From assembly GCF_014639315.1 (NCBI RefSeq), contig NZ_BMFY01000010.1:1-64000 (forward strand): 64,000 bases of DNA, read 5' to 3'. The notes beneath the pieces are model-generated. The model did no database searches. It was not told where the DNA came from and saw only the letters and a program-made list of their open reading frames with translations. This document shows, in pieces, positions 1-64,000 of this stretch. The position numbers were made by a program, and so were the translations under genes. Positions within the stretch are counted from its first letter, which is position 1; every line of letters starts with the position of its first letter. The stretch comes from Sediminivirga luteola (GTDB taxonomy: Bacteria > Actinomycetota > Actinomycetes > Actinomycetales > Brevibacteriaceae).

Positions 1-882
1 AGTCCCCACCTCCGGGGCACCATCACCGCCGCAGCACACGCGTTGTCCTACACGCCTTCCGCCGTCTCCCAGCAACTCTCCCTGCTGGAGAAGGAAGCCG
101 GTGCGCCGCTGCTACAGAAGGTGGGCCGCGGAGTCCTGCTGACCTCGGCGGCCGAAGAGCTCGTCCGGCACGCCGATGAGATCCTCGCCATCCTGGAACG
201 CGCCGAAGCCGGACTGGCGGCCAGTGACACCCAGGTGCGCGGGACTCTGCGCCTAGCGGCATTCGCGAGTATCAGCCTGACCACCATCCCGCGAGTCATC
301 GCTGCCCTGAACCATCAGCATCCGGCGCTGGACATACGTTTCCGCCAGGTGGAGCCTGAGCAGGGTCTTTCGCTGCTGTCCTCGCGGCGCATCGATGCCC
401 TCGTCGTCGACAGTTATCCGGGCACCTCCGAGGCCGTTCCGGATTCCCTCCACGCCGATCTGCTCACCCACGATCCGATCCGCGCCTACCTGCCGGGAGC
501 GACTCCGAGCGCGAAGCTGGAGGAGTTGAAGCACGTGAAATGGATCCTCGAACCCAGCGGTTCCGAAGCCCATGCCTGGGTCCGGCGAGTGTGCCGTGAA
601 CGGGGTTTCGAGCCGGATGTCGCATATGAATCCGCCAATCTCTTGTTCCATCTGCGGATGGTTACGGAAGGTCTGGCAGCGGCATTCCTGCCCGACCTGC
701 TGATCCAGCATGAGGGTGCGGATCTGAAGCCTTCAGCCCTGCCGGGGACACCACAGCACCGGACGATCTCCCTGGTGTGCCGCGCTGGTGCCGAGCAGCG
801 TCCGGCCATCGAGGCCTGTCGCGACACTCTGGCAGCTCACCTGGACACCAACGGGTCCCTGAGCAAGATTAAGCACAGCTAA
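1..882 (+). CDS. LysR-family transcriptional regulator, 5' end cut off
   Basis: The reading frame is open from base 1, and its first residues (GTITAAAHALSYTPSAVSQQ) are the second half of a LysR winged helix-turn-helix. The true start therefore lies to the left of the window and the internal TTG at 43 is not the start. The rest is a periplasmic-binding-like effector domain of about 220 residues with the usual two-lobe pattern. LysR proteins bind a small co-inducer and activate or repress nearby genes. The next gene, 86 bases downstream on the same strand, is an aminotransferase, followed by an M24 hydrolase, so the likely targets are these two amino-acid related genes. The effector is unknown. 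Confidence 0.9.
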   Translation, partial: SPHLRGTITAAAHALSYTPSAVSQQLSLLEKEAGAPLLQKVGRGVLLTSAAEELVRHADEILAILERAEAGLAASDTQVRGTLRLAAFASISLTTIPRVIAALNHQHPALDIRFRQVEPEQGLSLLSSRRIDALVVDSYPGTSEAVPDSLHADLLTHDPIRAYLPGATPSAKLEELKHVKWILEPSGSEAHAWVRRVCRERGFEPDVAYESANLLFHLRMVTEGLAAAFLPDLLIQHEGADLKPSALPGTPQHRTISLVCRAGAEQRPAIEACRDTLAAHLDTNGSLSKIKHS

Positions 883-968
883 CAGAAGCTGGTTATAAAT
901 CAGTACTTTTCTTGCGTGATCCGTGCTGCTTATGTTGGTGGCGAAACCCGCTGACATCAAAGGACACC

Positions 969-2159
969 ATGGCTGATCGCACTCTTCCTCTCGCTGCACG
1001 GACCTCCGATCTGATCGGCTCGATCATCGATTCGTCCACCTCGCTTCTGGCGAGCCAGCAGCACGACATCGTGCGGTTCGCCATGGGCGCTCCCAGCGAC
1101 GATCTGATGCCGGTGGAACTGATGGACCGGCTAGCCGCCCGGACCGTGCCGGACAAGTACAGCTACGGCGCCACGGAGGGCGAACCCGATCTGATCGACG
1201 AGATCCTCAAGCTTCAGGCCGCCCAAGGTCTCTCCGGGACGGCGGAACGGATCACTGTGACCACAGGTGCCATGCAGGGCCTGGACCTGGCCTGCAAGCT
1301 GTTTGTGGATCCGGGCGATACGGTGATCGTGGAAGGTCCCACCTACACCAATGGCAACGCCACGGCACTGTCCTACGGCGCCGTGCCACTGGAAGCACCC
1401 CTGGATGAGAATGGCCTGGTGGTGGAGGTCCTGCCGGAACTGGTGGCACAGTCCGGTCGCATACCCAAGGCCATCTACACGATCCCGAACTTCCAGAATC
1501 CCTCCGGCGTCACCCTTTCACGCCGGCGCCGCGAGCACCTGCTGGAACTCGCTGCGGAATGGGGAGCGGTCATCATCGACGACGACCCCTACGGCATGCT
1601 CCGTTTCGAGGGCGCATCCATCCCGTCCTTCAGCGAGATCGATCCGGGCAATCCCCGAATCTTCTCGGTCCGGACCTTCTCCAAGATCCTGGCGCCCGGA
1701 CTGCGCATCGGATGGGTGGACGCGGATCCGAGCCTGCGGCCGCTGCTGGTCAACGCCAAACAGGCCATGGACACCTGCACCAGCGTGCCCACCCAGCGCG
1801 TTGTGACGGATTTCCTTGCCGGTGGCCATCTGCAGCCGCACGTGGATCGCGTCCTGGGCCTTTACCACGAGCGGAAGAACGCTATGCGCGCCGCCCTGGA
1901 ACGGTACTTCGGGGACACTGCGCGCGCCACTGATCCCGATGGCGGGTTCTTCCTGTGGGTGACATTCGCCGAGTCGGACGTGGACACAGAAGCACTGTTC
2001 CAGACGGCTCTGGCCGAAGGCGTCGCCTACATCCCGGGTCCGGCGTTCTCCGCCACCGGCCGCTTCCAGGACTCCCTGCGGCTGTGCTTCGCCACCTCCA
2101 CCCCGGAACGCATCGACGAGGGCGTGGCCCGGCTGAAGCGGGTGCTCGTGCAGCGCTGA
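969..2159 (+). CDS. PLP-dependent aminotransferase, class I/II (fold type I)
   Basis: A 396-residue protein resembling the aminotransferase half of MocR proteins and 2-aminoadipate/aromatic aminotransferases (LysN/ARO8 type), but with no DNA-binding domain. The Schiff-base lysine is K239 in TFSKILAPGLRIGW. The substrate-carboxylate region (IPNFQNPSG) and the PLP-contacting IIDDDPYG segment are both present. The ATG at 969 was chosen because AAAGGA precedes it at good spacing; the frame is open further upstream but has no ribosome site there. It lies between a LysR gene and a creatinase-like hydrolase 75 bases downstream, suggesting degradation of an amino acid or amino-acid derivative. The amino donor is not predictable. 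Confidence 0.88.
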   Translation: MADRTLPLAARTSDLIGSIIDSSTSLLASQQHDIVRFAMGAPSDDLMPVELMDRLAARTVPDKYSYGATEGEPDLIDEILKLQAAQGLSGTAERITVTTGAMQGLDLACKLFVDPGDTVIVEGPTYTNGNATALSYGAVPLEAPLDENGLVVEVLPELVAQSGRIPKAIYTIPNFQNPSGVTLSRRRREHLLELAAEWGAVIIDDDPYGMLRFEGASIPSFSEIDPGNPRIFSVRTFSKILAPGLRIGWVDADPSLRPLLVNAKQAMDTCTSVPTQRVVTDFLAGGHLQPHVDRVLGLYHERKNAMRAALERYFGDTARATDPDGGFFLWVTFAESDVDTEALFQTALAEGVAYIPGPAFSATGRFQDSLRLCFATSTPERIDEGVARLKRVLVQR

Positions 2160-2234
2160 CGCCGCCCTAAGGAAAGACCGCAAGAACCTCATAGCCGGCG
2201 CTTCACAACTTAAACAGAAGAGAGGTAGCCGTTC

Positions 2235-3395
2235 ATGGCTTTAGTGCCCGCACCGCCCTTTCCGCAGGCTGAGTTCCGGCGCCGCGTCAACGCGGTCAAG
2301 CAGAAAATGGCCGCACAGGATCTCAGCGCCCTGGTCACCTCCGACGATTCGCACATCGCCTATCTGACCGGCTATACAGCCAAGTCCGGCTATGTTCCGC
2401 AAGCCGTGGTCGTGCTCAGCGATGCCGACGACCCGGTCTTTATCCTGCGCCGGATGGATGCCCCCGCTGCTCTCTATCAGACCCACCTGGGGAAAGGTGG
2501 CGTCATCGGGTACGCCGAGAATCTGGTGGGCAATCCAGAGCAGGACGGTTTTGACGCTGTCATCGACTTCCTGGGAGACAGCAGAGTCTCCAGCTCTGGT
2601 GTCGGACTCGAAGTTCCAGCGCAGGCAGCTCAGAAGTTTCGGGCGCGGTTGCCCGCGGCGCGGTTTCACGACGTGACCGGCGTGATCGCCACGGTCCGGG
2701 CGGTGAAAAGCGATCTGGAGATCGAGATGATGCGCCAGGCCGGTGCCATCACGGATGCCGCCGTCACACGTGCGGCGGAAGTGCTCCGCCCGGGAGTTCC
2801 CGAAGCGGAGGCGGCCGCGGAGATCATCGCTCAGCTGGTCAGGGGCACGGATGGACTGGCGAGTACCGCCCTGGCGTCGTTCTTCCTGTGTGCGACACCG
2901 CGGACAGGCACCTCGCACATCCCATGGGCGGATGATGTCCTGCAGGCCGGCTCGCAGGTGAATATCGAGCTCTCCGGAATGCGGCACGGCTATGTGGCGC
3001 CACTGATGCGGACATTCGTCCTCGGCCGCGCACCGGACCGGCTTCGTCGTGTTCATGATGCCGAGGTGGCCGGCCTGGAGGCAGCCCTCGCGGCGGTAGC
3101 GCCCGGCCGGACATGCGGCGATGTGGCCGAGGCGTTCTACAGTGCGGCAGAAGCCCGGGGAGTGGTGAAAGAGTCACGCTGCGGCTATGCCGTGGGGCTC
3201 AACTGGGCTGAGAACACCGCGAGCCTGAAGCTCGGCGATCCCACGGTCCTGAAGCCCGATATGACGTTCCACCTCATGCTCGGCAACTGGATCGACGAGG
3301 ACTTCGGCTACGTGATCAGTGAGACGTTCCGGGTCACCGAATCCGGCGCGGAGGTCCTCACCGGTTCACCACGGGAACTCTTCGAACTGATCTGA
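2235..3395 (+). CDS. M24-family creatinase/ectoine-hydrolase-like hydrolase without metal site
   Basis: A 386-residue two-domain pita-bread protein: an N-terminal creatinase domain (about 10-145) and a C-terminal M24 domain (about 160-380). In true Xaa-Pro peptidases five residues (D, D, H, E, E) bind two metals. Here the first Asp is Glu (E245 in NIELSG), the second is Leu (PLMRT), the His is Tyr (GYAVGL) and one Glu is lost (TFHLMLG). By contrast H228, E245 and E363 sit where metal-free creatinase has its catalytic His and two Glu. The C-terminus also resembles DoeA/EutD ectoine hydrolases. I infer hydrolysis of a small amidine or N-acyl compound rather than a dipeptide. The start is supported by AGAGAGG upstream. 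Probably co-transcribed with the aminotransferase. Confidence 0.85.
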   Translation: MALVPAPPFPQAEFRRRVNAVKQKMAAQDLSALVTSDDSHIAYLTGYTAKSGYVPQAVVVLSDADDPVFILRRMDAPAALYQTHLGKGGVIGYAENLVGNPEQDGFDAVIDFLGDSRVSSSGVGLEVPAQAAQKFRARLPAARFHDVTGVIATVRAVKSDLEIEMMRQAGAITDAAVTRAAEVLRPGVPEAEAAAEIIAQLVRGTDGLASTALASFFLCATPRTGTSHIPWADDVLQAGSQVNIELSGMRHGYVAPLMRTFVLGRAPDRLRRVHDAEVAGLEAALAAVAPGRTCGDVAEAFYSAAEARGVVKESRCGYAVGLNWAENTASLKLGDPTVLKPDMTFHLMLGNWIDEDFGYVISETFRVTESGAEVLTGSPRELFELI

Positions 3396-3397
3396 GA

Positions 3398-3441
3398 TGC
3401 AGAAGAGGTGCTCCCCGTGCGAGAGGGGCACCTCTTCTGCA
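3398..3441 (+). terminator. Intrinsic terminator after the M24 gene
   Basis: A perfect 14-bp inverted repeat (TGCAGAAGAGGTGC and its complement) begins two bases after the stop codon of the M24 gene. It is followed by little T-richness. It closes the LysR-aminotransferase-hydrolase group and also faces the end of the convergent flavin-reductase operon. Confidence 0.75.
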
Positions 3442-3505
3442 CATCCGGACTCAGCGGCCCAGGCTGACTCAGGAACTCAGTGAACGCTGACCCAGCAGCG
3501 CAGAT

Positions 3506-4021
3506 TCAACGGCTGACCGGCACCATCAGGGAGCGGTGCCACAGCAGCGGCTGGTGGCTGAAGTCCACGCGCACCCGCAGGACCCGCAGCACCACGATGT
3601 CGTGATCGCCTGCCGGATAGGTGTGCTCAATTCCGCAAGACAGCCAGACGGGTGCCTCATGAAGGAAGAGCGCCCCGTCTTCTCCCGCATGGGTCTGCAC
3701 CCCGCGGAACCGTTCGGCCTTGTTCTTGGCGGCCAGCTGGCGGGTCTTGTCCGCATGGGCCTCCCCCAGGACGGATACGCCGATGACGGGTGCCTCGGCC
3801 AGCTGCGGCCAGGTGGTGGAGGTCTTCTGCACCGCGAACATCACCAGCGGCGGCTCCATCGAGACCCCCACGGTGAAGGAGGAGGCGATGAGCACGCTGG
3901 GGGCTCCCTCGGTCATCGCGGACAGTGCCGCGATCCCGCAGGGGAACCCGGAGAACGCCGTGCGCAGCACCCCAGAGTCCAAGCCCTCGACTGCTTCAAG
4001 CATCGTCGTCTCACCGGCCAT
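3506..4021 (-). CDS. Flavin reductase (Flavin_Reduct domain), NAD(P)H:flavin
   Basis: A 171-residue protein of the HpaC/NtaB-type flavin reductase family. Recognisable segments are the FPCGIAALSA start of the barrel, ASSFTVGVSMEPPLVMFAV (flavin-binding) and the late GDHDIVVLRVLRVRVD strand. Such proteins supply free reduced FMN or FAD to two-component monooxygenases. The ATG at 4021 was chosen because AAGGAGAAGG precedes it; it overlaps the upstream gene's end by 11 bases, suggesting translational coupling. It is the last gene of a three-gene operon with an LLM-type monooxygenase, its presumed partner. The operon carries a second unrelated FMN reductase, which is odd. Confidence 0.85.
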   Translation of the reverse strand: MAGETTMLEAVEGLDSGVLRTAFSGFPCGIAALSAMTEGAPSVLIASSFTVGVSMEPPLVMFAVQKTSTTWPQLAEAPVIGVSVLGEAHADKTRQLAAKNKAERFRGVQTHAGEDGALFLHEAPVWLSCGIEHTYPAGDHDIVVLRVLRVRVDFSHQPLLWHRSLMVPVSR

Positions 4022-4589
4022 CGTCGGATCCTTCTCCTTCCCGTACGCTGCCGGCAGCCCGGCACGCGGCTGCGACGGTTCCGCCCCAGCGTTCCACCCA
4101 GGCTTCCAGCGCGCCATCGGTCTCATACTGCGAGTCGATCAGATACAGCGCCGCCGCCGGACAGGTGGCGCCCAGCTCCGAGAGCACCGGGCGCAGGGTG
4201 AGCTCCGGCGCCAGGGAGTGCGCCTGGCTGCCGCCGAGCATGAGCGGGACCGCCACGACGTCCTGCAGGCCCGTACCGCCCGGGAACTGGTCCAGGAACA
4301 GCTTCAGCAGACCGGTGTAGGCCGCTTTGAACGTGGGCGAGGCGAAGATCGCGAGGTCCGCGCCCTGAACGGCGCTCACGGCCTGTGCTATCGCCGGATC
4401 GCCCCAGCCCAGCAGGCCCGGCCCCAGCTCGCTCAGCTCGATGGTGTGGTTCTGTGCACCCAGCTGCGCGGCAACGCGTTCCGCGGCGGCACGTGTGCGT
4501 GAGTCCTTCTTGGGGTTTCCCACGACGGTCACGGCGGTGAGCCCGGCGGGCGCGGTGACCGTGGCAGGAGTGGTCTCTGACGGTGTCAT
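4011..4589 (-). CDS. NAD(P)H-dependent FMN reductase (SsuE/MsuE flavodoxin-fold)
   Basis: A 192-residue flavodoxin-fold reductase. The N-terminal VVGNPKKDSRT is the phosphate-binding loop after strand 1, and FASPTFKAAYTGLLKLFLDQ is the characteristic SsuE/MsuE segment around the flavin. The family reduces FMN for alkanesulfonate and methanesulfonate monooxygenases. It starts 3 bases after the stop of the LLM monooxygenase and overlaps the following flavin reductase, so all three are clearly one transcript. It may donate FMNH2 to the monooxygenase encoded just upstream. Confidence 0.88.
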   Translation of the reverse strand: MTPSETTPATVTAPAGLTAVTVVGNPKKDSRTRAAAERVAAQLGAQNHTIELSELGPGLLGWGDPAIAQAVSAVQGADLAIFASPTFKAAYTGLLKLFLDQFPGGTGLQDVVAVPLMLGGSQAHSLAPELTLRPVLSELGATCPAAALYLIDSQYETDGALEAWVERWGGTVAAACRAAGSVREGEGSDDGR

Positions 4590-4592
4590 GGT

Positions 4593-5900
4593 CTAAAACT
4601 CCAGCAGGGTATCGCGGAGGCGCTCGTGCGTGTACTCGATACGGGCTAGCCCGCGCCGCTGCAGTTCCGGCACCAGACCGTCCACGATCTCCGCGATGGT
4701 CCGGCGGCTCATATCCGGCAGCGTGATGAGGAAGCCGTCTCCCCCCACTTCCTCCATCATGGCGCCCATCTTCTCCGCCACCTGCGCGGAGGTGCCGATC
4801 AGGCCCAGCTGCCAGCGGTTCTGGAACCGTTCTACGGCGGCCTCGCGAAGCGTCTTACCGCCGGCGGCGTGCTTCATGAACTGCTCCACGTTCTGCTGGT
4901 GCCCCTCGGTGTGCAGCTCCTCCACCGGGGCGTCCAAGTCCATGGCGGAGAAGTCGATGCCGGTGGACTGGGCGAACTTGGCCAGATCTTTCTCGATGTG
5001 GGTCTCGATGTACTCCATCTGCCGGCGATGCCGGAAGGCGGCGTCCTCATTGGTCTCCCCCAGGATGGGCGAGGCCAGGAAGAGGACCTTGACGTCATCG
5101 GGGTTGCGGCCGTTCTTTTCCGCGCGGGCGCGGATGTCATCGCGGAAAACCTTCATATCCGCTGCGGAGTTGAGGCTGGCCACCACGGTATCCGCGTGAG
5201 TGGCGGCGAACTCCCGGCCACGCGGGGACCCACCGGCCTGGGCGATGACCGGGCGCCCGTAGAGCGCAGGAAGGTTGAGCGGGCCGCGCGTCTGGTAGTG
5301 CTTACCTTCGAAGTTCACGTGGTGGACTTTCTCCGGGTCCACCAGCACACCGTTCTCACGATCGGCCACGATGGCGCCGGGCTCCCAGGAGTCCCACAGC
5401 CGCGTCACCGCCTCCACGTACTCATCGGCTTCGTCATAGCGCAGGTCATGCGGCCGGACCTCGTTGAGACCCCAGTTGGGGTGCGTGGGGCCACCGGTGA
5501 CCACGTTCCAGCCGCCCCGGCCGCCGGAGAGAAGATCATGGGTGGCGATGATGCGCGCCACCGGGTAGGGATGGTAGGCGTAGGTGCCCAGGGTGGTCAC
5601 GATGCCGATCCGGGAGGTGATCTCCAGGAGCGTGGCGGCCAAGGCTGCGGGCTCGTGACGCGGTACAGAAAGCCCGTTCTTGAGCGCGAAGTCCAGCGAC
5701 TGACCGTACGCTTCGCTAATGCTGCCGCCGTCCTCAATGAGGATGTAGTCGAAACAGGCCCGTTCGAGTTCTTGCGCCAGGACCTTGAAGAGGCTCGCGT
5801 CTGCCCACTCTTTGTCGATGTTGCCGGTCCAGGGTTTTCCCCATGCTTGAATGCTCGACTCCTGAAGGAACCAGCCAAGGTGAAATTTTGGAGCGGTCAT
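4593..5900 (-). CDS. NtaA/SnaA/DszA-family FMN-dependent monooxygenase (LLM class)
   Basis: A 435-residue luciferase-like monooxygenase of the DszA/NtaA/SnaA subgroup, which uses reduced FMN delivered by a separate reductase. Family signs are the LGWFLQESS start, IGIVTTLGTYAYHPYPVARI, the SGGRGGWNVVTG loop and YGRPVIAQAGGSPRGREFAA. The substrate could be a sulfone, dialkyl sulfide, sulfonate or aminopolycarboxylate; sequence alone cannot decide. It is the first gene of the operon with two flavin reductases, which supports a complete two-component system. Upstream, 266 bases separate it from ykoC; a small inverted repeat TATGC-N8-GCATA lies at 6079-6096. Confidence 0.9.
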   Translation of the reverse strand: MTAPKFHLGWFLQESSIQAWGKPWTGNIDKEWADASLFKVLAQELERACFDYILIEDGGSISEAYGQSLDFALKNGLSVPRHEPAALAATLLEITSRIGIVTTLGTYAYHPYPVARIIATHDLLSGGRGGWNVVTGGPTHPNWGLNEVRPHDLRYDEADEYVEAVTRLWDSWEPGAIVADRENGVLVDPEKVHHVNFEGKHYQTRGPLNLPALYGRPVIAQAGGSPRGREFAATHADTVVASLNSAADMKVFRDDIRARAEKNGRNPDDVKVLFLASPILGETNEDAAFRHRRQMEYIETHIEKDLAKFAQSTGIDFSAMDLDAPVEELHTEGHQQNVEQFMKHAAGGKTLREAAVERFQNRWQLGLIGTSAQVAEKMGAMMEEVGGDGFLITLPDMSRRTIAEIVDGLVPELQRRGLARIEYTHERLRDTLLEF

Positions 5901-6166
5901 TGTCGTCGTTGCGTCCCTTCCCGGAAATTGTTCCTGGGAGCCACAGCGAGATTCCCGCGGTCATGATGCGTTCATAGAGGTCCCGATCGAAGCCGCGAAA
6001 AGCGCCCCTCGGTCACAGCAGTTTCCGCCAGAAAGCAATCGAGCGGTTCACATCACCGCAGGTGACTACACTGTGACCTATGCCACTATCAGCATACGCA
6101 AGATAACGTCGGGGTCTATTAAAGGGTTCAACCCGATATCGTGAGGCGCAGCTACACAATCCCGGC
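5901..6166 (-). promoter_or_regulatory. Intergenic leader of the flavin-monooxygenase operon
   Basis: This spacer holds no convincing gene. It contains the inverted repeat TATGC-N8-GCATA (6079-6096), a possible regulator site. I see no SAM or other riboswitch core. The AT content is higher than in the neighbouring genes, as expected of a promoter region. Confidence 0.4.
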
Positions 6167-7027
6167 TCACAGGAAGATGAAGTTCCAGGTGCCGAGGGAA
6201 ACGGCCAGGCCGGCCGCCAGTGCGCACAGGGGCACCGTGAGCGCGGGCATCACCGCGTCCCGAGGGCGCAGCAGTGAGGGGCGCGCCCAGCTGCGGTGCT
6301 TCCCGCCGAAGCCGCGCGCCTCCATCGCCGCCGCCAGCCGGGTGCCCCGCCGGATGGACTGCACCAGCAACGCCGCCGCCAGGGCGAAGAACCCGGCGAC
6401 GATGCCGACCGGCCCCCGTGCCCGTTCGACGCCGCGGGCGCGTCTGGCCATGCTCAGCGCCCGCCAGTCCGCGATCACGAGCCCGACCAGCCGGAAGGCC
6501 GCGAGCGCGCTGAGCACGAAGCGCGGGGAGAGCCGCAACCGTTGCGCCAGCCCGTCCGCCAGATCCGTCGGGTCCGTCGTCGCGAACACCAGCACCCCGG
6601 CGAGGGCGAGGACCATGCCGCGCATCGCGATCGCTACACCGGTGAGGATCGAACCTGTGGAGAACCCCAGCGGCCCCCAGTCCACCAGCACGGTCCCTGA
6701 GGCGGGTGCCAGCAGCGCGGTGCCGTAGCCGCTGAGCACGCACGCCACCGGGATCGGCCACAGCCGCCGCAACAGCACCCGCATGTCCAGCCCGGAGAAG
6801 GGCAGCGCCAGCAGCAGCGCCACCAGCAGCACCCCCGCGGAGATCATGTCCACGCTCAGCAGCACCGTCAGCGTCACGGCGAAGGCGCAGCCGAGCTTCA
6901 CCACCGGGTGGGTGCGCACCATCAGGGTGCGCCGCCGCACCGGGACGAGCAGATCCGTTCCCGGTGCCGGCACTCCCGCGCCGCTCGGCGCGGCCGTCGT
7001 GCCCTCCACCATGGTCGTGGCGCTCAT
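6167..7027 (-). CDS. ykoC: ECF transporter transmembrane (T) component, YkoC-like
   Basis: A 286-residue membrane protein of the EcfT/CbiQ family, with about five hydrophobic segments between residues 45 and 280. Two Ala-Arg-Gly coupling motifs are visible (RARGVERARG and MEARGFGG), the arms by which T components bind the ATPases. The ATG at 7027 is preceded by AAAGGAG and overlaps the stop of the ATPase gene as ATGA; a longer open frame upstream belongs to the ATPase gene region and is not used. With YkoD and YkoE it forms an importer for a thiamine precursor, as judged by the riboswitch. Confidence 0.9.
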   Translation of the reverse strand: MSATTMVEGTTAAPSGAGVPAPGTDLLVPVRRRTLMVRTHPVVKLGCAFAVTLTVLLSVDMISAGVLLVALLLALPFSGLDMRVLLRRLWPIPVACVLSGYGTALLAPASGTVLVDWGPLGFSTGSILTGVAIAMRGMVLALAGVLVFATTDPTDLADGLAQRLRLSPRFVLSALAAFRLVGLVIADWRALSMARRARGVERARGPVGIVAGFFALAAALLVQSIRRGTRLAAAMEARGFGGKHRSWARPSLLRPRDAVMPALTVPLCALAAGLAVSLGTWNFIFL

Positions 7028-8661
7028 CGCCGCCGCTCCTTTCCCTCGACCCCGAGACTGAGCGCCTCTGCGCCGAGGGCTCTGGCGAAGGCGTGGTCGT
7101 GGCTGACCGTCAGCACGGCACACCCTTCCTCCAGACGGGCCCGGATCAGCCCGATGAGGGCGTCCCAGGTGCGGGCGTCCTGCCCGAAGGTCGGCTCGTC
7201 GAGGACCAGCACCGGCGGCGATGTGGCCAGCATGCACGCCACCGAGAGCCGCCGCTTCTCACCCCCGGACAGCGTCAGGGGGTGGGCCTGGGCCAGCCTG
7301 GTGAGCCGCAGTTCCTCCAGCAGCCGGTCCACGGTCTCCGCCTCGTGCCCGGCACCGGTCCGGCGCAGCCCGAGGGCCAGTTCGTCCCTGACGGTCGTGG
7401 CGAGGAACTGGTGCTCGGGTTCCTGGAAGACGTAGCCGATGCGTGCCACCAGGTCCACGGCCGGCCACTGCGCGGGGTCCGAGGAGTCCCGCCGGCGTCT
7501 GGCCTTCCTGCCCCGGGGCGGCTGGACCGCGCGATGCCGCAGCAGTGCTGGATGGGCCCGCACCGTGCCGCCGCGCGGCGGCAGGAATCCAGCCAGGGTG
7601 AGGGCCGCGGTGGACTTCCCGGAACCATTGGCGCCGATGAGCGCCACGGCGTGGCCGGCACGCAGCCGCAGGGAGATGCCGGTGGCCGCGGGCGGGCCGT
7701 GCAGCGTCCGCGCCACCGCCAGGTCCTCGGCTTCCAGGAGTACCTCCGGAGCCGCGGTGCCCTCCTGGCATTTCCCAGCACCGGCAGGGGTGCCCGGCAT
7801 CCCGTCAGCCTCCACCAGGACGGCGCTGCTCCGCCCCGGGTACCACACCCCCGCCGCGTCCAGGACCGGACGCAGCCCGGCGTCCTGGAGCACCCCCTCC
7901 GGCGAGCCGTCGGCGAGCACACCGTCCGGACCCAGCACGATGAGCCGGTCCATATGCTCCGCCCAGGCGCCGATGCGGTGCTCCACCAGCACGAGCGTCG
8001 CCCCCGTCTCCCGGCAGGAGTCCAGGACGGCGTCCCGCAGGCGGGGGACGCCGACGGGGTCGATATTGGCGGTCGGCTCGTCCAGGACCACGAGACCCGG
8101 CGCGTAGGCGAGGACCCCGGCCAGGGCGAGCCGCTGCTTCTGCCCGCCGGAGAGCGCCTCGGTGGGATGGTCCAGTTGCTGTCCCAGACCGACCAGGTCC
8201 TTCACCTGCCGGACTCGCGGCCAGATGCGCTCCACCGGCCAGCGCTGGTTCTCCAGGCCGAAGGCAATATCGTCGCCGAGCCGGGAGAGCACCGCCTGCG
8301 CATCGGGGTCCTGCAGGACCAGGCCGGCACGGCCGCTGCGCGGGTCCGGCGGCGCGCCGTCCACCAGGAGCTCACCGCCACGGTGCCCGGCCTCGTCGTC
8401 CAGAAGTCCCACGAGCGCGTGCAGCAGCGTGGACTTCCCCGAGCCGGAGGCACCGGCGATGAGGACCTTCTCGCCCGGTTCGATCACCAGGTCCAGCCCG
8501 CTGAGCGCCGGGTCCTTCCGTCCGGCATGCCGCCAGGAGAAGCCCCGGGCTTCGATCCGAGCCGGCCGCACCAGGACCTCCGGCGGTCTGGCGTCCGGGG
8601 ACACCAGGTCCTGGCCCGTTGCTTCCGGAACACCGGTGCCGTCTGGGTTACGCACGGTCAT
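7024..8661 (-). CDS. ykoD: ECF transporter ATP-binding protein, duplicated ABC domains (YkoD-like)
   Basis: A 545-residue protein with two complete ABC ATPase domains. The N-terminal half has Walker A GASGSGKST, signature LSGGQKQR and Walker B VVLDEPTANIDP. The C-terminal half has GANGSGKST, LSGGEKRR and LVLDEPTFGQD. In most group II ECF systems these would be two proteins (A and A'); here they are fused, as in YkoD. It powers uptake of the hydroxymethylpyrimidine moiety of thiamine in this family. AAGGGAG precedes the ATG. It sits 137 bases after ykoE and overlaps ykoC by 4 bases. Confidence 0.92.
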   Translation of the reverse strand: MTVRNPDGTGVPEATGQDLVSPDARPPEVLVRPARIEARGFSWRHAGRKDPALSGLDLVIEPGEKVLIAGASGSGKSTLLHALVGLLDDEAGHRGGELLVDGAPPDPRSGRAGLVLQDPDAQAVLSRLGDDIAFGLENQRWPVERIWPRVRQVKDLVGLGQQLDHPTEALSGGQKQRLALAGVLAYAPGLVVLDEPTANIDPVGVPRLRDAVLDSCRETGATLVLVEHRIGAWAEHMDRLIVLGPDGVLADGSPEGVLQDAGLRPVLDAAGVWYPGRSSAVLVEADGMPGTPAGAGKCQEGTAAPEVLLEAEDLAVARTLHGPPAATGISLRLRAGHAVALIGANGSGKSTAALTLAGFLPPRGGTVRAHPALLRHRAVQPPRGRKARRRRDSSDPAQWPAVDLVARIGYVFQEPEHQFLATTVRDELALGLRRTGAGHEAETVDRLLEELRLTRLAQAHPLTLSGGEKRRLSVACMLATSPPVLVLDEPTFGQDARTWDALIGLIRARLEEGCAVLTVSHDHAFARALGAEALSLGVEGKERRR

Positions 8662-8798
8662 CTGCGACTCCCTTCAGGCTGGCGGCAGCCAGGCGCACGA
8701 GGCCGTCAGACGCGCTTTCGCCAGGCTGGCCCGGTTGAGGCGGGCTCCAGTCGCCCGAGGCGGACGGCGCGAAGCCGTCGGGCGGGCGCCGGCGGCCA

Positions 8799-9431
8799 TT
8801 AGACCTCCCTGGCGGAACGGCCGGCCGCGAACGCGGACAGCGCCCCGGATGCGGCCAGCGCCCTGACCAGCAGCCACGCGCCGAGACCGGCGAGCAGTGC
8901 GCCGGAGACGGAAGCGGTCACGGTGTAGACCGCCTGCCAGGTGAACGCCCATTCGACGTTGTACATGATGTTCTCGCTCACGCCCAGGAACAGGCCGGCG
9001 CCCAGACCGGCCAGGATCGCCACGCCGATGCCGAAGCGACGGTAGAAGAACAGCAGGAACACCAGCTCGGCGCCCAGTCCCTGGATGAACCCGGAGATGA
9101 GCACCTGGGGGCCCCACTGAGTACCGATGAGCGCGGAGACGGTGGCGGCCAGCAGCTCACAGTAGAGCGCGGCACCGGGCTTGCGGATGATGAGCGCGCC
9201 GAGCGGTCCGGCCAGGCACCACACGCCGGTAAGCAGCCCGGCGGCGGGCGGGAAGGCGGCGAACGGAACGGACATCGCCGACCAGGAGCTAGACCAGATC
9301 CAGAACAGGACACCGGTCGCGACGGCGACGACGCTCGCGACGACGATGTCGACCACTCGCCAGCGGAAACGGCCGGGCTGCGGTGCGGTGGGCTCAGGCT
9401 GTGACTGCGCGCGGGCAGCATGGGATGACAT
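8799..9431 (-). CDS. ykoE: ECF transporter substrate-binding (S) component, YkoE family
   Basis: A 210-residue membrane protein of the YkoE family, with a short hydrophilic N-terminus and about five to six hydrophobic helices from residue 28. Family-like stretches are FAAFPPAAGLLTGVWCLAGP and FIQGLGAELVFLLFFYRR. YkoE proteins are the specificity subunit for hydroxymethylpyrimidine or thiamine. The ATG at 9431 follows a perfect AGGAGG. A frame extension upstream would run through the TPP riboswitch and is rejected. First gene of the ykoEDC operon. Confidence 0.92.
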   Translation of the reverse strand: MSSHAARAQSQPEPTAPQPGRFRWRVVDIVVASVVAVATGVLFWIWSSSWSAMSVPFAAFPPAAGLLTGVWCLAGPLGALIIRKPGAALYCELLAATVSALIGTQWGPQVLISGFIQGLGAELVFLLFFYRRFGIGVAILAGLGAGLFLGVSENIMYNVEWAFTWQAVYTVTASVSGALLAGLGAWLLVRALAASGALSAFAAGRSAREV

Positions 9432-9474
9432 ACGTCCTCCTGTACATCGATAGCAGGAGGGGTGACGAGAATCT

Positions 9475-9564
9475 CGACTCCCTACGCCGGTGCTAGCCGG
9501 ATCAGGTTCGAGGGTCAGCGCCTTATGGGGCGCAATCTCAGCGCCCCCTTGTGGGCGCTCCCCT
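9475..9564 (-). promoter_or_regulatory. TPP (THI-box) riboswitch controlling ykoEDC
   Basis: Read on the minus strand the segment shows the canonical thiamine-pyrophosphate aptamer in order: an opening GGGGAGCGCCC helix, CTGAGAT, then ACCTGATCCGG, the CTAGC-ACC segment and GCGTAGGGA closing the fold. A possible -10 (TATAGT, about 9579-9584) lies just upstream. The aptamer ends about 44 bases before the ykoE start, next to its AGGAGG, so control may be by masking the ribosome site. Thiamine pyrophosphate would switch the importer off. Confidence 0.96.
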
Positions 9565-9788
9565 GTCGGTCGCCTTCCACTATAGAACACGGCGCACACC
9601 GGCGTGGCCGGATAGGCGCAGACCCCGGTGCTGGCTCCGGTTCGTGCTGGCGACCCCAGTTGCAGCCGGGCCCGTCAGCACGAACCGGGGTCGCTCGCCG
9701 TTGCGGGCAGCCGGCGCGACGGCAGCGGCCACGTCCCGCGTAGACTCGGAGCGAACCAGTCATCCCGATCACGTTCCTGGGAGGGACC

Positions 9789-10079
9789 ATGTCACAGATC
9801 GCCTGGAGAGTCGTCGGTACCGGTGGAGCCGCTCTGGCGGGGATCGCCGCGCGGAAGGTCCTCACGAAGGCCTGGGAGAAGACGACTCACCGGCCGGCGC
9901 CGGTCAACCCGCAGCAGTCCGGCGTAGGGCTGCCGGAGGCGCTGGCATGGACGATCGTCTCCGGTGTGGGCATCGCCGTGGTACAGCTGCTCGTCGAGCG
10001 CGCCGCCGCGAATTTCGTCCGGGAACGCTTCGGTGAGCAGGGGCTGCCCAAGCAGTACCGGACCCTCGAAGGACCCTGA
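9789..10079 (+). CDS. DUF4235 small membrane protein
   Basis: A 96-residue protein with the DUF4235 pattern: WRVVGTGGAALAGIAARKVL, then a WEKTTHRPAPVNPQQ segment and a second hydrophobic helix with ALAWTIVSGVGIAVVQLLVERAAA. Two membrane helices are likely. The family is common in Actinobacteria and has no known function. A GGGAGGGACC ribosome site precedes the ATG. It is a single gene between the thiamine transport operon and the ohrR-like gene. Confidence 0.85.
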   Translation: MSQIAWRVVGTGGAALAGIAARKVLTKAWEKTTHRPAPVNPQQSGVGLPEALAWTIVSGVGIAVVQLLVERAAANFVRERFGEQGLPKQYRTLEGP

Positions 10080-10193
10080 CGCCTCTTTCGAGTCCGGTGT
10101 CCCGGTTCGGGGCCCGGCCTTCCGGCGCCGCTGGCATCTCCGCGTTTCTGCGTTGACGAGGTGAACGCCGGCGCGCCGGCGTGGGACTGCCGG

Positions 10194-10697
10194 TCAGATC
10201 GGCGGGGCCGGGCGGTGAGACGCCTGCTCAGCGGCGTCGATCAGGCTGCGCATGCGGCTATTGAGCTCTTCGAGCCCGGCACGATCGAGGCCCAGCCGCT
10301 CGAGCATGATGCCGGGAATCGCCACCGCCCGCTCCCGCATCCGCGCGCCCTCGTCCGTCAGGTCGACCAGGATGCTGCGGCGGTCGCCGTCGCTGCGCGT
10401 GCGGGTGACGAGCCCTCGCTCCTGCAGCCTGTTCAGCAGCACCGAGAGCGTCGCCGGCTCGTGAGCCAATTCGCGGCTGAGCTCTTTGAGCGAGCGGGGA
10501 CTGCGCTGCCAGAGGGCGAGCATCGCCAGGTATTGCGGGTGGGTCAGGCCGAGCTGCTCCAGCACTGGCCGGTAGGCTCCCACGACGCTGCGGGCCGCCA
10601 CTGTCAGGGCGAAGCACAGCTGATGCTCCAGGGCCAGAGCGTCCTCGGCCCGCGAGACCTCATCCCGCGGCTCATTCCGCTGCGCACCCACCCGCAT
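10194..10697 (-). CDS. ohrR: MarR-family regulator, OhrR-like (organic peroxide sensor)
   Basis: A 167-residue winged-helix protein. It has the OhrR hallmark LCFAL with the reactive cysteine C28 near the N-terminus, followed by AYRPVLEQLGLTHPQYLAML. The recognition helix region is SLKELSRELAHEPATLSVLLNRL and the wing is TRTRSDGDRRS. OhrR represses until the cysteine is oxidised by organic hydroperoxide. The ATG at 10697 has GGGGAG only 2-5 bases upstream; the GTG two codons later fits better, so the start is uncertain by two codons. It is divergent from a 92-residue unknown gene with a palindrome between them. No ohr peroxidase gene is visible here. Confidence 0.88.
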   Translation of the reverse strand: MRVGAQRNEPRDEVSRAEDALALEHQLCFALTVAARSVVGAYRPVLEQLGLTHPQYLAMLALWQRSPRSLKELSRELAHEPATLSVLLNRLQERGLVTRTRSDGDRRSILVDLTDEGARMRERAVAIPGIMLERLGLDRAGLEELNSRMRSLIDAAEQASHRPAPPI

Positions 10698-10760
10698 GTC
10701 TCCCCGTCTCGATCGTGCCTTGCCCTGGCCCGCCCTGATCCACGCTGACCTGGCGCCCCT

Positions 10761-10816
10761 CTGTCCTGCTCCACCTGTCCTGTTCCACCTGCCCCCGCTC
10801 CAGCCTGTCCTGGCGC
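10761..10816. repeat. Degenerate 14-bp tandem repeat in the ohrR leader
   Basis: Four imperfect head-to-tail copies of CTGTCCTGYTCCAC lie between the ohrR start and its operator. The first two copies differ at one base; the last two are degenerate. No coding frame through it looks real. It is one of several short tandem repeats in the window. Confidence 0.7.
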
Positions 10817-10928
10817 ACCGTCCTCGTGGTCGGGGCTCCGCCCCTTGCTCAGGCCACAGGGCCGGCCGGCGGGAACACAGCACGAGCAGCACACCATGGT
10901 GACGCTATGCCGTGAGGCCGGAATATTA

Positions 10929-10942
10929 ATTAGTATACTAAT
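10929..10942. promoter_or_regulatory. Palindromic MarR/OhrR operator
   Basis: A perfect 14-bp palindrome ATTAGTATACTAAT lies in an AT-rich island of an otherwise GC-rich region, between the divergent ohrR-like gene and the 92-residue gene. The size and TTAG-N4-CTAA form are typical of MarR-family sites. It likely controls both directions. The 305-base gap between the two genes otherwise holds only the repeat noted above. Confidence 0.8.
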
Positions 10943-11002
10943 CATTACCGCAGGGCCTCGCGCGCAACACTGCGGGCCCCATCGCGATCGGAGGAGACAG
11001 AC

Positions 11003-11281
11003 ATGGCGGACAAGCCGCGGCAGAACAGATTCCTGCGGGCGATGAATCGCACCCGGATGTTCTTCGGTCCCGCTCAGATCAGCCGCGGCGCAGGGCGCTC
11101 CGAGCGCTCCGAGGAGCAGCGGCGCGAGGACCTTCATCGCCTCAAGCTGCGGCGCATCGTGAACCCGGACGGCACGAGCTACCTGGTCGCAGACACGAGC
11201 CCAGATCCAGCAGGCGGCAGTGACCCCGACCCCGGCCCTGCGGACCACAGCGACAGGCCCGGCGGCAACCAGCAACCCTGA
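11003..11281 (+). CDS. Small hydrophilic protein of unknown function (OhrR-linked)
   Basis: A 92-residue protein rich in Arg, Asp, Gly and Pro. Its first 60 residues are basic (RFLRAMNRTRMFFGPAQ, then RREDLHRLKLRRIV) and contain a short NPDGTSYLVADTS stretch; the last 25 residues are an Asp/Pro/Gly-rich disordered tail. I recognise no family. GGAGGAG lies 7 bases before the ATG, so it is very probably translated. Its position, divergent from the OhrR-like gene across one palindrome, suggests control by that regulator, but it is not an Ohr peroxidase and has no cysteine. Confidence 0.7.
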   Translation: MADKPRQNRFLRAMNRTRMFFGPAQISRGAGRSERSEEQRREDLHRLKLRRIVNPDGTSYLVADTSPDPAGGSDPDPGPADHSDRPGGNQQP

Positions 11282-11856
11282 CCCGCCAGCAGGATCGCTC
11301 GCATGGCCCCATCGGCCAACCGCCCGCGACCCCGTGTCACGCGGGGAACATCACACAAGAATCCCTGCCGGAAAGAGCGCCGCTTCACGCCGCCGGCAGG
11401 CCTCTCACCAGCATCGAAATTCCAGCCCGGCATCCGCCACCTGCTCGTCACCTCGACGGTGACGCAAGGCGTCGAAGTGTAACAATGGGATAACGTTGCG
11501 CAATACACAACGGCCCAGTTCAGCCGGAGCAGTTTCGCACCATCCCGGCGTGGTTGAGCCGCATCGGCGCATGAACCGCAACATTCAGCCCAGGGCTCTT
11601 CGATAGAGTCATGAGCCGGCAGGGGCTGTGAGCTGCGTTGACACCGGCTGGACGCTCATTGCGAACCCGACGCCCACGTCCCTCACGACAACGGCGCCCC
11701 CTGCCCGGGGCCCATAGCGGCCCACCGGCGGCGCCCGTCACCACCTGACGCGCCTCCCGCGAGGAAGCACCGCGCCCCGCCGGCCCACGCGCCGAACGCC
11801 GCATGAGACGACACGAGACGTATAGAGAACAGAACTGAAGGAGAGGCGGACCGCGA
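11282..11856. other. 575-base non-coding leader upstream of the betaine transporter
   Basis: No convincing gene. Open frames on both strands have unnatural composition for this genome. A perfect -35 hexamer TTGACA (11638-11643) has no acceptable -10 at 16-18 bases. The far end carries TATAGAG at about 11821 and then the AAGGAG site of the ABC gene. I searched by eye for a c-di-AMP (ydaO) or other riboswitch core and did not see one. The length suggests a regulated osmotic-stress promoter. Confidence 0.4.
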
Positions 11857-13265
<1,409 letters not shown>

Positions 13266-13269
<4 letters not shown>

Positions 13270-14135
13270 ACTTCGATCCCCTGAACCCGCGGTTCCCGCT
13301 CGGTGACTTCGTCCATGAGGTCATCCGGTGGCTGCAGAGCGCCCTGAGCGGCCTCATCGGCGGTGTCCGCTGGCTGCTGGACCTGCTCTACGGCTCCCTG
13401 GAATACACGTTGGCGACGCCGATCTTCCTGATCATGATCGCCATCTTCGCGGCCGTCGCCTGGCTGGCCAGCGGCTGGAAGCTCGCTGTGGTGACCGCCA
13501 TCGGCTTCTACCTGATCCGGGCCCTGGACCTGTGGCTGCCGGCGATGCAGACGATGGCCCTCGTGCTGGTGGCCTGCGTGATGGCGATCCTGCTGGCGAT
13601 CCCGGTCGGCATCCTGGCGGCGAAGGTCAGAGCAGTCTCGCTGGTGGTCAAGCCGGTCCTGGACTTCATGCAGTCGATGCCGGCGCTGGCATACCTGGTA
13701 CCCGTGATCTCGGTGTTCAGCATCGGCCAGGTCCCGGGCATCATCGCCACCATCATCTTCGCCATGCCGCCCGGCGTGCGGCTGACCGAGCTGGCCATCC
13801 GCCAGGTGGACCACGAGGTGGTGGAGGCCGGTCAGGCCTTCGGCGCCACCGCCTGGTCGATCCTGCGCAAGATCCAGCTGCCCCTGGCGATGCCGACCAT
13901 CATGGCCGGCATCAACCAGGTGATCATGCTCGCCCTGTCCATGGTCGTCCTGGCCGGGATGGTCGGCGCTCAGGGCCTGGGCGGCGAGATCGTGGGCGCG
14001 CTGTCCCGCGTGAACGTGCCGCTCGGTGTGGAGGCCGGCCTGGCCGTGGTGATCGTGGCGGTCTACCTGGACCGGGTCACCGCCGCGCTGGGGCATCGCT
14101 CGCCGCTGGCACGCGCCCTGAAGGCGAGCACCTGA
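13266..14135 (+). CDS. Glycine betaine/proline ABC transporter permease
   Basis: A 289-residue OpuAB/ProW-type permease. After a short N-terminal amphipathic part it has about six membrane helices. The coupling loop contacting the ATPase is EAGQAFGATAWSILRKIQLP, with the MPTIMAGINQ continuation. Translation is coupled by a GTGA overlap with the ATPase gene. Followed after 90 bases by the first binding-protein gene. Works with the ATPase to import compatible solutes for osmoprotection. Confidence 0.93.
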
Positions 14136-14225
14136 ACCGGCATACGACACACGGGGCACGGCGCACAGCACCCAGCAACGTGCTCGCAGCGTGACGACGA
14201 AGAAGGAAATCGAGGAGGAGTAACC

Positions 14226-15233
14226 ATGAAACTGGCCAATCTGTCCAAGGCCGGCGGCTTCGCCGCCGCCACAGCCCTGCTTCTGACGGCCTGCGGCGCA
14301 AGCAACACCGGTGGCGGCGAGGCCGGCAGCGGTGAGGAGGCCGGCGCACCGGAAGGCGGCGACAGCAGCGCCTGGGGCGACTGCACGCCGGGTGCCACAT
14401 CCGCCGATGCGACCGAACTCGACCCCGCCGGCGGCGACCTCACCATCGGCGCCTTCACCGGCTGGGACGAGTCCTACGCCACCGCGCACCTGCTCAAGGC
14501 CGTCCTGGAAGAGGACGGCTACTCGGTCACGATCGACAGCTACGAGGCCGGCCCCGGGTACACCGGCCTGGCCGAGGGCGACATCGACCTGCTCACCGAC
14601 ACCTGGCTGCCGCTGACCCACGCGGACTACATCGAGCAGTTCGGCGACGACATCGAGGCGCAGGGCTGCTGGTACGACAATGCCGTGCTCACCTTCGCGG
14701 TGAACGAGGACTCGCCGGCTCAGAGCATCGCCGATCTGCCGGATCTGGCCGATGAGTACGGCAACCGGATCGTCGGCATCGAGCCCGGCGCTGGCCTCAC
14801 CCAGATCACCCAGGAAGAGGTCATCCCGACCTACGGCCTGGAGGACTACGAGTTCATCACCTCCTCCACCCCGGCGATGCTCGCCGAGCTGGATTCCGCC
14901 GTGGAGAGCGGCGAGAACATCCTGGTGACGCTGTGGCGCCCGCACTGGGCCTACGACGCCTGGCCCGTCCGCGACCTGGAGGACCCCGAGGGCGCCCTGG
15001 GCGAGACCGAGGTCATCTGGAACTTCTCCCGCGGCGGTTTCACCGAGGACGACCCCTACGCGGCACAGCTGCTGAACAACCTGGTGCTGGACGATGACCA
15101 GCTTGCCAGCCTGCAGAACCTCATGATGAGCGATGAGCACTACGGCGGCGAGGACCATGACGCCGCGGTGGCCGAATGGCTCGAGGACAACCCGGAGTAC
15201 GCGGATCAGCTCCGCGCCGGCGAACTGGGCTGA
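14226..15233 (+). CDS. Glycine betaine ABC transporter substrate-binding lipoprotein, copy 1
   Basis: A 335-residue OpuAC/ProX-type lipoprotein. The signal peptide ends in the lipobox LTAC, with C23 as the lipidated residue, then a disordered Gly/Glu linker to about residue 50. Tryptophans that could form the aromatic ligand cage are W80 (FTGWDES), W127 (TDTWLPLTH) and W237/W241 (TLWRPHW). GGAGGAG precedes the ATG. It follows the permease directly. A closely related second copy lies 280 bases downstream. Confidence 0.93.
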   Translation: MKLANLSKAGGFAAATALLLTACGASNTGGGEAGSGEEAGAPEGGDSSAWGDCTPGATSADATELDPAGGDLTIGAFTGWDESYATAHLLKAVLEEDGYSVTIDSYEAGPGYTGLAEGDIDLLTDTWLPLTHADYIEQFGDDIEAQGCWYDNAVLTFAVNEDSPAQSIADLPDLADEYGNRIVGIEPGAGLTQITQEEVIPTYGLEDYEFITSSTPAMLAELDSAVESGENILVTLWRPHWAYDAWPVRDLEDPEGALGETEVIWNFSRGGFTEDDPYAAQLLNNLVLDDDQLASLQNLMMSDEHYGGEDHDAAVAEWLEDNPEYADQLRAGELG

Positions 15234-15301
15234 ACCAGCCTGGAAGCACCACAGTCTGTGCGCACCGCCTGATACCGCGCACAGCCGCACGCTCCGCGTG
15301 A

Positions 15302-15355
15302 CATGAGACGCCGGGCAGTGCTCGTCCCCGCGACGAGCCGCCCGGCGTTCTCATG
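15302..15355 (+). terminator. Long hairpin between the two binding-protein genes
   Basis: CATGAGA-CGCCGGG (15302-15315) pairs with CCCGGCG-T-TCTCATG (15341-15355), and an inner GCTCGT/ACGAGC stem extends it. It stands 68 bases after copy 1 and may be a terminator or partial attenuator that lowers expression of copy 2. The 280-base spacer holds nothing else that I recognise except the ribosome site of copy 2. Confidence 0.65.
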
Positions 15356-15513
15356 CCGCCGGCCACGGGCGCGAGTACCCGGATGCCTCATGCTCCGGCA
15401 CGCCCTGCTATGCCCTGTCACGCCCTGCGGGACGCGGAGGCAGGCGGCTGGACGATGCCGGCCCGGCCGGCGGGGGCGTCCGGAAGGAAGAACGACACCA
15501 AGGAGGAGCAACC

Positions 15514-16515
15514 ATGAAACTGGCCAATCTGTCCAAGGCAAGCGGCTTCCTCGCCGCCGGAGCTCTGCTCCTGGCCGGCTGCGGGGCGACGAACACGGGA
15601 GAGGGCGAGGCCCCCGCCGATGACAATGGCGCGGCGGAAGGCGGCGGTTCCGCGTGGGATGTGTGCGATCCCAGCGAGGACTCGGTCGATCTGAGCCAGC
15701 TGGAACCCGAGGGCGGCGAGATTTCCATTGCCGTCATCAACGGGTGGGACGACACGGTCACCGTGGGGTATCTCGCCAAGGCCCTCCTGGAAGAGGCCGG
15801 CTACACCCCGGTGATGGAGGCACACGATGCCGGCCCTGCGTTCCTGGGCACGTCGCAGGGCGACATCGACGTCCTGACCTCGACCATGATGCCGGTGGCC
15901 CACGCGGAGTACATCGACCAGTACGGCGACGACCTGGAGGCTCAGGGCTGCTACTACGAGCACGCCGTCAACACCCTCGCCGTCAATGAGGACTCACCGG
16001 CCCAGAGCATCGCCGATCTGCCCGAGTTCGCCGCCGAGTACGGCAACCGGGTCGTCGGCATCGAGCCCGGCGCCGGCCTGACTCAGCGGGTCGAGAACGA
16101 GGTCATCCCGGGCTACGGCCTGGAGGACTACGAGTTCATCACCTCCTCCACCCCGGCGATGCTGGCTGAGCTGGATTCGGCCGTGGAGAGTGGGGAGAAC
16201 ATCGTCGTGACCCTGTGGCATCCGCACTGGGCCTACGACGCCTGGCCCGTCCGGGACCTGGAGGACCCGGATGCCGCGCTCGGCGAGGGCGAGTCACTGT
16301 GGCTGACCTCGCGCACCGGTTTCACCGAGGACGACCCCTACGCGGCACAGCTGCTGAAGAACATCCTGCTGGACGAGGAGCAGTTCTCCAGCCTGCAGAG
16401 CCTCATGATGAGCGAGGACCACTACGGCGGCGAGGATCCGGATGCCGCCGTGGCCGAATGGCTGGAGGAGAACCCGGACTACGCGGACCAGCTCCGCGCC
16501 GGCACTCTGGCCTGA
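15514..16515 (+). CDS. Glycine betaine-type substrate-binding lipoprotein, copy 2 (divergent ligand lobe)
   Basis: A 333-residue paralogue of the preceding gene with lipobox LAGC (C23). Its first nine residues and its ribosome site match those of copy 1 almost exactly. The C-terminal half is nearly identical over long runs (for example the shared EDYEFITSSTPAMLAELDSA). In contrast, the N-terminal lobe around the ligand differs: TDTWLPLTH of copy 1 is TSTMMPVAH, replacing W127 by Met, and GWDESYATAHL is GWDDTVTVGYL. I infer a changed solute specificity feeding the same permease and ATPase. Confidence 0.92.
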   Translation: MKLANLSKASGFLAAGALLLAGCGATNTGEGEAPADDNGAAEGGGSAWDVCDPSEDSVDLSQLEPEGGEISIAVINGWDDTVTVGYLAKALLEEAGYTPVMEAHDAGPAFLGTSQGDIDVLTSTMMPVAHAEYIDQYGDDLEAQGCYYEHAVNTLAVNEDSPAQSIADLPEFAAEYGNRVVGIEPGAGLTQRVENEVIPGYGLEDYEFITSSTPAMLAELDSAVESGENIVVTLWHPHWAYDAWPVRDLEDPDAALGEGESLWLTSRTGFTEDDPYAAQLLKNILLDEEQFSSLQSLMMSEDHYGGEDPDAAVAEWLEENPDYADQLRAGTLA

Positions 16516-16628
16516 GCCGCACGGGCGCGCCCGCCTGCGCGGGCCCGCGGCGTCCCGCGCAGACGGGCGCTCGCCCGCTGGATCGCGCGGGCAGGCGCTT
16601 TCCACGCGGAGCACCGGCTGCCGAGACG

Positions 16629-16663
16629 AACGCCGGGCAGCTCGAGAGGAGCTGCCCGGCGTT
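16629..16663. terminator. Terminator hairpin shared by converging genes
   Basis: A perfect 14-bp stem AACGCCGGGCAGCT/AGCTGCCCGGCGTT lies between the end of binding-protein copy 2 and the end of the convergent OmpA-domain gene. It shares the CGCCGGGCAG core with the hairpin at 15302-15355. Confidence 0.75.
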
Positions 16664-16712
16664 CTGCTGTCCTGCCCCTGCCATCCGGCCCGGATGCCCG
16701 CCCAGCGGCCGG

Positions 16713-17333
16713 TCATTCCTCGATGCTGACCACCACGCGGCGGTTGAGTTCCTTGCCCTCTTCGGTGTCGTTGTCGGCGACCGGTTCGGTCTCGCCGCGT
16801 CCTTCTGAGTCGACGTAGACGTTCGGTCCCAGGCCTTCACGCAGGGCTTCGGCGATGGTCTCGGCGCGCCGTTCGGACAGGTCCTGGTTGTACTCCGCCG
16901 TGTGGTCGGTGTCGGTGTGCCCCACCACCCGCAGGCGGCGCGGGTCGAAGCCCCGCAGGCGCCGGATGAGCTCTTCCAGCTCCTCGCTGGCCTCATCGGA
17001 GAGCGTGTCCTGATCGGAGTCGAAGAGCACCTCCGCGGAGAGCACGAACGTGTCCCCCTCCACCGTCAGTCCGCCGGACTCCGTGGCTTCGCCGAACTCC
17101 AGGTCCTCGACCGGCAGGGCCAGATCCTCTCCGCCGGGGACGAGGTCCTCCACCGGCGCACCCAGGTCTTCCACCGGGTAGACGACGCCGTCCAGCTCGA
17201 TGGTGGCGTCTTCCTCCTCGCCGCCACCGGTCGCGGTGCGCACCAGGAGAGTCACCGCGATGCCACCCAGCAGTACGACCAGGAGCACGGCGGTGCCCAG
17301 GATCTGCCATCGGGTCTCGGTGAGAAAGCGCAT
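16713..17333 (-). CDS. OmpA C-terminal domain protein with N-terminal membrane anchor
   Basis: A 206-residue protein with one transmembrane helix (about 10-32), an acidic linker with repeated PVEDL motifs (about 38-80) and an OmpA-like peptidoglycan-binding domain (about 95-205). Domain signs are FDSDQDTLSDEASEEL, VVGHTDTDHTAEYNQDLSERRAE and the NRRVVVSIEE end. In monoderm actinobacteria such domains tether membrane proteins to peptidoglycan. ATG 17333 was taken; a GTG one codon earlier is possible and neither has a clear ribosome site, so coupling to the preceding lipoprotein gene, which ends a few bases upstream, is likely. Confidence 0.85.
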   Translation of the reverse strand: MRFLTETRWQILGTAVLLVVLLGGIAVTLLVRTATGGGEEEDATIELDGVVYPVEDLGAPVEDLVPGGEDLALPVEDLEFGEATESGGLTVEGDTFVLSAEVLFDSDQDTLSDEASEELEELIRRLRGFDPRRLRVVGHTDTDHTAEYNQDLSERRAETIAEALREGLGPNVYVDSEGRGETEPVADNDTEEGKELNRRVVVSIEE

Positions 17334-17339
17334 CACGGC

Positions 17340-17978
17340 TCAGCGGGCGATGCCCACGCCCTCGAACGCGCCGTAGCCGGGGATGTGAACCGTGACGGTC
17401 TCGACCTCCTCCGGCGGGGCGGCGAACGTCGCCGAGAGCGTGTAGGACTGACCGGGGTCGACGGAGACGGACGAGAGCCCCGAACTGCACGCGCAGATGC
17501 CGTTCTCCCCACGCCCCACCAGGTAGCGCTTGCCCTCTTCGGTGGTGAGGTACACACCGTCGACGCTGTTGCGCTCGGCGGAAGACTGCCCTGCGTCCCC
17601 GGAGGTGTCGTCGAGATCGTTGCTGAAGGCGCTGCCGATGGACATCCGGTCGCTCTCCGAGTCGTTGGTGACGGTGAAGGTGACCGTGAGGGTCTGCCCC
17701 TGTGCGCTGACGCTGCTCAGCACGACCGTCGCCGGCACCCGGTCCACGATGCCCTCACGCGAGCCGAGGTCCCCCAGCTCACGGGCGGACTGCTGCTCGC
17801 CGGACGCCGAGGCGCCCTGCTGGGTTCCCTGGCCGCCCCCTTGGCCTTGACCGCCCTGCTCCGCCTGATCGCCGTCCCCTCCCGTGCATGCGCTCACGGC
17901 GATGAGGGCGCTGAGGGCGGCGGACACGACGGTCGCGCGCAGCAGCCGGGGCGAGGGGCGAGACGGTGCATACGTCAC
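17340..17978 (-). CDS. Secreted lipoprotein of unknown function
   Basis: A 212-residue protein with a signal peptide ending in the lipobox VSAC and a long Gly/Gln-rich linker. The second half resembles an immunoglobulin-like beta domain (TLTVTFTVTNDSES, then QSYTLSATFAAP), similar to DUF4352-type telokinin-like domains, though I cannot assign a family. Two cysteines (ICACSS) may form a disulfide. The GTG start has AGGAG at 7 bases. It precedes the OmpA-domain gene by a few bases and is probably its functional partner at the cell surface. Confidence 0.75.
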   Translation of the reverse strand: MTYAPSRPSPRLLRATVVSAALSALIAVSACTGGDGDQAEQGGQGQGGGQGTQQGASASGEQQSARELGDLGSREGIVDRVPATVVLSSVSAQGQTLTVTFTVTNDSESDRMSIGSAFSNDLDDTSGDAGQSSAERNSVDGVYLTTEEGKRYLVGRGENGICACSSGLSSVSVDPGQSYTLSATFAAPPEEVETVTVHIPGYGAFEGVGIAR

Positions 17979-18150
17979 GGCAGGGCTCCTGGATAGACAG
18001 CTCGGTGCCGTTCCAGTCTTGCATGACCGCCAGCGGGACGACCACGACTGTGACAGGCCTGCGACAGGCCGTCCTGGAAGCCCGGTGCGAGGACGCTACC
18101 ACCGGCGTAACACCGCACGGCACGGAACGTTACACCGGCAGCGAACCGCT

Positions 18151-18166
18151 TTAACTCAGATGAAAC
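18151..18166. promoter_or_regulatory. GlnR-like box upstream of amt
   Basis: TTAAC-N6-GAAAC lies 82 bases before the amt start. This fits the actinobacterial GlnR consensus (GTNAC-N6-GNAAC). Related half-sites (GTAAC at 18106, GTTAC at 18129, GAACC at 18143) lie just upstream. GlnR activates ammonium uptake genes under nitrogen limitation, and the two genes downstream are amt and PII. The remaining 269-base spacer holds no gene. Confidence 0.55.
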
Positions 18167-18247
18167 AGCTCACGCATACCGTGCTCACTACGACGCTCTC
18201 TCCCGACTCCTCACACATCCGCACTCGCCGCATGGGAAAGGCCCGCC

Positions 18248-19486
18248 ATGAGTCCAGCCGATATCGCGTGGATCCTCGCCTGCTTCGCCCTCGTGACCTT
18301 CTTCTTCCCCGGGATCTCCCTGTTCTACGGCGGGATGCTCGACGGGAAGAACGTCCTGAACATGATGATGATGGTGATGAGCACCCTCGCGGTGACCACC
18401 GTGATCTACATCGTCTACGTCCACGGCCTCGTCGTCGGCGACTCCGTGGGCGGCTTGGGTCTCATCGGAAATCCGCTGGAGTACCTGGGCTACGGCGGGT
18501 TCTTCGAGGACGACGGCGAGGGCGGGCCGCTCTGGGGCGCGTTCTACATCCTGTTCGCCGCCGTCAGCGTCGCCCTCGTCGCCTCCGGCGCCGCCGGCCG
18601 GATGCGCTTCGGGTCCTGGCTGGTCTTCTCCGTCCTCTGGGTGACGCTGGTCTACGCGCCGATGGCGCACTGGGTGTTCACCGAGACCGATGAGGAAAGC
18701 GGGTACATCGGCGGCTGGATGCGCAGCCAGCTCGGGCTGCACGACTTCGCCGGCGGCACCGCCGTGCACATGAACGCCGGCGCGGCGGGCCTTGCCATCG
18801 CCCTGGTATTGGGGGCGCGGAAGAACACCGAGACCCGCCCGCACAACCTCCCCATGACCGTCATCGCCGGCGGCATGATCCTGGCCGGCTGGATGGGCTT
18901 CAACGGCGGCACCGCAGGCGGGGCCAACTTCCTGGCGCAGTACGTGATCCTCACCTCCGCCATCGCCGCGGCCACCGGCATGCTCGGCTTCATGCTGGTG
19001 GAGAAGATCCGCGACGGTCACCCGACCCTGCTCGGCCTGGTGACCGGCATGGTGTCCGGGCTGGTGGGGATCACTCCTTCGGCCGATGCCGTCAGCCCGC
19101 TCGGCGCGCTGTTCGTCGGGTTCCTCTCCGCCATGGCCGCCGCCTGGGCGATCATGTGGAAACGCAAGCACCGCATCGACGACTCCCTGGACGTCTTCGC
19201 CGTGCACGGCATCGCCGGCATCGTCGGCGCCATGTTCGTGGTGTTCTTCGGCTCGGCCAGCGCCCCCGCCCAGACCGCCGGCGTCTTCCTCGGCGGGGAC
19301 CCCGGGTTGATCTGGCGGGAGATCGTCGCGATCACCGTGACGCTCGTGTACTCCTTCACTGTCACCTACGCCATAGCCTGGGTGATGAACCGGATCCGGC
19401 CCATCCGGGTCTCGGAGGACGACGAGACCGCCGGCCTGGACCGGGCCCTGCACGCCGAGACCGCCTATGCCCGTGACACCCTCTGA
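18248..19486 (+). CDS. amt: Ammonium transporter (Amt/MEP/Rh family)
   Basis: A 412-residue protein with about eleven membrane helices. Both pore histidines are in family context: H174 in HDFAGGTAVHMNAG and H320 in DVFAVHGIAG. The FYGGML signature after the first helix is also present. The N-terminus is intact with no extension, and the C-terminal cytoplasmic tail (about 385-412) that contacts PII is present. It conducts ammonium across the membrane. Followed after 18 bases by the PII gene, the classical amt-glnK pair. Confidence 0.97.
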   Translation: MSPADIAWILACFALVTFFFPGISLFYGGMLDGKNVLNMMMMVMSTLAVTTVIYIVYVHGLVVGDSVGGLGLIGNPLEYLGYGGFFEDDGEGGPLWGAFYILFAAVSVALVASGAAGRMRFGSWLVFSVLWVTLVYAPMAHWVFTETDEESGYIGGWMRSQLGLHDFAGGTAVHMNAGAAGLAIALVLGARKNTETRPHNLPMTVIAGGMILAGWMGFNGGTAGGANFLAQYVILTSAIAAATGMLGFMLVEKIRDGHPTLLGLVTGMVSGLVGITPSADAVSPLGALFVGFLSAMAAAWAIMWKRKHRIDDSLDVFAVHGIAGIVGAMFVVFFGSASAPAQTAGVFLGGDPGLIWREIVAITVTLVYSFTVTYAIAWVMNRIRPIRVSEDDETAGLDRALHAETAYARDTL

Positions 19487-19504
19487 CCCGGAAGGGGACC
19501 ACCC

Positions 19505-19843
19505 ATGAAGCTCATCACCGCCGTCATCCAGCCCACCCGCCTGGACGAGGTCAGCGCCGCGCTGGCGGAAGCCGGGTTCACCGGGCTGACCATCACCGAG
19601 GTCAAAGGGCACGGCGCCCAGGCTGGTCGCACGGAGTACTACCGCGGGACGGCCTACACCGTGGAGTTCCGCACCAAGATCCGGATCGAGCTGCTGGTCG
19701 GGGACGGGCGCCTGGACGATGCCCTCGCCGTCATCACCCGTGCCGCCAAGACCGGGGAGATCGGCGACGGCAAGGTGTGGGTGACGGACGTGGTGGAGAC
19801 CATCCGCGTCCGCACCGGCGAGACCGGCGAAAGCGCCATCTGA
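19505..19843 (+). CDS. glnK: PII nitrogen regulatory protein (GlnK/GlnB)
   Basis: A 112-residue PII protein. The T-loop contains the modifiable tyrosine Y51 in GRTEYYRGTAYTVEF, and the C-terminal GDGKVWVTDV and IRVRTGE segments are typical. PII binds ATP, ADP and 2-oxoglutarate and blocks the ammonium channel when nitrogen is ample; in Actinobacteria Y51 is usually adenylylated. The modifying enzyme glnD, often next in this operon, is absent here: the next gene lies on the opposite strand. Confidence 0.97.
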   Translation: MKLITAVIQPTRLDEVSAALAEAGFTGLTITEVKGHGAQAGRTEYYRGTAYTVEFRTKIRIELLVGDGRLDDALAVITRAAKTGEIGDGKVWVTDVVETIRVRTGETGESAI

Positions 19844-19864
19844 GTCCTGCGGCCCGTCCCCGGC

Positions 19865-21052
19865 TCAGCGCCGGTGCTTGTCCTGCCGGGGCACGAGCGG
19901 GATCGCCAGCAGCGGCGCCAGAGCCACCAGGGCGAAGGTGAGCGGGTAGCCCACCGCGGTGATGAGCGCGCCTGCCACCGGCCCCAGCGCCGAGGAGGCG
20001 ATGAACTGGCCGGTGTTCTGGATGCCGAGCGCCCGCCCGGCCCAGCCGCTGCCGGCCGCCTCGGCCACCGAGGTGAAGGCCAGGCCGTTGTCCGCCACGC
20101 TGACCGTGACAGCCAGCACCAGCACGATCCCGGCCACGACGCCCAGATCGCCCACGTCCGTCAGCGCCAGCAGCAGCATCACCGCCACGGCGCTCACCGC
20201 GACCCAGCGGAGCACCCGCACCCGGCTGCCGACCCGGTCGGAGAGCACTCCCACCGCGATCCGGCCGAAGGCTCCCACCAGCTGCGAGATTCCCACCACG
20301 ATGCCGGCCGCCGCCGGGCTCCATCCCATCGAGGCGATCAGCCACACCAGGCTGAAGATCGAGAGGGTGAACTGCGGGATGACCAGGAGCACGGAGAGCA
20401 CGTGGATGCGCAGCAGGAACGCGTTCCCGCGGTAGGGGTTCCCCGGCGGCGGATCGGTGGCGCTGCGCGGCGGCCGCGGCGGATCGGCGATGCCGGCCGC
20501 GCAGGCTGCCGCCAGCAGCACCGAGGCAAGGCCCCCGGCCAGCAGCGGCCCGGCTGTGCCGTATCGCTCGGCCAGCGGCGGCACCACCACCGCCGCCACC
20601 GCGAGACCCAGCGGCACGGACATCTGCCGGATGCCCATCGCCAGACCGCGGCGCCGTAGCGGGAACCAGCCGACGACGACGCGGCCGCTGGCGGCGTTGA
20701 TGCTGGCGGCCGCCGCGCCGCTGAGCAGCAGCACCGCTCCCAGCAGCAGGATCCCGTCGACCGCCGCGGCCCCCAGCGCCGCGGCCCCGGTGAGCGCCAT
20801 CCCGGCGGCGATCACCCAGCGTTCGCCGTACCGGTCGGCCAGCGCGCCCCAGAGCACCAGCGTGAGCACCATGCCCACGTTCGGCGCCGACGCCAGCGCT
20901 CCCGCCTGGGCCAGGGACATACCGGTGCCCAGATGCAGGTACGGAATGAGGTACGCCGGCGTGGAGATGACGAAGGTGGCGGCGGCCTGCGCGGCCACGC
21001 CCAGAGCGAGGACGCGCCAGGCCGGGCCGGGTACGGCGGTCGCCTCAGGCAT
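19865..21052 (-). CDS. MFS transporter
   Basis: A 395-residue major facilitator superfamily protein with twelve predicted helices. The loop 2-3 motif appears as GALADRYGERW and the loop 8-9 counterpart as GVLSDRVGSRVRVLR. A hydrophilic central loop (about 195-215) separates the halves. The substrate is unknown; the IRQMSVPLG segment is common in small-molecule exporters and oxalate/formate-type antiporters. It overlaps the end of the alpha/beta hydrolase gene by 8 bases, so the two are co-transcribed. Confidence 0.85.
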   Translation of the reverse strand: MPEATAVPGPAWRVLALGVAAQAAATFVISTPAYLIPYLHLGTGMSLAQAGALASAPNVGMVLTLVLWGALADRYGERWVIAAGMALTGAAALGAAAVDGILLLGAVLLLSGAAAASINAASGRVVVGWFPLRRRGLAMGIRQMSVPLGLAVAAVVVPPLAERYGTAGPLLAGGLASVLLAAACAAGIADPPRPPRSATDPPPGNPYRGNAFLLRIHVLSVLLVIPQFTLSIFSLVWLIASMGWSPAAAGIVVGISQLVGAFGRIAVGVLSDRVGSRVRVLRWVAVSAVAVMLLLALTDVGDLGVVAGIVLVLAVTVSVADNGLAFTSVAEAAGSGWAGRALGIQNTGQFIASSALGPVAGALITAVGYPLTFALVALAPLLAIPLVPRQDKHRR

Positions 21053-22286
21053 CGGCGTCCGCCGTATTCCCGGGGCCGCGCCCAGTCCTGCCGGTCCGGT
21101 CGATCCTGCCGGCCCGGTCTATCCTGCCGGCTGGGTCGGTTCCGGCAGGTGAGGACGAGCCACGGTTCCCGGACGCTACGCCATCGGCCTCCGGGGATCC
21201 GCCGGCAGGAGCGATGTCCGTGACCGGGGAGGCGGCCGCGGCGCGGCGGGCGGCGCTTCCCGGCATCCGCCCGTAGCCGCACAGCCAGCGGACCATCTGC
21301 CGTTCCGCTTCCTGGCGCACCGGCGCGGCGGACAGGAACACATCGTGGATGGCACCTTCCAGCCGCACCACCGTCACCGCGGGGCCGAGCTTCAGCGAGG
21401 CCCGCGCGATGTGGTTGACCTCCAGGACGCAGTCGGTGCGCATCATCGCCTCCGTCCACCGGGACCGCAGCGTCGAGGCGCTCGACATCATGCTCAGCAC
21501 CGGGCAGCCGACGTCGATCCCGTCCTCGATGCGCGCCTGACCAGCGAAGATGGCGGCCAGCCAGCCGGCACGAGGCTCGGCGGGGCGATCACGCTTCCAT
21601 TCCGTGTTGTACGTCCATTCCCCTCGCCGTTCCGCGGAGATCGACGTCGCGTAGTTGCCCAGCACGATGGACGTCACCGGCGCCCTGGGGTCCCGGCGCG
21701 CGCGGACCTCCACGAGCGGGGCGAGGATCTTCCGGCCCGTCGCCGCCGCCTGGAACTCCAGCCAGGGCGAGTTCAGGATCAGCGCATCGGCCCGGCCCCG
21801 GTGCCGGTGCGCCCACAGGGAGAGGATGAGACCACCGGTCGAATGCCCCATCAGGATGAGCCTGCGGCCACGCGCAGCGGTCTCCATCAGGCCGAGGGCC
21901 ATCTCGATCTCCTGATCGCATTCGGCCAGGTCGGTCACGAAGCCCGCCGTCTGATCCGGCCGTAGGCTCCGCCCGTACTTCCGCAGATCCAGGGCGAAGA
22001 ACCGCGCACCCAGCCGGGCGAACGCCTCGGCCACATGGGTCTGGAAGAAGTAGTCGTTCCAGCCATGCACATAGAGGACGTCGGCATCGGCCAAGGGGAG
22101 GACGTCCTGACCGGGAGCGCGCCGCAGCAGTGCGGCGGCCGCCCGCCGGATCAGGACGCGCGGTGTGCGCGGCGGGGTGTATCGCACGAGCGTGGCGTGC
22201 AGCGGCCCCTCCTCGTCATGCCCGAGGTCGAGGACCGTCGCCTCATAGCCGTCTCCGAGCACATCCGGTTCCCAGCGCGCTTCCAT
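21045..22286 (-). CDS. Alpha/beta hydrolase (serine hydrolase/lysophospholipase-like)
   Basis: A 413-residue protein. The alpha/beta hydrolase fold covers roughly residues 5-340, with VLYVHGWNDYFF (oxyanion region), the nucleophile elbow GHSTGG and a late GAIHDVFLS segment supplying the His. It resembles monoacylglycerol lipase-like enzymes. The C-terminal 70 residues are low complexity, ending with a repeated AGRIDR unit encoded by an 18-bp tandem repeat. ATG 22286 is supported by GGAGGTGAGG; a GTG two codons upstream is less likely. Co-transcribed with the MFS gene. Confidence 0.82.
   Translation of the reverse strand: MEARWEPDVLGDGYEATVLDLGHDEEGPLHATLVRYTPPRTPRVLIRRAAAALLRRAPGQDVLPLADADVLYVHGWNDYFFQTHVAEAFARLGARFFALDLRKYGRSLRPDQTAGFVTDLAECDQEIEMALGLMETAARGRRLILMGHSTGGLILSLWAHRHRGRADALILNSPWLEFQAAATGRKILAPLVEVRARRDPRAPVTSIVLGNYATSISAERRGEWTYNTEWKRDRPAEPRAGWLAAIFAGQARIEDGIDVGCPVLSMMSSASTLRSRWTEAMMRTDCVLEVNHIARASLKLGPAVTVVRLEGAIHDVFLSAAPVRQEAERQMVRWLCGYGRMPGSAARRAAAASPVTDIAPAGGSPEADGVASGNRGSSSPAGTDPAGRIDRAGRIDRTGRTGRGPGNTADADA
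21086..21139. repeat. Three tandem 18-bp repeats in the hydrolase tail
   Basis: Three head-to-tail copies of CCTGCCGGTCCGGTCGAT with a few substitutions, in frame inside the C-terminal tail of the alpha/beta hydrolase, where they encode an (AGRIDR)-type repeat. The unit length and copy number equal those of the repeat in the FGGY kinase gene at 30921-30974. Confidence 0.8.
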
Positions 22287-22518
22287 CCTCACCTCCGCCG
22301 TGTCGCATCCCGTCCGGTCCTGTCGACTCTCACGGTAGCTTCTCTCCCGGGAACGGCCGCGGGCCGGGGCGGAGCGTGCTCATGACGGAGTGTGTCTCCC
22401 GCTCCTTCCAGAGCGTCCGCACCCGCGCCTATAGTCACTGCCAGCACGATCTTTCAGGCACCCCGGCGGCACCGGCCGCCGGCCCCAGACCGCATGGCAC
22501 CGTACAAAGGAGACCCCG

Positions 22519-23421
22519 ATGGGCATCGCCGCTGATCCGAATCCCAAGTTCCAGCAGTACGCGCACCCCGAACGGCTGGTCAGCACCGAATGGCTCGCCC
22601 AGCACTTGGGCGAGCCCGGATTGAAGGTCGTCGAGAGCGACGAGGACGTGCTGCTCTACGAGACCGGCCACATCCCCGGGGCTCTCAAGATCGACTGGCA
22701 CACGGACCTCAACGACCCCGTCACCAGGGACTACGTTGACGGCGAGGGTTTCGCGCGGCTGCTCTCCTCGCGTGGCATCTCCCGGGACGACACCGTCGTC
22801 ATCTACGGCGACAAGAACAACTGGTGGGCGGCCTACGCGCTGTGGGTCTTCACCCTCTTCGGCCACCCCGATGTGCGGCTGCTCGACGGCGGCCGGGCGA
22901 AGTGGGAGGCGGAGGGCCGCGAGTACACCACCGAACGCCCCGAGATCGCCCCCAGCGAGTACCCCGTCGTGGAACGGGACGACACCCGGGTGCGGGCGTT
23001 CCGGGACCAGGTTCTGAAGGCGCTGGGCACCGAGAAGCTGGTGGACGTGCGCTCCGCTCCCGAGTACGCCGGCGAGCGCACCACCGCACCGGACTACCCG
23101 GAGGAAGGCGCCCTGCGCGCCGGGCACATTCCCACCGCGGCGAACGTGCCCTGGGCCAGGGCCGTCGCCGAGGACGGCGGCTACCGCACGCGCGAGGAGC
23201 TGGAACAGCTGTACCTGGGCGAGGCCGGGCTGTCCGAGGGCGATGACGTGATCGCCTACTGCCGCATCGGCGAACGGTCCTCGCACACCTGGTTCGCGCT
23301 CACCCACCTGCTCGGATTCGAGAACGTCCGCAACTACGACGGTTCCTGGACCGAATGGGGCTCCCTCGTGGGCGTTCCGGTGGTGCAGGGCGCGGAGCCG
23401 GGTGAGGCCCCCGGCCGCTGA
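22519..23421 (+). CDS. sseA: Thiosulfate/3-mercaptopyruvate sulfurtransferase (two rhodanese domains)
   Basis: A 300-residue tandem rhodanese. The N-terminal inactive domain holds [20 protein letters not shown] and [14 protein letters not shown]. The C-terminal domain has the active loop YCRIGERSS with C248. This architecture is the actinobacterial CysA/SseA type, moving sulfane sulfur from thiosulfate or mercaptopyruvate. AAGGAGA precedes the ATG. The sufE gene follows after 45 bases, so the pair likely supplies sulfur for Fe-S cluster or cofactor assembly. Confidence 0.94.
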
Positions 23422-23466
23422 GGACTACTGAGTACTACCCTGGACGCCGAGGACTACCCTGGAGGG

Positions 23467-23907
23467 ATGAGCGAGGACACCACCGCACTGCCCGTCCAGC
23501 TGCAGGAGATCGTGGAGGATTTCACCTCCACGCCGCCATCCGAGCGGCTGCAGTTGCTCCTGGAGTTCTCCGAGGAACTGCCGGAACTGCCCGAACGCTA
23601 CCGGGACCATCCCGAGCTGATGGAACCCGTCCCGGAATGCCAGTCACCGGTCTTCGTGGTCACGGAGCTGCGGGACGGCCACGTGCACCCGTACATCAGC
23701 GCCCCCGCCGAGGCGCCGACCACCCGCGGGTTCGGCTCGGTCCTGGCTCAGGGCCTGGACGGGCTCAGCGCCGATGAGGTGCGCAGCATCCCGGGCGACT
23801 TCGCGTTCTCCCTGGGCCTCACGCAGCTCATCTCGCCTCTGCGGCTGCATGGGATGACCGGGCTCCTGGCGCGGATCAAGGCCCAGGTGGACCGGCTCGC
23901 CGGCTGA
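23467..23907 (+). CDS. sufE: SufE-family sulfur acceptor
   Basis: A 146-residue SufE protein with the sulfur-accepting cysteine C58 in VPECQSPVFV. Typical segments are LQLLLEFSEELPELPERY, TRGFGSVLAQGLDG and the GMTGLLARIK end. SufE takes persulfide from a cysteine desulfurase and stimulates it. Here it follows the rhodanese, a pairing frequent in Actinobacteria. Confidence 0.94.
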   Translation: MSEDTTALPVQLQEIVEDFTSTPPSERLQLLLEFSEELPELPERYRDHPELMEPVPECQSPVFVVTELRDGHVHPYISAPAEAPTTRGFGSVLAQGLDGLSADEVRSIPGDFAFSLGLTQLISPLRLHGMTGLLARIKAQVDRLAG

Positions 23908-24008
23908 ATCGCCGACCGGTCGCTCGGCAGCCTCAACACCAACAGCAAGCTCACCACCGGCTGCAAGCCGCTTCTTCACGCGCCTCACAGCTGGGGCGTC
24001 CGGAGAAA

Positions 24009-24071
24009 ACCACGGCTGTTTTGGGAACCCGCTGCTGATCAGGAGCAGGAATTCGAAACAGCCGTGGTCTT
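24009..24071 (+). terminator. Terminator after sufE
   Basis: A perfect 13-bp stem ACCACGGCTGTTT/AAACAGCCGTGGT with a 34-base internal part and a CTTT tail, about 100 bases after sufE. The 381-base gap up to the APC permease otherwise contains only the permease's GGGAGGA ribosome site and an AT-rich stretch near 24200-24235 that may hold its promoter. Confidence 0.75.
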
Positions 24072-24288
24072 TCGGATCGCGCTCACCGCTCCGCGCCTGC
24101 GCCGATAGCGAGCCGTTGCCTCCGCGGCGAGCCTCCGCGCCCTGGCGTCTGTCGTTCTCGGGATACCGCGGCGGTCGCGCGCGTCTTGTCACTCAGCGGA
24201 AACAGAAGGCGCATAATGTTCTCTTGCCACCGCTGTGAGGAAACGCACAGGCGGCCTTTTGACACGACAACGGGAGGACACGCGGATC

Positions 24289-25752
24289 ATGGCCTCAGCC
24301 ACGGACGAACCACCAGGCACAGAACTGAGATTCAAGCGCTCACTCGGCAGGATCGAGACCTTCTTCATCGGCTTCGGCGCGATGATCGGGTTCGGCTGGA
24401 TCACCATGACCGGGCGGTGGCTGGACGACGCCGGCACGCTGGGCGCCGTGAGCGCCTTCGTCATCGGCGGCATCATCATGGTGCTGGTCGGACTGGTGTA
24501 CTCGGAGCTGGTCTCCGCGATGCCGCTGGCCGGCGGTGAGCACAACTACCTCATGCGCGGGCTCGGGCCCCGCGCGGCGCTGCTGGGTTCCTGGGGCATC
24601 GTCGGCGGCTACATCTCCGTCGTCGCCTTCGAAGCCGTCGCGATCCCCCGTTCGATCGCCTACATCATCCCGCAGGTGCATTCCATCCCGCTGTGGACCA
24701 TCGCGGGATCGGAGGTGTACCTGGTCTGGGCGCTCATCGGCGTGGGCACCGCGGTGCTGCTGACCGCGCTCAACATCAGAGGCATCAAGCAGGCCAGCCT
24801 GCTGCAGACCTCGGTGATCCTGTTCCTGATCGTGGTCGCCCTCGTCATGGTGGTCGGCGCGATCTTCGGCGGCGAGCCTGCCAATATGCAGCCGCTCTTC
24901 ACCGGCGGCAGCGGCGGGATCATCGCCGTGCTGGTGCTGGTGCCGTTCCTGTTCGTCGGCTTCGACGTCATCCCCCAGTCCGCCGAGGAGGTCAAACTCC
25001 CGCCGCGCAAGGTGGCGGGCCTGGTGGTGATCTCCGTGGTGATGGCGGCCGCGTTCTACATCGCCATCGTCCTGACCACCTCGCTGGCGCTGCCCGCCTC
25101 CGAGCTGCTGACCCTGGACCTGGCGACCGCCGATGCGATGGCCGCCCTGCTGGGCCATCAGTTCTGGGGCAACCTCGTCGTGGCCGGCGGCATCGCGGGC
25201 CTGATCACCTCCTGGAACGCCTTCCTCATCGGCGCCTCCCGCCTGATCTGGGCGATGGCCAACTCCGGCATGCTGCCGCGCTGGTTCGCGGTGCTGCACC
25301 CGAAGAACGGCACCCCGGTCAACGCGCTGCTGTTCATCGGCGCGCTGTCCGTGATCGCGCCGTTCTTCGGTGAGTCGATGCTGGTGTGGCTGGTGGACTC
25401 CGGCTCGCCGAGCATCGTGGTCACCTACCTGCTGGTGGCGATCGTCTTCCTGGTGCTGCGCAGGCGCGAGCCCGCGATGGACCGGCCGCTGCGCATCGGC
25501 GGCTCCGGCTCGCTGGGCGGCACCGTCATCGGCGTGGCCGCGGTGGTGACCACGGCGGCGATGCTGGTGCTGTACCTGCCCGGGATGCCCGCCTTCCTGG
25601 ATCCGCAGCCATGGATCATGTTCGGTCTGTGGTGGGCGCTGGGCCTGGTGTTCCTGTTCCGGCTGCCGGGCGGCGTCAAGGCCGGGCCGAACGCCGAGCG
25701 GGATCTCCAGGCGAAGATCGCCGCCCGCGCTGGGCGCTCCTCCGCCGGATAG
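24289..25752 (+). CDS. APC-family amino acid/amine permease
   Basis: A 487-residue transporter with about twelve helices. The first helix carries the family loop GFGAMIGFGW, and helix 6 has FVGFDVIPQSAEEV, the conserved APC stretch. ATG 24289 was chosen because of GGGAGGACA 11 bases upstream; the frame extends 18 codons further without support. The substrate is not clear; the sequence resembles YhdG/amine or amino-acid uptake permeases. It is a single gene, ending at a strong terminator. Confidence 0.88.
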   Translation: MASATDEPPGTELRFKRSLGRIETFFIGFGAMIGFGWITMTGRWLDDAGTLGAVSAFVIGGIIMVLVGLVYSELVSAMPLAGGEHNYLMRGLGPRAALLGSWGIVGGYISVVAFEAVAIPRSIAYIIPQVHSIPLWTIAGSEVYLVWALIGVGTAVLLTALNIRGIKQASLLQTSVILFLIVVALVMVVGAIFGGEPANMQPLFTGGSGGIIAVLVLVPFLFVGFDVIPQSAEEVKLPPRKVAGLVVISVVMAAAFYIAIVLTTSLALPASELLTLDLATADAMAALLGHQFWGNLVVAGGIAGLITSWNAFLIGASRLIWAMANSGMLPRWFAVLHPKNGTPVNALLFIGALSVIAPFFGESMLVWLVDSGSPSIVVTYLLVAIVFLVLRRREPAMDRPLRIGGSGSLGGTVIGVAAVVTTAAMLVLYLPGMPAFLDPQPWIMFGLWWALGLVFLFRLPGGVKAGPNAERDLQAKIAARAGRSSAG

Positions 25753-25757
25753 CCTCC

Positions 25758-25801
25758 GACGATGGGGGTCTCTAGGAAAAACCCTAGAGACCCCCATCGT
25801 C
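25758..25801. terminator. Strong bidirectional terminator at the left end of the sugar cluster
   Basis: A perfect 19-bp stem (GACGATGGGGGTCTCTAGG and complement) with loop AAAAAC, six bases after the APC permease stop. It serves the permease and, from the other side, the regulator gene ending at 25898. It shares the TCTCTAGG/CCTAGAGA core with the terminator at 39537-39572. Confidence 0.9.
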
Positions 25802-25897
25802 GTCTACGGCCCTCTCCGCGGCCGGCGCAACGCTGGCGCAAACCGGTCCGTCCCGGCGCACCGTAGTTCCACCCGTACCCGGCGAGCCGTCCCCCGG

Positions 25898-26788
25898 CTA
25901 CCCGTCCTCGCGGACCGCGTCCTCCCCTGCCTGGGCGGCGCCGGCGCTGCGCAGCCCGGCGAGCTTGGCCTTCATCTCCGTCAGCCGGTCCAGCCGGTCC
26001 GGCCCGCCGTGCATCGCCGCGCTGGTGGCCAGGATGTCGATCACGACCAGGCCGGCGATCCGGCTGATCGTCGGGGTGTACAGATCCGTGTTCTCCAGGG
26101 TGGGAGTGCGGATCACGATGTTCGCCGTCTCCGCCAGCGGGCTCGGTTCCGAACCGGTGATCGCCACGCTCCGAGCGCCGTTGGCGGCGACCTCCTCCGC
26201 CACCCGGAGCAGTTCCGGCGTGCGACCGGTATAGGAGATGAGGAAGAACAGCTCATCCGGCTGCGCGGAGGCCGCCTCGATGAACTGCTGGTGACCGTCC
26301 GCGAGCGCATTGCACGGCTTGTTGAACAGCGGCGCCTTCTGGGCCGCGTCGAAGGCGATCGTCGACGAGGCACCCATCCCGTAGAAGTGCAGGCTGCTGG
26401 CGGCCAGGATCGCCCCGAGGGCTTCCTCGATGGCCGCTGCGTCGATGGTCTGGCGGGTGTGGCCCAGGCTGGAGATGGTGTGATCGAAGATCTTGCCGGT
26501 CACCGTCGTGACGGAGTCGTCGGACTCGATCGCCGAATGGGTCGCCGGCACGCCGAGCGCCAGGAACTGAGTCATCCGGCGACGGAAGTCCTGGAACCCC
26601 GACAGGCCCATGCTGGCGCAGAACCGGATCACGGTCGGCTCGCTGACCTCGCTGGCGGCGGCCACGGCGGCGAGCGTCGAGTCGACGACCTGCTCCGGGT
26701 GGGCCAGGACATGGCGGGCGACCCGCTGCTCGGCGCGGCTCAGGTGCGGCAGCGCGTCCGAGATCTGCTGGACGAGTGGAGCTGTCAT
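25898..26788 (-). CDS. MurR/RpiR-family transcriptional regulator with SIS domain
   Basis: A 296-residue regulator: an N-terminal HTH_6 (about 1-80, with LAAVAAASEVSEPTVIRFCASMGLSGFQDF) and a C-terminal SIS sugar-phosphate domain (about 115-260, with LHFYGMGASSTIAFDAA and FFLISYTGRTPELLRVA). RpiR proteins respond to phosphorylated sugars. ATG 26788 has AGGTGAT upstream. It is the last gene of the left-going operon and probably controls both arms through the two sites at 30051 and 30135. Confidence 0.92.
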   Translation of the reverse strand: MTAPLVQQISDALPHLSRAEQRVARHVLAHPEQVVDSTLAAVAAASEVSEPTVIRFCASMGLSGFQDFRRRMTQFLALGVPATHSAIESDDSVTTVTGKIFDHTISSLGHTRQTIDAAAIEEALGAILAASSLHFYGMGASSTIAFDAAQKAPLFNKPCNALADGHQQFIEAASAQPDELFFLISYTGRTPELLRVAEEVAANGARSVAITGSEPSPLAETANIVIRTPTLENTDLYTPTISRIAGLVVIDILATSAAMHGGPDRLDRLTEMKAKLAGLRSAGAAQAGEDAVREDG

Positions 26789-26843
26789 CGTCGCGTCATC
26801 ACCTGTTCGATGTCGTGGTGACGTGGCGGTCGCACGCACCGGC

Positions 26844-27776
26844 TCAGCTTCCGCGCAGCGCCGCGAGGAGATTGCCCACCGCGGCGGAGGTGGCGCGGCT
26901 CACGCTCTCGGAAGTATATCCACCGAGGTGAGGCGTGGGCAGGACGCGAGGATGCCGTAACAGCGCCGATGCCGGCGGCGGCTCGACGTCGAAGGCGTCC
27001 ACCGCATAGGCCGCGACCTGGCCACCGTCGAGCGCGGCCAGCAGCGCCGCGGCGTCCACCAGGCCCTCCCGGGCCGTGTTGATCAGGATGAGGCCCGGTC
27101 GGCACCGCGCAAGGAACGCCGCGTCGATCAGCGGCCGCTCCCGCGGCGGGCAGTGCAGGGTGATCACATCGGCGCGGGCCGCCAGTTCCTCCAGGGGAAG
27201 GAGCTCGGCGTCCTGGTGCGAGGTCAGGACCGGATCGTGCGCCACGACGGCGGCGCCGAAAGCCGCGGCGATCCTGGCCACCCGCGCGCCGATGGCGCCC
27301 ATGCCGATCACGCCCACGGTCTTGCCGTTCAGTTCCGCGCCCGGGCTCCGGGACCAGCCGCCGGCCCGCAGCGCCGCCATGCCCTCCAGATGGCCGCGCA
27401 GAGCGGTGAGCATCTGCAGGAGGGCGAGTTCGGCCACGCCCTGCGCATTGGCGCCGCGCGCGGTGAGCACGCTGATGCCGCACTCCTCGGCGGCGGCGAG
27501 GTCGATCGCGTTCGTGCCGATCCCGTTCCTGGAGATCGCCCGCAGCTGCGGATGCGCCCGCAGCAGGGCACCGTCGATCCGCTCGACGCCGGCCAGCCAG
27601 CCGACGACACCGGGCAGCAGCGCCTCCAGCTGGTCCCTGCCGGGCGCTTGCCCCGCGGGACCGCTCACCAGCTCGTACCCGGCCGCACGGAGAGGCGCCA
27701 GTTCAGGGACCGCGTCCAGACCCTGCGAGGTCAGCGAGCGCGGAGTGACCAGGACGCGCCCCGGGCCGGCGGTCAT
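26844..27776 (-). CDS. D-2-hydroxyacid dehydrogenase (phosphoglycerate dehydrogenase-like)
   Basis: A 310-residue NAD-dependent 2-hydroxyacid dehydrogenase. The nucleotide-binding motif is VGVIGMGAIGARVARIA. The catalytic Arg, Glu and His lie in NTAREGLVD, DAFDVEPPP and TPHLGGYTSES. No regulatory ACT domain is present, so it is not a full-length biosynthetic SerA. The context points to a catabolic role, for example reduction of a 2-keto acid released by the aldolase or oxidation of a sugar acid. It overlaps the shikimate-dehydrogenase-like gene by 4 bases (ATGA). Confidence 0.9.
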   Translation of the reverse strand: MTAGPGRVLVTPRSLTSQGLDAVPELAPLRAAGYELVSGPAGQAPGRDQLEALLPGVVGWLAGVERIDGALLRAHPQLRAISRNGIGTNAIDLAAAEECGISVLTARGANAQGVAELALLQMLTALRGHLEGMAALRAGGWSRSPGAELNGKTVGVIGMGAIGARVARIAAAFGAAVVAHDPVLTSHQDAELLPLEELAARADVITLHCPPRERPLIDAAFLARCRPGLILINTAREGLVDAAALLAALDGGQVAAYAVDAFDVEPPPASALLRHPRVLPTPHLGGYTSESVSRATSAAVGNLLAALRGS

Positions 27777-28738
27777 CGGGCCGCCGCCGCCAGGTCGGAG
27801 AGGACGTCGAAATCAGGACCGGAGGTGGGGATCTCGGTGTCGAACACCTCGGCGATGACCCGGGTCCAGCCGTGGATGAAGTACACCCAGCCGTCCTCGA
27901 CGCGCAGCCGGCGCTCCTGCTGCTGCGCCCGCGCCTGGTCCAGGAAGACCAGATCGCCGCGATAGTTCAGGTCCCAGGCGATGCCGTCCACCGGGAACAG
28001 CGCCTCACCGCTCAGCGGCGAGCCCGGCGCGTCCTTGCCCAGTCCCGTGGCGTTGACCACGACGCTGCCGGCCGGGAGCGCGGAGACGATGCGGTCGTTG
28101 TCGCCGGGCTCGGGCGTGAGTTCCAGCTGCAGCGGCACCTCGGTGCCGAAGGAGGAGTAGATCTCCCGCAGGCCGTCGAGGCGGTCCTGGCTGCGGTTGC
28201 TCACGATGATCCGGTCCGGGACGTTGCTGCCGCGCTCCGGGCGGCTCAGGTGCCAGCTCAGCGCGATGGCCGAGCCGCCGGCGCCCATCAGGAACGCGGT
28301 GCGCCCCTCCCATTCGGTCGTGATGGCGTCGATCGCGAACCCCGCCGTGATGGGGTCCTTGGCGTGGGCGCGGAACAGGCCGTCTCGCTTGGAGATGCAG
28401 CTGACCTCGTCCATCAGGAGCGCGAGCGGATCGGATTCGTCGAACAGGTCCCGCGCCGCGTGGTACAGGTCGAGCTTGTGGGTGGTCACCAGCGCGCCCA
28501 GGCTCAGCTCGTCGTGCTTGAGGAACTCCACGACACGGCGGTAGTCGGCTGGATCGGCGTGCAGGGGCAGGTCGATTCCGGCGAAATCGACATCGCCCAG
28601 GCCCAGATGCTCGGCCCAGACGGGGAAGACCCGGCGGATGGACGACTGCCCGGTGCTCACGCCGATGAAGTAGAACGTCGGCTTGGCGGCCGGACGCAGG
28701 CTCGAGGCGGTGTAGGTCAGTGCGGTGGTCTCTGTCAC
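27773..28738 (-). CDS. Shikimate/quinate dehydrogenase-like enzyme of unknown substrate
   Basis: A 321-residue protein related to shikimate dehydrogenases. The N-terminal substrate domain starts with TFYFIGVSTGQSSIRRVFP (in place of the usual SxS shikimate site) and includes the conserved-looking lysine in GALVTTHKLDLY. The Rossmann domain has TAFLMGAGGSAIALSWHL and IIVSNRSQDRL. It is longer than AroE and sits in a sugar operon without aromatic genes, so I doubt it acts on shikimate. It likely oxidises a polyhydroxylated carbocycle or sugar acid. GTG start in a GTGA overlap with the aldolase gene. Confidence 0.82.
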   Translation of the reverse strand: MTETTALTYTASSLRPAAKPTFYFIGVSTGQSSIRRVFPVWAEHLGLGDVDFAGIDLPLHADPADYRRVVEFLKHDELSLGALVTTHKLDLYHAARDLFDESDPLALLMDEVSCISKRDGLFRAHAKDPITAGFAIDAITTEWEGRTAFLMGAGGSAIALSWHLSRPERGSNVPDRIIVSNRSQDRLDGLREIYSSFGTEVPLQLELTPEPGDNDRIVSALPAGSVVVNATGLGKDAPGSPLSGEALFPVDGIAWDLNYRGDLVFLDQARAQQQERRLRVEDGWVYFIHGWTRVIAEVFDTEIPTSGPDFDVLSDLAAAAR

Positions 28739-29412
28739 GGGAGATCCTCTCGGGGTGAGGACGCGGCGACGGCGTCCGAGGCGAGGGCGGCGATGCCGTT
28801 CCAGTCGCCGGCGGCGATGAGCTTCTCCGGAGCCAGCCAGCTCCCTCCCACCGCGCGCACCCCGGGGATGGACAGCCAGTCGGAGAGAGAGCCGGGGCCG
28901 ATGCCGCCGGTCGGGATGAACGACGGTTCCAGCCGGCGGAACGGGGCCAGCAGCTGCCGCAGCGCGCCCCGGCCGCCAGCGGCCTCGGCGGGGAAGAACT
29001 TCAGGGTCCGATACCCCTGGGCCAGGCGCTGCTGGGCCTCGGCCGCGGTCGCGACGCCGGGGATGTAGGGCAGGCCGGCCTCTGCCGCGGCGGCCTCCGT
29101 CTGGGGGTCCCAGCCGGGGCTGATGCCGAAACGCGCACCGGCGTCCACGGCACGCCGGACGTCGTCCGGGGTGAGCAGGGTACCGGCGCCCACGCGTGTC
29201 TGCGGGCAGGAGGCCGCGATGGCCTCGATGGCTTTAGCGGCCTCGGCGGTACGGAAGGTGATCTCCACGGCGGTGATACCGCCTTCGGCCAGCGCCTCCG
29301 CCAGCGGCACGGCCGCAGCGGCGTCGTCCAGGGAGACGACGGGGAGGACCCGGACGGGGCCGAGTGCCGCATCGACGGCCGCCGGCGGTACCGGGGTCGT
29401 GCCGGCGCTCAT
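28735..29412 (-). CDS. eda: KDPG/KHG-type aldolase
   Basis: A 225-residue class I aldolase of the Eda family. The Schiff-base lysine is K138 in TLKFFPAEAAGG, the catalytic glutamate is E50 in AVEITFRT, and VGAGTLLTPDDV and FIPTGGIGPGSL are conserved phosphate-site regions. The family splits 2-keto-3-deoxy-6-phosphogluconate, or related 2-keto-3-deoxy acids and 4-hydroxy-2-oxoglutarate. Coupled to the cupin isomerase gene by ATGA. It is probably the carbon-carbon cleaving step of this cluster. Confidence 0.93.
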   Translation of the reverse strand: MSAGTTPVPPAAVDAALGPVRVLPVVSLDDAAAAVPLAEALAEGGITAVEITFRTAEAAKAIEAIAASCPQTRVGAGTLLTPDDVRRAVDAGARFGISPGWDPQTEAAAAEAGLPYIPGVATAAEAQQRLAQGYRTLKFFPAEAAGGRGALRQLLAPFRRLEPSFIPTGGIGPGSLSDWLSIPGVRAVGGSWLAPEKLIAAGDWNGIAALASDAVAASSPREDLP

Positions 29413-30020
29413 CGGCTCTCCGTGTAGCCGCGGTGGTCCGGGTTCGGCACGGCCTTCCAGCCGCCGGCGCCGTCGTCGACGATGAGGGTCTTCATGCCTC
29501 CCGCGCGGGCGATCAGCTCATAGTCCTGGCCCGCATCGGTGGCGTAGGTGAAGAGGGTGACGAAGGGCTGGTCGCCGACGTTCACGCTGCGGTGGATCCA
29601 GTCGCCGGGCACGTTCACGGCCACGCCCGGGGTGAGTTCCACCGCCTCCGTCTGGCCGTCCAGGGTCTCCAGCAGCATGACACCGTGCCCGGAGAGGCAG
29701 TGGTAGAGCTCGGCGCGGTTGGCGATCCGGTGCAGGTGACCGCGGGTGACGGCGAACTCCTGGCCGTAGCGTCCCGGCAGCAGGGTCGAGGTGCCGATGG
29801 TCAGGGCGCCCTCGTGGGCTCCGTAGTCTTGGGAGTCGACCTGGTAGACCAGCTCGTCCGGGCCGCGCCCGGCGAGGGCGGCGCGGTACGCCTCGGCGTC
29901 CCGGTACACCCCGTCCATGTCCCCCAGGTGCTTGGTGTACCGGCCGGTGCGGCCGGTCATCACGCCGTCCGGGCTGATCTGGACGCGTGCAGGGTGGTCC
30001 GGCTGGTCCTTCTGGTCCAT
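29409..30020 (-). CDS. Cupin-type phosphoglucose isomerase-like protein
   Basis: A 203-residue protein matching the cupin-type glucose-6-phosphate isomerase family. The metal ligands are visible: the His pair and Glu in TRGHLHRIANRAELYH, and the last His in NVPGDWIHRSVN. Also typical are DAGQDYELIA and the closing PNPDHRGY. Such enzymes interconvert phosphorylated aldoses and ketoses with a divalent metal. First gene of the leftward operon, with GGAGAGG upstream of its ATG. In this cluster its substrate may be a different sugar phosphate. Confidence 0.88.
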   Translation of the reverse strand: MDQKDQPDHPARVQISPDGVMTGRTGRYTKHLGDMDGVYRDAEAYRAALAGRGPDELVYQVDSQDYGAHEGALTIGTSTLLPGRYGQEFAVTRGHLHRIANRAELYHCLSGHGVMLLETLDGQTEAVELTPGVAVNVPGDWIHRSVNVGDQPFVTLFTYATDAGQDYELIARAGGMKTLIVDDGAGGWKAVPNPDHRGYTESR

Positions 30021-30050
30021 GTGAGTGTCCTCTCCGCTGAAAACAACTTC

Positions 30051-30063
30051 GTAGTAACGCTAC
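30051..30063. promoter_or_regulatory. RpiR-type operator, site 1
   Basis: GTAGTAACGCTAC, an imperfect inverted repeat of GTAG/CTAC, lies 31 bases before the leftward operon's first ATG. It matches the reverse complement of site 2 at 12 of 13 positions and resembles the TGTAGT-N-ACTACA form bound by RpiR/HexR regulators. Confidence 0.75.
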
Positions 30064-30134
30064 AGTATCAGCCGCAATTGAGGGCATATCCGGCCCCATA
30101 TCGGGCACTACGGCGCAAAACGGGGTATACATAT

Positions 30135-30147
30135 GTAGCGTCACTAC
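30135..30147. promoter_or_regulatory. RpiR-type operator, site 2
   Basis: GTAGCGTCACTAC lies 40 bases before the SDR start and is inverted relative to site 1. It overlaps an AT-rich stretch (TATACATATG) that is the probable core promoter of the rightward operon. The 84-base distance between sites is eight helical turns, so looping or joint binding is possible. Confidence 0.75.
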
Positions 30148-30186
30148 TTTATGATGGCTGCGAGACCGTGATTTCAAGGGGGAAAG

Positions 30187-30912
30187 ATGACGGAGCAGAG
30201 CTCGTCCCGATGCGTGGCGATCACCGGCGGCGCCGGCGGGATCGGACAGGCCATCGCGGCGCATCTGGAGCGGCTCGGCCGCCGGGTGTACGTGCTCGAC
30301 CGCGAGGGCGCTCAGACCCGGACGGGTGTCTTCGTCCCGTGCGACGTCCTCGACCGGGACAGCGTCGATGCCGCCGTCGAGACCGTCTATCAGGACGACC
30401 CCGGACCGATCGACCTGATCTGCGCGGCCGGGATCGTCGAGGACGACGTGGCCGCCGAGGACCTTCCCGAGGACCTGGTGCACCGGGTCATGGGCGTGAA
30501 CTTCCACGGCACCTTCTCCGCCTGCCAGGCCTTCGGCCGGCGGCTCCTTGACCACGGCACCGGCTCGATCGTGCTGATCTCCTCCATGTCGGGGAACCTG
30601 GTCGTCAACTACCCCCAGCGGCAGAGCATCTACAACTCCTCCAAGGCCGCCGTCACCGCCCTGGCGAAGTCGCTCGCCGTGGAGTGGGGCCCGCGCGGCG
30701 TCAGGGTCAACGCCCTCTCTCCGGGATACGTGGACACGCCGCTCAACAGCCTCAAGGCGCATATGCACGAGGGCTGGCGCGCCGGCACCGTCCTGGGCCG
30801 GTTCGCCAGCACGCAGGAGATCGCCGACGCCGCCGAGTTCCTGCTCTCCGACCGCGCCTCCTACTGCACCGGGACGGAACTCGTCGTCGACGGAGGGTAC
30901 TCGCTGCGATGA
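30187..30912 (+). CDS. SDR-family NAD(P)-dependent oxidoreductase
   Basis: A 241-residue classical short-chain dehydrogenase. The cofactor loop is TGGAGGIG (13-20). The catalytic triad is Ser in ISSMSGN (about 133-135), Y149 and K153 in YNSSK, and the end has YCTGTELVVDGGYSL. Relatives oxidise sugars, polyols or 3-oxo compounds. First gene of the rightward operon. It overlaps the kinase gene by ATGA. Confidence 0.92.
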   Translation: MTEQSSSRCVAITGGAGGIGQAIAAHLERLGRRVYVLDREGAQTRTGVFVPCDVLDRDSVDAAVETVYQDDPGPIDLICAAGIVEDDVAAEDLPEDLVHRVMGVNFHGTFSACQAFGRRLLDHGTGSIVLISSMSGNLVVNYPQRQSIYNSSKAAVTALAKSLAVEWGPRGVRVNALSPGYVDTPLNSLKAHMHEGWRAGTVLGRFASTQEIADAAEFLLSDRASYCTGTELVVDGGYSLR

Positions 30913-32480
30913 TCACCTCCCCTTCCGGCACCCCGGGTCCATCCGGCGCCCCTGGCCCGTCCGGCTCTCCCAGCCCTTCCGTGCACGCCGATCTCGTCAT
31001 CGCCCACGACCTCGGCACCACCGGCGACAAGGCCTCCCTGGTCACCCGCGAGGGCCGCATCCTCGGCTCGGTGACCGTCGGCTACCCCACCGGATTCTCC
31101 GAGGACGGCCGCGCCGAACAGGACCCTCAGCGCTGGTGGGACGCGTTCTGCCAGGCCAACCGGACGCTGCTGGACCGGCTCGGCGAATCACCCGAGCGGG
31201 TCCGGGCGGTCAGCTTCTCCGGGCAGATGATGGGCGCCGTGCTGATCGACGCACACGGGCAGGCCACCCGGCCGGCCATCATCTGGGCGGACACCAGATC
31301 CAAGGCCCAGTGCGCGCGACTGCTCGACCGCGTCGGCATGGAGCGCGTCTACGCCATCACCGGCCATCGCGCCAACCCCACCTACTCCCTCTCCAAGCTC
31401 ATGTGGATCGCCGATCACGAGCCGGAGGCCCTCGAACGCGCCGTCGCGTTCCTCAACCCCAAGGACTACCTGGTCCGGCGTCTCTGCGGCGTGCACGTGA
31501 CCGACCCCTCGGACGCCTCCAGCACGAACGCCTTCGACCAGCGCGGCGGGCAGTGGAGCCAGGAGCTGATCGAGGCCTCCGGGCTCGATGCAGGCATCTT
31601 CCCCGAGGTAGTCGCCTCCAGCACCGACATCGGCCCCCTCCTCCCGGAGCTGGCGCCGGAGACGGGCCTGTCCCCCCGCACCCGCGTGGTCCTGGGCGGC
31701 GGCGACGGCCCGATGGGCGCCCTGGGCGCCGGCCGGCTGGACGAATCGGACGGCCTCTACGCCTACCTCGGCTCGTCCTCGTGGGTGTCCTTCGCCAGCG
31801 CGCAGCCGCTGCACGACCCGCTGATGCGTTCCATGACCTTCACCCACGTGCTGCCCGGCTCCTATGTGCCCACCGCGACGATGCAGACCGGCGGCGCGGC
31901 GCTGGAGTGGATCGCCGGCGTCCTCGGGGACGGCAGCGACGACCCCTACGGACCGCTGCTGACCGAGGCCGCACGGGTTCAGGCCGCCGCCGAGGGGCTG
32001 TTCTTCCTGCCGCATCTGCTCGGCGAGCGCGCCCCGTACTGGAACCCCAGCGTCCGGGCGACCTTCACCGGCCTGACGATCACCCACGGCCGCGGGCACA
32101 TGACCCGCGCGGTGCTGGAAGGCGTCGCCTTCAACCTCAGGACCGGCCTGCAGGCGTTCGCCGACGCCGGCCACGCCTTCGACGCCGCCGACGTCATCGG
32201 CGGGGCCAGCAAATCCGAGGTCGTCCGGGGCATCCTCGCCGACACCTGGCAGCTGAGCGTGACCCCCAGCGACATCGGAGATCACGCGACCTCCCTCGGC
32301 GCCGCCGCCATCGGCGCGCTCGGCAGCGGCCTGATCGGCGCGGAGGATCTGCGGCCGTTCCTGGGCGAGCACCGGGGCGAGCCGCTCGCGCCCGCCCTTC
32401 CCGCCGCCGAGCGGGACCGCCGGTACGAACGGTTCCTCGACGCGTACCGGCGGCTCGAAGGGTGGTTCGAGCAGGCATGA
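30909..32480 (+). CDS. FGGY-family carbohydrate kinase (xylulokinase-like)
   Basis: A 523-residue FGGY kinase. The phosphate-binding start is AHDLGTTGDKASLV, the catalytic Asp is in VLGGGDGPMGALGAG, and GGASKSEVVRGILAD is the C-terminal adenosine region. Members phosphorylate ketoses and polyols (xylulose, ribulose, erythritol and others). Unusually, the first 25 residues are a collagen-like Pro-Ser-Gly repeat encoded by a triple 18-bp repeat. Coupled to genes on both sides by ATGA overlaps. Confidence 0.92.
   Translation: MITSPSGTPGPSGAPGPSGSPSPSVHADLVIAHDLGTTGDKASLVTREGRILGSVTVGYPTGFSEDGRAEQDPQRWWDAFCQANRTLLDRLGESPERVRAVSFSGQMMGAVLIDAHGQATRPAIIWADTRSKAQCARLLDRVGMERVYAITGHRANPTYSLSKLMWIADHEPEALERAVAFLNPKDYLVRRLCGVHVTDPSDASSTNAFDQRGGQWSQELIEASGLDAGIFPEVVASSTDIGPLLPELAPETGLSPRTRVVLGGGDGPMGALGAGRLDESDGLYAYLGSSSWVSFASAQPLHDPLMRSMTFTHVLPGSYVPTATMQTGGAALEWIAGVLGDGSDDPYGPLLTEAARVQAAAEGLFFLPHLLGERAPYWNPSVRATFTGLTITHGRGHMTRAVLEGVAFNLRTGLQAFADAGHAFDAADVIGGASKSEVVRGILADTWQLSVTPSDIGDHATSLGAAAIGALGSGLIGAEDLRPFLGEHRGEPLAPALPAAERDRRYERFLDAYRRLEGWFEQA
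30921..30974. repeat. Three tandem 18-bp repeats at the kinase N-terminus
   Basis: Three in-frame copies of an 18-bp unit starting CCTTCCGGCACCCCGGGT encode PSGTPG, PSGAPG and PSGSPS. They stand between the kinase start codon and the conserved domain. FGGY kinases normally begin within a few residues of the DxGTT motif, so the segment is an added disordered tail. Confidence 0.85.
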
Positions 32481-33457
32481 TCGTCCGCACCGTGCAGGGG
32501 GACGTCGCGCCGGGCTCCCTGGGTCCGGCCGACTACCACGAGCACTTCTTCCACACCACTGCCCTCCTGCCGGGAGAGGACCTGGACGACGAGGAACGCG
32601 CCCTGGCCGAGGCACGCCTGGTGCACGCGGCCGGGCTGCGCACCGTCGTCGACGCCACCCCCATCGGGATCGGCCGGCGCCCCGCCGCGCTCGCACGCGT
32701 CGCCCGCGGCTCCGGCCTGACCATCGTCGCGGCGACCGGAGCACACCGTGAGGCGCACTACCCCTCCGGCCACTGGCTGCGGGAGCTGGACGCCGGCGCG
32801 CTGGCGGCGCTCTTCGTGCGGGACCTGACCGAGGGCATGCCGGCCCAGGACGAGCCCGGCTCGCCGTCTGCCGCCGCCACGGACGTCCGTGCCGGTTTCA
32901 TCAAGACCGGCATCGGCTACTGGTCCGTCTCCGCCTTCGAGTCCACCGTGCTGGAGGCCGCAGCGCAGGCCCACCACCGGACCGGTGCCGCCGTGATGGT
33001 GCATCTGGAGCACGGCAGCGCCGCCCACGAGGTGCTCGACCGCCTCGCCGCGCTCGGGGTGGCGCCCTCCCGGGTGATCCTGGCGCATATGGACCGCAGC
33101 CCGGACCGGATCCTCTTCGCCGAACTGGCCTCGCGGGGTGCCTTCCTGGGCTGCGACGGCGCCGCCCGCCTGAAGGAATGGCCCGAGGCGATGCTGATCG
33201 ACGCCATCGGCGCAGCCATCGCGGCCGGAGCCGGCGACCGCATCCTGATCGGCGGCGACGTCGCGCGCCGGAGCCGCTTCACCAGCTATGCGGGCATGCC
33301 CGGCATGGCGTATCTCCCGCGGCGCTTCCTCCCCCGGCTCCGGCAGGTCATCGGTGACGACGCCGCCGACCGGCTCCTGGTGGCCAATCCCGCCGCCGCC
33401 TTCACCATGAACGATGCGCCGGAGAGCACCGGCACCGACCCAGAGAGGTACGCATGA
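32477..33457 (+). CDS. Phosphotriesterase-family hydrolase (probable sugar lactonase)
   Basis: A 326-residue amidohydrolase of the phosphotriesterase-like group. All metal ligands are seen: H21 and H23 in DYHEHFF, bridging K143 in FIKTGIGYW, H176 in MVHLEHG, H204 in ILAHMDRSPD and D261 in IGGDVARRS. PTE-like proteins often hydrolyse lactones, so it could open a sugar lactone formed by one of the dehydrogenases. It sits between the kinase and a zinc dehydrogenase, with ATGA overlaps on both sides. Confidence 0.9.
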   Translation: MIVRTVQGDVAPGSLGPADYHEHFFHTTALLPGEDLDDEERALAEARLVHAAGLRTVVDATPIGIGRRPAALARVARGSGLTIVAATGAHREAHYPSGHWLRELDAGALAALFVRDLTEGMPAQDEPGSPSAAATDVRAGFIKTGIGYWSVSAFESTVLEAAAQAHHRTGAAVMVHLEHGSAAHEVLDRLAALGVAPSRVILAHMDRSPDRILFAELASRGAFLGCDGAARLKEWPEAMLIDAIGAAIAAGAGDRILIGGDVARRSRFTSYAGMPGMAYLPRRFLPRLRQVIGDDAADRLLVANPAAAFTMNDAPESTGTDPERYA

Positions 33458-34515
33458 GCCGCACCATCCGCCGAGTCATCGTGCCCGCCCCCGACCGGAT
33501 CGAGATCGAGGACGTCCAGGCGCCGGTACCTGCTGCCGGGGAGGCACTCATCTCCCTCCGCACCGCCGGGGTGTGCGGCAGCGACCTGCATGCCGTCGCC
33601 GGGCACCATCCCTGGGTCCCGCTGCCCTACGCGCCCGGGCACGAGGTCGTCGGGATCGTCGAGGCGGCACCCGAGGACGCTCAGCTGCGCCCCGGCGACC
33701 GGGTCATCGTCGAGCCCACCCTGCCGTGCTGGGAGTGCAAGCCATGCCGCCGGGGCGATCAGAACCTCTGCGAGCGCCTGCGCTTCTTCGGCTGCGGCTA
33801 CGAGCAGGGCGGCATGGCGGACCTGTTCACCGTGCCGGCCAACCGGCTGCACCGGATCGACGAACGGCTCAGCGACGCCGAGGGCCTCATGATCGAGCCC
33901 CTGGCCACACCCGTGCATGCCGTCCGCCTGGCCGCCTCCGGGCTCACCGGCGAGGCAGCCAGGAACCACGGCGGCGATCTGCGCGGCAAGCGCGTCGTCG
34001 TCCTCGGCGCCGGCACGATCGGCCTGCTGGTGCTGATCGCCGCACGGCATCTGGGTGCCGACGGCGTCGTCGTCACGGACCTGTCCGCCTCGAAACGCGA
34101 GCGGGCGCTGCGCCTGGGCGCCGCGGCCGCGCTCGACGCCGGGCGGGACGACATCGCCGCCGCGGTACGCGGCGAACTCGGCGAGAGCGCGGACATCGTC
34201 TTCGACTGCGTCGCCGCCACCCCGACCCTGGGGCTCGCGGTCGAGCTGGCCCAGCGCGGCGGCACCGTCGTCATCGTCGGCGTGCCCTCCGAGGGGACGG
34301 CCCTGCCGCTGCCGATCGTGCAGGACCGCCAGGTCCGCGTGCAGGGCGCCGCGACCTATCTGCCCGCCGACTATCAGGAGGCCGCCGGGATCATCGCCGG
34401 CGGCGGGGTGCCCGAGGACGAGTTCATCTCCGGCACATTCCCCCTGGCGCAGGCGGCGGAGGCGTTCGCCGCGGCACGCGAGCGGGAGACGGTGAAAGTC
34501 CTGATCACCGGCTGA
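33454..34515 (+). CDS. Zinc-dependent dehydrogenase (sorbitol/threonine dehydrogenase-like) 1
   Basis: A 353-residue medium-chain dehydrogenase. The catalytic-zinc site has CGSDLH and GHEVVG. The structural zinc cysteines are in LPCWECKPCRRGDQNLC. The cofactor motif is VVVLGAGTIGLLVL. Polyol and sugar dehydrogenases of the sorbitol dehydrogenase group share this layout. Last of four genes linked by ATGA overlaps. The transporter genes follow after 149 bases. Confidence 0.92.
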   Translation: MSRTIRRVIVPAPDRIEIEDVQAPVPAAGEALISLRTAGVCGSDLHAVAGHHPWVPLPYAPGHEVVGIVEAAPEDAQLRPGDRVIVEPTLPCWECKPCRRGDQNLCERLRFFGCGYEQGGMADLFTVPANRLHRIDERLSDAEGLMIEPLATPVHAVRLAASGLTGEAARNHGGDLRGKRVVVLGAGTIGLLVLIAARHLGADGVVVTDLSASKRERALRLGAAAALDAGRDDIAAAVRGELGESADIVFDCVAATPTLGLAVELAQRGGTVVIVGVPSEGTALPLPIVQDRQVRVQGAATYLPADYQEAAGIIAGGGVPEDEFISGTFPLAQAAEAFAAARERETVKVLITG

Positions 34516-34664
34516 CCGCCGGCGGGCGTGCCCGAGGCGGCCGCCGGAGAGAACGCCGAACAGAACACAGCACCGACGCCGCGGCCCGCGCCGCGGCGCA
34601 CAGCACCACACGACACGACCGTCCGGGCGTGACGACCACGCACGCACGGACGCAAAGGGGCGTT

Positions 34665-36206
34665 ATGGAACACGAACACGACCGCGGTGGCCCCGCCACC
34701 GCCGAACCGGCCTTCCGGATCTCGCATCTGACGAAGACGTATCCGGGCGTCACCGCCCTCGACGACGTCACCCTGGAGGCCTATCCGGGCGAGGTGCTGG
34801 CGATCTGCGGCGCCAACGGCGCCGGCAAGTCCACGCTCTCCAAGCTCCTGGCCGGCCAGGAGCGGCCCACGGCCGGCGGCGTCACCGTCGCCGGCTACGA
34901 CGGGGAGATCACCGATCCGTCCTCCGCCATCGACGCCGGCGTGCTGTTCATGCACCAGGAGCCCCTCGTGATCGAGGACTTCACGGTGGAGGAGAACGTC
35001 TGGCTCACGCAGATCAGCAAAGCCGGCCGTAACCGCCCGTGGAACCTGGTGCGCCGGCACCGGCGCGAGCAGACGCTCGAGGCGCTCGCCGCGGTGGGGA
35101 TGCGCAATGTGCCGCTCTCCGCCCGTGCCGGGCAGCTGGGTCCCGGCCCCAGGCAGATGCTCGCGCTGAGCCGCACCCAGGTGAACCCACACCGGATCCT
35201 CATCCTGGACGAGACCACCGCCTCCACCACCGAGGATCACTTCAAGGACGTCCTCGCCCTGGTGGACCGGGAACGGGCGGCGGGCGTGTGCGTCATCTTC
35301 GTCTCGCACCGCATGGACGAGGTGTTCGCGATGGCCGACCGCATCGCGGTGCTCCGGAACGGCGCCCTGGTGGACACCGTGGTGGCGAGCGAGGTGAGCC
35401 GTGACGATGTCATGACCCTCATGATCGGCGAATCCGTGATGGCGCTCGAACCGCCGCAGCCGCTCCCCCAGGCCGAGCGAGCACCCGTGCTGCGGGTGGA
35501 CTCGCTCTACGCCGGCGCCGCACGGGCGATCGACCTGGACGTGGCCGCCGGGGAGATCGTGGGTCTGTACGGGCTCGTCGGCAGCGGCCGCAGCTCGGTC
35601 GCGCGGGCGATCTCCGGGAACCAGGAGACCGAATCCGGCTCGATCGAACTGCACGGCAAGGCCCGCACGTTCCGGTCCAACCGCGACGCCATCGCCGCCG
35701 GGATCGTCTACGTCTCGGAGGACCGCAAGCGCGAGGGGTTCATCCCCAGCTTCGCCAACGGGCAGAACATGACGCTCAGCACGCTGGGGGCGTACTCCTC
35801 CCTGGGCGTCATCGACCTCGGCAAGGAGCGCGCCCGCACCCGCGAGCTGATCGACGAGTACGCCGTCAAGGGCGGCACGGAAGGCCTCACGGTCGCCCTC
35901 TCCGGGGGCAATCAGCAGAAGGTCTGCCTGGCCAAATGGCTGGAGGCGGACCCGGACGTCGTGGTGCTCGACGAGCCCACGAAGGGCATCGACATCGGTG
36001 CCCGCCTGACCATCTACACCATCATCCGGCGGCTGGCCGAGCAGGGCAAAGCCGTCATCGTCGTCTCCAGCGAGGCGGAAGAGCTCCTTTCCCTGTGCCA
36101 CCGCGTGCTCGTCATGCGCGACGGCCGGATCGTCTCGGAGCACGCCTCGCAGGACAGCGCGACGGATCAGATCATCAGGGCCGCCCTGGGAGGAGAAGCA
36201 GCATGA
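34665..36206 (+). CDS. Sugar ABC transporter ATP-binding protein (RbsA-like, two ABC domains)
   Basis: A 513-residue ATPase with two domains. The first has Walker A GANGAGKST and a weakened signature (QLGPGPRQMLALSR in place of LSGGQ). The second has a diverged Walker A (GLVGSGRSS), but a good LSGGNQQKVCLAKWL signature and VVLDEPTKGID. This asymmetry is normal for the RbsA/MglA class. It energises monosaccharide uptake. AAAGGGG precedes the ATG. Overlaps the permease gene by ATGA. Confidence 0.93.
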   Translation: MEHEHDRGGPATAEPAFRISHLTKTYPGVTALDDVTLEAYPGEVLAICGANGAGKSTLSKLLAGQERPTAGGVTVAGYDGEITDPSSAIDAGVLFMHQEPLVIEDFTVEENVWLTQISKAGRNRPWNLVRRHRREQTLEALAAVGMRNVPLSARAGQLGPGPRQMLALSRTQVNPHRILILDETTASTTEDHFKDVLALVDRERAAGVCVIFVSHRMDEVFAMADRIAVLRNGALVDTVVASEVSRDDVMTLMIGESVMALEPPQPLPQAERAPVLRVDSLYAGAARAIDLDVAAGEIVGLYGLVGSGRSSVARAISGNQETESGSIELHGKARTFRSNRDAIAAGIVYVSEDRKREGFIPSFANGQNMTLSTLGAYSSLGVIDLGKERARTRELIDEYAVKGGTEGLTVALSGGNQQKVCLAKWLEADPDVVVLDEPTKGIDIGARLTIYTIIRRLAEQGKAVIVVSSEAEELLSLCHRVLVMRDGRIVSEHASQDSATDQIIRAALGGEAA

Positions 36207-37228
36207 CCACAGCCACCGGAACCGAGACGGCGGGCAGGAAGACGCCGTCCGGAGGCACCCGCCCCTCCCTGGGATGGGGCTGGGTGAAGGACCAGTACCC
36301 GATCATCATCCTGGTCCTCCTCCTCATCGTCGCCGCATTCAGCACCGACGCGTTCTTCACGCCCAGGAACCTGACCAATCTGGTGGTCCAGGTGTCCGTC
36401 ATCGGCATCGTGACCCTGGCCCAGTTCATGATCATCGTCACCGCCGGCATCGACATCAGCGTCGGCTCGGTGGTGGCGCTGGCCGGCGTCACCTGCGCCA
36501 TGCTCTACGGGGGCCAGAGCGTCGTCCTGGCGATCCTCGTCGCCGTCGTCGTCGGGGCGCTGTGCGGCTCCTTCACCGGATATCTCGTCTCCTTCCGGGG
36601 ACTCGAGCCGTTCATCGTGACACTGGGCATGATGGCACTGGCCCGCGGCATCGTGTACGCCACCACCGAGGGCTCGCCCGTGACGCCCGCGGCGGAGAAC
36701 TTCCGCGTCATCGCCACCACGACCATCGCCGGGGTCCCCCTGATCGCCCTCATCTGGCTGGGCCTGGCGCTGGTGATCGGCTTCCTGATGAAGCGGACCG
36801 TCTTCGGCCGGCGCATCTACGCGATCGGCTCCAGCAAGGACGCCGCCCGCGCCTCCGGCATCCCGGTCGAGCGGACCCTGTTCCTGGTGTACATGCTCGC
36901 CGGCGCCATGGTCGGCTTCGCCGGCTTCCTGCTCACCGCGCGCGTCGGCGCCGCGACCCCCACCGCCGGCAATCTGTACGAGCTGGACGCCATCGCGGCG
37001 GTCGTCATCGGCGGCGCCGCCCTGGCCGGTGGCCGCGGACGCGTCCTGGGCGCGGTCGTGGGCACGCTGATCCTCGGCGTGATCACCAACCTGCTGGTCC
37101 TGCTGAACGTCTCCACGTACATGCAGGACGCCTTCCGCGGCGGCCTGATCCTGTTCGCCATCATCCTCACGACGGTCAGCTTCACCCGCCGGAAGCGCAA
37201 GAACGCCGTCGTACCCGCCAGCACCTGA
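36203..37228 (+). CDS. Sugar ABC transporter permease (RbsC-like)
   Basis: A 341-residue BPD_transp_2 permease with eight to ten helices. Typical RbsC-class parts are MIIVTAGIDISVGSVVALAG, GLEPFIVTLGMMALARG and AIGSSKDAARASGIPV (the ATPase-coupling loop). A 35-residue hydrophilic N-terminus precedes the first helix. GGAGGAG precedes its ATG. Confidence 0.94.
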   Translation: MTTATGTETAGRKTPSGGTRPSLGWGWVKDQYPIIILVLLLIVAAFSTDAFFTPRNLTNLVVQVSVIGIVTLAQFMIIVTAGIDISVGSVVALAGVTCAMLYGGQSVVLAILVAVVVGALCGSFTGYLVSFRGLEPFIVTLGMMALARGIVYATTEGSPVTPAAENFRVIATTTIAGVPLIALIWLGLALVIGFLMKRTVFGRRIYAIGSSKDAARASGIPVERTLFLVYMLAGAMVGFAGFLLTARVGAATPTAGNLYELDAIAAVVIGGAALAGGRGRVLGAVVGTLILGVITNLLVLLNVSTYMQDAFRGGLILFAIILTTVSFTRRKRKNAVVPAST

Positions 37229-37299
37229 GCGCGCCGGCCGGCGCGCTCTCACCCACCCGCCGGACACAGAGGTCCGGCAGTCGAAACACGGAGGAGAAC

Positions 37300-38319
37300 A
37301 TGAAACGCAGCAGCACCCCGTTCCACCGGTTCGCCGGCGTCATCGCCGCCGGGGCCGTGCTCACGCTGACCGCCTGCGGCTCGACGGACGACGTCGGCGG
37401 CGCCTCGGCCAGCGAGGAGAAGGACGTCTCGGAGATCACCATCGGCTTCCTCCAGCGGCAGCTGGACGCCCCGTTCTACTCCGCCATGGTCGACATGATG
37501 GAGGGCATGGCCGAGGAGCAGGGCTTCAGCCTCCAGGTGCAGAACGCCTCCGGCGATCCGGTGACGCAGCTGGACCAGGCTCAGACCATGCAGGCCCAGG
37601 GCGTCGATGCGATCATCATCAACGCCATCAGCCCGGAGACGCAGCGCGCGCAGCTCGACTCCATCGCCGAGAGCACCCCGCTGATCTTCGTCGACACCGG
37701 CATCCCGGACGTCGGCGTCACCTCGGTCACCTCGAACAACCACGAGAGCGGCCGGATGTCCGGTGAGCTGACCGCCAAGCGCTTCGAGGAGGGCGAGGAG
37801 ATCACGGTGGCCATCCTCAACGGCGGCGCCAACGACGAGATCGTCGGCCCGGCCCGGCAGGCCGGCTTCCTCGAAGGCCTGGAGAACGGCGGCATCGAAT
37901 ACGACATCGTCGCCGAGACGCCCGCGGTCTGGGCGCAGGACCGCGCCGTTCCGGCCACCGAGAGCATGCTCTCGGCCAATCCCGATGTGGACCTGATCCT
38001 GGGCCTCAACGACGCCATGGCGCTCGGCGCCCTGACGGTGCTGCGCGACCAGGGCAACGAGGACACCCTGGTGGCCGCCTCGGCCGACGGCCAGAAGGAG
38101 GCGCTGGAGGAGATCCAGAACGGCGGCTGCGACGGCCAGTACGTCTCGACCGGCCTGAACTCGCCTGATCTGGCTGCCGAGCGCAGCATGGAGATCGCCA
38201 TCCAGATCGCCACCGGCCAGGCGACCGCCGAGGACTTCGAGTCCGAGGAGTTCACCCAGGCCGCCGGCATCGACTGCGACAACGTCGACGAGTTCTACGA
38301 TCCGGAGAGCGTCTTCTGA
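37300..38319 (+). CDS. Sugar ABC transporter substrate-binding lipoprotein (RbsB-like)
   Basis: A 339-residue periplasmic-binding-protein type 1 with a signal peptide ending in the lipobox LTAC. The mature part has the RbsB-family pattern: TIGFLQRQLDAPFYSAMVD, QAQGVDAIIINAIS, a NDAMALGALTVL segment and YVSTGLNSPDLAAE. Pentoses, hexoses or polyols are the usual ligands; aromatic residues that stack on sugar rings (F, W) are present but do not decide the substrate. Ribosome site GGAGGAG. Confidence 0.93.
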   Translation: MKRSSTPFHRFAGVIAAGAVLTLTACGSTDDVGGASASEEKDVSEITIGFLQRQLDAPFYSAMVDMMEGMAEEQGFSLQVQNASGDPVTQLDQAQTMQAQGVDAIIINAISPETQRAQLDSIAESTPLIFVDTGIPDVGVTSVTSNNHESGRMSGELTAKRFEEGEEITVAILNGGANDEIVGPARQAGFLEGLENGGIEYDIVAETPAVWAQDRAVPATESMLSANPDVDLILGLNDAMALGALTVLRDQGNEDTLVAASADGQKEALEEIQNGGCDGQYVSTGLNSPDLAAERSMEIAIQIATGQATAEDFESEEFTQAAGIDCDNVDEFYDPESVF

Positions 38320-38396
38320 TCCGTCCACCCGTCCCACGCGGGCCGGCACGCATCGGCACGGTCGCATCGCGCGTCTGTGCCGGCGGGTGCCGGCCC

Positions 38397-38424
38397 GTGC
38401 CCATATCTGTGCCCGTATCTGTGC
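38397..38424. repeat. 12-bp tandem repeat before the last dehydrogenase
   Basis: GTGCCCATATCT and GTGCCCGTATCT stand head to tail, followed by a GTGC start of a third copy, in the 127-base spacer between the binding-protein and dehydrogenase genes. Confidence 0.6.
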
Positions 38425-38446
38425 GCTACGAGGAAAGCGAGAGAAG

Positions 38447-39472
38447 ATGAAAGCCGTCGTCTACTCGGCACCTGAGACCTACCAGGTCCGCGAGGTGCCC
38501 GATCCCGTCCCCGCCGCCGGCGAAGTGCTCATCCGGGTGGAGCGTGCCGGTGTCTGCGGAACGGACCTGCATCTGCACAAGGGCGAGTTCGGGCCGGTCT
38601 ATCCGCTGGTGCCCGGGCACGAGTTCACCGGGACCGTCGTTGACGCCGCCGGTGACGTCGAGGACATCGCCGTGGGCGCCCGCGTGGCCGTGGACAACAC
38701 GGTGGCCTGCGGCTCGTGCGCGGACTGCCGCCGGGCCCGCCCGGCCTACTGCCGCCGGCTGGTGGCCTACGGCGTGAACGCCCCGGGCGGTTTCGCCGAG
38801 CTGGTCACGGTGCCGGCGGCGCGCTGCTTCCCGGTGGACGATCTGGTCCCGGACGTCGCCGTGTTCGCAGAACCGGCCGCCTGCGTCGTGCACGGCCTGG
38901 ACGTCCTGGATCCGGCGCCGGGCGCCTCGGCGCTGCTGTTCGGCGCGGGACCGACCGGGATCATCCTGGCGCAGCTGCTGAAGTCGCTCGGCGGGGTCGG
39001 CGATCTGACGGTGGCCGCGCCCTCGCAGCCGAAGCTGGACCTGGTCCTGGAGCGCGGTGCCGATGCGGTGGTCCGGATGGACCGGCAGGATCCGGCCGCA
39101 GCCCTGCGGACGCTGGAGCGCCGGGCGCCCGAGGGCTTCGACATCGTCATCGATGCGACCGGATCGACCTCCGTGCTCGAACTGACCGTGCCGCTCACCC
39201 GTACCGGCGGCACGATCATGGTGTACGGCATGACCGCGGAGAGCGCGCGATGGCCGGTTCCCTCCTACGAGGTGTTCCGGCGGGAGCTGACCGTCAAGGG
39301 CTCCTTCGCACAGCAGTTCTCCTTCGACCGGGCGATCGGGGTGCTGCGTTCCGGTGCTGTGGACACGACGGGAGTGATCACCCATCGCTTCGGCCTGGAG
39401 GAGTACGCCGAGGCGCTGAACGCCGTGGGCGACAGCGCCTGCATCAAGGCCGTGATCCAGCCGGGATCCTAG
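38447..39472 (+). CDS. Zinc-dependent dehydrogenase (sorbitol dehydrogenase-like) 2
   Basis: A 341-residue medium-chain dehydrogenase with the GVCGTDLHLHKG and GHEFTG zinc-site segments, four structural-zinc cysteines in VACGSCADCRRARPAYC, and the cofactor loop LLFGAGPTGIILAQLL. Sorbitol, arabitol and other polyol dehydrogenases look like this. ATG 38447 is preceded by GAGAGAAG. Last gene of the rightward arm. As a terminal transporter-linked gene, it may catalyse the first oxidation of the imported sugar alcohol. Confidence 0.91.
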   Translation: MKAVVYSAPETYQVREVPDPVPAAGEVLIRVERAGVCGTDLHLHKGEFGPVYPLVPGHEFTGTVVDAAGDVEDIAVGARVAVDNTVACGSCADCRRARPAYCRRLVAYGVNAPGGFAELVTVPAARCFPVDDLVPDVAVFAEPAACVVHGLDVLDPAPGASALLFGAGPTGIILAQLLKSLGGVGDLTVAAPSQPKLDLVLERGADAVVRMDRQDPAAALRTLERRAPEGFDIVIDATGSTSVLELTVPLTRTGGTIMVYGMTAESARWPVPSYEVFRRELTVKGSFAQQFSFDRAIGVLRSGAVDTTGVITHRFGLEEYAEALNAVGDSACIKAVIQPGS

Positions 39473-39536
39473 GGCCAGCAAGCTCTACGCCGAGTACCGC
39501 CGGCGCCGTGCGAACGGCTGGCGGCTCTCACAGACG

Positions 39537-39572
39537 ATCGCCCTCTCTAGGACTGCTCCTAGAGAGGGCGAT
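39537..39572 (+). terminator. Terminator at the right end of the sugar cluster
   Basis: A perfect 16-bp stem (ATCGCCCTCTCTAGGA and complement) with the four-base loop CTGC, 64 bases after the last gene. It shares TCTCTAGG/CCTAGAGA with the terminator at 25758-25801. The rest of the spacer up to 39707 shows nothing I recognise. Confidence 0.88.
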
Positions 39573-39707
39573 ACTGTCTGATCGAAGGCGATGCTGTTCG
39601 ACGACGGCCTTTCCCGACGCCCGTCGGGCACGATCCGGGTCGACACCGATCAGCGAGCTGGCCGCGCGGCGTTCCCCCGGAACTGCCCCGCGTAGCTCAG
39701 CGTGGGG

Positions 39708-40121
39708 CTACTTCTTGTCGCTTGGACCGAAGATCAGCGCCGCGGCGATGCCCGCCATCCACACGTCCTTGGCGATCGCGGTGCCGTCCTGGCTGGGGCG
39801 GACGCCGTCCTCCTCTGTCAGCGCCGGATTGCGGAAGTAGATCGCCAGCAGGCCGGCCGAGAAGGCACCCAGCGCCAGGCCGGCCAGGCGCTTGTTCACG
39901 AACGGCAGCAACAGCGCCGAGCCGACGGCGATCTCGCCATAGGACACCAGCTTCTTGAAGGTCGCGGGATCGAGCTCTTTCAGGGCAGGAATGCCGCTGG
40001 AGGCGAACTCCCGTAAACCTGCGGCGGATTCCTCGTCCAGCTGCAGCTTGCCCAGGCCCGAGTTCAGGATGAAGGCGCCGGTGACGCCGCGCAGAGCCGC
40101 GGTGGCGATCTTGTTTCCCAT
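39708..40121 (-). CDS. DoxX-like small membrane protein
   Basis: A 137-residue protein with about three to four hydrophobic segments. GVTGAFILNSGLGKLQLD, LVSYGEIAVGSALLLPFV and AGLALGAFSAGLLAIYFRNP match the DoxX-type pattern. Function unknown; relatives are linked with redox or thiol stress in Actinobacteria. AAGGAGATAGGT precedes the ATG. It is a single gene. Confidence 0.75.
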   Translation of the reverse strand: MGNKIATAALRGVTGAFILNSGLGKLQLDEESAAGLREFASSGIPALKELDPATFKKLVSYGEIAVGSALLLPFVNKRLAGLALGAFSAGLLAIYFRNPALTEEDGVRPSQDGTAIAKDVWMAGIAAALIFGPSDKK

Positions 40122-40167
40122 ACCTATCTCCTTTTCGCACTGCCCGCCTTGGGCAACGCCTCGAGTC

Positions 40168-40201
40168 TACTGCCGCCCTCGGGCACGTACTGCCGCCCTC
40201 G
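40168..40201. repeat. 14-bp direct repeat, 20-bp spacing
   Basis: TACTGCCGCCCTCG occurs twice with a 20-bp period in the 265-base spacer before the racemase gene. Confidence 0.6.
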
Positions 40202-40338
40202 ACGCCCGGCTGCCCACCGGTCGGCGCGCCACACCTCCATCCGTCCCGGCTGCCCGTCCGGCACCGCGCTTCCTACGGCCTTCCCCGCTGCCAGCACTCG
40301 TCCGCGCCGATGATCTCCTATGCTTGTCGGTGCCCTTG

Positions 40339-40365
40339 TCTTCCGGGTCTTCCGGGTCTTCCGGC
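40339..40365. repeat. Three tandem 9-bp repeats just upstream of the racemase gene
   Basis: TCTTCCGGG is repeated three times (last copy ends in C) 22 bases before the GTG start of the murI-like gene, directly ahead of its ribosome site. Unit gain or loss here could alter spacing to any promoter placed upstream. Confidence 0.75.
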
Positions 40366-40386
40366 GGGGCGGGAAGGAACGCGTTC

Positions 40387-41355
40387 GTGACTCGTGTGGG
40401 CTTCGTGGACTCCGGTCTGGGCCTGACCGGCTACGCCGATGCGCTGGCCCGCGCCCTGCCGGGAGTGGAACTCGTGCTGGCGATGGACCCCGATCACAGC
40501 CCTTACGGTGCCCTGAGCTCGGCCCGGATCGTCGAGCGGACCCTGGCGTCCGTCCACGCGGCGCTCGGCGAGGGCGCGCAGGCCATCGTGATCGCGTGCA
40601 ACACGGCGTCGGTGCACGCGCTCGATGCCGTGCGGGCCGCCGTGGACGTCCCGGTCATCGGCACCGTCCCCGCAGTGCGCTCCGCATCCCGGCTGCGCGG
40701 GCCCTTCGCGGTGTGGGCCACCGAGGCGACCACCGGCAGCCCCTACCAGCGGCGGCTCATCGCGCAGTTCGCGGCGGACCTGCCGGTCACCGAGGTCGCC
40801 TGCCCGGGCCTGGCGAGCGCCATCGACGCCGCCGATGAGGCGGGGATCACCGCGGCCGTGGCCGCCGCGGCACGCCGCACCCCGGCGGACGCCCGGGCCG
40901 TCGTCCTCGGCTGCACCCACTACGGGCTGGTGGCCGACCGGATCGCTGCGGCGCTGCCGCCGGGCACCGCGGTGCTGGACTCGCCCGAGCCGGTGGCACG
41001 GCAGACCGTCCGCCGGCTCGCCGCGGAGGGGATCATCGGCGACGGGGAAGCGACCGCGGCACTGAACCGCCTCGCCCCGGCGGGCGCCGATGCCCCGGGC
41101 GCCGATGCGCTCAGCCCCGATGCGCCAGGCCCCGGCACGCTCAGCCTCGATGCGCCCGGCTTTGGCCCACCGGGTTCTGATGCGCCCCGTCCTGACGCAC
41201 TCGATGCCGACGCTCGGCCCGTCGGCGACCCGGATGGCATGACGGGACCGGCAGCCGGCACGGGACGCGTGGTCGCGGTACTGCATTCGGGCCGGCCCGG
41301 CCCCCTGCCCGAGGCCCTGCGCGCTTTCCCAGCGGGGCGCAGGCTCCTGGCCTGA
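40387..41355 (+). CDS. murI: Glutamate racemase-like protein (Asp/Glu racemase fold)
   Basis: A 322-residue protein whose first 240 residues match glutamate racemase: VGFVDSGLGLTGY, then HSPYGALSS, the first catalytic cysteine C71 in IACNTAS and the second C176 in LGCTHYGL. It makes D-glutamate for peptidoglycan. GTG 40387 is supported by AAGGAA; an open frame runs upstream without support. Between the fold and the last 25 residues is an inserted Ala/Pro/Asp linker (about 238-298) built of degenerate repeats such as APGADALSPDAPGPG. Peptidoglycan role inferred from family. Confidence 0.85.
   Translation: MTRVGFVDSGLGLTGYADALARALPGVELVLAMDPDHSPYGALSSARIVERTLASVHAALGEGAQAIVIACNTASVHALDAVRAAVDVPVIGTVPAVRSASRLRGPFAVWATEATTGSPYQRRLIAQFAADLPVTEVACPGLASAIDAADEAGITAAVAAAARRTPADARAVVLGCTHYGLVADRIAAALPPGTAVLDSPEPVARQTVRRLAAEGIIGDGEATAALNRLAPAGADAPGADALSPDAPGPGTLSLDAPGFGPPGSDAPRPDALDADARPVGDPDGMTGPAAGTGRVVAVLHSGRPGPLPEALRAFPAGRRLLA
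41098..41220. repeat. Degenerate tandem repeats in the racemase linker
   Basis: In-frame, imperfect copies of a unit around GCGCCGATGCGCTCAGCCCC, GATGCGCCAGGCCCCGG and GATGCGCCCGGC encode the Asp-Ala-Pro-rich linker of the murI-like gene. The copies vary in length, consistent with an expanded and then drifted minisatellite. Confidence 0.6.
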
Positions 41356-41388
41356 TCTCTCCGCGCTGGATCGGCAGGCCGGAGCCGT

Positions 41389-42108
41389 TCACCGCCCGGG
41401 CGGCTGCTGGCGGATGTACTCCACGAACGCGGCGGCCACCGGCCGGAAGGAGGCCTCGATCTCATCAGCCTGCGCCCGGTATTCCTCGACGATCTCCTCC
41501 GCCTGCCGGCCGGCCTGCGTGGTCAGGGAGGTCTGCTCGGCCCACAGCCGCACGATCTCCTCATCGGGCTCCGGGTGGAATTGCGTGGCCCAGGAGCACG
41601 CGCCGACCCGGAACGCCTGGACCGGGGCATCTGTGCCGTCCATCAGGTGCACGGCACCCTCGGGCACCGCGGCGATCTCCTCCTGATGCCACAGCACCGC
41701 TTTCGCGCGTTCGGGCACCGCGGAGAACACCGGGTCCTCGGCCGCCTCCGGCCGGCGATGCACCTCCATGATCCCGACCTGCGGCCGGCGACGGCGGAAC
41801 ACCTCCGTCTCGTGCGCGACGGCGGCGAGCTGGGCGCCCAGGCAGATGTTGAAGGAGGGCACCTCGGCCTCGGCGGCCAGCCGCTGCAGCGCTCGCGTGG
41901 CCGGTAGCCAGGGATGCGTTTCGTCATCTTCCGGGCCGGAGCTGCCGCCGAGCACCACGAGCCCGTCGTAGCCGTCCAGGTCCGCCGGCACGGCGTCCCC
42001 GCGATCCGGGCGCAGGACCTCAAGCTCCGCGCCGGCCTCCTCGAGCCAGTCTCCGAAGCGCCGCGCATCGGCGCCGTCCTCGTGCTGGATCACCAGAATT
42101 CGCACCAT
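41389..42108 (-). CDS. Class I glutamine amidotransferase (GMP synthase-like domain protein)
   Basis: A 239-residue stand-alone class I amidotransferase. The nucleophile is C89 in FNICLGAQ, and H178 and E180 complete the triad in TQFHPEP. The oxyanion region is LVVLGGSSGPED. Stand-alone members with this layout include gamma-glutamyl hydrolases and GuaA-type paralogues; no acceptor domain is attached, so the exact role is unknown. ATG 42108 fits the domain start; no clear ribosome site is seen and a much longer frame upstream has non-coding composition. Confidence 0.85.
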   Translation of the reverse strand: MVRILVIQHEDGADARRFGDWLEEAGAELEVLRPDRGDAVPADLDGYDGLVVLGGSSGPEDDETHPWLPATRALQRLAAEAEVPSFNICLGAQLAAVAHETEVFRRRRPQVGIMEVHRRPEAAEDPVFSAVPERAKAVLWHQEEIAAVPEGAVHLMDGTDAPVQAFRVGACSWATQFHPEPDEEIVRLWAEQTSLTTQAGRQAEEIVEEYRAQADEIEASFRPVAAAFVEYIRQQPPGR

Positions 42109-42202
42109 GCTCGTCAGTGTACGTCCGCGACCGGCGCGACCGGCCCGCGCGCCGTCCTGGCGCCGGGGGGATGCCCCATCCTCGTTGTTCAGGCGACCCC
42201 GG

Positions 42203-42245
42203 TTCCAGCTTGTGACCCCGGTGGCGCCGGGGTCACAAGCTGGAA
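42203..42245 (-). terminator. Terminator hairpin after the TetR gene
   Basis: A perfect 19-bp stem TTCCAGCTTGTGACCCCGG with its complement and the loop TGGCG. It lies 46 bases after the stop of the TetR gene on the minus strand and ahead of the amidotransferase start, so it most likely ends the permease operon. Confidence 0.8.
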
Positions 42246-42290
42246 ACCAGGGCCGTGACGACGGTCGTGATGACAGGTCGCGGCACGGCG

Positions 42291-42950
42291 TCAGTGGTCG
42301 TGGCGCCGGCACCGGTCGCCGGTAGCCTGCGCGTGCCGCTCCACCTGCACCACGGCCGCGGCCACAGCCAGGTCGAGCCCCTGCAGGGGGCGTTCGGGCC
42401 CGTCGCCGCCGGGCAGGGCCTCGCGCAGCAACGGGAACCGCGCGGCCGCGTCCGGGCCCTCGGGCACCCGCCACAGCGGCACCGGGGCACCGGCATCGAC
42501 GGCGGAGCCCATGACGATCGCGTCGAGCATCGCCGACAGCGGGATCCAGTCGGCGCGCGGCACTCCGGCGTCGGCGAGGATCGACATGAGCGCCTCGTAG
42601 ATCTCCAGGGTGGCCTCATCGTCCACCGCCGATCCGACCAGCAACGGGACGGAGGCCGGTGCCATGGCGGAAGCGGCGCGGTACTCGCGGATCCACGCCG
42701 CGAGCCGTCCGCGCCACGGCCGGGCGGAGTCGCGCAGCGCCGCGCAGTCGATGCCCGCGTAGAGCTCGCGGCGCACGAGCGCGATGATCTCGGCGCGGCC
42801 GCCTGGCGCGTGATGGTAGAGGGACGAGGGATTGACCCCTAGGCGGGCGGCCACGCCGGGGATGGTGAAGTCGTGTTCGCGGCGCACCATGTCCAAGGCG
42901 GCGCGGGCGATGATCTCCGGAGACAGGATCCGGGTGCTGGGGCGGGGCAT
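42291..42950 (-). CDS. TetR-family transcriptional regulator
   Basis: A 219-residue TetR-like protein. The HTH is in the first 50 residues (FTIPGVAARLGVNPSSLYHHAPG) and the ligand domain occupies the rest, with the TetR_C-type pattern. It is the last gene of a minus-strand operon of small membrane protein, NCS1 permease and zinc dehydrogenase. I infer that it senses the imported compound and binds the palindrome at 45996-46012 in front of that operon. Confidence 0.88.
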   Translation of the reverse strand: MPRPSTRILSPEIIARAALDMVRREHDFTIPGVAARLGVNPSSLYHHAPGGRAEIIALVRRELYAGIDCAALRDSARPWRGRLAAWIREYRAASAMAPASVPLLVGSAVDDEATLEIYEALMSILADAGVPRADWIPLSAMLDAIVMGSAVDAGAPVPLWRVPEGPDAAARFPLLREALPGGDGPERPLQGLDLAVAAAVVQVERHAQATGDRCRRHDH

Positions 42951-43027
42951 GAGGCGGCTCCGATCCGGGACCGGCGGGGGCGGCGCAGCGGCGTTCCCGC
43001 GCCTGCCGCACCCCGCCTGCGGGTCCT

Positions 43028-44128
43028 TCAGTAGACCAGCACGCTCCGGCCGCGGGCGCCCTGGCGCATGAGTTCGAAGGCGTCGTTGACGCCCTCCAGT
43101 CCCACGCGGTTGGTGATCAGACGGTCCACCGGCAGTTTGCCGTCCAGGTAGAGACGCGCCAGCAGGGGGAAGTCGCGGGCCGGCACGGTCGAGCCGTAGT
43201 TCGAGCCCAGCAGGCGTTTGCCCTCCTCCGCCAGGGCGAGGGCGTCGATCTGCACGGGGGCGTCCTGCGGGGGCAGTCCCACGATCACCGCGGTGCCACC
43301 GCGCTTGAGGCAGGCGGGCATCTGCGCGATGGTCTGCGGGCGGCCGATCGCCTCGAACGCGTATTCGGCGCCCTCCCCGGTGATCTCGCGTACCTTCTCC
43401 GGCAGGGAGGCGTCCGAGAGCACCGTGTGCGTGGCGCCGAACTCGCGGGCCAGTTCCAGGGATTCAGGGTTCACATCGGCAGCGATGATCGGGCTCGCCC
43501 CGGCCAGGGCCAGGCCCATGATGATGCACAGGCCGACGCCGCCAGCGCCGATGACGACCGCGCCACGCCCGGCCTTGACCTCCGCGTCGTTGAGCACCGC
43601 CCCGACGCCGGTGGCCACGGAGCAGCCAATGAGCGCCGCCACGTCGAACGGCACGTCCTCGGGGATCTTCACGAGGGCCTGCTGGGGCACGACGACGTAC
43701 TCGCTCATGGACCCCACGGCCAGGTACGGGTAGACGGGCGCGCCGTCCTGGGACATCGGCGTCGTGCCGTCCGGCAGCAGGCACTGCTCCGAGCTGGCCG
43801 CGGTGCACACCCAGGTGCGTCCCTCACGGCAGGCGGCGCAGGCCAGGCACGGCTGGAACCAGGTCATCACGACGCGGTCACCTTCGGCGAATCCCGTGAC
43901 GCCGTCACCGAGGGCCTCGACGGTCCCGGCGCCCTCGTGGCCCAGGACGGTCGGGCTGGGCATCGTCCAGTCGCCTTCGAGCACGTGGCGGTCGGAACCG
44001 CAGACACCCGAGGCGCCCATCCGGACCCGGACCTGGCCCGGGCCGGGCTCGGCGACGTCGACGGTGCGGATCTCAAGCTGCCGTGCGCCGGGGTCCGGCT
44101 GTAGCGCGGCGCGTGCGGTGATGGGCAT
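43028..44128 (-). CDS. Zinc-dependent alcohol dehydrogenase (class III-like)
   Basis: A 366-residue medium-chain dehydrogenase with zinc site segments SGVCGSDRHVLEG and GHEGAGTVEALGDGV. The structural-zinc cysteines are PCLACAACREGRTWVC, and GCSVATGVGAVLNDAEV resembles class III/mycothiol-type enzymes. The cofactor motif is VVIGAGGVGLCIIM. It follows the permease gene, so it may oxidise an alcohol imported or produced in this pathway. AGGAGG lies upstream of the ATG. Confidence 0.9.
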   Translation of the reverse strand: MPITARAALQPDPGARQLEIRTVDVAEPGPGQVRVRMGASGVCGSDRHVLEGDWTMPSPTVLGHEGAGTVEALGDGVTGFAEGDRVVMTWFQPCLACAACREGRTWVCTAASSEQCLLPDGTTPMSQDGAPVYPYLAVGSMSEYVVVPQQALVKIPEDVPFDVAALIGCSVATGVGAVLNDAEVKAGRGAVVIGAGGVGLCIIMGLALAGASPIIAADVNPESLELAREFGATHTVLSDASLPEKVREITGEGAEYAFEAIGRPQTIAQMPACLKRGGTAVIVGLPPQDAPVQIDALALAEEGKRLLGSNYGSTVPARDFPLLARLYLDGKLPVDRLITNRVGLEGVNDAFELMRQGARGRSVLVY

Positions 44129-44260
44129 GGTTCAGGCCTCCTGGTGTGAGCCCGGCGAGCGATCTGCTCGGGGCCGGGCGGACGGGATGGACGATGCGTG
44201 GGCGGCGAGGCGGGCAGCCTGCCGGCGACTGAGATGGTGCTGGATTCGCGCGGGCACGGA

Positions 44261-45748
44261 TCACGCCCCTCTGCCAGCCGGTGCGCCGCCGGCATCCGCG
44301 TGACCGGCGGGAACGCGCGGTCGCCGGGGATACAGGACGGCGGTCAGCACGAGGTAGGCCACGGCCGCCAGCACCGCCGCCGGCAGCGAGGCGGTGACGT
44401 AGGCGAAGGCGGCCTGGGTCTCCAAGGTGATCGGATCGTACAGCCACACGTAGAAGACCGCGCCCAGGGCGACCGCACCCAGCCCGGCGATGTTGATCCC
44501 GCCGCGGTAGGCGTAGAGCCGGCCGCGCTGAGCCAGGTGGAGCTCCCGCAGATCGAGCCGCTGGCGGCGCAGGACGAAGTAGTCGGCCAGGGCCACCCCG
44601 CACACCGCCGTCAGGAAGGCACCCGAATACGTCACGAAGGTCATGAACTGCTCGTACATGAACTGCGGGAAGAACGCCATGATGCCCGGCAGCACGAAGA
44701 ACAGGGCGCTGAGCCACTTCCACGGCAGCCGCACCAGGAAGCGCCCGGAGGACTGACGGATCGCCAGGACGGTGGAATAGACGATGGAGGCCATGGAGGT
44801 GACGTTCGCGAACGCGATGAACGCCAGCACGCCCACGCCCAGCACGGCACCGCCGAAGGGAACCATCCACACGGTGGGATCGGAGTCGCCGAGGGTGAGC
44901 GCGGAGGCGAGCCCGACCGCCTGCGCCAGGATGGTGGCGACGAACAGCCCGCCGAACGCCGGCCACATCGCCGCCTTGCGCGAACGGGTCATACGGGCCA
45001 GCGAGCCCATGACGGGATACCAGGAGACGCCCACGCCGACGTTGAACTCCACGGCCATCATGAAGTTCAGGGTCGGATCTTCGAACGGCGCCAGCGGGGA
45101 GGCGGCGGAGAGCGCGTCCCAGGAGGTGTTCATGACGAGGAACACCATCATGGCACCGACGATGAGGGCCAGCCCGGGCGCGACGATGGCGTTGAGGCGG
45201 CCGATGAGGACCGGGCCGCGGGAGAGGATGAGCCAGGCCAGGACGATGGCCGCCAGGGCGCACACCGTCACGAGGGGCCCGTACTGGGACAGTTCGGCGC
45301 CGGTGACCTCGCCGGTGATCTGGCTCGCGGCGCGGCCGGCCATCACCGCCAGCAGCGAGGACCAGCCCATTTCGGTGATGAGGATGACAGTGAAGACCAG
45401 GATGCCCACGCCCACCACGCCGAAGGCGCCGCGCAGGAGCGTGTACTGCTCCGAGCCGTAGCGCTGGGAGGCGGCGGTCGAGGCGAGGACCATGAAGCAC
45501 AGGCCGATGGCGTTGCCGATGATCATCGCGATCGTGCCGTCGCGGAAGCCCACCAGCAGAGCGGTGGAACCGCCGACGATGAACGCCCAGGTGGCGATGG
45601 CCAGGGAGCTGCTCACCCAGGTGAAGTCGAGGCCGGACCACATGCGTTCGCGGCGCAGCAGCGGGAACGTCCCGAACCGGGTCTCCTCGGCCAGCGCCTT
45701 CTCCGGCGAGCGCTGCCGCGTGCCGCGCGCGGCACCGGCGCCGCTCAC
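44261..45748 (-). CDS. NCS1-family nucleobase/hydantoin-type permease
   Basis: A 495-residue transporter with about twelve helices. It starts after the cytoplasmic ETRFGTFPLLRRERMWSGLD segment and has typical NCS1 parts: VSSSLAIATWAFIVGGS, YGSEQYTLLRGAFG and NFMMAVEFNVGVGVSWYPVM. Substrates of the family are cytosine, purines, allantoin, hydantoin or vitamins. GTG 45748 overlaps the stop of the small gene (GTGA), which decides the start; the frame upstream is only a shadow of that small gene. Confidence 0.9.
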   Translation of the reverse strand: MSGAGAARGTRQRSPEKALAEETRFGTFPLLRRERMWSGLDFTWVSSSLAIATWAFIVGGSTALLVGFRDGTIAMIIGNAIGLCFMVLASTAASQRYGSEQYTLLRGAFGVVGVGILVFTVILITEMGWSSLLAVMAGRAASQITGEVTGAELSQYGPLVTVCALAAIVLAWLILSRGPVLIGRLNAIVAPGLALIVGAMMVFLVMNTSWDALSAASPLAPFEDPTLNFMMAVEFNVGVGVSWYPVMGSLARMTRSRKAAMWPAFGGLFVATILAQAVGLASALTLGDSDPTVWMVPFGGAVLGVGVLAFIAFANVTSMASIVYSTVLAIRQSSGRFLVRLPWKWLSALFFVLPGIMAFFPQFMYEQFMTFVTYSGAFLTAVCGVALADYFVLRRQRLDLRELHLAQRGRLYAYRGGINIAGLGAVALGAVFYVWLYDPITLETQAAFAYVTASLPAAVLAAVAYLVLTAVLYPRRPRVPAGHADAGGAPAGRGA

Positions 45749-45981
45749 AGGATCACCGCCAGCGCCGAGAGCCCGCAGATGGCGACGGTCACCAGCACGT
45801 ACCCGCCGAGTTCCCGGCCGGAGAGCGGCTGACGGGCTTCGTCGCCGGCCTCGTCCTCCTCCACGATGCGGATGCGGCGTTCGAGTTCCTCCGCGACGGG
45901 GCGCTCCATCCCCGCACCGGTCATCGCCGCGATGAAATCGGCGCCGCGGGCAGCGTGTGACTCGCCTGGGCCTGCGCTCAT
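45745..45981 (-). CDS. Small membrane protein coupled to the NCS1 permease
   Basis: A 78-residue protein: a hydrophilic N-terminal part with a short acidic/basic helix (ELERRIRIVEEDEAGDEAR) and one C-terminal membrane helix (ELGGYVLVTVAICGLSALAV). AAAGGAG at good spacing precedes the ATG, so it is translated. It overlaps the permease start by 4 bases. I know no family for it. Its position suggests an accessory subunit of the permease, as small proteins accompany other secondary transporters. Confidence 0.75.
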   Translation of the reverse strand: MSAGPGESHAARGADFIAAMTGAGMERPVAEELERRIRIVEEDEAGDEARQPLSGRELGGYVLVTVAICGLSALAVIL

Positions 45982-45995
45982 ATTCGCACTCCTTT

Positions 45996-46012
45996 ACCAA
46001 ATTCGATTTGGT
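45996..46012. promoter_or_regulatory. 17-bp palindrome, probable operator of the permease operon
   Basis: ACCAAATTCGATTTGGT is a perfect palindrome around its centre, 15 bases before the ATG of the small membrane protein and overlapping its ribosome-site region. It also faces the divergent dehydrogenase gene at 46266. The TetR protein encoded at the operon's end is the prime candidate to bind it. Confidence 0.75.
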
Positions 46013-46239
46013 TTAGTGTTGCGCCGATCACAGCCCGAGTCAATCCCCTCGCCGTGACGTCTCGCTCCCCGGACTGTGGTGATGAGGGCGGCGGAGCAAG
46101 CTGCCTGTCCCGCACGCGTTCGGGCCGTGGTCACTCGTACCGCCGCCCACCCGGATAGGCGCCGCACCCCGCGCCCCGCCACTCGCCTCGGGCGCCTCCG
46201 TCGATGACGACGCTCGTCGCGGGCCCGCCCGGACGGCTC

Positions 46240-46255
46240 TTGCACGGTCATGCAA
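46240..46255. promoter_or_regulatory. Small inverted repeat before a dehydrogenase start
   Basis: TTGCA-N6-TGCAA lies 10 bases before the ATG at 46266. It may be an operator. Only one copy is seen here, so support is weak. The 253-base spacer holds no gene. Confidence 0.35.
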
Positions 46256-46265
46256 AGATGGCGAT

Positions 46266-47405
46266 ATGAACGTTCCCTCGACGATGCGGGCTGCTGTGTG
46301 GGACGGCACCACCTCGCATCTGCACACCGAGACCATTCCCACTCCGGAACCGAAAGCCAATGAGGCACTGGTCCAGATCATCTCCTGCGGCGTCTGCCAC
46401 ACCGATCTGCACGTGCTCAAAGGCGAGGTCGCCTTCCCTGGACCGGCAGTCGTCGGGCATGAGATCAGCGGCCGCGTCGTCCGGATCGGTGAGGGCACCG
46501 ACGAAGCCCGCACCCACGTCGGCGGCGGGGTGCTGGAGCCGGGCACCCCGGTGGTCGGCGCGTTCATCATGCCGTGCACCGAGTGCGAGCCGTGCCAAAA
46601 GGGCCGCGACGATCTGTGCGAGAAGTTCTTCGGTGAGAACCGCCTGAATGGCAATCTGTTCGACGGCACCTCGCGGCTGCACCGCGAAGACGGCTCGCGG
46701 CTGTCGATGTACTCGATGGGCGGCCTGGCCGAATACGCGGTCGTGCCGCTGGCGGCCCTGACACCGCTGCCCGAGGGCCTGCCCCCGGAGGAGAGCGCCA
46801 TCCTCGGCTGCGCGGCGTTCACCGCGTTCGGCGCCGTACGCCAGTCCCGGCTGCAGCCGGGCGAGACCGCGGCCATCGTCGCCACCGGCGGAGTCGGCTC
46901 CAGCCTCATCCAGGTAGCCAAGCATGCGGGCGCCTCGAAGGTCATCGCCATCGACATCGCCGATGCCAAGCTCGCCGCGGCCAAGGATCTGGGCGCCGAC
47001 GAGACGGTCAACTCCGCGCAGGAGGACGCCCGGGAGGCGGTGCTGCGCCTGACCGACGGCAAGGGCGTCGACGTCGCCTTCGAGGCGCTCGGGCATCCGG
47101 CCACCTTCAGCCAGGCCGTGACCCTGCTGCGCGAGGGCGGGCGGATGGTCGCGGTCGGGATCGCCGCCGGCAAGGCCGCCGCGGAGGTCGAGATCACCCC
47201 GCTGGTGCGGCGCGGCCAGACGATCGTCGGCTCCTTCGGCGCGCGCACCCGCGAGGATCTGCCCCAGGTCGTGGACATGGCCGCGCAGGGCGGATACCGC
47301 GTCGCCGAGGCCGTGACGCGCCGCTATTCGCTCGATCAGGCCGACGAGGCCTACCAGGCACTGGCACGCGGAGAGATCACCGGTCGCGCCATCGTGGTGA
47401 TGTAG
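46266..47405 (+). CDS. Zinc-binding alcohol dehydrogenase (propanol-preferring type)
   Basis: A 379-residue medium-chain dehydrogenase. The catalytic zinc ligands are in CGVCHTDLH and GHEISG. The structural zinc cysteines lie in MPCTECEPCQKGRDDLC. The cofactor motif is AIVATGGVGSSLIQVA. It acts on small alcohols or aldehydes in the family. No strong ribosome site is visible, only AGATGG. It is divergent from the permease operon and convergent with the AGCS gene. Confidence 0.9.
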   Translation: MNVPSTMRAAVWDGTTSHLHTETIPTPEPKANEALVQIISCGVCHTDLHVLKGEVAFPGPAVVGHEISGRVVRIGEGTDEARTHVGGGVLEPGTPVVGAFIMPCTECEPCQKGRDDLCEKFFGENRLNGNLFDGTSRLHREDGSRLSMYSMGGLAEYAVVPLAALTPLPEGLPPEESAILGCAAFTAFGAVRQSRLQPGETAAIVATGGVGSSLIQVAKHAGASKVIAIDIADAKLAAAKDLGADETVNSAQEDAREAVLRLTDGKGVDVAFEALGHPATFSQAVTLLREGGRMVAVGIAAGKAAAEVEITPLVRRGQTIVGSFGARTREDLPQVVDMAAQGGYRVAEAVTRRYSLDQADEAYQALARGEITGRAIVVM

Positions 47406-47493
47406 GCACCGGCAGCGTCCGCTGCTTCCCGGGTCGTGCGCTGATTCCGCGTGAGCTCGTGCCTGGAATTAATGCACCGCCCGGGAACTACCG

Positions 47494-47530
47494 CTGGCGT
47501 CCACTCCGCACTACCTGGCGTCCACTCCGC
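47494..47530. repeat. 16-bp direct repeat with 21-bp period
   Basis: CTGGCGTCCACTCCGC appears twice, separated by ACTAC, in the spacer between two convergent genes. No coding use is apparent. Confidence 0.7.
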
Positions 47531-47588
47531 GGACCAGCGCCGGGTGCGCACGCGCAGCGTGCAGGCGCCACAGGACCGTCGGCAGGAC

Positions 47589-47636
47589 ACGAAGGGACCC
47601 GTGGTGATCGGTGCAGATCACCGCGGGTCCCTTCGT
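47589..47636. terminator. Long terminator hairpin between converging genes
   Basis: A 21-bp stem with one T-G pair (ACGAAGGGACCCG-T-GGTGATC and its partner) closes a six-base loop between the alcohol dehydrogenase and the AGCS symporter gene. It can act on both transcripts. Confidence 0.85.
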
Positions 47637-47704
47637 GTATCCGGAAGCCGAGCCTGCCCGGTTACCCGGGTGCGGCCGCGGGTGCCGCGGGGCGGCCGCG
47701 GAAC

Positions 47705-49420
47705 TCAGACCGGCTCGGAGTCTCCGGTCTCGTCCTCGCGCTCGGCCCGGGCGCGGCGGAACCCTGCCCTGACCTTCCCCAGCTTCCGCTTGCGGCGCTG
47801 CTCGCGCGCCTTCGCGGCCTCCACCTGCTCCGGGGTGGGGTCGTGGCTGCCGGTCATGCCCACCTGAAGGTCGTCGGGGATCTCGCCCAGCGTGCCGACC
47901 TCGGTGCGGGTCTGGTGCCGGAGGATCTCCAGCCTGAGCACTCTCGCCAGGAAGTACATGCCGAGCAGATTGGGCAGCACCATCAGGAAGAACACCGCAT
48001 CGGAGAAGGCGATCACAGAGTCCAGGGACACCGAGGCGCCCACGATCACGGCGAGCACCCAGAAGATCTGGTAGCCCTTCTCCGCGATCTTGGATCCGCC
48101 GAACAGGAAGCCGATCGACTTCTGCCCGTAGTAGCCGTAGCTGAACAGCGTGGAGACGCCGAACAGCACGATGCAGGCGGTGAGCAGGTACGGGTACCAG
48201 TCGGCGACGGAGGCGAAGGCCGACTGCGTGATGGCCACGCCCTCGGCGGTGCTGCCGTCCTCCGTCTCCATCTGGTAGGCGCCGGTCACGGTGATGGCCA
48301 GGGCGGTCAGGGTGCAGATGATGATCGAGTCGATCAGCGGCTCCCACAGCGCCGTGTAACCCTCGGTGCCGGGATGCTTGGTCTTGACCGCCGCGTGGGC
48401 CATACCGGCGGTGCCCAGGCCGCCGCCGTTGGAGAACAGCGCACGCTGGATGCCGATGATCGCCACGCCTACCGCGCCGCCGGCGACTCCCTCGCCGGTG
48501 AACGCACTCTGGAAGATGGTGGCCACCGCGGCGGGCAGCTCGGTGACGTGCAGCAGGATGATGACGACGGTGCTCACCAGGTAGAGCACGGCCATCAGCG
48601 GAGTGACCTTGGAGGTCCAGCGGGCGATGGAGGTGATGCCGCCCAGCACGACGACCGCGGTGAGCACGGCCATCATGAGACCGAGGATCCACAGCTGCCC
48701 GGCGAAGAAGCTGTCCTCGCCGCCGGTGGCGTTCACGACGGCCGCGGCCACCTGGTTCGCCTGGAACAGATTGCCCGCCCCGACGGCGCCGATGGCGGTG
48801 AAGACGGCGTAGCAAATGGCCAGGCCGAGGCCGAGCTTGGGCCAGCCGAGTTCCTTCAGGCCGTCACGCAGGTAATACATGGGGCCGCCGGACACGACGC
48901 CCTTCTTGTCGATCGTCCGGTACTTCACCCCGAGGGTCGCCTCGGCCATCTTCAGCGTCATGGCGAAGAAGCCGAAGATCACGATCCACAGCGCCGCGCC
49001 CGGACCGCCGAGGCTGATGGCGACGGCCACGCCGGCGATGTTGCCCAGGCCGACCGTGCCGGAGAGTTCCGTGGCGAGCGCCTGGAAGGAGGACACCTGG
49101 CCAGGGTCGGTCTTGGCGCTGCGCTTGCCGCGGATGACGTCGAGGGAGTGCTTGAGCCCTCTGAGCGGCTGCCACTTGAGCCAGGCAGTGAAGAAGATCG
49201 CTGCCGCCATCAGCCAGATGACGACGACGGGGATTCCGATGGGGCCGAGGGGGATTTCGAAGAAGACGATGGCGGAGAGCCGATCGGCGATCGGCGCGAA
49301 GAGATTGTCGACTCTCTCGTCCAGAGTGGGGCTGCTCGGTGGAGCCTCACCCGCATTCAGTTGTAGTTGGGACAGATGGACGCGTTCATGCGAGGTCATG
49401 AAATGCGGCACCGTTGACAT
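47705..49420 (-). CDS. Alanine/glycine:cation symporter (AGCS family)
   Basis: A 571-residue sodium-amino-acid symporter with ten to eleven helices after a 65-residue N-terminal part. The family region is SFQALATELSGTVGLGNIAG, followed by VSGGPMYYLRDGLKELG and the SNGGGLGTAGMAHAA loop. A basic, lysine/arginine-rich C-terminal tail of about 60 residues is unusual. ATG 49420 fits a promoter placed at 49470-49497; ATG 49399 and TTG 49462 are alternatives and no ribosome site decides. No glycine riboswitch is seen upstream. Confidence 0.9.
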   Translation of the reverse strand: MSTVPHFMTSHERVHLSQLQLNAGEAPPSSPTLDERVDNLFAPIADRLSAIVFFEIPLGPIGIPVVVIWLMAAAIFFTAWLKWQPLRGLKHSLDVIRGKRSAKTDPGQVSSFQALATELSGTVGLGNIAGVAVAISLGGPGAALWIVIFGFFAMTLKMAEATLGVKYRTIDKKGVVSGGPMYYLRDGLKELGWPKLGLGLAICYAVFTAIGAVGAGNLFQANQVAAAVVNATGGEDSFFAGQLWILGLMMAVLTAVVVLGGITSIARWTSKVTPLMAVLYLVSTVVIILLHVTELPAAVATIFQSAFTGEGVAGGAVGVAIIGIQRALFSNGGGLGTAGMAHAAVKTKHPGTEGYTALWEPLIDSIIICTLTALAITVTGAYQMETEDGSTAEGVAITQSAFASVADWYPYLLTACIVLFGVSTLFSYGYYGQKSIGFLFGGSKIAEKGYQIFWVLAVIVGASVSLDSVIAFSDAVFFLMVLPNLLGMYFLARVLRLEILRHQTRTEVGTLGEIPDDLQVGMTGSHDPTPEQVEAAKAREQRRKRKLGKVRAGFRRARAEREDETGDSEPV

Positions 49421-49469
49421 AGCGGACAGTAGTGGCGTACGCACAGGCCGGGCGCGCCACAAACACTAG

Positions 49470-49497
49470 ACCCTAGCAAAGCGTTTTCCCACGTCAA
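49470..49497 (-). promoter_or_regulatory. Promoter of the AGCS symporter gene
   Basis: Read on the minus strand: -35 TTGACG, a 16-base spacer, -10 TAGGGT. The predicted start of transcription falls near 49463, leaving a leader of about 40 bases to the ATG at 49420. Confidence 0.6.
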
Positions 49498-49518
49498 ACC
49501 GTCCAGCCAGACGGTTTG
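49495..49518. promoter_or_regulatory. Inverted repeat overlapping the AGCS promoter
   Basis: CAAACCGTC-CAGCCA-GACGGTTTG, a perfect 9-bp inverted repeat, covers the upstream edge of the -35 hexamer, a usual position for a repressor or activator site. The 421-base interval to the arsenate-reductase-like gene (49421-49841) holds no convincing gene besides this. Confidence 0.6.
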
Positions 49519-49841
49519 GGCGGGAAATGCGCCTCTCACCAGGTGGTTTAGCGCCGTCGAAATGGTCGCCCGGCACAGGCGCAGGAATTGTGCTATGGCA
49601 CTGCATCTCCGGGGCGAAATCGCAGCAGGCGCCGCATCAAGGACACTTGTCCGCAGAGGCAGGAAATCGGCCATTGCCCGCCGCTGGCGTGACGATAGGA
49701 TCACAGCGGGCCGCCGGCCCGAAAGCACGCCGGAACCGCATCGGCGACGACGGCCCGGCACGTCTGCTGCCGAACGCAGCGAACACCGGTGGATCGGCCC
49801 CGCGGACCGCCGGCACGGAAAACGTGAAGGAGTGTCCCGAG

Positions 49842-50384
49842 ATGACCGCTCAGACTGATCCGGCTCATCCGGACAAAGGAACGTCCGGTCAGCCCGTGCG
49901 TGCCGCCGAGGAGGAGATCGCTCCTGCGGCCAGGTCCGCTGATAACCCGGGGGTGCTCTTCGTCTGCGTGCGCAACGGCGGCAAATCCCAGATGGCGGCC
50001 GGGCTCATGCGGCACGAGCTCGCCGCGGCCGGGGCCGCAGAGGCGGTTCGCGTGGATTCCGCGGGCACCGCGCCGGGGAGCGCCCTCAACGCGCTCTCGG
50101 CGGAAGTGCTCAGCGAGATGGGTGTGGACATCACCGCGGAACGCCCTTCACAGCTGACCGCCGAGCGCATGCGGGCACTCGGCCATGTGGTGGTCCTGGG
50201 GTCCGAGGCGCAGGTGGAGCCTCCCGAGGGCGTGACCGTGGAGCGATGGGAGACGGACGAGCCGAGCCTGCGCGGCGTCGAGGGCCGCGAGCGCATGGAG
50301 CTCATCCGGGACGACATCCACGCGCGGGTGAAGGATCTCGCCGCGCGCCTGCTGGGAGGCGGCGGGCTCAGTGCCGCCCGGTGA
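49842..50384 (+). CDS. Low-molecular-weight phosphatase family, arsenate-mycothiol transferase-like
   Basis: A 180-residue protein with a 35-residue disordered N-terminal extension, then a LMW-PTP fold. The P-loop is CVRNGGKSQMAA: the nucleophile C42 is present, but the usual Arg of Cx5R is Lys48. The same kind of loop is, as I recall, seen in the corynebacterial mycothiol-dependent arsenate reductases. AAGGAG precedes the ATG. It is alone, with no arsB/arsR neighbours. It could reduce arsenate or act as a phosphatase. Confidence 0.8.
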   Translation: MTAQTDPAHPDKGTSGQPVRAAEEEIAPAARSADNPGVLFVCVRNGGKSQMAAGLMRHELAAAGAAEAVRVDSAGTAPGSALNALSAEVLSEMGVDITAERPSQLTAERMRALGHVVVLGSEAQVEPPEGVTVERWETDEPSLRGVEGRERMELIRDDIHARVKDLAARLLGGGGLSAAR

Positions 50385-50387
50385 CGC

Positions 50388-51761
50388 TCAGTGGGCCCGT
50401 CCAGTGATGACATCGGCGACCCGGGCCAGGGGCGAGGTGCGCTCGCGTCCTGCGATCTCGCTCGCATCGGCGATCCCGTAGGCCTTGTAGAGTCCGTGCG
50501 TGGCGAGCCAGCGCAGCGGTTCCGGTTCCCATTTCCGCACCCGGCGGTCCACCCAGGGAAGCGTGATCAGTTCGCTGTCCGTGCCGGTGATGAGGTCGGC
50601 GATGGTGCGGCCGGCGAGGTTCGTCGTACTCACGCCCGTGCCCACGTAGCCGCCGGCCCAGGCGATCCGCGTCCGGTGGTCCAGGCCGACGGTGGCCGTC
50701 CAGTCGCGTGGTACGCCGAGCACGCCGGACCACACGTGATCGATCTTCGCCGTCGAGGTGCACGGGAAGAACCGGTGAAGCAGCGCGCCGAGCTGCCGGA
50801 CCGTGGACTCGGGCGTCCGTCCATCCAGGTCGGTGCGCGAACCGTACTTGTACGGCACTCCCCTGCCGCCGAAGGCGATCCGGTCGTCGGCGGTGCGCTG
50901 AGCGTACATGTACACGTGCGCCAGATCGCCGAGCACCTCCCGCCCCTCCCAGCCGATCTGCTCCCACATCCACGCCGGTAGCGGCTCCGTCACGATCATG
51001 GAGGAGTTCATCGGGAGCCAGGCGCGCCGCAGGCCCTTGAGCTGCGCGGTAAAGCCCTCGGTGGCGCGGACGATGTAGCCGGAGTCGATGTCTCCGTGCC
51101 CGGTGCGCACCAGGTGCGGCTGGATCTCGAGGGCACGGGTGCCCTCGTAGATCTCCACCCCGGCGCGTTCGGCGGCCTCTGCCAGGCCTCGCGCCAGCTT
51201 GGCCGGGTGGATGCGCGCGGCGTGCGGATGCCAGAGGGCGGCGCGGACTCCCTCGACCCGCACCCGGGCTGTGGCCGCGGCGGCGTCCAGCAGTTCCGCA
51301 TCGGTGCTCCGCCAGCCGCGTTCCGCGGCGGCGAACTCCTTCAGGCGGGACTCCTGCGCGGGCGTGTAGGCGACGTTCAGCTCGCCGCCCTTGCGGATGT
51401 CCGCGTCGATGCCCTCTTCGCCGGCCACGCGGATCACCTCGTCGACGGTGTCGTTCATGGCCCGCTGGAAACGTTCGGCCTCGGCACGGCCGTGACTGGC
51501 GGCGAACTGCTCCCGGCCTCCAGTGATGGAGTTGGTCAGCCAGCCTCCGTTCCGGCCGGAGGCGCCGTAACCGGCGAAGCGCTGCTCTACGACGACGATG
51601 CGTTTCTCCGGGGCCGCTTTCTTCAGGTAGTAGGCGGTCCACAGGCCGGTGTAGCCCCCGCCGACGATGGTGACATCAGCGCTCGTGGAGCCCGGCAGGG
51701 AGGGCCGGGACTCCGGTACGCCGATCTGCCGCCACCAGTGGGAGACCTCGCCATTGATCAT
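50388..51761 (-). CDS. FAD-dependent amine/amino acid oxidoreductase (DadA/PuuB-like)
   Basis: A 457-residue DAO-family flavoprotein. The dinucleotide loop is VTIVGGGYTGLWTAYYL, followed by the Glu-ending VVVEQ strand and the flavin-contacting GYGASGRNGGW, typical of gamma-glutamylputrescine oxidase and related enzymes. The late FAD site is IAWAGGYVGTGVSTTNLAGR. GAGGAG precedes the ATG. Its stop lies 3 bases from the end of the convergent phosphatase-like gene. The substrate is unknown. Confidence 0.88.
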   Translation of the reverse strand: MINGEVSHWWRQIGVPESRPSLPGSTSADVTIVGGGYTGLWTAYYLKKAAPEKRIVVVEQRFAGYGASGRNGGWLTNSITGGREQFAASHGRAEAERFQRAMNDTVDEVIRVAGEEGIDADIRKGGELNVAYTPAQESRLKEFAAAERGWRSTDAELLDAAAATARVRVEGVRAALWHPHAARIHPAKLARGLAEAAERAGVEIYEGTRALEIQPHLVRTGHGDIDSGYIVRATEGFTAQLKGLRRAWLPMNSSMIVTEPLPAWMWEQIGWEGREVLGDLAHVYMYAQRTADDRIAFGGRGVPYKYGSRTDLDGRTPESTVRQLGALLHRFFPCTSTAKIDHVWSGVLGVPRDWTATVGLDHRTRIAWAGGYVGTGVSTTNLAGRTIADLITGTDSELITLPWVDRRVRKWEPEPLRWLATHGLYKAYGIADASEIAGRERTSPLARVADVITGRAH

Positions 51762-52012
51762 CGTGCTGCTCCTCGTGCCACGGGCGCCCGGTGTGAGCTG
51801 CCTCTCACACTCTTCGGGATCAGGCTAGCGCCTCGTCCCCGGCGCCCCGTGGCAGGGGTGCGCCGGCCGGGGCGGATGCCTCCTCACGTCCCTTCCGGGT
51901 GGCATGAAAGTGCGGCAAGATACCCTGTCCCTCTCCGCCTGCATGTGGCCGGCACCCCGACGGCCCGGCACCCCCGGCACCCCGGCAGAGCGGCAGAGCG
52001 TAGAACCGCGTT

Positions 52013-52981
52013 CTACGCGGCGTCCTGGAGGCGTTCGCGCCACCACGCCACCGTCTCCTCCACCGCCTGGAGCAAGGGGGTCGGACGCAGACCCAAGAGC
52101 CCCTCGGTCCGGGAGGAGTCCATGACGTAGGGGTTCTCCCACTGGTAGAGCATTTCGGCGAACTCGCCCAGGGGCGGCACGAACCGGCCCGCGCGCATGG
52201 CCCATGAGGGCAGGGGCGCCAGGCGGGGCATCTCAGTGCCGGCTGCCCGGCAATAGGCGGCGATGAGCTCCCGCTGCGTCACCGGCGGGCCGGTGGGAGC
52301 GAACAGGACGCCGCTGGCCTCGGGCATCTCCGCCGCGCGGATCATCGCCGCGGCGAGGTCCGGCAGATAGGTGAACGAGTGCGGCAGGTCGGCCGAGCCG
52401 ATGGGCCGCGCCGTTCCGCCCTGTATGGCGGGGAGCATCATGCGCTCCCCGGCGTGGGCGTTCTGCAGCGCATGCGGCCCGAAGTAATCCGAGGCGACCA
52501 TGCTGACGACCCGGGTCCTGGCCTCCATCCGCTCCTCGATCAGGTGACGCCGCACCATTCCCTTCCGGCTCAGCCCCGCCTCCGGTAGTGCCGGCACGCC
52601 GTCGGGTTCGGTGAACGGCTGCTCGCCGCGATCCATGCTGTACAGGCTCTCGGTGAAGACGACGGGAATGCCCGCGCGGCCGGCAGCGGCGAGCACCGCC
52701 GCCTGCACCGGCGGGGTCTCGCGCCGCCAGGCGGCGGCCGAGTACGTGCCCGGGTGCACGCAGCAGTGCAGGGCAGCAGCACCGGCGATCGCACGCTCCA
52801 CATCGCCGGCCGAGGACGCGTCCCCGGATAGACGTCTGATCCGGGGGTGCTCCGGGCCGGAGCCGCTCCTGGTCATGAGGGTGACCTCGTGACCCCGCGC
52901 GGCGAGCATGAGGGACAGGGTGGCGCCGATGGCTCCGGCACCGAGCACGGCGTGCCGGAGGGGCTGGGTGGCTTCAGTCAT
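52013..52981 (-). CDS. NAD-dependent epimerase/dehydratase-like protein
   Basis: A 322-residue extended-SDR-fold protein. The cofactor loop is AVLGAGAIGATLSLMLAARG, one of the atypical GxGxxG forms. The YxxxK pair expected for catalysis is not clear (SLYSMDRG replaces it), so it may be a binding or regulatory member. ATG 52981 follows AAGGA. The gene is divergent from a TetR regulator with two operators between. A palindrome CGTAGAAC-CGC-GTTCTACG overlaps the stop codon (51999-52017). Confidence 0.82.
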   Translation of the reverse strand: MTEATQPLRHAVLGAGAIGATLSLMLAARGHEVTLMTRSGSGPEHPRIRRLSGDASSAGDVERAIAGAAALHCCVHPGTYSAAAWRRETPPVQAAVLAAAGRAGIPVVFTESLYSMDRGEQPFTEPDGVPALPEAGLSRKGMVRRHLIEERMEARTRVVSMVASDYFGPHALQNAHAGERMMLPAIQGGTARPIGSADLPHSFTYLPDLAAAMIRAAEMPEASGVLFAPTGPPVTQRELIAAYCRAAGTEMPRLAPLPSWAMRAGRFVPPLGEFAEMLYQWENPYVMDSSRTEGLLGLRPTPLLQAVEETVAWWRERLQDAA

Positions 52982-53029
52982 GGGAATCGCGTCCTTCGGA
53001 TTCGAGTGCGGGCTCGTGGCGGCCCATAC

Positions 53030-53046
53030 CGAGAGCACTGCTCTCG
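53030..53046. promoter_or_regulatory. TetR operator, perfect copy
   Basis: CGAGAGCACTGCTCTCG is a perfect 17-bp palindrome between the divergent epimerase-like and TetR genes, 49 bases before the epimerase start. Confidence 0.85.
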
Positions 53047-53079
53047 AAAGTTCACTATGCGCTCACTGTCTCGAAAAAG

Positions 53080-53096
53080 CAAGAGCACCGCTCTCG
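53080..53096. promoter_or_regulatory. TetR operator, second copy
   Basis: CAAGAGCACCGCTCTCG matches the first operator at 15 of 17 positions and starts exactly 50 bases after it, on the same face of the helix. It lies 21 bases before the GTG start of the TetR gene, suggesting autoregulation. Confidence 0.82.
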
Positions 53097-53116
53097 GTTT
53101 TTGATACGCTGAGGGC

Positions 53117-53800
53117 GTGGCCACTGCACGAGAACGCGCTCATGCGCGCACGCTGGAGAAGATCGTCGCGCTCGGACGGGACCAGCTGGCCGAGGTGGGT
53201 CCCGCGCGGCTGTCGCTCCGGGAGATCGCACGCGGGCTCGGCATGGTCTCCTCCGCGGTCTACCGCTACGTCGCCAGCCGCGACGAACTCCTGACCCTGC
53301 TGATCGTCGATGCCTACCAGGAGCTGGGCCAGGCCGTGGAGAGCGCCATCGCGGAGCCCCCGGATCCACGGCAGCAGTACGCTGCGGCGGGACACGCGGT
53401 ACGGCACTGGGCCCTGGCCAACCCGGCGCGGTACGCGCTCGTCTTCGGCACCCCGGTGCCGGGATATCACGCCCCGGCGGAACTCACGACCGGCCCAGGC
53501 ACCAGGGTCATCGTCGCCCTGGTGCGGATCTTCGACGCAGCATGGCAGGCCGGTGCCCTGGACGTACCGCAACGGGAACCCGGTCCCGCCCTTCTCGCCG
53601 ACCTGGAAGAGATCGCCCGAGAGTACCGCCTCGGACTCCCGCCTGCCGGCCTCGCCGCCGCCGTCACCGCCTGGACAGGCCTGTTCGGGGCCGTCAGCTT
53701 CGAGGTGTTCGGACAGTACGGCGAGAACACCTTCCGCGCGCCGGAGGAACTGTTCGAGGAGCAGCTGGCCGCCCTCGCAACCGCCGCCGGCCTGCGCTGA
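53117..53800 (+). CDS. TetR-family regulator of the epimerase-like gene
   Basis: A 227-residue TetR protein. The HTH is in residues 15-60 (LSLREIARGLGMVSSAVYRYV), followed by SRDELLTLLIVDAYQELG and a TetR_C_13/WHG-type ligand domain ending in LEEIAREYRLGLPPAGLAAA. GTG start with GAGGG upstream. Two operators lie just before it. It probably represses itself and the divergent gene. Confidence 0.9.
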   Translation: MATARERAHARTLEKIVALGRDQLAEVGPARLSLREIARGLGMVSSAVYRYVASRDELLTLLIVDAYQELGQAVESAIAEPPDPRQQYAAAGHAVRHWALANPARYALVFGTPVPGYHAPAELTTGPGTRVIVALVRIFDAAWQAGALDVPQREPGPALLADLEEIAREYRLGLPPAGLAAAVTAWTGLFGAVSFEVFGQYGENTFRAPEELFEEQLAALATAAGLR

Positions 53801-53945
53801 ACCGCCCTACCAGGCCATCGCGGAGCGCACCGGGGACCGGCGGCGTTCACTCACGTTCTGCCAGCGCCTCCTGATCTGGATCAAGCGGTCACCGGGTTCT
53901 CCGGCGGCTTACCCGAGGCTCACCGTGCTGGTAGCGTCGTGAGCC

Positions 53946-54488
53946 ATGACGCGGTGGGTGGCGCTATTGCGCGGCGTGAACGTCGGCGGGATCACGATCA
54001 AGAGCGCGGATCTGAGAGCGCTTTTCGGCGAGCTCGGCTTCGGCGCCGTCGCCACCGTGCTGGCGAGCGGCAATGTCGTCTTCGATGCCAGCGCCCCTCC
54101 CACCGCTGATGACCGGGACGTGCTCAAACGCACCATCGAGCAGGCGCTGAGTGAGCGCTTCGGCTACGAGGCGTGGATCGTTCTCCTCACGCAGGACGAA
54201 CTCGCGTCCCGAGCCGGCGACTACCCCTTCTCCCGGCAGGACGACGAGCACCATCCGTACCTCGTCTTCGGATCCGATGAGGCGGTACTGGACGAGCTGT
54301 ATGCCTCGGCCCAGGCCCTGCGCTCGGAACGGGACGCCCTCGCCCGCGGCAGCGGCGTCATCTACTGGCGCGCGCCCAAAGGCGGCAGCACGGACACTCC
54401 AGTGGCCAAGCTCGTGGCGAAGGCCAGATACCGGTCGACGACGACCAACCGCAACCTGCGCACCGTCGAGAAGCTGCTGAAGGCCTGA
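53946..54488 (+). CDS. DUF1697 protein
   Basis: A 180-residue protein of the DUF1697 family, which begins with the recognisable ALLRGVNVGG, then DLRALFGELGF, VLASGNVVFDA and the WRAPKGG...NRNLRTVEKL end. The biochemical role of the family is unknown. ATG 53946 was chosen by position of the conserved start. It is a single gene. Confidence 0.9.
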   Translation: MTRWVALLRGVNVGGITIKSADLRALFGELGFGAVATVLASGNVVFDASAPPTADDRDVLKRTIEQALSERFGYEAWIVLLTQDELASRAGDYPFSRQDDEHHPYLVFGSDEAVLDELYASAQALRSERDALARGSGVIYWRAPKGGSTDTPVAKLVAKARYRSTTTNRNLRTVEKLLKA

Positions 54489-54533
54489 TCCGCCTGACCG
54501 GCCATGACCGCGCCGGCGCGTGCCGCCTCCGCT

Positions 54534-55073
54534 TCACCCCATCCGGCGGCGCGGATCAGGAGGGCCGGGCAGCGCGGAGCTACGAGCGCGTTCATGCATG
54601 CGCACCGCGCGGAACTCCAGGAACAGGACGACCGCGAGGAACCCGAAGAGAATCCCGGCGCAGAGCGGCACGGCCAGGACCAGGTATCCACTCACCTGCG
54701 TCCAGAGGGGTGCAGACGCACCGGGACCGAGCCCGGTGGGGCTCAGAAACGAGATGATCGCGCCGAAGAACACGAAGGCGAAGCACAGCCCCGCGACGAC
54801 GGTCGCGACGATGGCACCGGTCTGAGCACGTCCCGGCGACCTCCCCTCCACGCCCAGCTGGAAGGTACGGCCCGGGAGCCTGAGTACCTGCCATCGATCG
54901 GTCCACGCCTGCCCGTCCCACCAGCGCAGTTGCCGGGGCACGCCCACGTCGTACCAGCCGGGTGCCGGCGCCCCGGGGCCGGGCCCCGCACCGGGTTCGC
55001 TCCCGATCGGTATGTCATGTCCGCCCGGTCCCTGCGAACCGGCCGGACCGGGCGGGCTCCCCCACTGCTCCAT
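54534..55073 (-). CDS. DUF2510-containing membrane protein
   Basis: A 179-residue protein. The Pro/Gly-rich N-terminus (1-38) leads to a DUF2510 motif (APGWYDVG and LRWWDGQAWTDRW), then two to three membrane helices (about 85-110 and 125-155) and a basic C-terminal end. Function unknown; such proteins are frequent in Actinobacteria. Single gene. Confidence 0.8.
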   Translation of the reverse strand: MEQWGSPPGPAGSQGPGGHDIPIGSEPGAGPGPGAPAPGWYDVGVPRQLRWWDGQAWTDRWQVLRLPGRTFQLGVEGRSPGRAQTGAIVATVVAGLCFAFVFFGAIISFLSPTGLGPGASAPLWTQVSGYLVLAVPLCAGILFGFLAVVLFLEFRAVRMHERARSSALPGPPDPRRRMG

Positions 55074-55226
55074 CGTCGTTCCCCTTCAGCTCCATAGACG
55101 CGTCCTGAGGCTCAGCCTAGACACACCGGCCAGCGCAACGCCGGTGTGCGTCAGAATCGCAGCACGGCATCATAGTGAGCGACGGAATCATGGAACTTCA
55201 TGCGCGAGACCCGTGGTTTCGGTCGG

Positions 55227-55820
55227 TCAATGCGCGTCCCACCCGGGCGTGTGAGCGGCTGCGTCCTCGCCGCGGGTGTCGTGGCCGGGTTCCGTAAACG
55301 CCACGAGCGCGAGGTGACGGTCCGCCGTCCAGCACACCAGGCGACCACGCTGATCCTTCGTACGGCCGAGGACCCCCGCTTCCGCCAGTTCGGTCAACGC
55401 CCGATGCGCCGCAGCCGGCGACACCGCGACACGTTCGCTCACAGATTTGGCAGTGAGAACCGGATCGGAGGCCAGCGTTTCCAGGATTCTCCACACGACA
55501 GCATCCCGCCGGGGCACCGCCGGGTTCAGGCCACGGTCGCGGCGGAAGGCTACGACCCGGTCACGGACCTCACGGTCCAGCGCGGCGATGTCCCCCGCCA
55601 GCTTCACGGCCTTCCCACCCGCTTGCTCCGCCGCCTGCGAGAATCCGATCACCTACTCATCGATCGCCGGGGGACTTGCACGGTACCCGGTAAGCCCCGC
55701 GATGTATGCGTCAGTGTGCTCGGCGAAGACGGTGCTGATCGGGATGAGCGTGCTCCGCAGCGCATCCGCGCGACGCAGAGTCGTGTGGATGAGCGCCCGG
55801 CCGGTACGGCCATTGCCGTA
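55227..55820 (-). pseudogene. Decayed Fic-family gene remnant (5' deleted, internal stop)
   Basis: On the minus strand the frame from about 55820 begins at GNGRTGRALIHTTLRR, which is the second half of the Fic AMP-transferase motif (HPFxDGNGRTGR). Everything upstream (the rest of the Fic domain, including the catalytic His) is gone; the in-frame sequence immediately upstream hits a stop. The frame continues AGLTGYRASPPAIDE, then TAG at 55655-55653 where a Trp codon (TGG) would be natural, and goes on as IGFSQAAEQAGGKAVK into a C-terminal winged helix (about 55530-55240). The downstream part alone forms an open frame from a GTG at 55652, but it lacks a ribosome site. Confidence 0.85.
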
Positions 55821-55990
55821 TTTCTATTTAGACGTTCTAACCGAGAGATAAGTTGACACTGCTGTTCGGCTAGCCGAAGCCGATGCCTCAGTGCTTACCA
55901 ACGGGAGAGCGGCCTCCGCTCCCCGGAGGCGATAGGGAGCCGCCGCTAAGCTCATGCCCGACCGACGGACTCGATGACCGACGGACTCCT

Positions 55991-56016
55991 CATGACCCGC
56001 CCGTCGACGGGTCATG
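55991..56016. terminator. Inverted repeat, probable second terminator
   Basis: CATGACCCG and CGGGTCATG (9-bp arms) stand beyond the main tRNA terminator and may act as a back-up stop or protect against read-through from the left. Confidence 0.5.
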
Positions 56017-56030
56017 GGAGCGGGAACGAC

Positions 56031-56075
56031 GAAGGCCCCGGTGCCGGATCGATCAGATCCGGCACCGGGGCCTTC
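56031..56075 (-). terminator. Terminator of tRNA-Leu
   Basis: A perfect 20-bp stem (GAAGGCCCCGGTGCCGGATC and complement) with the loop GATCA, located 13 bases after the mature 3' end of the tRNA on the minus strand. Confidence 0.85.
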
Positions 56076-56087
56076 GCCCGGGACAAG

Positions 56088-56171
<84 letters not shown>

Positions 56172-56187
56172 AAGTGGAGCGACCGCT

Positions 56188-56217
56188 ACTCTAGCAACAA
56201 TCCGCATCCGGCACCAA
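56188..56217 (-). promoter_or_regulatory. Promoter of tRNA-Leu
   Basis: On the minus strand: -35 TTGGTG, 18-base spacer, -10 TAGAGT, ending 17 bases before the tRNA 5' end, a normal short leader. Confidence 0.6.
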
Positions 56218-56629
56218 TCGGCTCCGTGAGAGGCAGTTTTCCGCGCCTGCAGGCGTTCGCTTTCCGCCCTGCAAGCGTTCTGCAGGACAATGCGTCACCG
56301 GGGCGGCCCCACGGGCGAAGGCGATCTCAGATCCGGCACGGGCAGACCCGCCGCCTCACGCGTGGCCCCAGAGACCGGGCAGACTCCCCGCGCAGACCCG
56401 TCCCAGTTGCCCCACAGCCGCCAAGAAGTGATGATCTTGTGTTTGGGCAGTAGCATGAGGAGTTGACCGCTCCAGGGGCCCAGGCCTCCCGGGCCCGCCG
56501 TGACGGCAGCCTCGGGGCCGGCGGGGCCCGCAAGCCGAACGACCGCATGACGTGCACGGTGCCACCACCGCGCCGGGCCGGCATGCTGAAGCCCGATCAG
56601 CGTCAGCGAGCACCGGAAAGGAGGCGCCC
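56218..56629. other. 412-base spacer upstream of fhaA
   Basis: No coding frame looks real. It should hold the promoter of the cell-wall/signalling operon; TAGCAT at 56451-56456 is the best -10-like hexamer but has no good -35. Short GC-rich inverted repeats occur near 56474-56495 (GGGGCCC and GGGCCC) without a clear role. Confidence 0.4.
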
Positions 56630-57508
56630 GTGGGAGTCCTCGACCGTTTCGAACGAGGAATCGAGCGCGTCGTCAACGGTGCCTTCGCCAAAGCCTTCCG
56701 CTCGGAGGTGCAGCCGGTAGAGATCGCCAGCGCCCTGCGCCGCGAAGCCGACAACCGGGCGGCCGTAGTCTCCCGGGGCCGCACGCTCACCGCCAACGCC
56801 TACACGGTGGAACTCTCCGAATCCGATCTGGAGCGGCTTTCCGACCTGGAGCAGGAACTCAGCGTCGACCTGCGGCAGGTCGTGGGCGAACATGCCGCCA
56901 GTCAGGGTTACAGCTTCGTCGGGCCCGTGACGGTGGTCTTCGAGAAGGCCTCCGACCTGGACACCGGCATGTTCCGGGTCCGGTCGACGACCAAGCGCCC
57001 CGACGGCTCCTCCGCCGCCCAGCCCCAGGACCGTGGCGGCTACGACCCTCAGTCCCGCGCGAATCCGGTTGTTCCCGACCCCGTGCCACGCACCAGCCAT
57101 CAGCCGCCGGGAGCCAGCAGCCCCCATGCCCCGCCGCCGGGGTCCCTGGGCGTCCCCCGCCGGCCGCGCCAGTACGACGGCGCCCCGCCTGCCGCGCATG
57201 CCACCCCGCGGACCGCCAGCGCACGCGGGGTCTACATCGGCAGCCAATTCCATCCGCTGCGTTCCGGCAGCACCGTCTTCGGCCGCTCCGAGGCCAGCGC
57301 AGACATCATCCTGGCCGACTCCGGATGTTCCCGGCGGCACTTCGAAATCACGGTCGACGGCGACCGCGCCATCGCCACCGACCTCGGTTCGACGAACGGC
57401 ACCAAACTCGGCGGGCGCAGGATCAGCAGCGTCGTCCTCAAGGACGGCGACGTCCTCACCGCGGGCTCGGTGAGCATCCAGTACCACGATCCGGGGGCCC
57501 GCGGATGA
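56630..57508 (+). CDS. fhaA: FhaA: DUF3662 and FHA domain protein
   Basis: A 292-residue protein. The N-terminal DUF3662 domain (1-115) starts VLDRFERGIERVVNGAFAKAF. A Pro/Gln/Ala-rich linker (about 125-200) leads to the FHA domain (about 205-285), with the phosphothreonine-site motifs VFGRSEASADI, SRRHFEI and DLGSTNGT. FhaA-type proteins bind phosphothreonine on kinase substrates and influence peptidoglycan synthesis. The GTG at 56630 is supported by AAAGGAGG; the frame upstream is unsupported. First gene of the operon. Confidence 0.95.
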   Translation: MGVLDRFERGIERVVNGAFAKAFRSEVQPVEIASALRREADNRAAVVSRGRTLTANAYTVELSESDLERLSDLEQELSVDLRQVVGEHAASQGYSFVGPVTVVFEKASDLDTGMFRVRSTTKRPDGSSAAQPQDRGGYDPQSRANPVVPDPVPRTSHQPPGASSPHAPPPGSLGVPRRPRQYDGAPPAAHATPRTASARGVYIGSQFHPLRSGSTVFGRSEASADIILADSGCSRRHFEITVDGDRAIATDLGSTNGTKLGGRRISSVVLKDGDVLTAGSVSIQYHDPGARG

Positions 57509-57995
57509 GCGAACTCACGATCGCGGCACTCCGGCTGGGCCTGTTCGTCCTGATGTGGATCTTCGTCTTCGCGGTCGCCGCAGTGCTCCGGCGCGACCTG
57601 TTCGGCGCGCGGGCGCAGACCGGGCGCCGCGCCACCCGCCCCGCGAAGCCCATGCCACAGCCCAGCTACGAGGCCGGCCCCATCCCCCGTCCCGAAGAGA
57701 TCGCTGCCACGCCTCGGCACCTGCGCGTGGTGCAGGGCTCCCTCGCCGGCACCACTGTCCCGCTGAGCGGCACGCCTATCACCATCGGCCGCAGCCATTC
57801 CTCCACCCTGGTCCTGTCCGACGACTTCGCCTCCGGCCGGCACGCCCGCATCGTCCCCGGCGAGGGCGGCTGGTGGATCGAGGACGCAGGCTCCACCAAC
57901 GGCACCCTTGTCGACGGTGAGCGCATCACGGCACCGGTCCGCCTGCGCGTGGGCACCAGGATCACCATCGGGCACACGGTGATGGAGCTGGCACC

Positions 57996-57999
<4 letters not shown>
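57505..57999 (+). CDS. fhaB: FhaB: membrane-anchored FHA domain protein
   Basis: A 164-residue protein with one N-terminal membrane helix (about 5-28, ALRLGLFVLMWIFVFAVAA) and a C-terminal FHA domain (about 75-160) with ITIGRSHSST, SGRHARI and DAGSTNGT. It is the FhaB/FipA type, a reader of kinase-dependent threonine phosphorylation linked to division. ATG 57505 overlaps the fhaA stop (ATGA), which fixes the start against a longer in-frame extension. Confidence 0.95.
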
Positions 58000-59527
<1,528 letters not shown>

Positions 59528-59528
<1 letters not shown>

Positions 59529-61081
59529 TGTCCGCCCCCGCACCTGCAGCCGTCCACTACGGGGCCCCGCGCCGGGTCCGGTACCGCCTGCTGGAACTGC
59601 TGCTGATCCTCCTGGCGGTACTCGCCTCCGTCGTCGCCTACGCCCTGGTGGGCCTGGGCGCGCAGAACGAGATCCCGGCGAACGTCTACCAGTACGGCGG
59701 TTGGCTCCTGGCACTCGGCCTGGCCGCGCACGCCGTCGTGCAGTGGCGTGCCCGGTACGCCGATCAGACGCTGCTGCCCATCGTGACCCTGCTCAACGGC
59801 CTCGGCCTGGCGATGATCTACCGCATCGACATCGCCAAGGGCCGCCTCGAGGACGGCGGCGGTGCCGCTGGGAGCCAGCTGATCTGGATGACCCTCGGCG
59901 TGGCGCTCGCCATCGGCGTGCTCATAGCCCTCCGCGATCACCGCGTCCTCCGCCGGTACACCTACACCGCCGGCCTGGCGGCGTTCCTGCTGCTCCTGCT
60001 GCCCCTGCTACCCGGACTGGGCGTGACGATCAACGGCGCCCGCATCTGGATCCGGCTGTTCGGCATGTCCTTCCAGCCTGCCGAGATCGCCAAGATCCTG
60101 CTCGCGATCTTCTTCGCCGGGTACTTCGTGGCGTACCGCGACAGCATCGTCCTGGCCGGGCCGAAGTTCCTCGGCATCCAGTGGCCGCGGCTGCGGGACC
60201 TGGGACCGATCGTCATCGCCTGGATCGCCAGCGTCGGCATCCTCGTCTTCCAGCGCGACCTGGGCACCTCGCTGCTGATCTTCGGCCTGTTCGTCGCCGT
60301 GCTCTACGTCGCCACCGCCAAACGCACCTGGATCCTGCTCGGCGCGGTGTTCTTCACCGGCGGCGCGCTGCTGGCCGCGCAGGCGTTCTCCCACGTGCAG
60401 CAACGGATCGACGGCTGGCTCCATGCCCTGGACCCGGAGATGTACAACCGCGAGATCGGCGGCTCCTACCAGCTCGTCCAGGGCCTGTTCGGGATGGCCA
60501 ACGGCGGCCTGATCGGCACCGGCCTGGGCCGCGGCCGCCCCGATATCGTGCCCTACAGCGAGTCCGACTTCATCATCGCCTCCCTGGGCGAGGAACTCGG
60601 CCTGATCGGGCTGTTCGCCATCCTCATGCTGTACGTGCTGCTGATGGCCCGCGGCCTGAAGACCGCAATGCTGGTGCGCGACGGCTTCGGCAAGCTGTTC
60701 GCCGCCGGCATCAGCTTCACCATCGCCCTGCAGTGCTTCATCGTGGTCGGCGGCGTCACCCGGCTGATCCCGCTCACGGGCCTGACCACGCCGTTCCTCG
60801 CCGCCGGCGGTTCGTCCCTGGTGGCCAACTGGATCATCATCGGCCTGCTGCTGCGCATCTCGGACAACGCCCGCAGGCCGCAGGAGGAGTTCCACACCGG
60901 CGTGCTGGGCACCGTCCGACAGGAGACCGAGGAAGAGCCCTCTCCCCGCCGGCGGCGCCGTGAGGAGCAGGCCGGCCACACCGGGACCGGGCAGACCCCG
61001 GCCGGCGAGGACGCCACCGTGATCGTCCAGGAGGTCCCCGGCCCCGAAGGATCCGATCCGCGCGAAAGGGGGCAGGCATGA
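59528..61081 (+). CDS. rodA: RodA/FtsW-family peptidoglycan polymerase (SEDS)
   Basis: A 517-residue SEDS protein with about twelve helices, plus a hydrophilic 60-residue C-terminal tail. Family landmarks are GARIWIRLFGMSFQPAEIAK, FQRDLGTSLLIFGLF and SDFIIASLGEELGLIG. The catalytic Asp is in the QRDLGTS region. With the class B PBP encoded next it polymerises glycan. ATG 59528 overlaps the pstP stop (TGATG). Confidence 0.96.
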
Positions 61082-62553
61082 ACAAGCCGCTACGCCACCT
61101 CGCCCTCGTGGCCCTCGTGATGTTCGCGCTGCTGTTCGGCTCCACCTCCTACGTGCAGTACTTCAGCGCGCAGAGCCTGCGGGACAACCCGCTCAACTCG
61201 CGGACCCTGCAGCAGGAGCTCGGCCGCGAACGCGGCCCCATCCTGCTCGCCGACGGGCGCGTCGTCGCCTCCTCGATGCCCTCCGAGAGCAGCACCTACG
61301 ACTACCAGCGCGTTTACGGCGGCGACGGCGTGGACCCCGCCATGTACTCGGCCGTGACCGGCTTCTTCTCCGTGGTCTACGGCCCCTCCGGGCTGGAGCA
61401 GGCGGAGAACTCGATGCTCGCCGGCACCGATGACGCCATGTTCTACCGGAACCTGACGCACTACCTCACCGGGCAGGAACCGCCCGGTGCGGCCGTGCAG
61501 ACCACGATCAACCCCGCGGTCCAGGAAGCGGCATGGAACGGCATGGGCGGGCAGCGCGGCGCCGCCGTCGCGCTGGACCCGCGCACCGGCGAGGTGCTGG
61601 CGATGGTCTCCACCCCGGGCTTCGACCCCAACAGCCTGGCCTCCCACAGCCACGACACGGCCACCCAGGCGTACCAGGAGCTGCTGGGAGCCGAGTCCCG
61701 TCCGCTGTACAACCGCGCCATCGGCGGCAACCTGTACCCGCCCGGCTCGACCTTCAAGCTGATCACCGCGGCGGCCGCCCTGGAGAGCGGGCAGTACACC
61801 CCGGAGACGGAACTGGACGCCCCCACGACCCTGGAACTGCCGCTGACCACGGCGACCATCAGGAACGCCGGCGGGGCGGTCTGCGGCAGCGGCGGCCGCG
61901 CCACCCTGCAGCATTCGCTCATGGTCTCCTGCAACACCTCCTTCGCCGCGATGGGCATGGAGCTCGGCGATCAGGCGCTGCGGGAGCAGGCCGAGGCGTT
62001 CGGCTTCGACGAGGGTTTCACGATGCCGCTGCGGGTGACCGCCTCCTCGTTCCCGGACGAGCTGAACGCCCCCCAGCTGGCGCAGAGCTCCATCGGGCAG
62101 TACGAGGTGCGGGCCACCCCGATGCAGATGGCGATGGTCGCCGCAGGGATCGCCAACGACGGCGTCGTGATGCAGCCGAACCTGGTGTCCTCGGTGGTGG
62201 ATTCGACGTCCTTGGACGTCATCAGCGATCCTTCGCCGCGGGAGATGTCCCGGGCCGTGAGCCCCGAGACCGCCCAGCAGCTGACCGAGATGATGACCAC
62301 CGTGGTGGAGAGCGGCACCGGTACCGCCGCGCAGATCCCCGGGGTCGACGTGGCGGGCAAGACCGGATCGGCGCAGCACGCGCAGGGCGCGGCGCCGCAC
62401 GCCTGGTTCACGGCGTTCGCACCCGCGGACGATCCGCAGATCGCGGTGGCCGTGGTGGTGGAGAGCGGCGGAGACGCCGGAAGTGAAGCCTCGGGAGGCC
62501 GCGTGGCCGGCCCGATAGCGAAAGCGATGATCGAAGCGATGGTGAACTCATGA
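61078..62553 (+). CDS. pbpA: PbpA: penicillin-binding transpeptidase (class B)
   Basis: A 491-residue class B PBP with one N-terminal membrane helix (about 8-30), a dimerisation/linker domain and a transpeptidase domain. The catalytic motifs are all present: S224-x-x-K227 in GSTFKLI, S284-C-N and K428-T-G. Standard length for PbpA. It crosslinks glycan in the RodA complex. ATGA overlaps on both sides. Confidence 0.97.
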   Translation: MNKPLRHLALVALVMFALLFGSTSYVQYFSAQSLRDNPLNSRTLQQELGRERGPILLADGRVVASSMPSESSTYDYQRVYGGDGVDPAMYSAVTGFFSVVYGPSGLEQAENSMLAGTDDAMFYRNLTHYLTGQEPPGAAVQTTINPAVQEAAWNGMGGQRGAAVALDPRTGEVLAMVSTPGFDPNSLASHSHDTATQAYQELLGAESRPLYNRAIGGNLYPPGSTFKLITAAAALESGQYTPETELDAPTTLELPLTTATIRNAGGAVCGSGGRATLQHSLMVSCNTSFAAMGMELGDQALREQAEAFGFDEGFTMPLRVTASSFPDELNAPQLAQSSIGQYEVRATPMQMAMVAAGIANDGVVMQPNLVSSVVDSTSLDVISDPSPREMSRAVSPETAQQLTEMMTTVVESGTGTAAQIPGVDVAGKTGSAQHAQGAAPHAWFTAFAPADDPQIAVAVVVESGGDAGSEASGGRVAGPIAKAMIEAMVNS

Positions 62554-64000
62554 GGCCGATGCCAGGGACACGACTCGGCAACCGCTACACGCTGACCGAG
62601 CGCATCGCGATCGGCGGGATGGGCGAGGTCTGGAAGGGCAAGGACGACGTCCTGGGCCGTCCGGTGGCCGCGAAGATCCTGAAGGAGGAGTACCTGGGCG
62701 AGCCCAGCTTCCTGGAGCGGTTCCGCGCGGAGGCGCGCACCATGGGCTCGGTGACGCATCCGGGCATCGCCAGCGTGTACGACTACGGCGAGGAGGACCA
62801 GTCGCCGTACCTCGTGATGGAGTTCGTCCCGGGTGAGCCCCTCTCCGCGCTGATGGAGCGCGAGGGGACGCTGGGCGTGGACCGCACGCTCGACCTGATC
62901 GCGCAGTGCTCCACGGCGCTCTACGCGGCCCACCAGGCCGGCGTCGTGCACCGCGACGTCAAGCCCGGCAACATCCTGGTCACGCCGGAGGGCGTCGCCA
63001 AGCTCACCGATTTCGGGATCGCGCGGATGGCCGACCAGGCTCCGCTGACCAAGACCGGCCAGGTCATGGGCACGGCGCAGTACCTGGCGCCGGAGCAGGC
63101 CACCGGCAAACCCTCCACGCCGGCGTCCGATATGTACGCCCTCGGCGTCATCGCCTACGAGGCGCTGGCCGGTTCGCGGCCGTTCCAGGGCGACTCCCAG
63201 ATCGCCATCGCGATGGCGCAGGTGAACGAGAAGCACCCGCCGCTGCCGGAAAGCGTGCCGGAGCCGGTGCGCCGGCTGGTGGACTGCCTGCTGCAGAAGC
63301 GCCCGGCCAGCCGGCCGGCCACGGCGAAGGCCCTCGCCGATGCCGCTGCCGCCTTGCGCCGCGGCGACACCGCCGCCGCCGAGACCGCCGTCCCGCAGAT
63401 GTCCCCCGGCTGGGAGGCCCGCGACGCCGTCACCCGCGCCTTCCGCGGCGATGAGGCGACCCAGGTGCAGCCGACGCAGGCCTACGCGGCCGGCGCCGCG
63501 ACCCAGCGGATGGGCACCAACACGCCCGCTTACGGAGTGCCGGCCACCGGCATGTACCAGGCCTCCGACATGTACGACGACCCGGACGGGGACCTGGCCG
63601 AGGAGGATGAGCAGAAGGGGCGCGGCGGGAAGATCGCCGCGATCGTCATCGCCGTGCTGCTGGTGCTGGGCCTGATCGGCACGCTGGTCTACTTCGCGTT
63701 CTTCGCCGGCGGCGACCCGGAGGAGGAGCCTACGGCTCCGGAGACGGTCGAGACGACGCCCGCCGAGGTCGAGATCGACCCGGACGACTACATCGGCCTG
63801 ACCGAGTCCTCCGCGACCAGCAGCCTGGAGAACCTGGGGCTCGTGGTCAACGTCGTCGAGGTCGAGGACGACGCCCGGGCCGGCCTCGTGACCGGGGTCC
63901 GCGCCGGCAACAACGGGTACGTCTTCCAGGAGGGCGACCAGATCACGATCGAGGTCTCCACGGGCCCGGCGCAGACGGAGGCACCCGAGCCGACCGAGGA
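62550..64000 (+). CDS. PknA/PknB-family Ser/Thr protein kinase with C-terminal PASTA-like domain, cut at window end
   Basis: The frame is open from ATG 62550 (ATGA overlap with pbpA) to the edge, 483 codons. The kinase domain spans about 12-275: glycine loop IAIGGMGEV, K42 in AAK, HRDVKPGN (134-141) and DFGIA (154-158). A disordered Thr/Gln-rich linker follows, then one membrane helix (about 360-385). At least one PASTA-like repeat (about 413-478, DYIGLTESSATSSLENLGL and VFQEGDQITIEVSTG) lies outside. The place after pbpA is normally pknA, but the external PASTA domain is a pknB trait, so I leave the name open. The 3' end and downstream genes are not in the window. Confidence 0.95.
   Translation, partial: MRPMPGTRLGNRYTLTERIAIGGMGEVWKGKDDVLGRPVAAKILKEEYLGEPSFLERFRAEARTMGSVTHPGIASVYDYGEEDQSPYLVMEFVPGEPLSALMEREGTLGVDRTLDLIAQCSTALYAAHQAGVVHRDVKPGNILVTPEGVAKLTDFGIARMADQAPLTKTGQVMGTAQYLAPEQATGKPSTPASDMYALGVIAYEALAGSRPFQGDSQIAIAMAQVNEKHPPLPESVPEPVRRLVDCLLQKRPASRPATAKALADAAAALRRGDTAAAETAVPQMSPGWEARDAVTRAFRGDEATQVQPTQAYAAGAATQRMGTNTPAYGVPATGMYQASDMYDDPDGDLAEEDEQKGRGGKIAAIVIAVLLVLGLIGTLVYFAFFAGGDPEEEPTAPETVETTPAEVEIDPDDYIGLTESSATSSLENLGLVVNVVEVEDDARAGLVTGVRAGNNGYVFQEGDQITIEVSTGPAQTEAPEPTE

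Follow-up and report, generated by a model that had tools for sequence, protein, structure and literature searches.

A conserved enzyme core in a divergent sugar/polyol gene island as a candidate parallel, non-orthologous Entner-Doudoroff-like pathway

We found that a divergent 13-gene carbohydrate cluster in Sediminivirga luteola contains an enzyme core that may form a parallel, non-orthologous Entner-Doudoroff-like pathway within a sugar/polyol island, a reading to which we give a probability of roughly 0.5 and in which all substrates and the step order are inferred. The core consists of SDHL (an AroE-fold dehydrogenase), a cupin phosphosugar isomerase, HADH, a KDPG aldolase, an FGGY kinase and a lactonase, and it recurs around SDHL. 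In the proposed order, a ketose phosphate would pass through an aldose phosphate, a lactone phosphate, an aldonate phosphate and a 2-keto acid phosphate before aldol cleavage. The RbsABC importer would bring in a polyol or ketose, the SDR or ADH enzymes would convert polyol to ketose, the FGGY kinase would phosphorylate the ketose, and the cupin isomerase would turn the ketose phosphate into an aldose phosphate. SDHL would then replace Zwf, oxidizing C1 to give a lactone phosphate; the PTE protein (UlaG-like in other phyla) would replace Pgl in opening the lactone; and HADH would oxidize C2 of the aldonate phosphate to a 2-keto acid at the point where the Entner-Doudoroff pathway has the Edd dehydration. 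Cleavage by the Eda-like aldolase would yield a C3 keto acid and glyceraldehyde-3-phosphate, and the HexR/RccR-like regulator would repress both arms via paired operators until a KDPG-like 2-keto-6-phospho acid built up. Import, oxidation, phosphorylation, isomerization, lactone opening and aldol cleavage, the steps named in the original prediction, all have a place in this scheme.

The cluster occupies positions 25898-39472 of the window (the whole 64,000-nucleotide stretch analyzed), with five minus-strand and eight plus-strand genes diverging from a 166-bp gap (Table 1). Family profiles and coordinates placed all 13 genes and their named families as predicted, and catalytic residues are retained in all cluster enzymes checked. 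The tight ATGA/GTGA coupling that had been claimed for both arms is only partly present: four-base overlaps link HADH-SDHL-KDPG-cGPI, SDR-FGGY-PTE-ADH1 and RbsA-RbsC, but gaps of 58, 134, 71 and 127 bp lie at other junctions, so that neither arm is one unbroken coupled string. A tRNA-Pro call inside the RpiR gene was rejected, as it had no Rfam match.

Table 1. Genes and predicted operators of the cluster (window coordinates).
Feature	Coordinates	Strand	Basis
RpiR-family regulator, HexR/RccR-like	25898..26788	-	NF008451 (HexR subfamily) 236 bits vs cut-off 296; PF01418, PF01380
HADH, D-2-hydroxyacid dehydrogenase, 3-phosphoglycerate-dehydrogenase-like	26844..27776	-	PF02826, PF00389
SDHL, AroE-fold dehydrogenase	27773..28738	-	AlphaFold model and structure match to AroE
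KDPG aldolase, Eda family	28735..29412	-	TIGR01182 216 bits vs cut-off 156
cGPI, cupin-type glucose-6-phosphate isomerase family	29409..30020	-	PF06560 119 bits vs cut-off 20.7
Operator 1 (predicted)	30050..30064	no strand	CGTAGTAACGCTACA
Operator 2 (predicted)	30134..30148	no strand	TGTAGCGTCACTACT; overlaps promoter-like site 30126-30155
SDR dehydrogenase, proposed polyol/ketose oxidoreductase	30187..30912	+	PF13561 178 bits
FGGY kinase, xylulokinase-like, proposed ketose kinase	30909..32480	+	PF00370, PF02782; TIGR01312 380.6 bits vs cut-off 380.25
PTE-family protein, proposed phospho-lactonase	32477..33457	+	PF02126
ADH1, Zn-dependent dehydrogenase, peripheral	33454..34515	+	PF08240, PF00107
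RbsA-type ATPase	34665..36206	+	sugar ABC ATPase families
RbsC-type permease	36203..37228	+	reading frame and position; homologue within the same island in L022 and L027
RbsB-type binding protein	37300..38319	+	structure model, pLDDT 88.5; nearest solved structure 4ry9
ADH2, Zn-dependent dehydrogenase, peripheral	38447..39472	+	PF08240, PF00107

The proposal that the enzymes belong to one set is supported: around SDHL, dozens of unrelated genomes carry the same genes, and their grouping is therefore far beyond chance. The suggested search for co-occurrence of kinase, lactonase and SDHL-type genes across genomes returned conserved neighborhoods around SDHL, and the enzyme core is present in at least eight bacterial phyla. 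On the same strand and within 4 kb of SDHL, cGPI was found in 64 loci and HADH in 61, counts that are not independent because common descent and transfer link the loci. Three spirochaetal loci (L063, L064 and L072) carry SDHL-cGPI-HADH-Eda-MBL as an uninterrupted run. Protein-distance correlations, which are indicative only, were 0.80 for SDHL-HADH and 0.86 for SDHL-KDPG, versus 0.35 for the transporter ATPase. The kinase type varies by phylum, with GlpK-family enzymes in the alphaproteobacterial loci, so the phosphorylated carbon may vary too.

Comparison of loci also showed that the transporter and ADH genes shift independently of the core, and locus L027 combines the core with the transporter and regulator while lacking ADH1 and ADH2, which led us to reject these two as essential parts. 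Such mobility speaks for a reading in which two pathways simply abut here, a plus-strand polyol route and an unrelated minus-strand acid-sugar route. We regard this as very improbable, as other loci carry the plus-arm FGGY kinase and lactonase together with the core in one single-strand run (for example, FGGY-cGPI-HADH-PTE-SDHL-ADH-Eda in L076) and the operator pair sits in the gap common to both arms.

The metal ligands of cGPI (H95, H97, E104 and H143) are kept in 57/57 sequences, and the protein matches PfPGI structures at E 1e-37. SDHL has zero Pfam matches and gives weak matches to NCBIfam (E of about 4e-8), with AroE models scoring at most 32.8 bits against cut-offs of 200 and above. Its AlphaFold model (pLDDT 92.4) nevertheless matches AroE structures at E 1.2e-16, and the catalytic Lys/Asp pair, K88 and D128, is invariant across 40 sequences. 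Both the fold and this pair are common to AroE/YdiB shikimate dehydrogenases and to 5-ketofructose reductase (7cok), which shows that an AroE-type fold is able to act on a hexose. SDHL differs from these enzymes in its low identity (about 17%), in C-terminal motifs that are invariant and peculiar to it (NYRG and the DGWVYFIHGW region) and in its sugar context. We propose by elimination that SDHL is the aldose-phosphate C1 dehydrogenase: in the run SDHL-cGPI-HADH-Eda-MBL, with HADH placed on C2, only SDHL remains for C1. We know of no sugar-phosphate dehydrogenase activity for the AroE fold.

The lactonase slot departs from the original prediction, which had placed lactone opening on a parallel branch. 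Over 81 loci, the slot holds a PTE protein in 17, a UlaG-like MBL-fold protein in 43 and both in none (p 2e-7 if the loci were independent). As the two families are mutually exclusive in one slot and both related to phospho-lactonases, lactone opening would be in line and on a phosphorylated lactone. The MBL-fold profile matches UlaG, an L-ascorbate-6-phosphate lactonase that opens a 1,4-lactone phosphate, at E 2.8e-19; however, a UlaG-like protein is absent from the window, and no ascorbate pathway genes were recognized in the clusters examined. Alphaproteobacterial versions of the UlaG-like protein carry a fused phosphatase domain, and this is hard to square with a product that remains phosphorylated.

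For the PTE protein, the closest solved relatives are 3pnz and 3msr, and it has the fold and metal ligands of 3pnz and of the PTE-family phospho-furanose lactonases (MS53_0025 and MAG_6390; 3msr/3ovg). The binuclear metal site (H21, H23, K143, H176, H204 and D261) is kept in 14/14 sequences, but the score against the phospho-furanose lactonase model NF045706 (136 bits) is far below the cut-off of 630. MS53_0025 reportedly contacts phosphate through K217, K244, Y245, R275 and Y278; the aligned residues here are R207, K233, E234, R264 and R267, so that three of the five contacts stay basic while both tyrosines are lost, to Glu and Arg.

PTE-family relatives that have been characterized, from M. 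synoviae and M. agalactiae, hydrolyze pentono-1,4-lactone-5-phosphates (PMC10971088), which, together with an FGGY kinase nearest to xylulokinase, would favor a pentose version of the route. Here, a pentitol would be converted via pentulose-5-phosphate, pentose-5-phosphate, pentono-1,4-lactone-5-phosphate and pentonate-5-phosphate to a 2-keto acid, whose cleavage would release glycolaldehyde phosphate together with a C3 keto acid. This version is improbable in our view: the cupin isomerase, HexR/RccR-like regulator and Eda-like aldolase belong to hexose-6-phosphate or KDPG families, and no glycolaldehyde phosphate gene was recognized in the actinobacterial clusters. Set beside a xylulose/xylitol pathway, in which the XylB kinase is the end point and acts with xylose isomerase or xylitol dehydrogenase, the kinase scores just above the XylB cut-off, and the cluster has no XylA family and several additional enzymes.

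HADH retains R236, E265 and H283 in 61/63 relatives. In two loci, L033 and L050, a GlcD-family FAD oxidase stands in its place, and the HADH step is therefore probably the oxidation of a 2-hydroxy acid; a role as hydroxypyruvate reductase was downgraded on the same grounds. The aldolase has its active-site motifs (EITFR, LKFFPAE, PTGGI and GGSWL), and all 17 of 17 genomes without a local KDPG aldolase encode Eda elsewhere. Known KDPG aldolases require a 3-deoxy 2-keto acid, which the proposed chain yields only from a 3-deoxy substrate or via an unseen dehydration.

An ordinary sugar could reach KDPG if some enzyme from outside the cluster, or an unrecognized activity of a core enzyme, performed a dehydration. 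The KDPG-type regulator and aldolase agree with this, as does the presence of Edd above cut-off in 7/28 genomes with SDHL. Most SDHL genomes lack Edd, however, and in the S. luteola genome the best TIGR01196 match reaches 247 bits against a cut-off of 708, both IlvD/EDD proteins being IlvD. A search for the IlvD/Edd family found no homologue in 94 neighborhoods, and we consider hidden dehydration distinctly unlikely.

Alternatively, the same steps might act on an ordinary hexitol or hexulose, with HADH forming a 2-keto-hexonate-6-phosphate that the aldolase would split into hydroxypyruvate and glyceraldehyde-3-phosphate. Polyol-type dehydrogenases flank the core, and among solved structures the binding protein is nearest to Veis_2079 (4ry9; E 2.5e-23, 28% identity), which we take to be a D-talitol complex. 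This reading is nonetheless rather unlikely: a glycerate kinase adjoins the core in no locus (the single match, in L022, is about 7 kb distant), loci with no aldolase of their own would depend on housekeeping Eda for hydroxypyruvate release, and efficient release of hydroxypyruvate is, to our knowledge, not described for KDPG aldolases.

A more specific form of the Entner-Doudoroff-like reading, of fairly low probability and put forward tentatively, is a dedicated, phylum-spanning catabolic pathway for 3-deoxy hexoses such as 3-deoxyfructose, which arises when the Maillard compound 3-deoxyglucosone is reduced. In this form, the 3-deoxyketose would be phosphorylated, isomerized, oxidized by SDHL to a 3-deoxyaldono-lactone-6-phosphate and opened; HADH would then oxidize the opened product directly to KDPG, making a dehydratase unnecessary. 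If true, this would account for all core enzymes, the absence of Edd, the reliance on a housekeeping Eda in genomes that lack a local one, and the KDPG-type regulator.

The divergent promoter contains two TGTAGT-N3-ACTACA-type sites, each with two mismatches to the 12-base consensus. Such sites were found in 11/12 loci with the same HexR/RccR-like regulator cluster versus 2/58 other loci. Pseudomonas RccR binds a 15-bp TGTAGT/ACTACA palindrome in pairs and has KDPG as its ligand (PMC5489143). Like RccR, the cluster regulator is of the RpiR family and, by eye, has the SIS-domain serines, but one of the two DNA-contact arginines of RccR is missing (also by eye), and it would control a catabolic island rather than aceEF and the glyoxylate shunt. 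By analogy, the regulator and operators point to a putative KDPG-like effector, and since the arms flank the paired operators they are probably co-regulated.

The likeness to the HexR-controlled Zwf-Pgl-Edd-Eda pathway lies in the logic (sugar phosphate to lactone, aldonate, 2-keto-6-phospho acid and cleavage), the Eda family, and the HexR/RccR-like regulator and operator. As for differences, a cupin isomerase, an AroE-fold dehydrogenase and a PTE or UlaG-like lactonase stand where the classical route has Pgi, Zwf and Pgl (neither the Zwf nor the Pgl family is among the cluster genes scanned), and an oxidation stands where it has the Edd dehydration. A Thermotoga-type inositol route was rejected (IolM 149 and 176 bits against a cut-off of 450; no IolG or IolO in the cluster). 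Routes for erythritol, threitol, xylose, ribose and apiose were put aside, as we know of none that combines a cupin isomerase, an AroE-fold dehydrogenase and a KDPG aldolase. The earlier view that the gene set maps to no described route held in the open-licence literature, NCBIfam, Pfam and PDB, and the open-licence literature gave no pathway match for the gene set, phospho-lactone substrates, or 5-ketofructose or 3-deoxyglucosone catabolism.

The pathway enzymes are few and probably soluble, and the route can therefore be rebuilt in vitro. If the proposal is true, bacteria of many phyla can reach a KDPG-like intermediate by an alternative route whose enzymes before the aldolase are all unrelated to the classical ones, and the AroE fold includes a sugar-phosphate dehydrogenase. 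A dehydrogenase family that has no Pfam or NCBIfam model would then gain a function, as would PTE-family and UlaG-like proteins from dozens of genomes and the HexR-like regulators found outside Proteobacteria, and the route might reveal how bacteria use Maillard-derived deoxy sugars.

The original prediction described 13 genes at 25898-39472, and all are present at their positions in the window, in two divergent arms. Four-base overlaps join cGPI (of the cupin-type glucose-6-phosphate isomerase family), KDPG aldolase (Eda), SDHL (an AroE-fold enzyme) and HADH (a D-2-hydroxyacid dehydrogenase) in one arm, SDR, FGGY kinase, PTE (a proposed phospho-lactonase) and ADH1 in the other, and RbsA with RbsC; the remaining intra-arm gaps are 58 to 134 bp. 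K88 and D128 of SDHL, R236, E265 and H283 of HADH, and H95, H97, E104 and H143 of cGPI are retained, as are the metal ligands of PTE and the active-site motifs of Eda. The tRNA call within the RpiR regulator gene is probably spurious, because Rfam has no match there.

Features of the cluster and of related or neighboring DNA
Feature	Position	Strand	Sequence or remark
cGPI, KDPG aldolase, SDHL, HADH, RpiR		minus	minus arm
SDR, FGGY, PTE, ADH1, RbsA, RbsC, RbsB, ADH2		plus	plus arm
Putative operator 1	30050-30064		CGTAGTAACGCTACA; in 166-bp divergent gap
Putative operator 2	30134-30148		TGTAGCGTCACTACT; in 166-bp divergent gap
tRNA-Pro(cgg)	26133-26209	minus	ARAGORN prediction
TPP riboswitch	9462-9574	minus	over Rfam gathering score
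KDPG-aldolase family, own genome	C18:33397-33960; C2:276875-277402		two more genes; genome lacks Edd
Second SDHL, own genome (L096; contig C9, 40000-59000)	8866-9849		43% identical
Kinase-like gene (Firmicutes bin)	L085:14135-15160		after SDHL-cGPI-PTE-Eda-HADH; matches kinase part of KDPG aldolase/sugar kinase fusion model

A genome scan based on SDHL yielded 75 loci, many in metagenome bins, from Actinobacteria, Alpha- and Betaproteobacteria, Spirochaetes, Planctomycetes, Verrucomicrobia, Firmicutes, Chloroflexi and others; their genes were called mechanically. A literature search of open-licence papers found no description of the pathway. Among 60 genomes of the window's family, only the window genome carries SDHL, and the cluster's nearest relatives are in Leucobacter, suggesting a horizontally moved island. 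In one Leucobacter locus (L022), gene order matches the window for both ADH1-PTE-FGGY-SDR and cGPI-KDPG-SDHL-HADH-RpiR, at 55-75% identity, and the transporter is of the same kind. Rhizobium leguminosarum plasmids share the divergent design, with a cGPI-(eda)-SDHL-HADH-MBL-RpiR core.

When neighborhood genes were clustered, most loci had cGPI, HADH and a lactonase around SDHL, and over half had FGGY and KDPG aldolase there; the surrounding dehydrogenases and transporters vary. Protein distances correlate with those of SDHL at 0.80 for HADH, 0.86 for KDPG aldolase and 0.35 for the transporter ATPase. Several FGGY clades contribute the kinases, and that of the Alphaproteobacteria exceeds the glycerol kinase family cut-off. 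The second SDHL of the window genome is accompanied by a 6-phospho-3-hexuloisomerase gene (over its cut-off) and by 6-phosphogluconate-dehydrogenase-like, PEP-hydrolase-like and inositol-monophosphatase-family genes; judged by these, it lies in another sugar-phosphate cluster.

Profile searches of 81 loci found a PTE-family gene in 17, an MBL-fold, UlaG-like gene in 43 (one a weak match), neither in 21 (many truncated) and both in none (hypergeometric 2e-7, with loci that are not independent). The MBL profile matches UlaG, an L-ascorbate-6-phosphate lactonase (E 2.8e-19), and PTE relatives of known activity act on 1,4-lactone-5-phosphates (PMC10971088). A phosphorylated lactone would be an in-line intermediate, mainly because two unrelated folds with phospho-lactonase members share one slot. 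In eleven proteobacterial loci (L051, L052, L056, L057, L065, L066, L070, L078, L081, L083 and L091) the MBL protein is extended at its C terminus, with a reading frame of 433-447 aa; in both proteins scanned (L066, L070) the extension is a LMW protein-tyrosine-phosphatase domain.

GlcD-family FAD oxidases convert D-2-hydroxy acids to 2-keto acids. Since such an oxidase closes the core run in place of HADH in two loci (L033, L050), HADH most likely oxidizes a 2-hydroxy acid to a 2-keto acid, supplying the aldolase. The aldolase step itself seems needed, and a housekeeping Eda able to serve, because all 17 genomes without Eda in the SDHL neighborhood encode the family elsewhere (control genomes, 8/14). 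Edd (6-phosphogluconate dehydratase) is absent from the window's own genome and exceeds the cut-off in only 7 of 28 SDHL genomes (one more has it in pieces), and SDHL neighborhoods yielded no IlvD/Edd homologue; the usual route to KDPG is therefore absent here. Nor does a glycerate kinase adjoin the core in these neighborhoods, so the usual hydroxypyruvate handling is missing from the clusters.

Sites of the operators' quality are expected by chance 0.16 times in the whole window. Intergenic TGTAGT-N3-ACTACA sites (at most two mismatches) occur in 11 of 12 loci sharing the window's regulator cluster, versus 2 of 58 others. Pseudomonas RccR binds this palindrome, as a pair of sites with a spacing of 68 bp at aceE, and its binding is weakened by KDPG (PMC5489143). 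The effector of the window regulator (236 bits against the HexR model, under the cut-off) is predicted to be KDPG or a near analogue, the aldolase substrate.

The proposed chain starts with the kinase and the isomerase, continues with oxidation at C1, opening of the lactone and oxidation at C2, and ends in aldol cleavage. SDHL would perform the C1 oxidation by elimination, because HADH would take C2 and Eda the last step in the spirochaetal run SDHL-cGPI-HADH-Eda-MBL. The logic resembles that of Entner-Doudoroff, but with an oxidation where that pathway has a dehydration. Similarity does not fix the substrates of the enzymes. The nearest solved relative of the RbsB-type binding protein is 4ry9, a hexitol complex, so the substrate may be an ordinary hexitol. 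From a normal hexose the chain would produce a 2-keto acid hydroxylated at C3, and then hydroxypyruvate. Over this we tentatively favor a 3-deoxy sugar, on the grounds of the regulator, the family of the aldolase and the seeming reliance on a housekeeping Eda; such a substrate would yield KDPG and then pyruvate.
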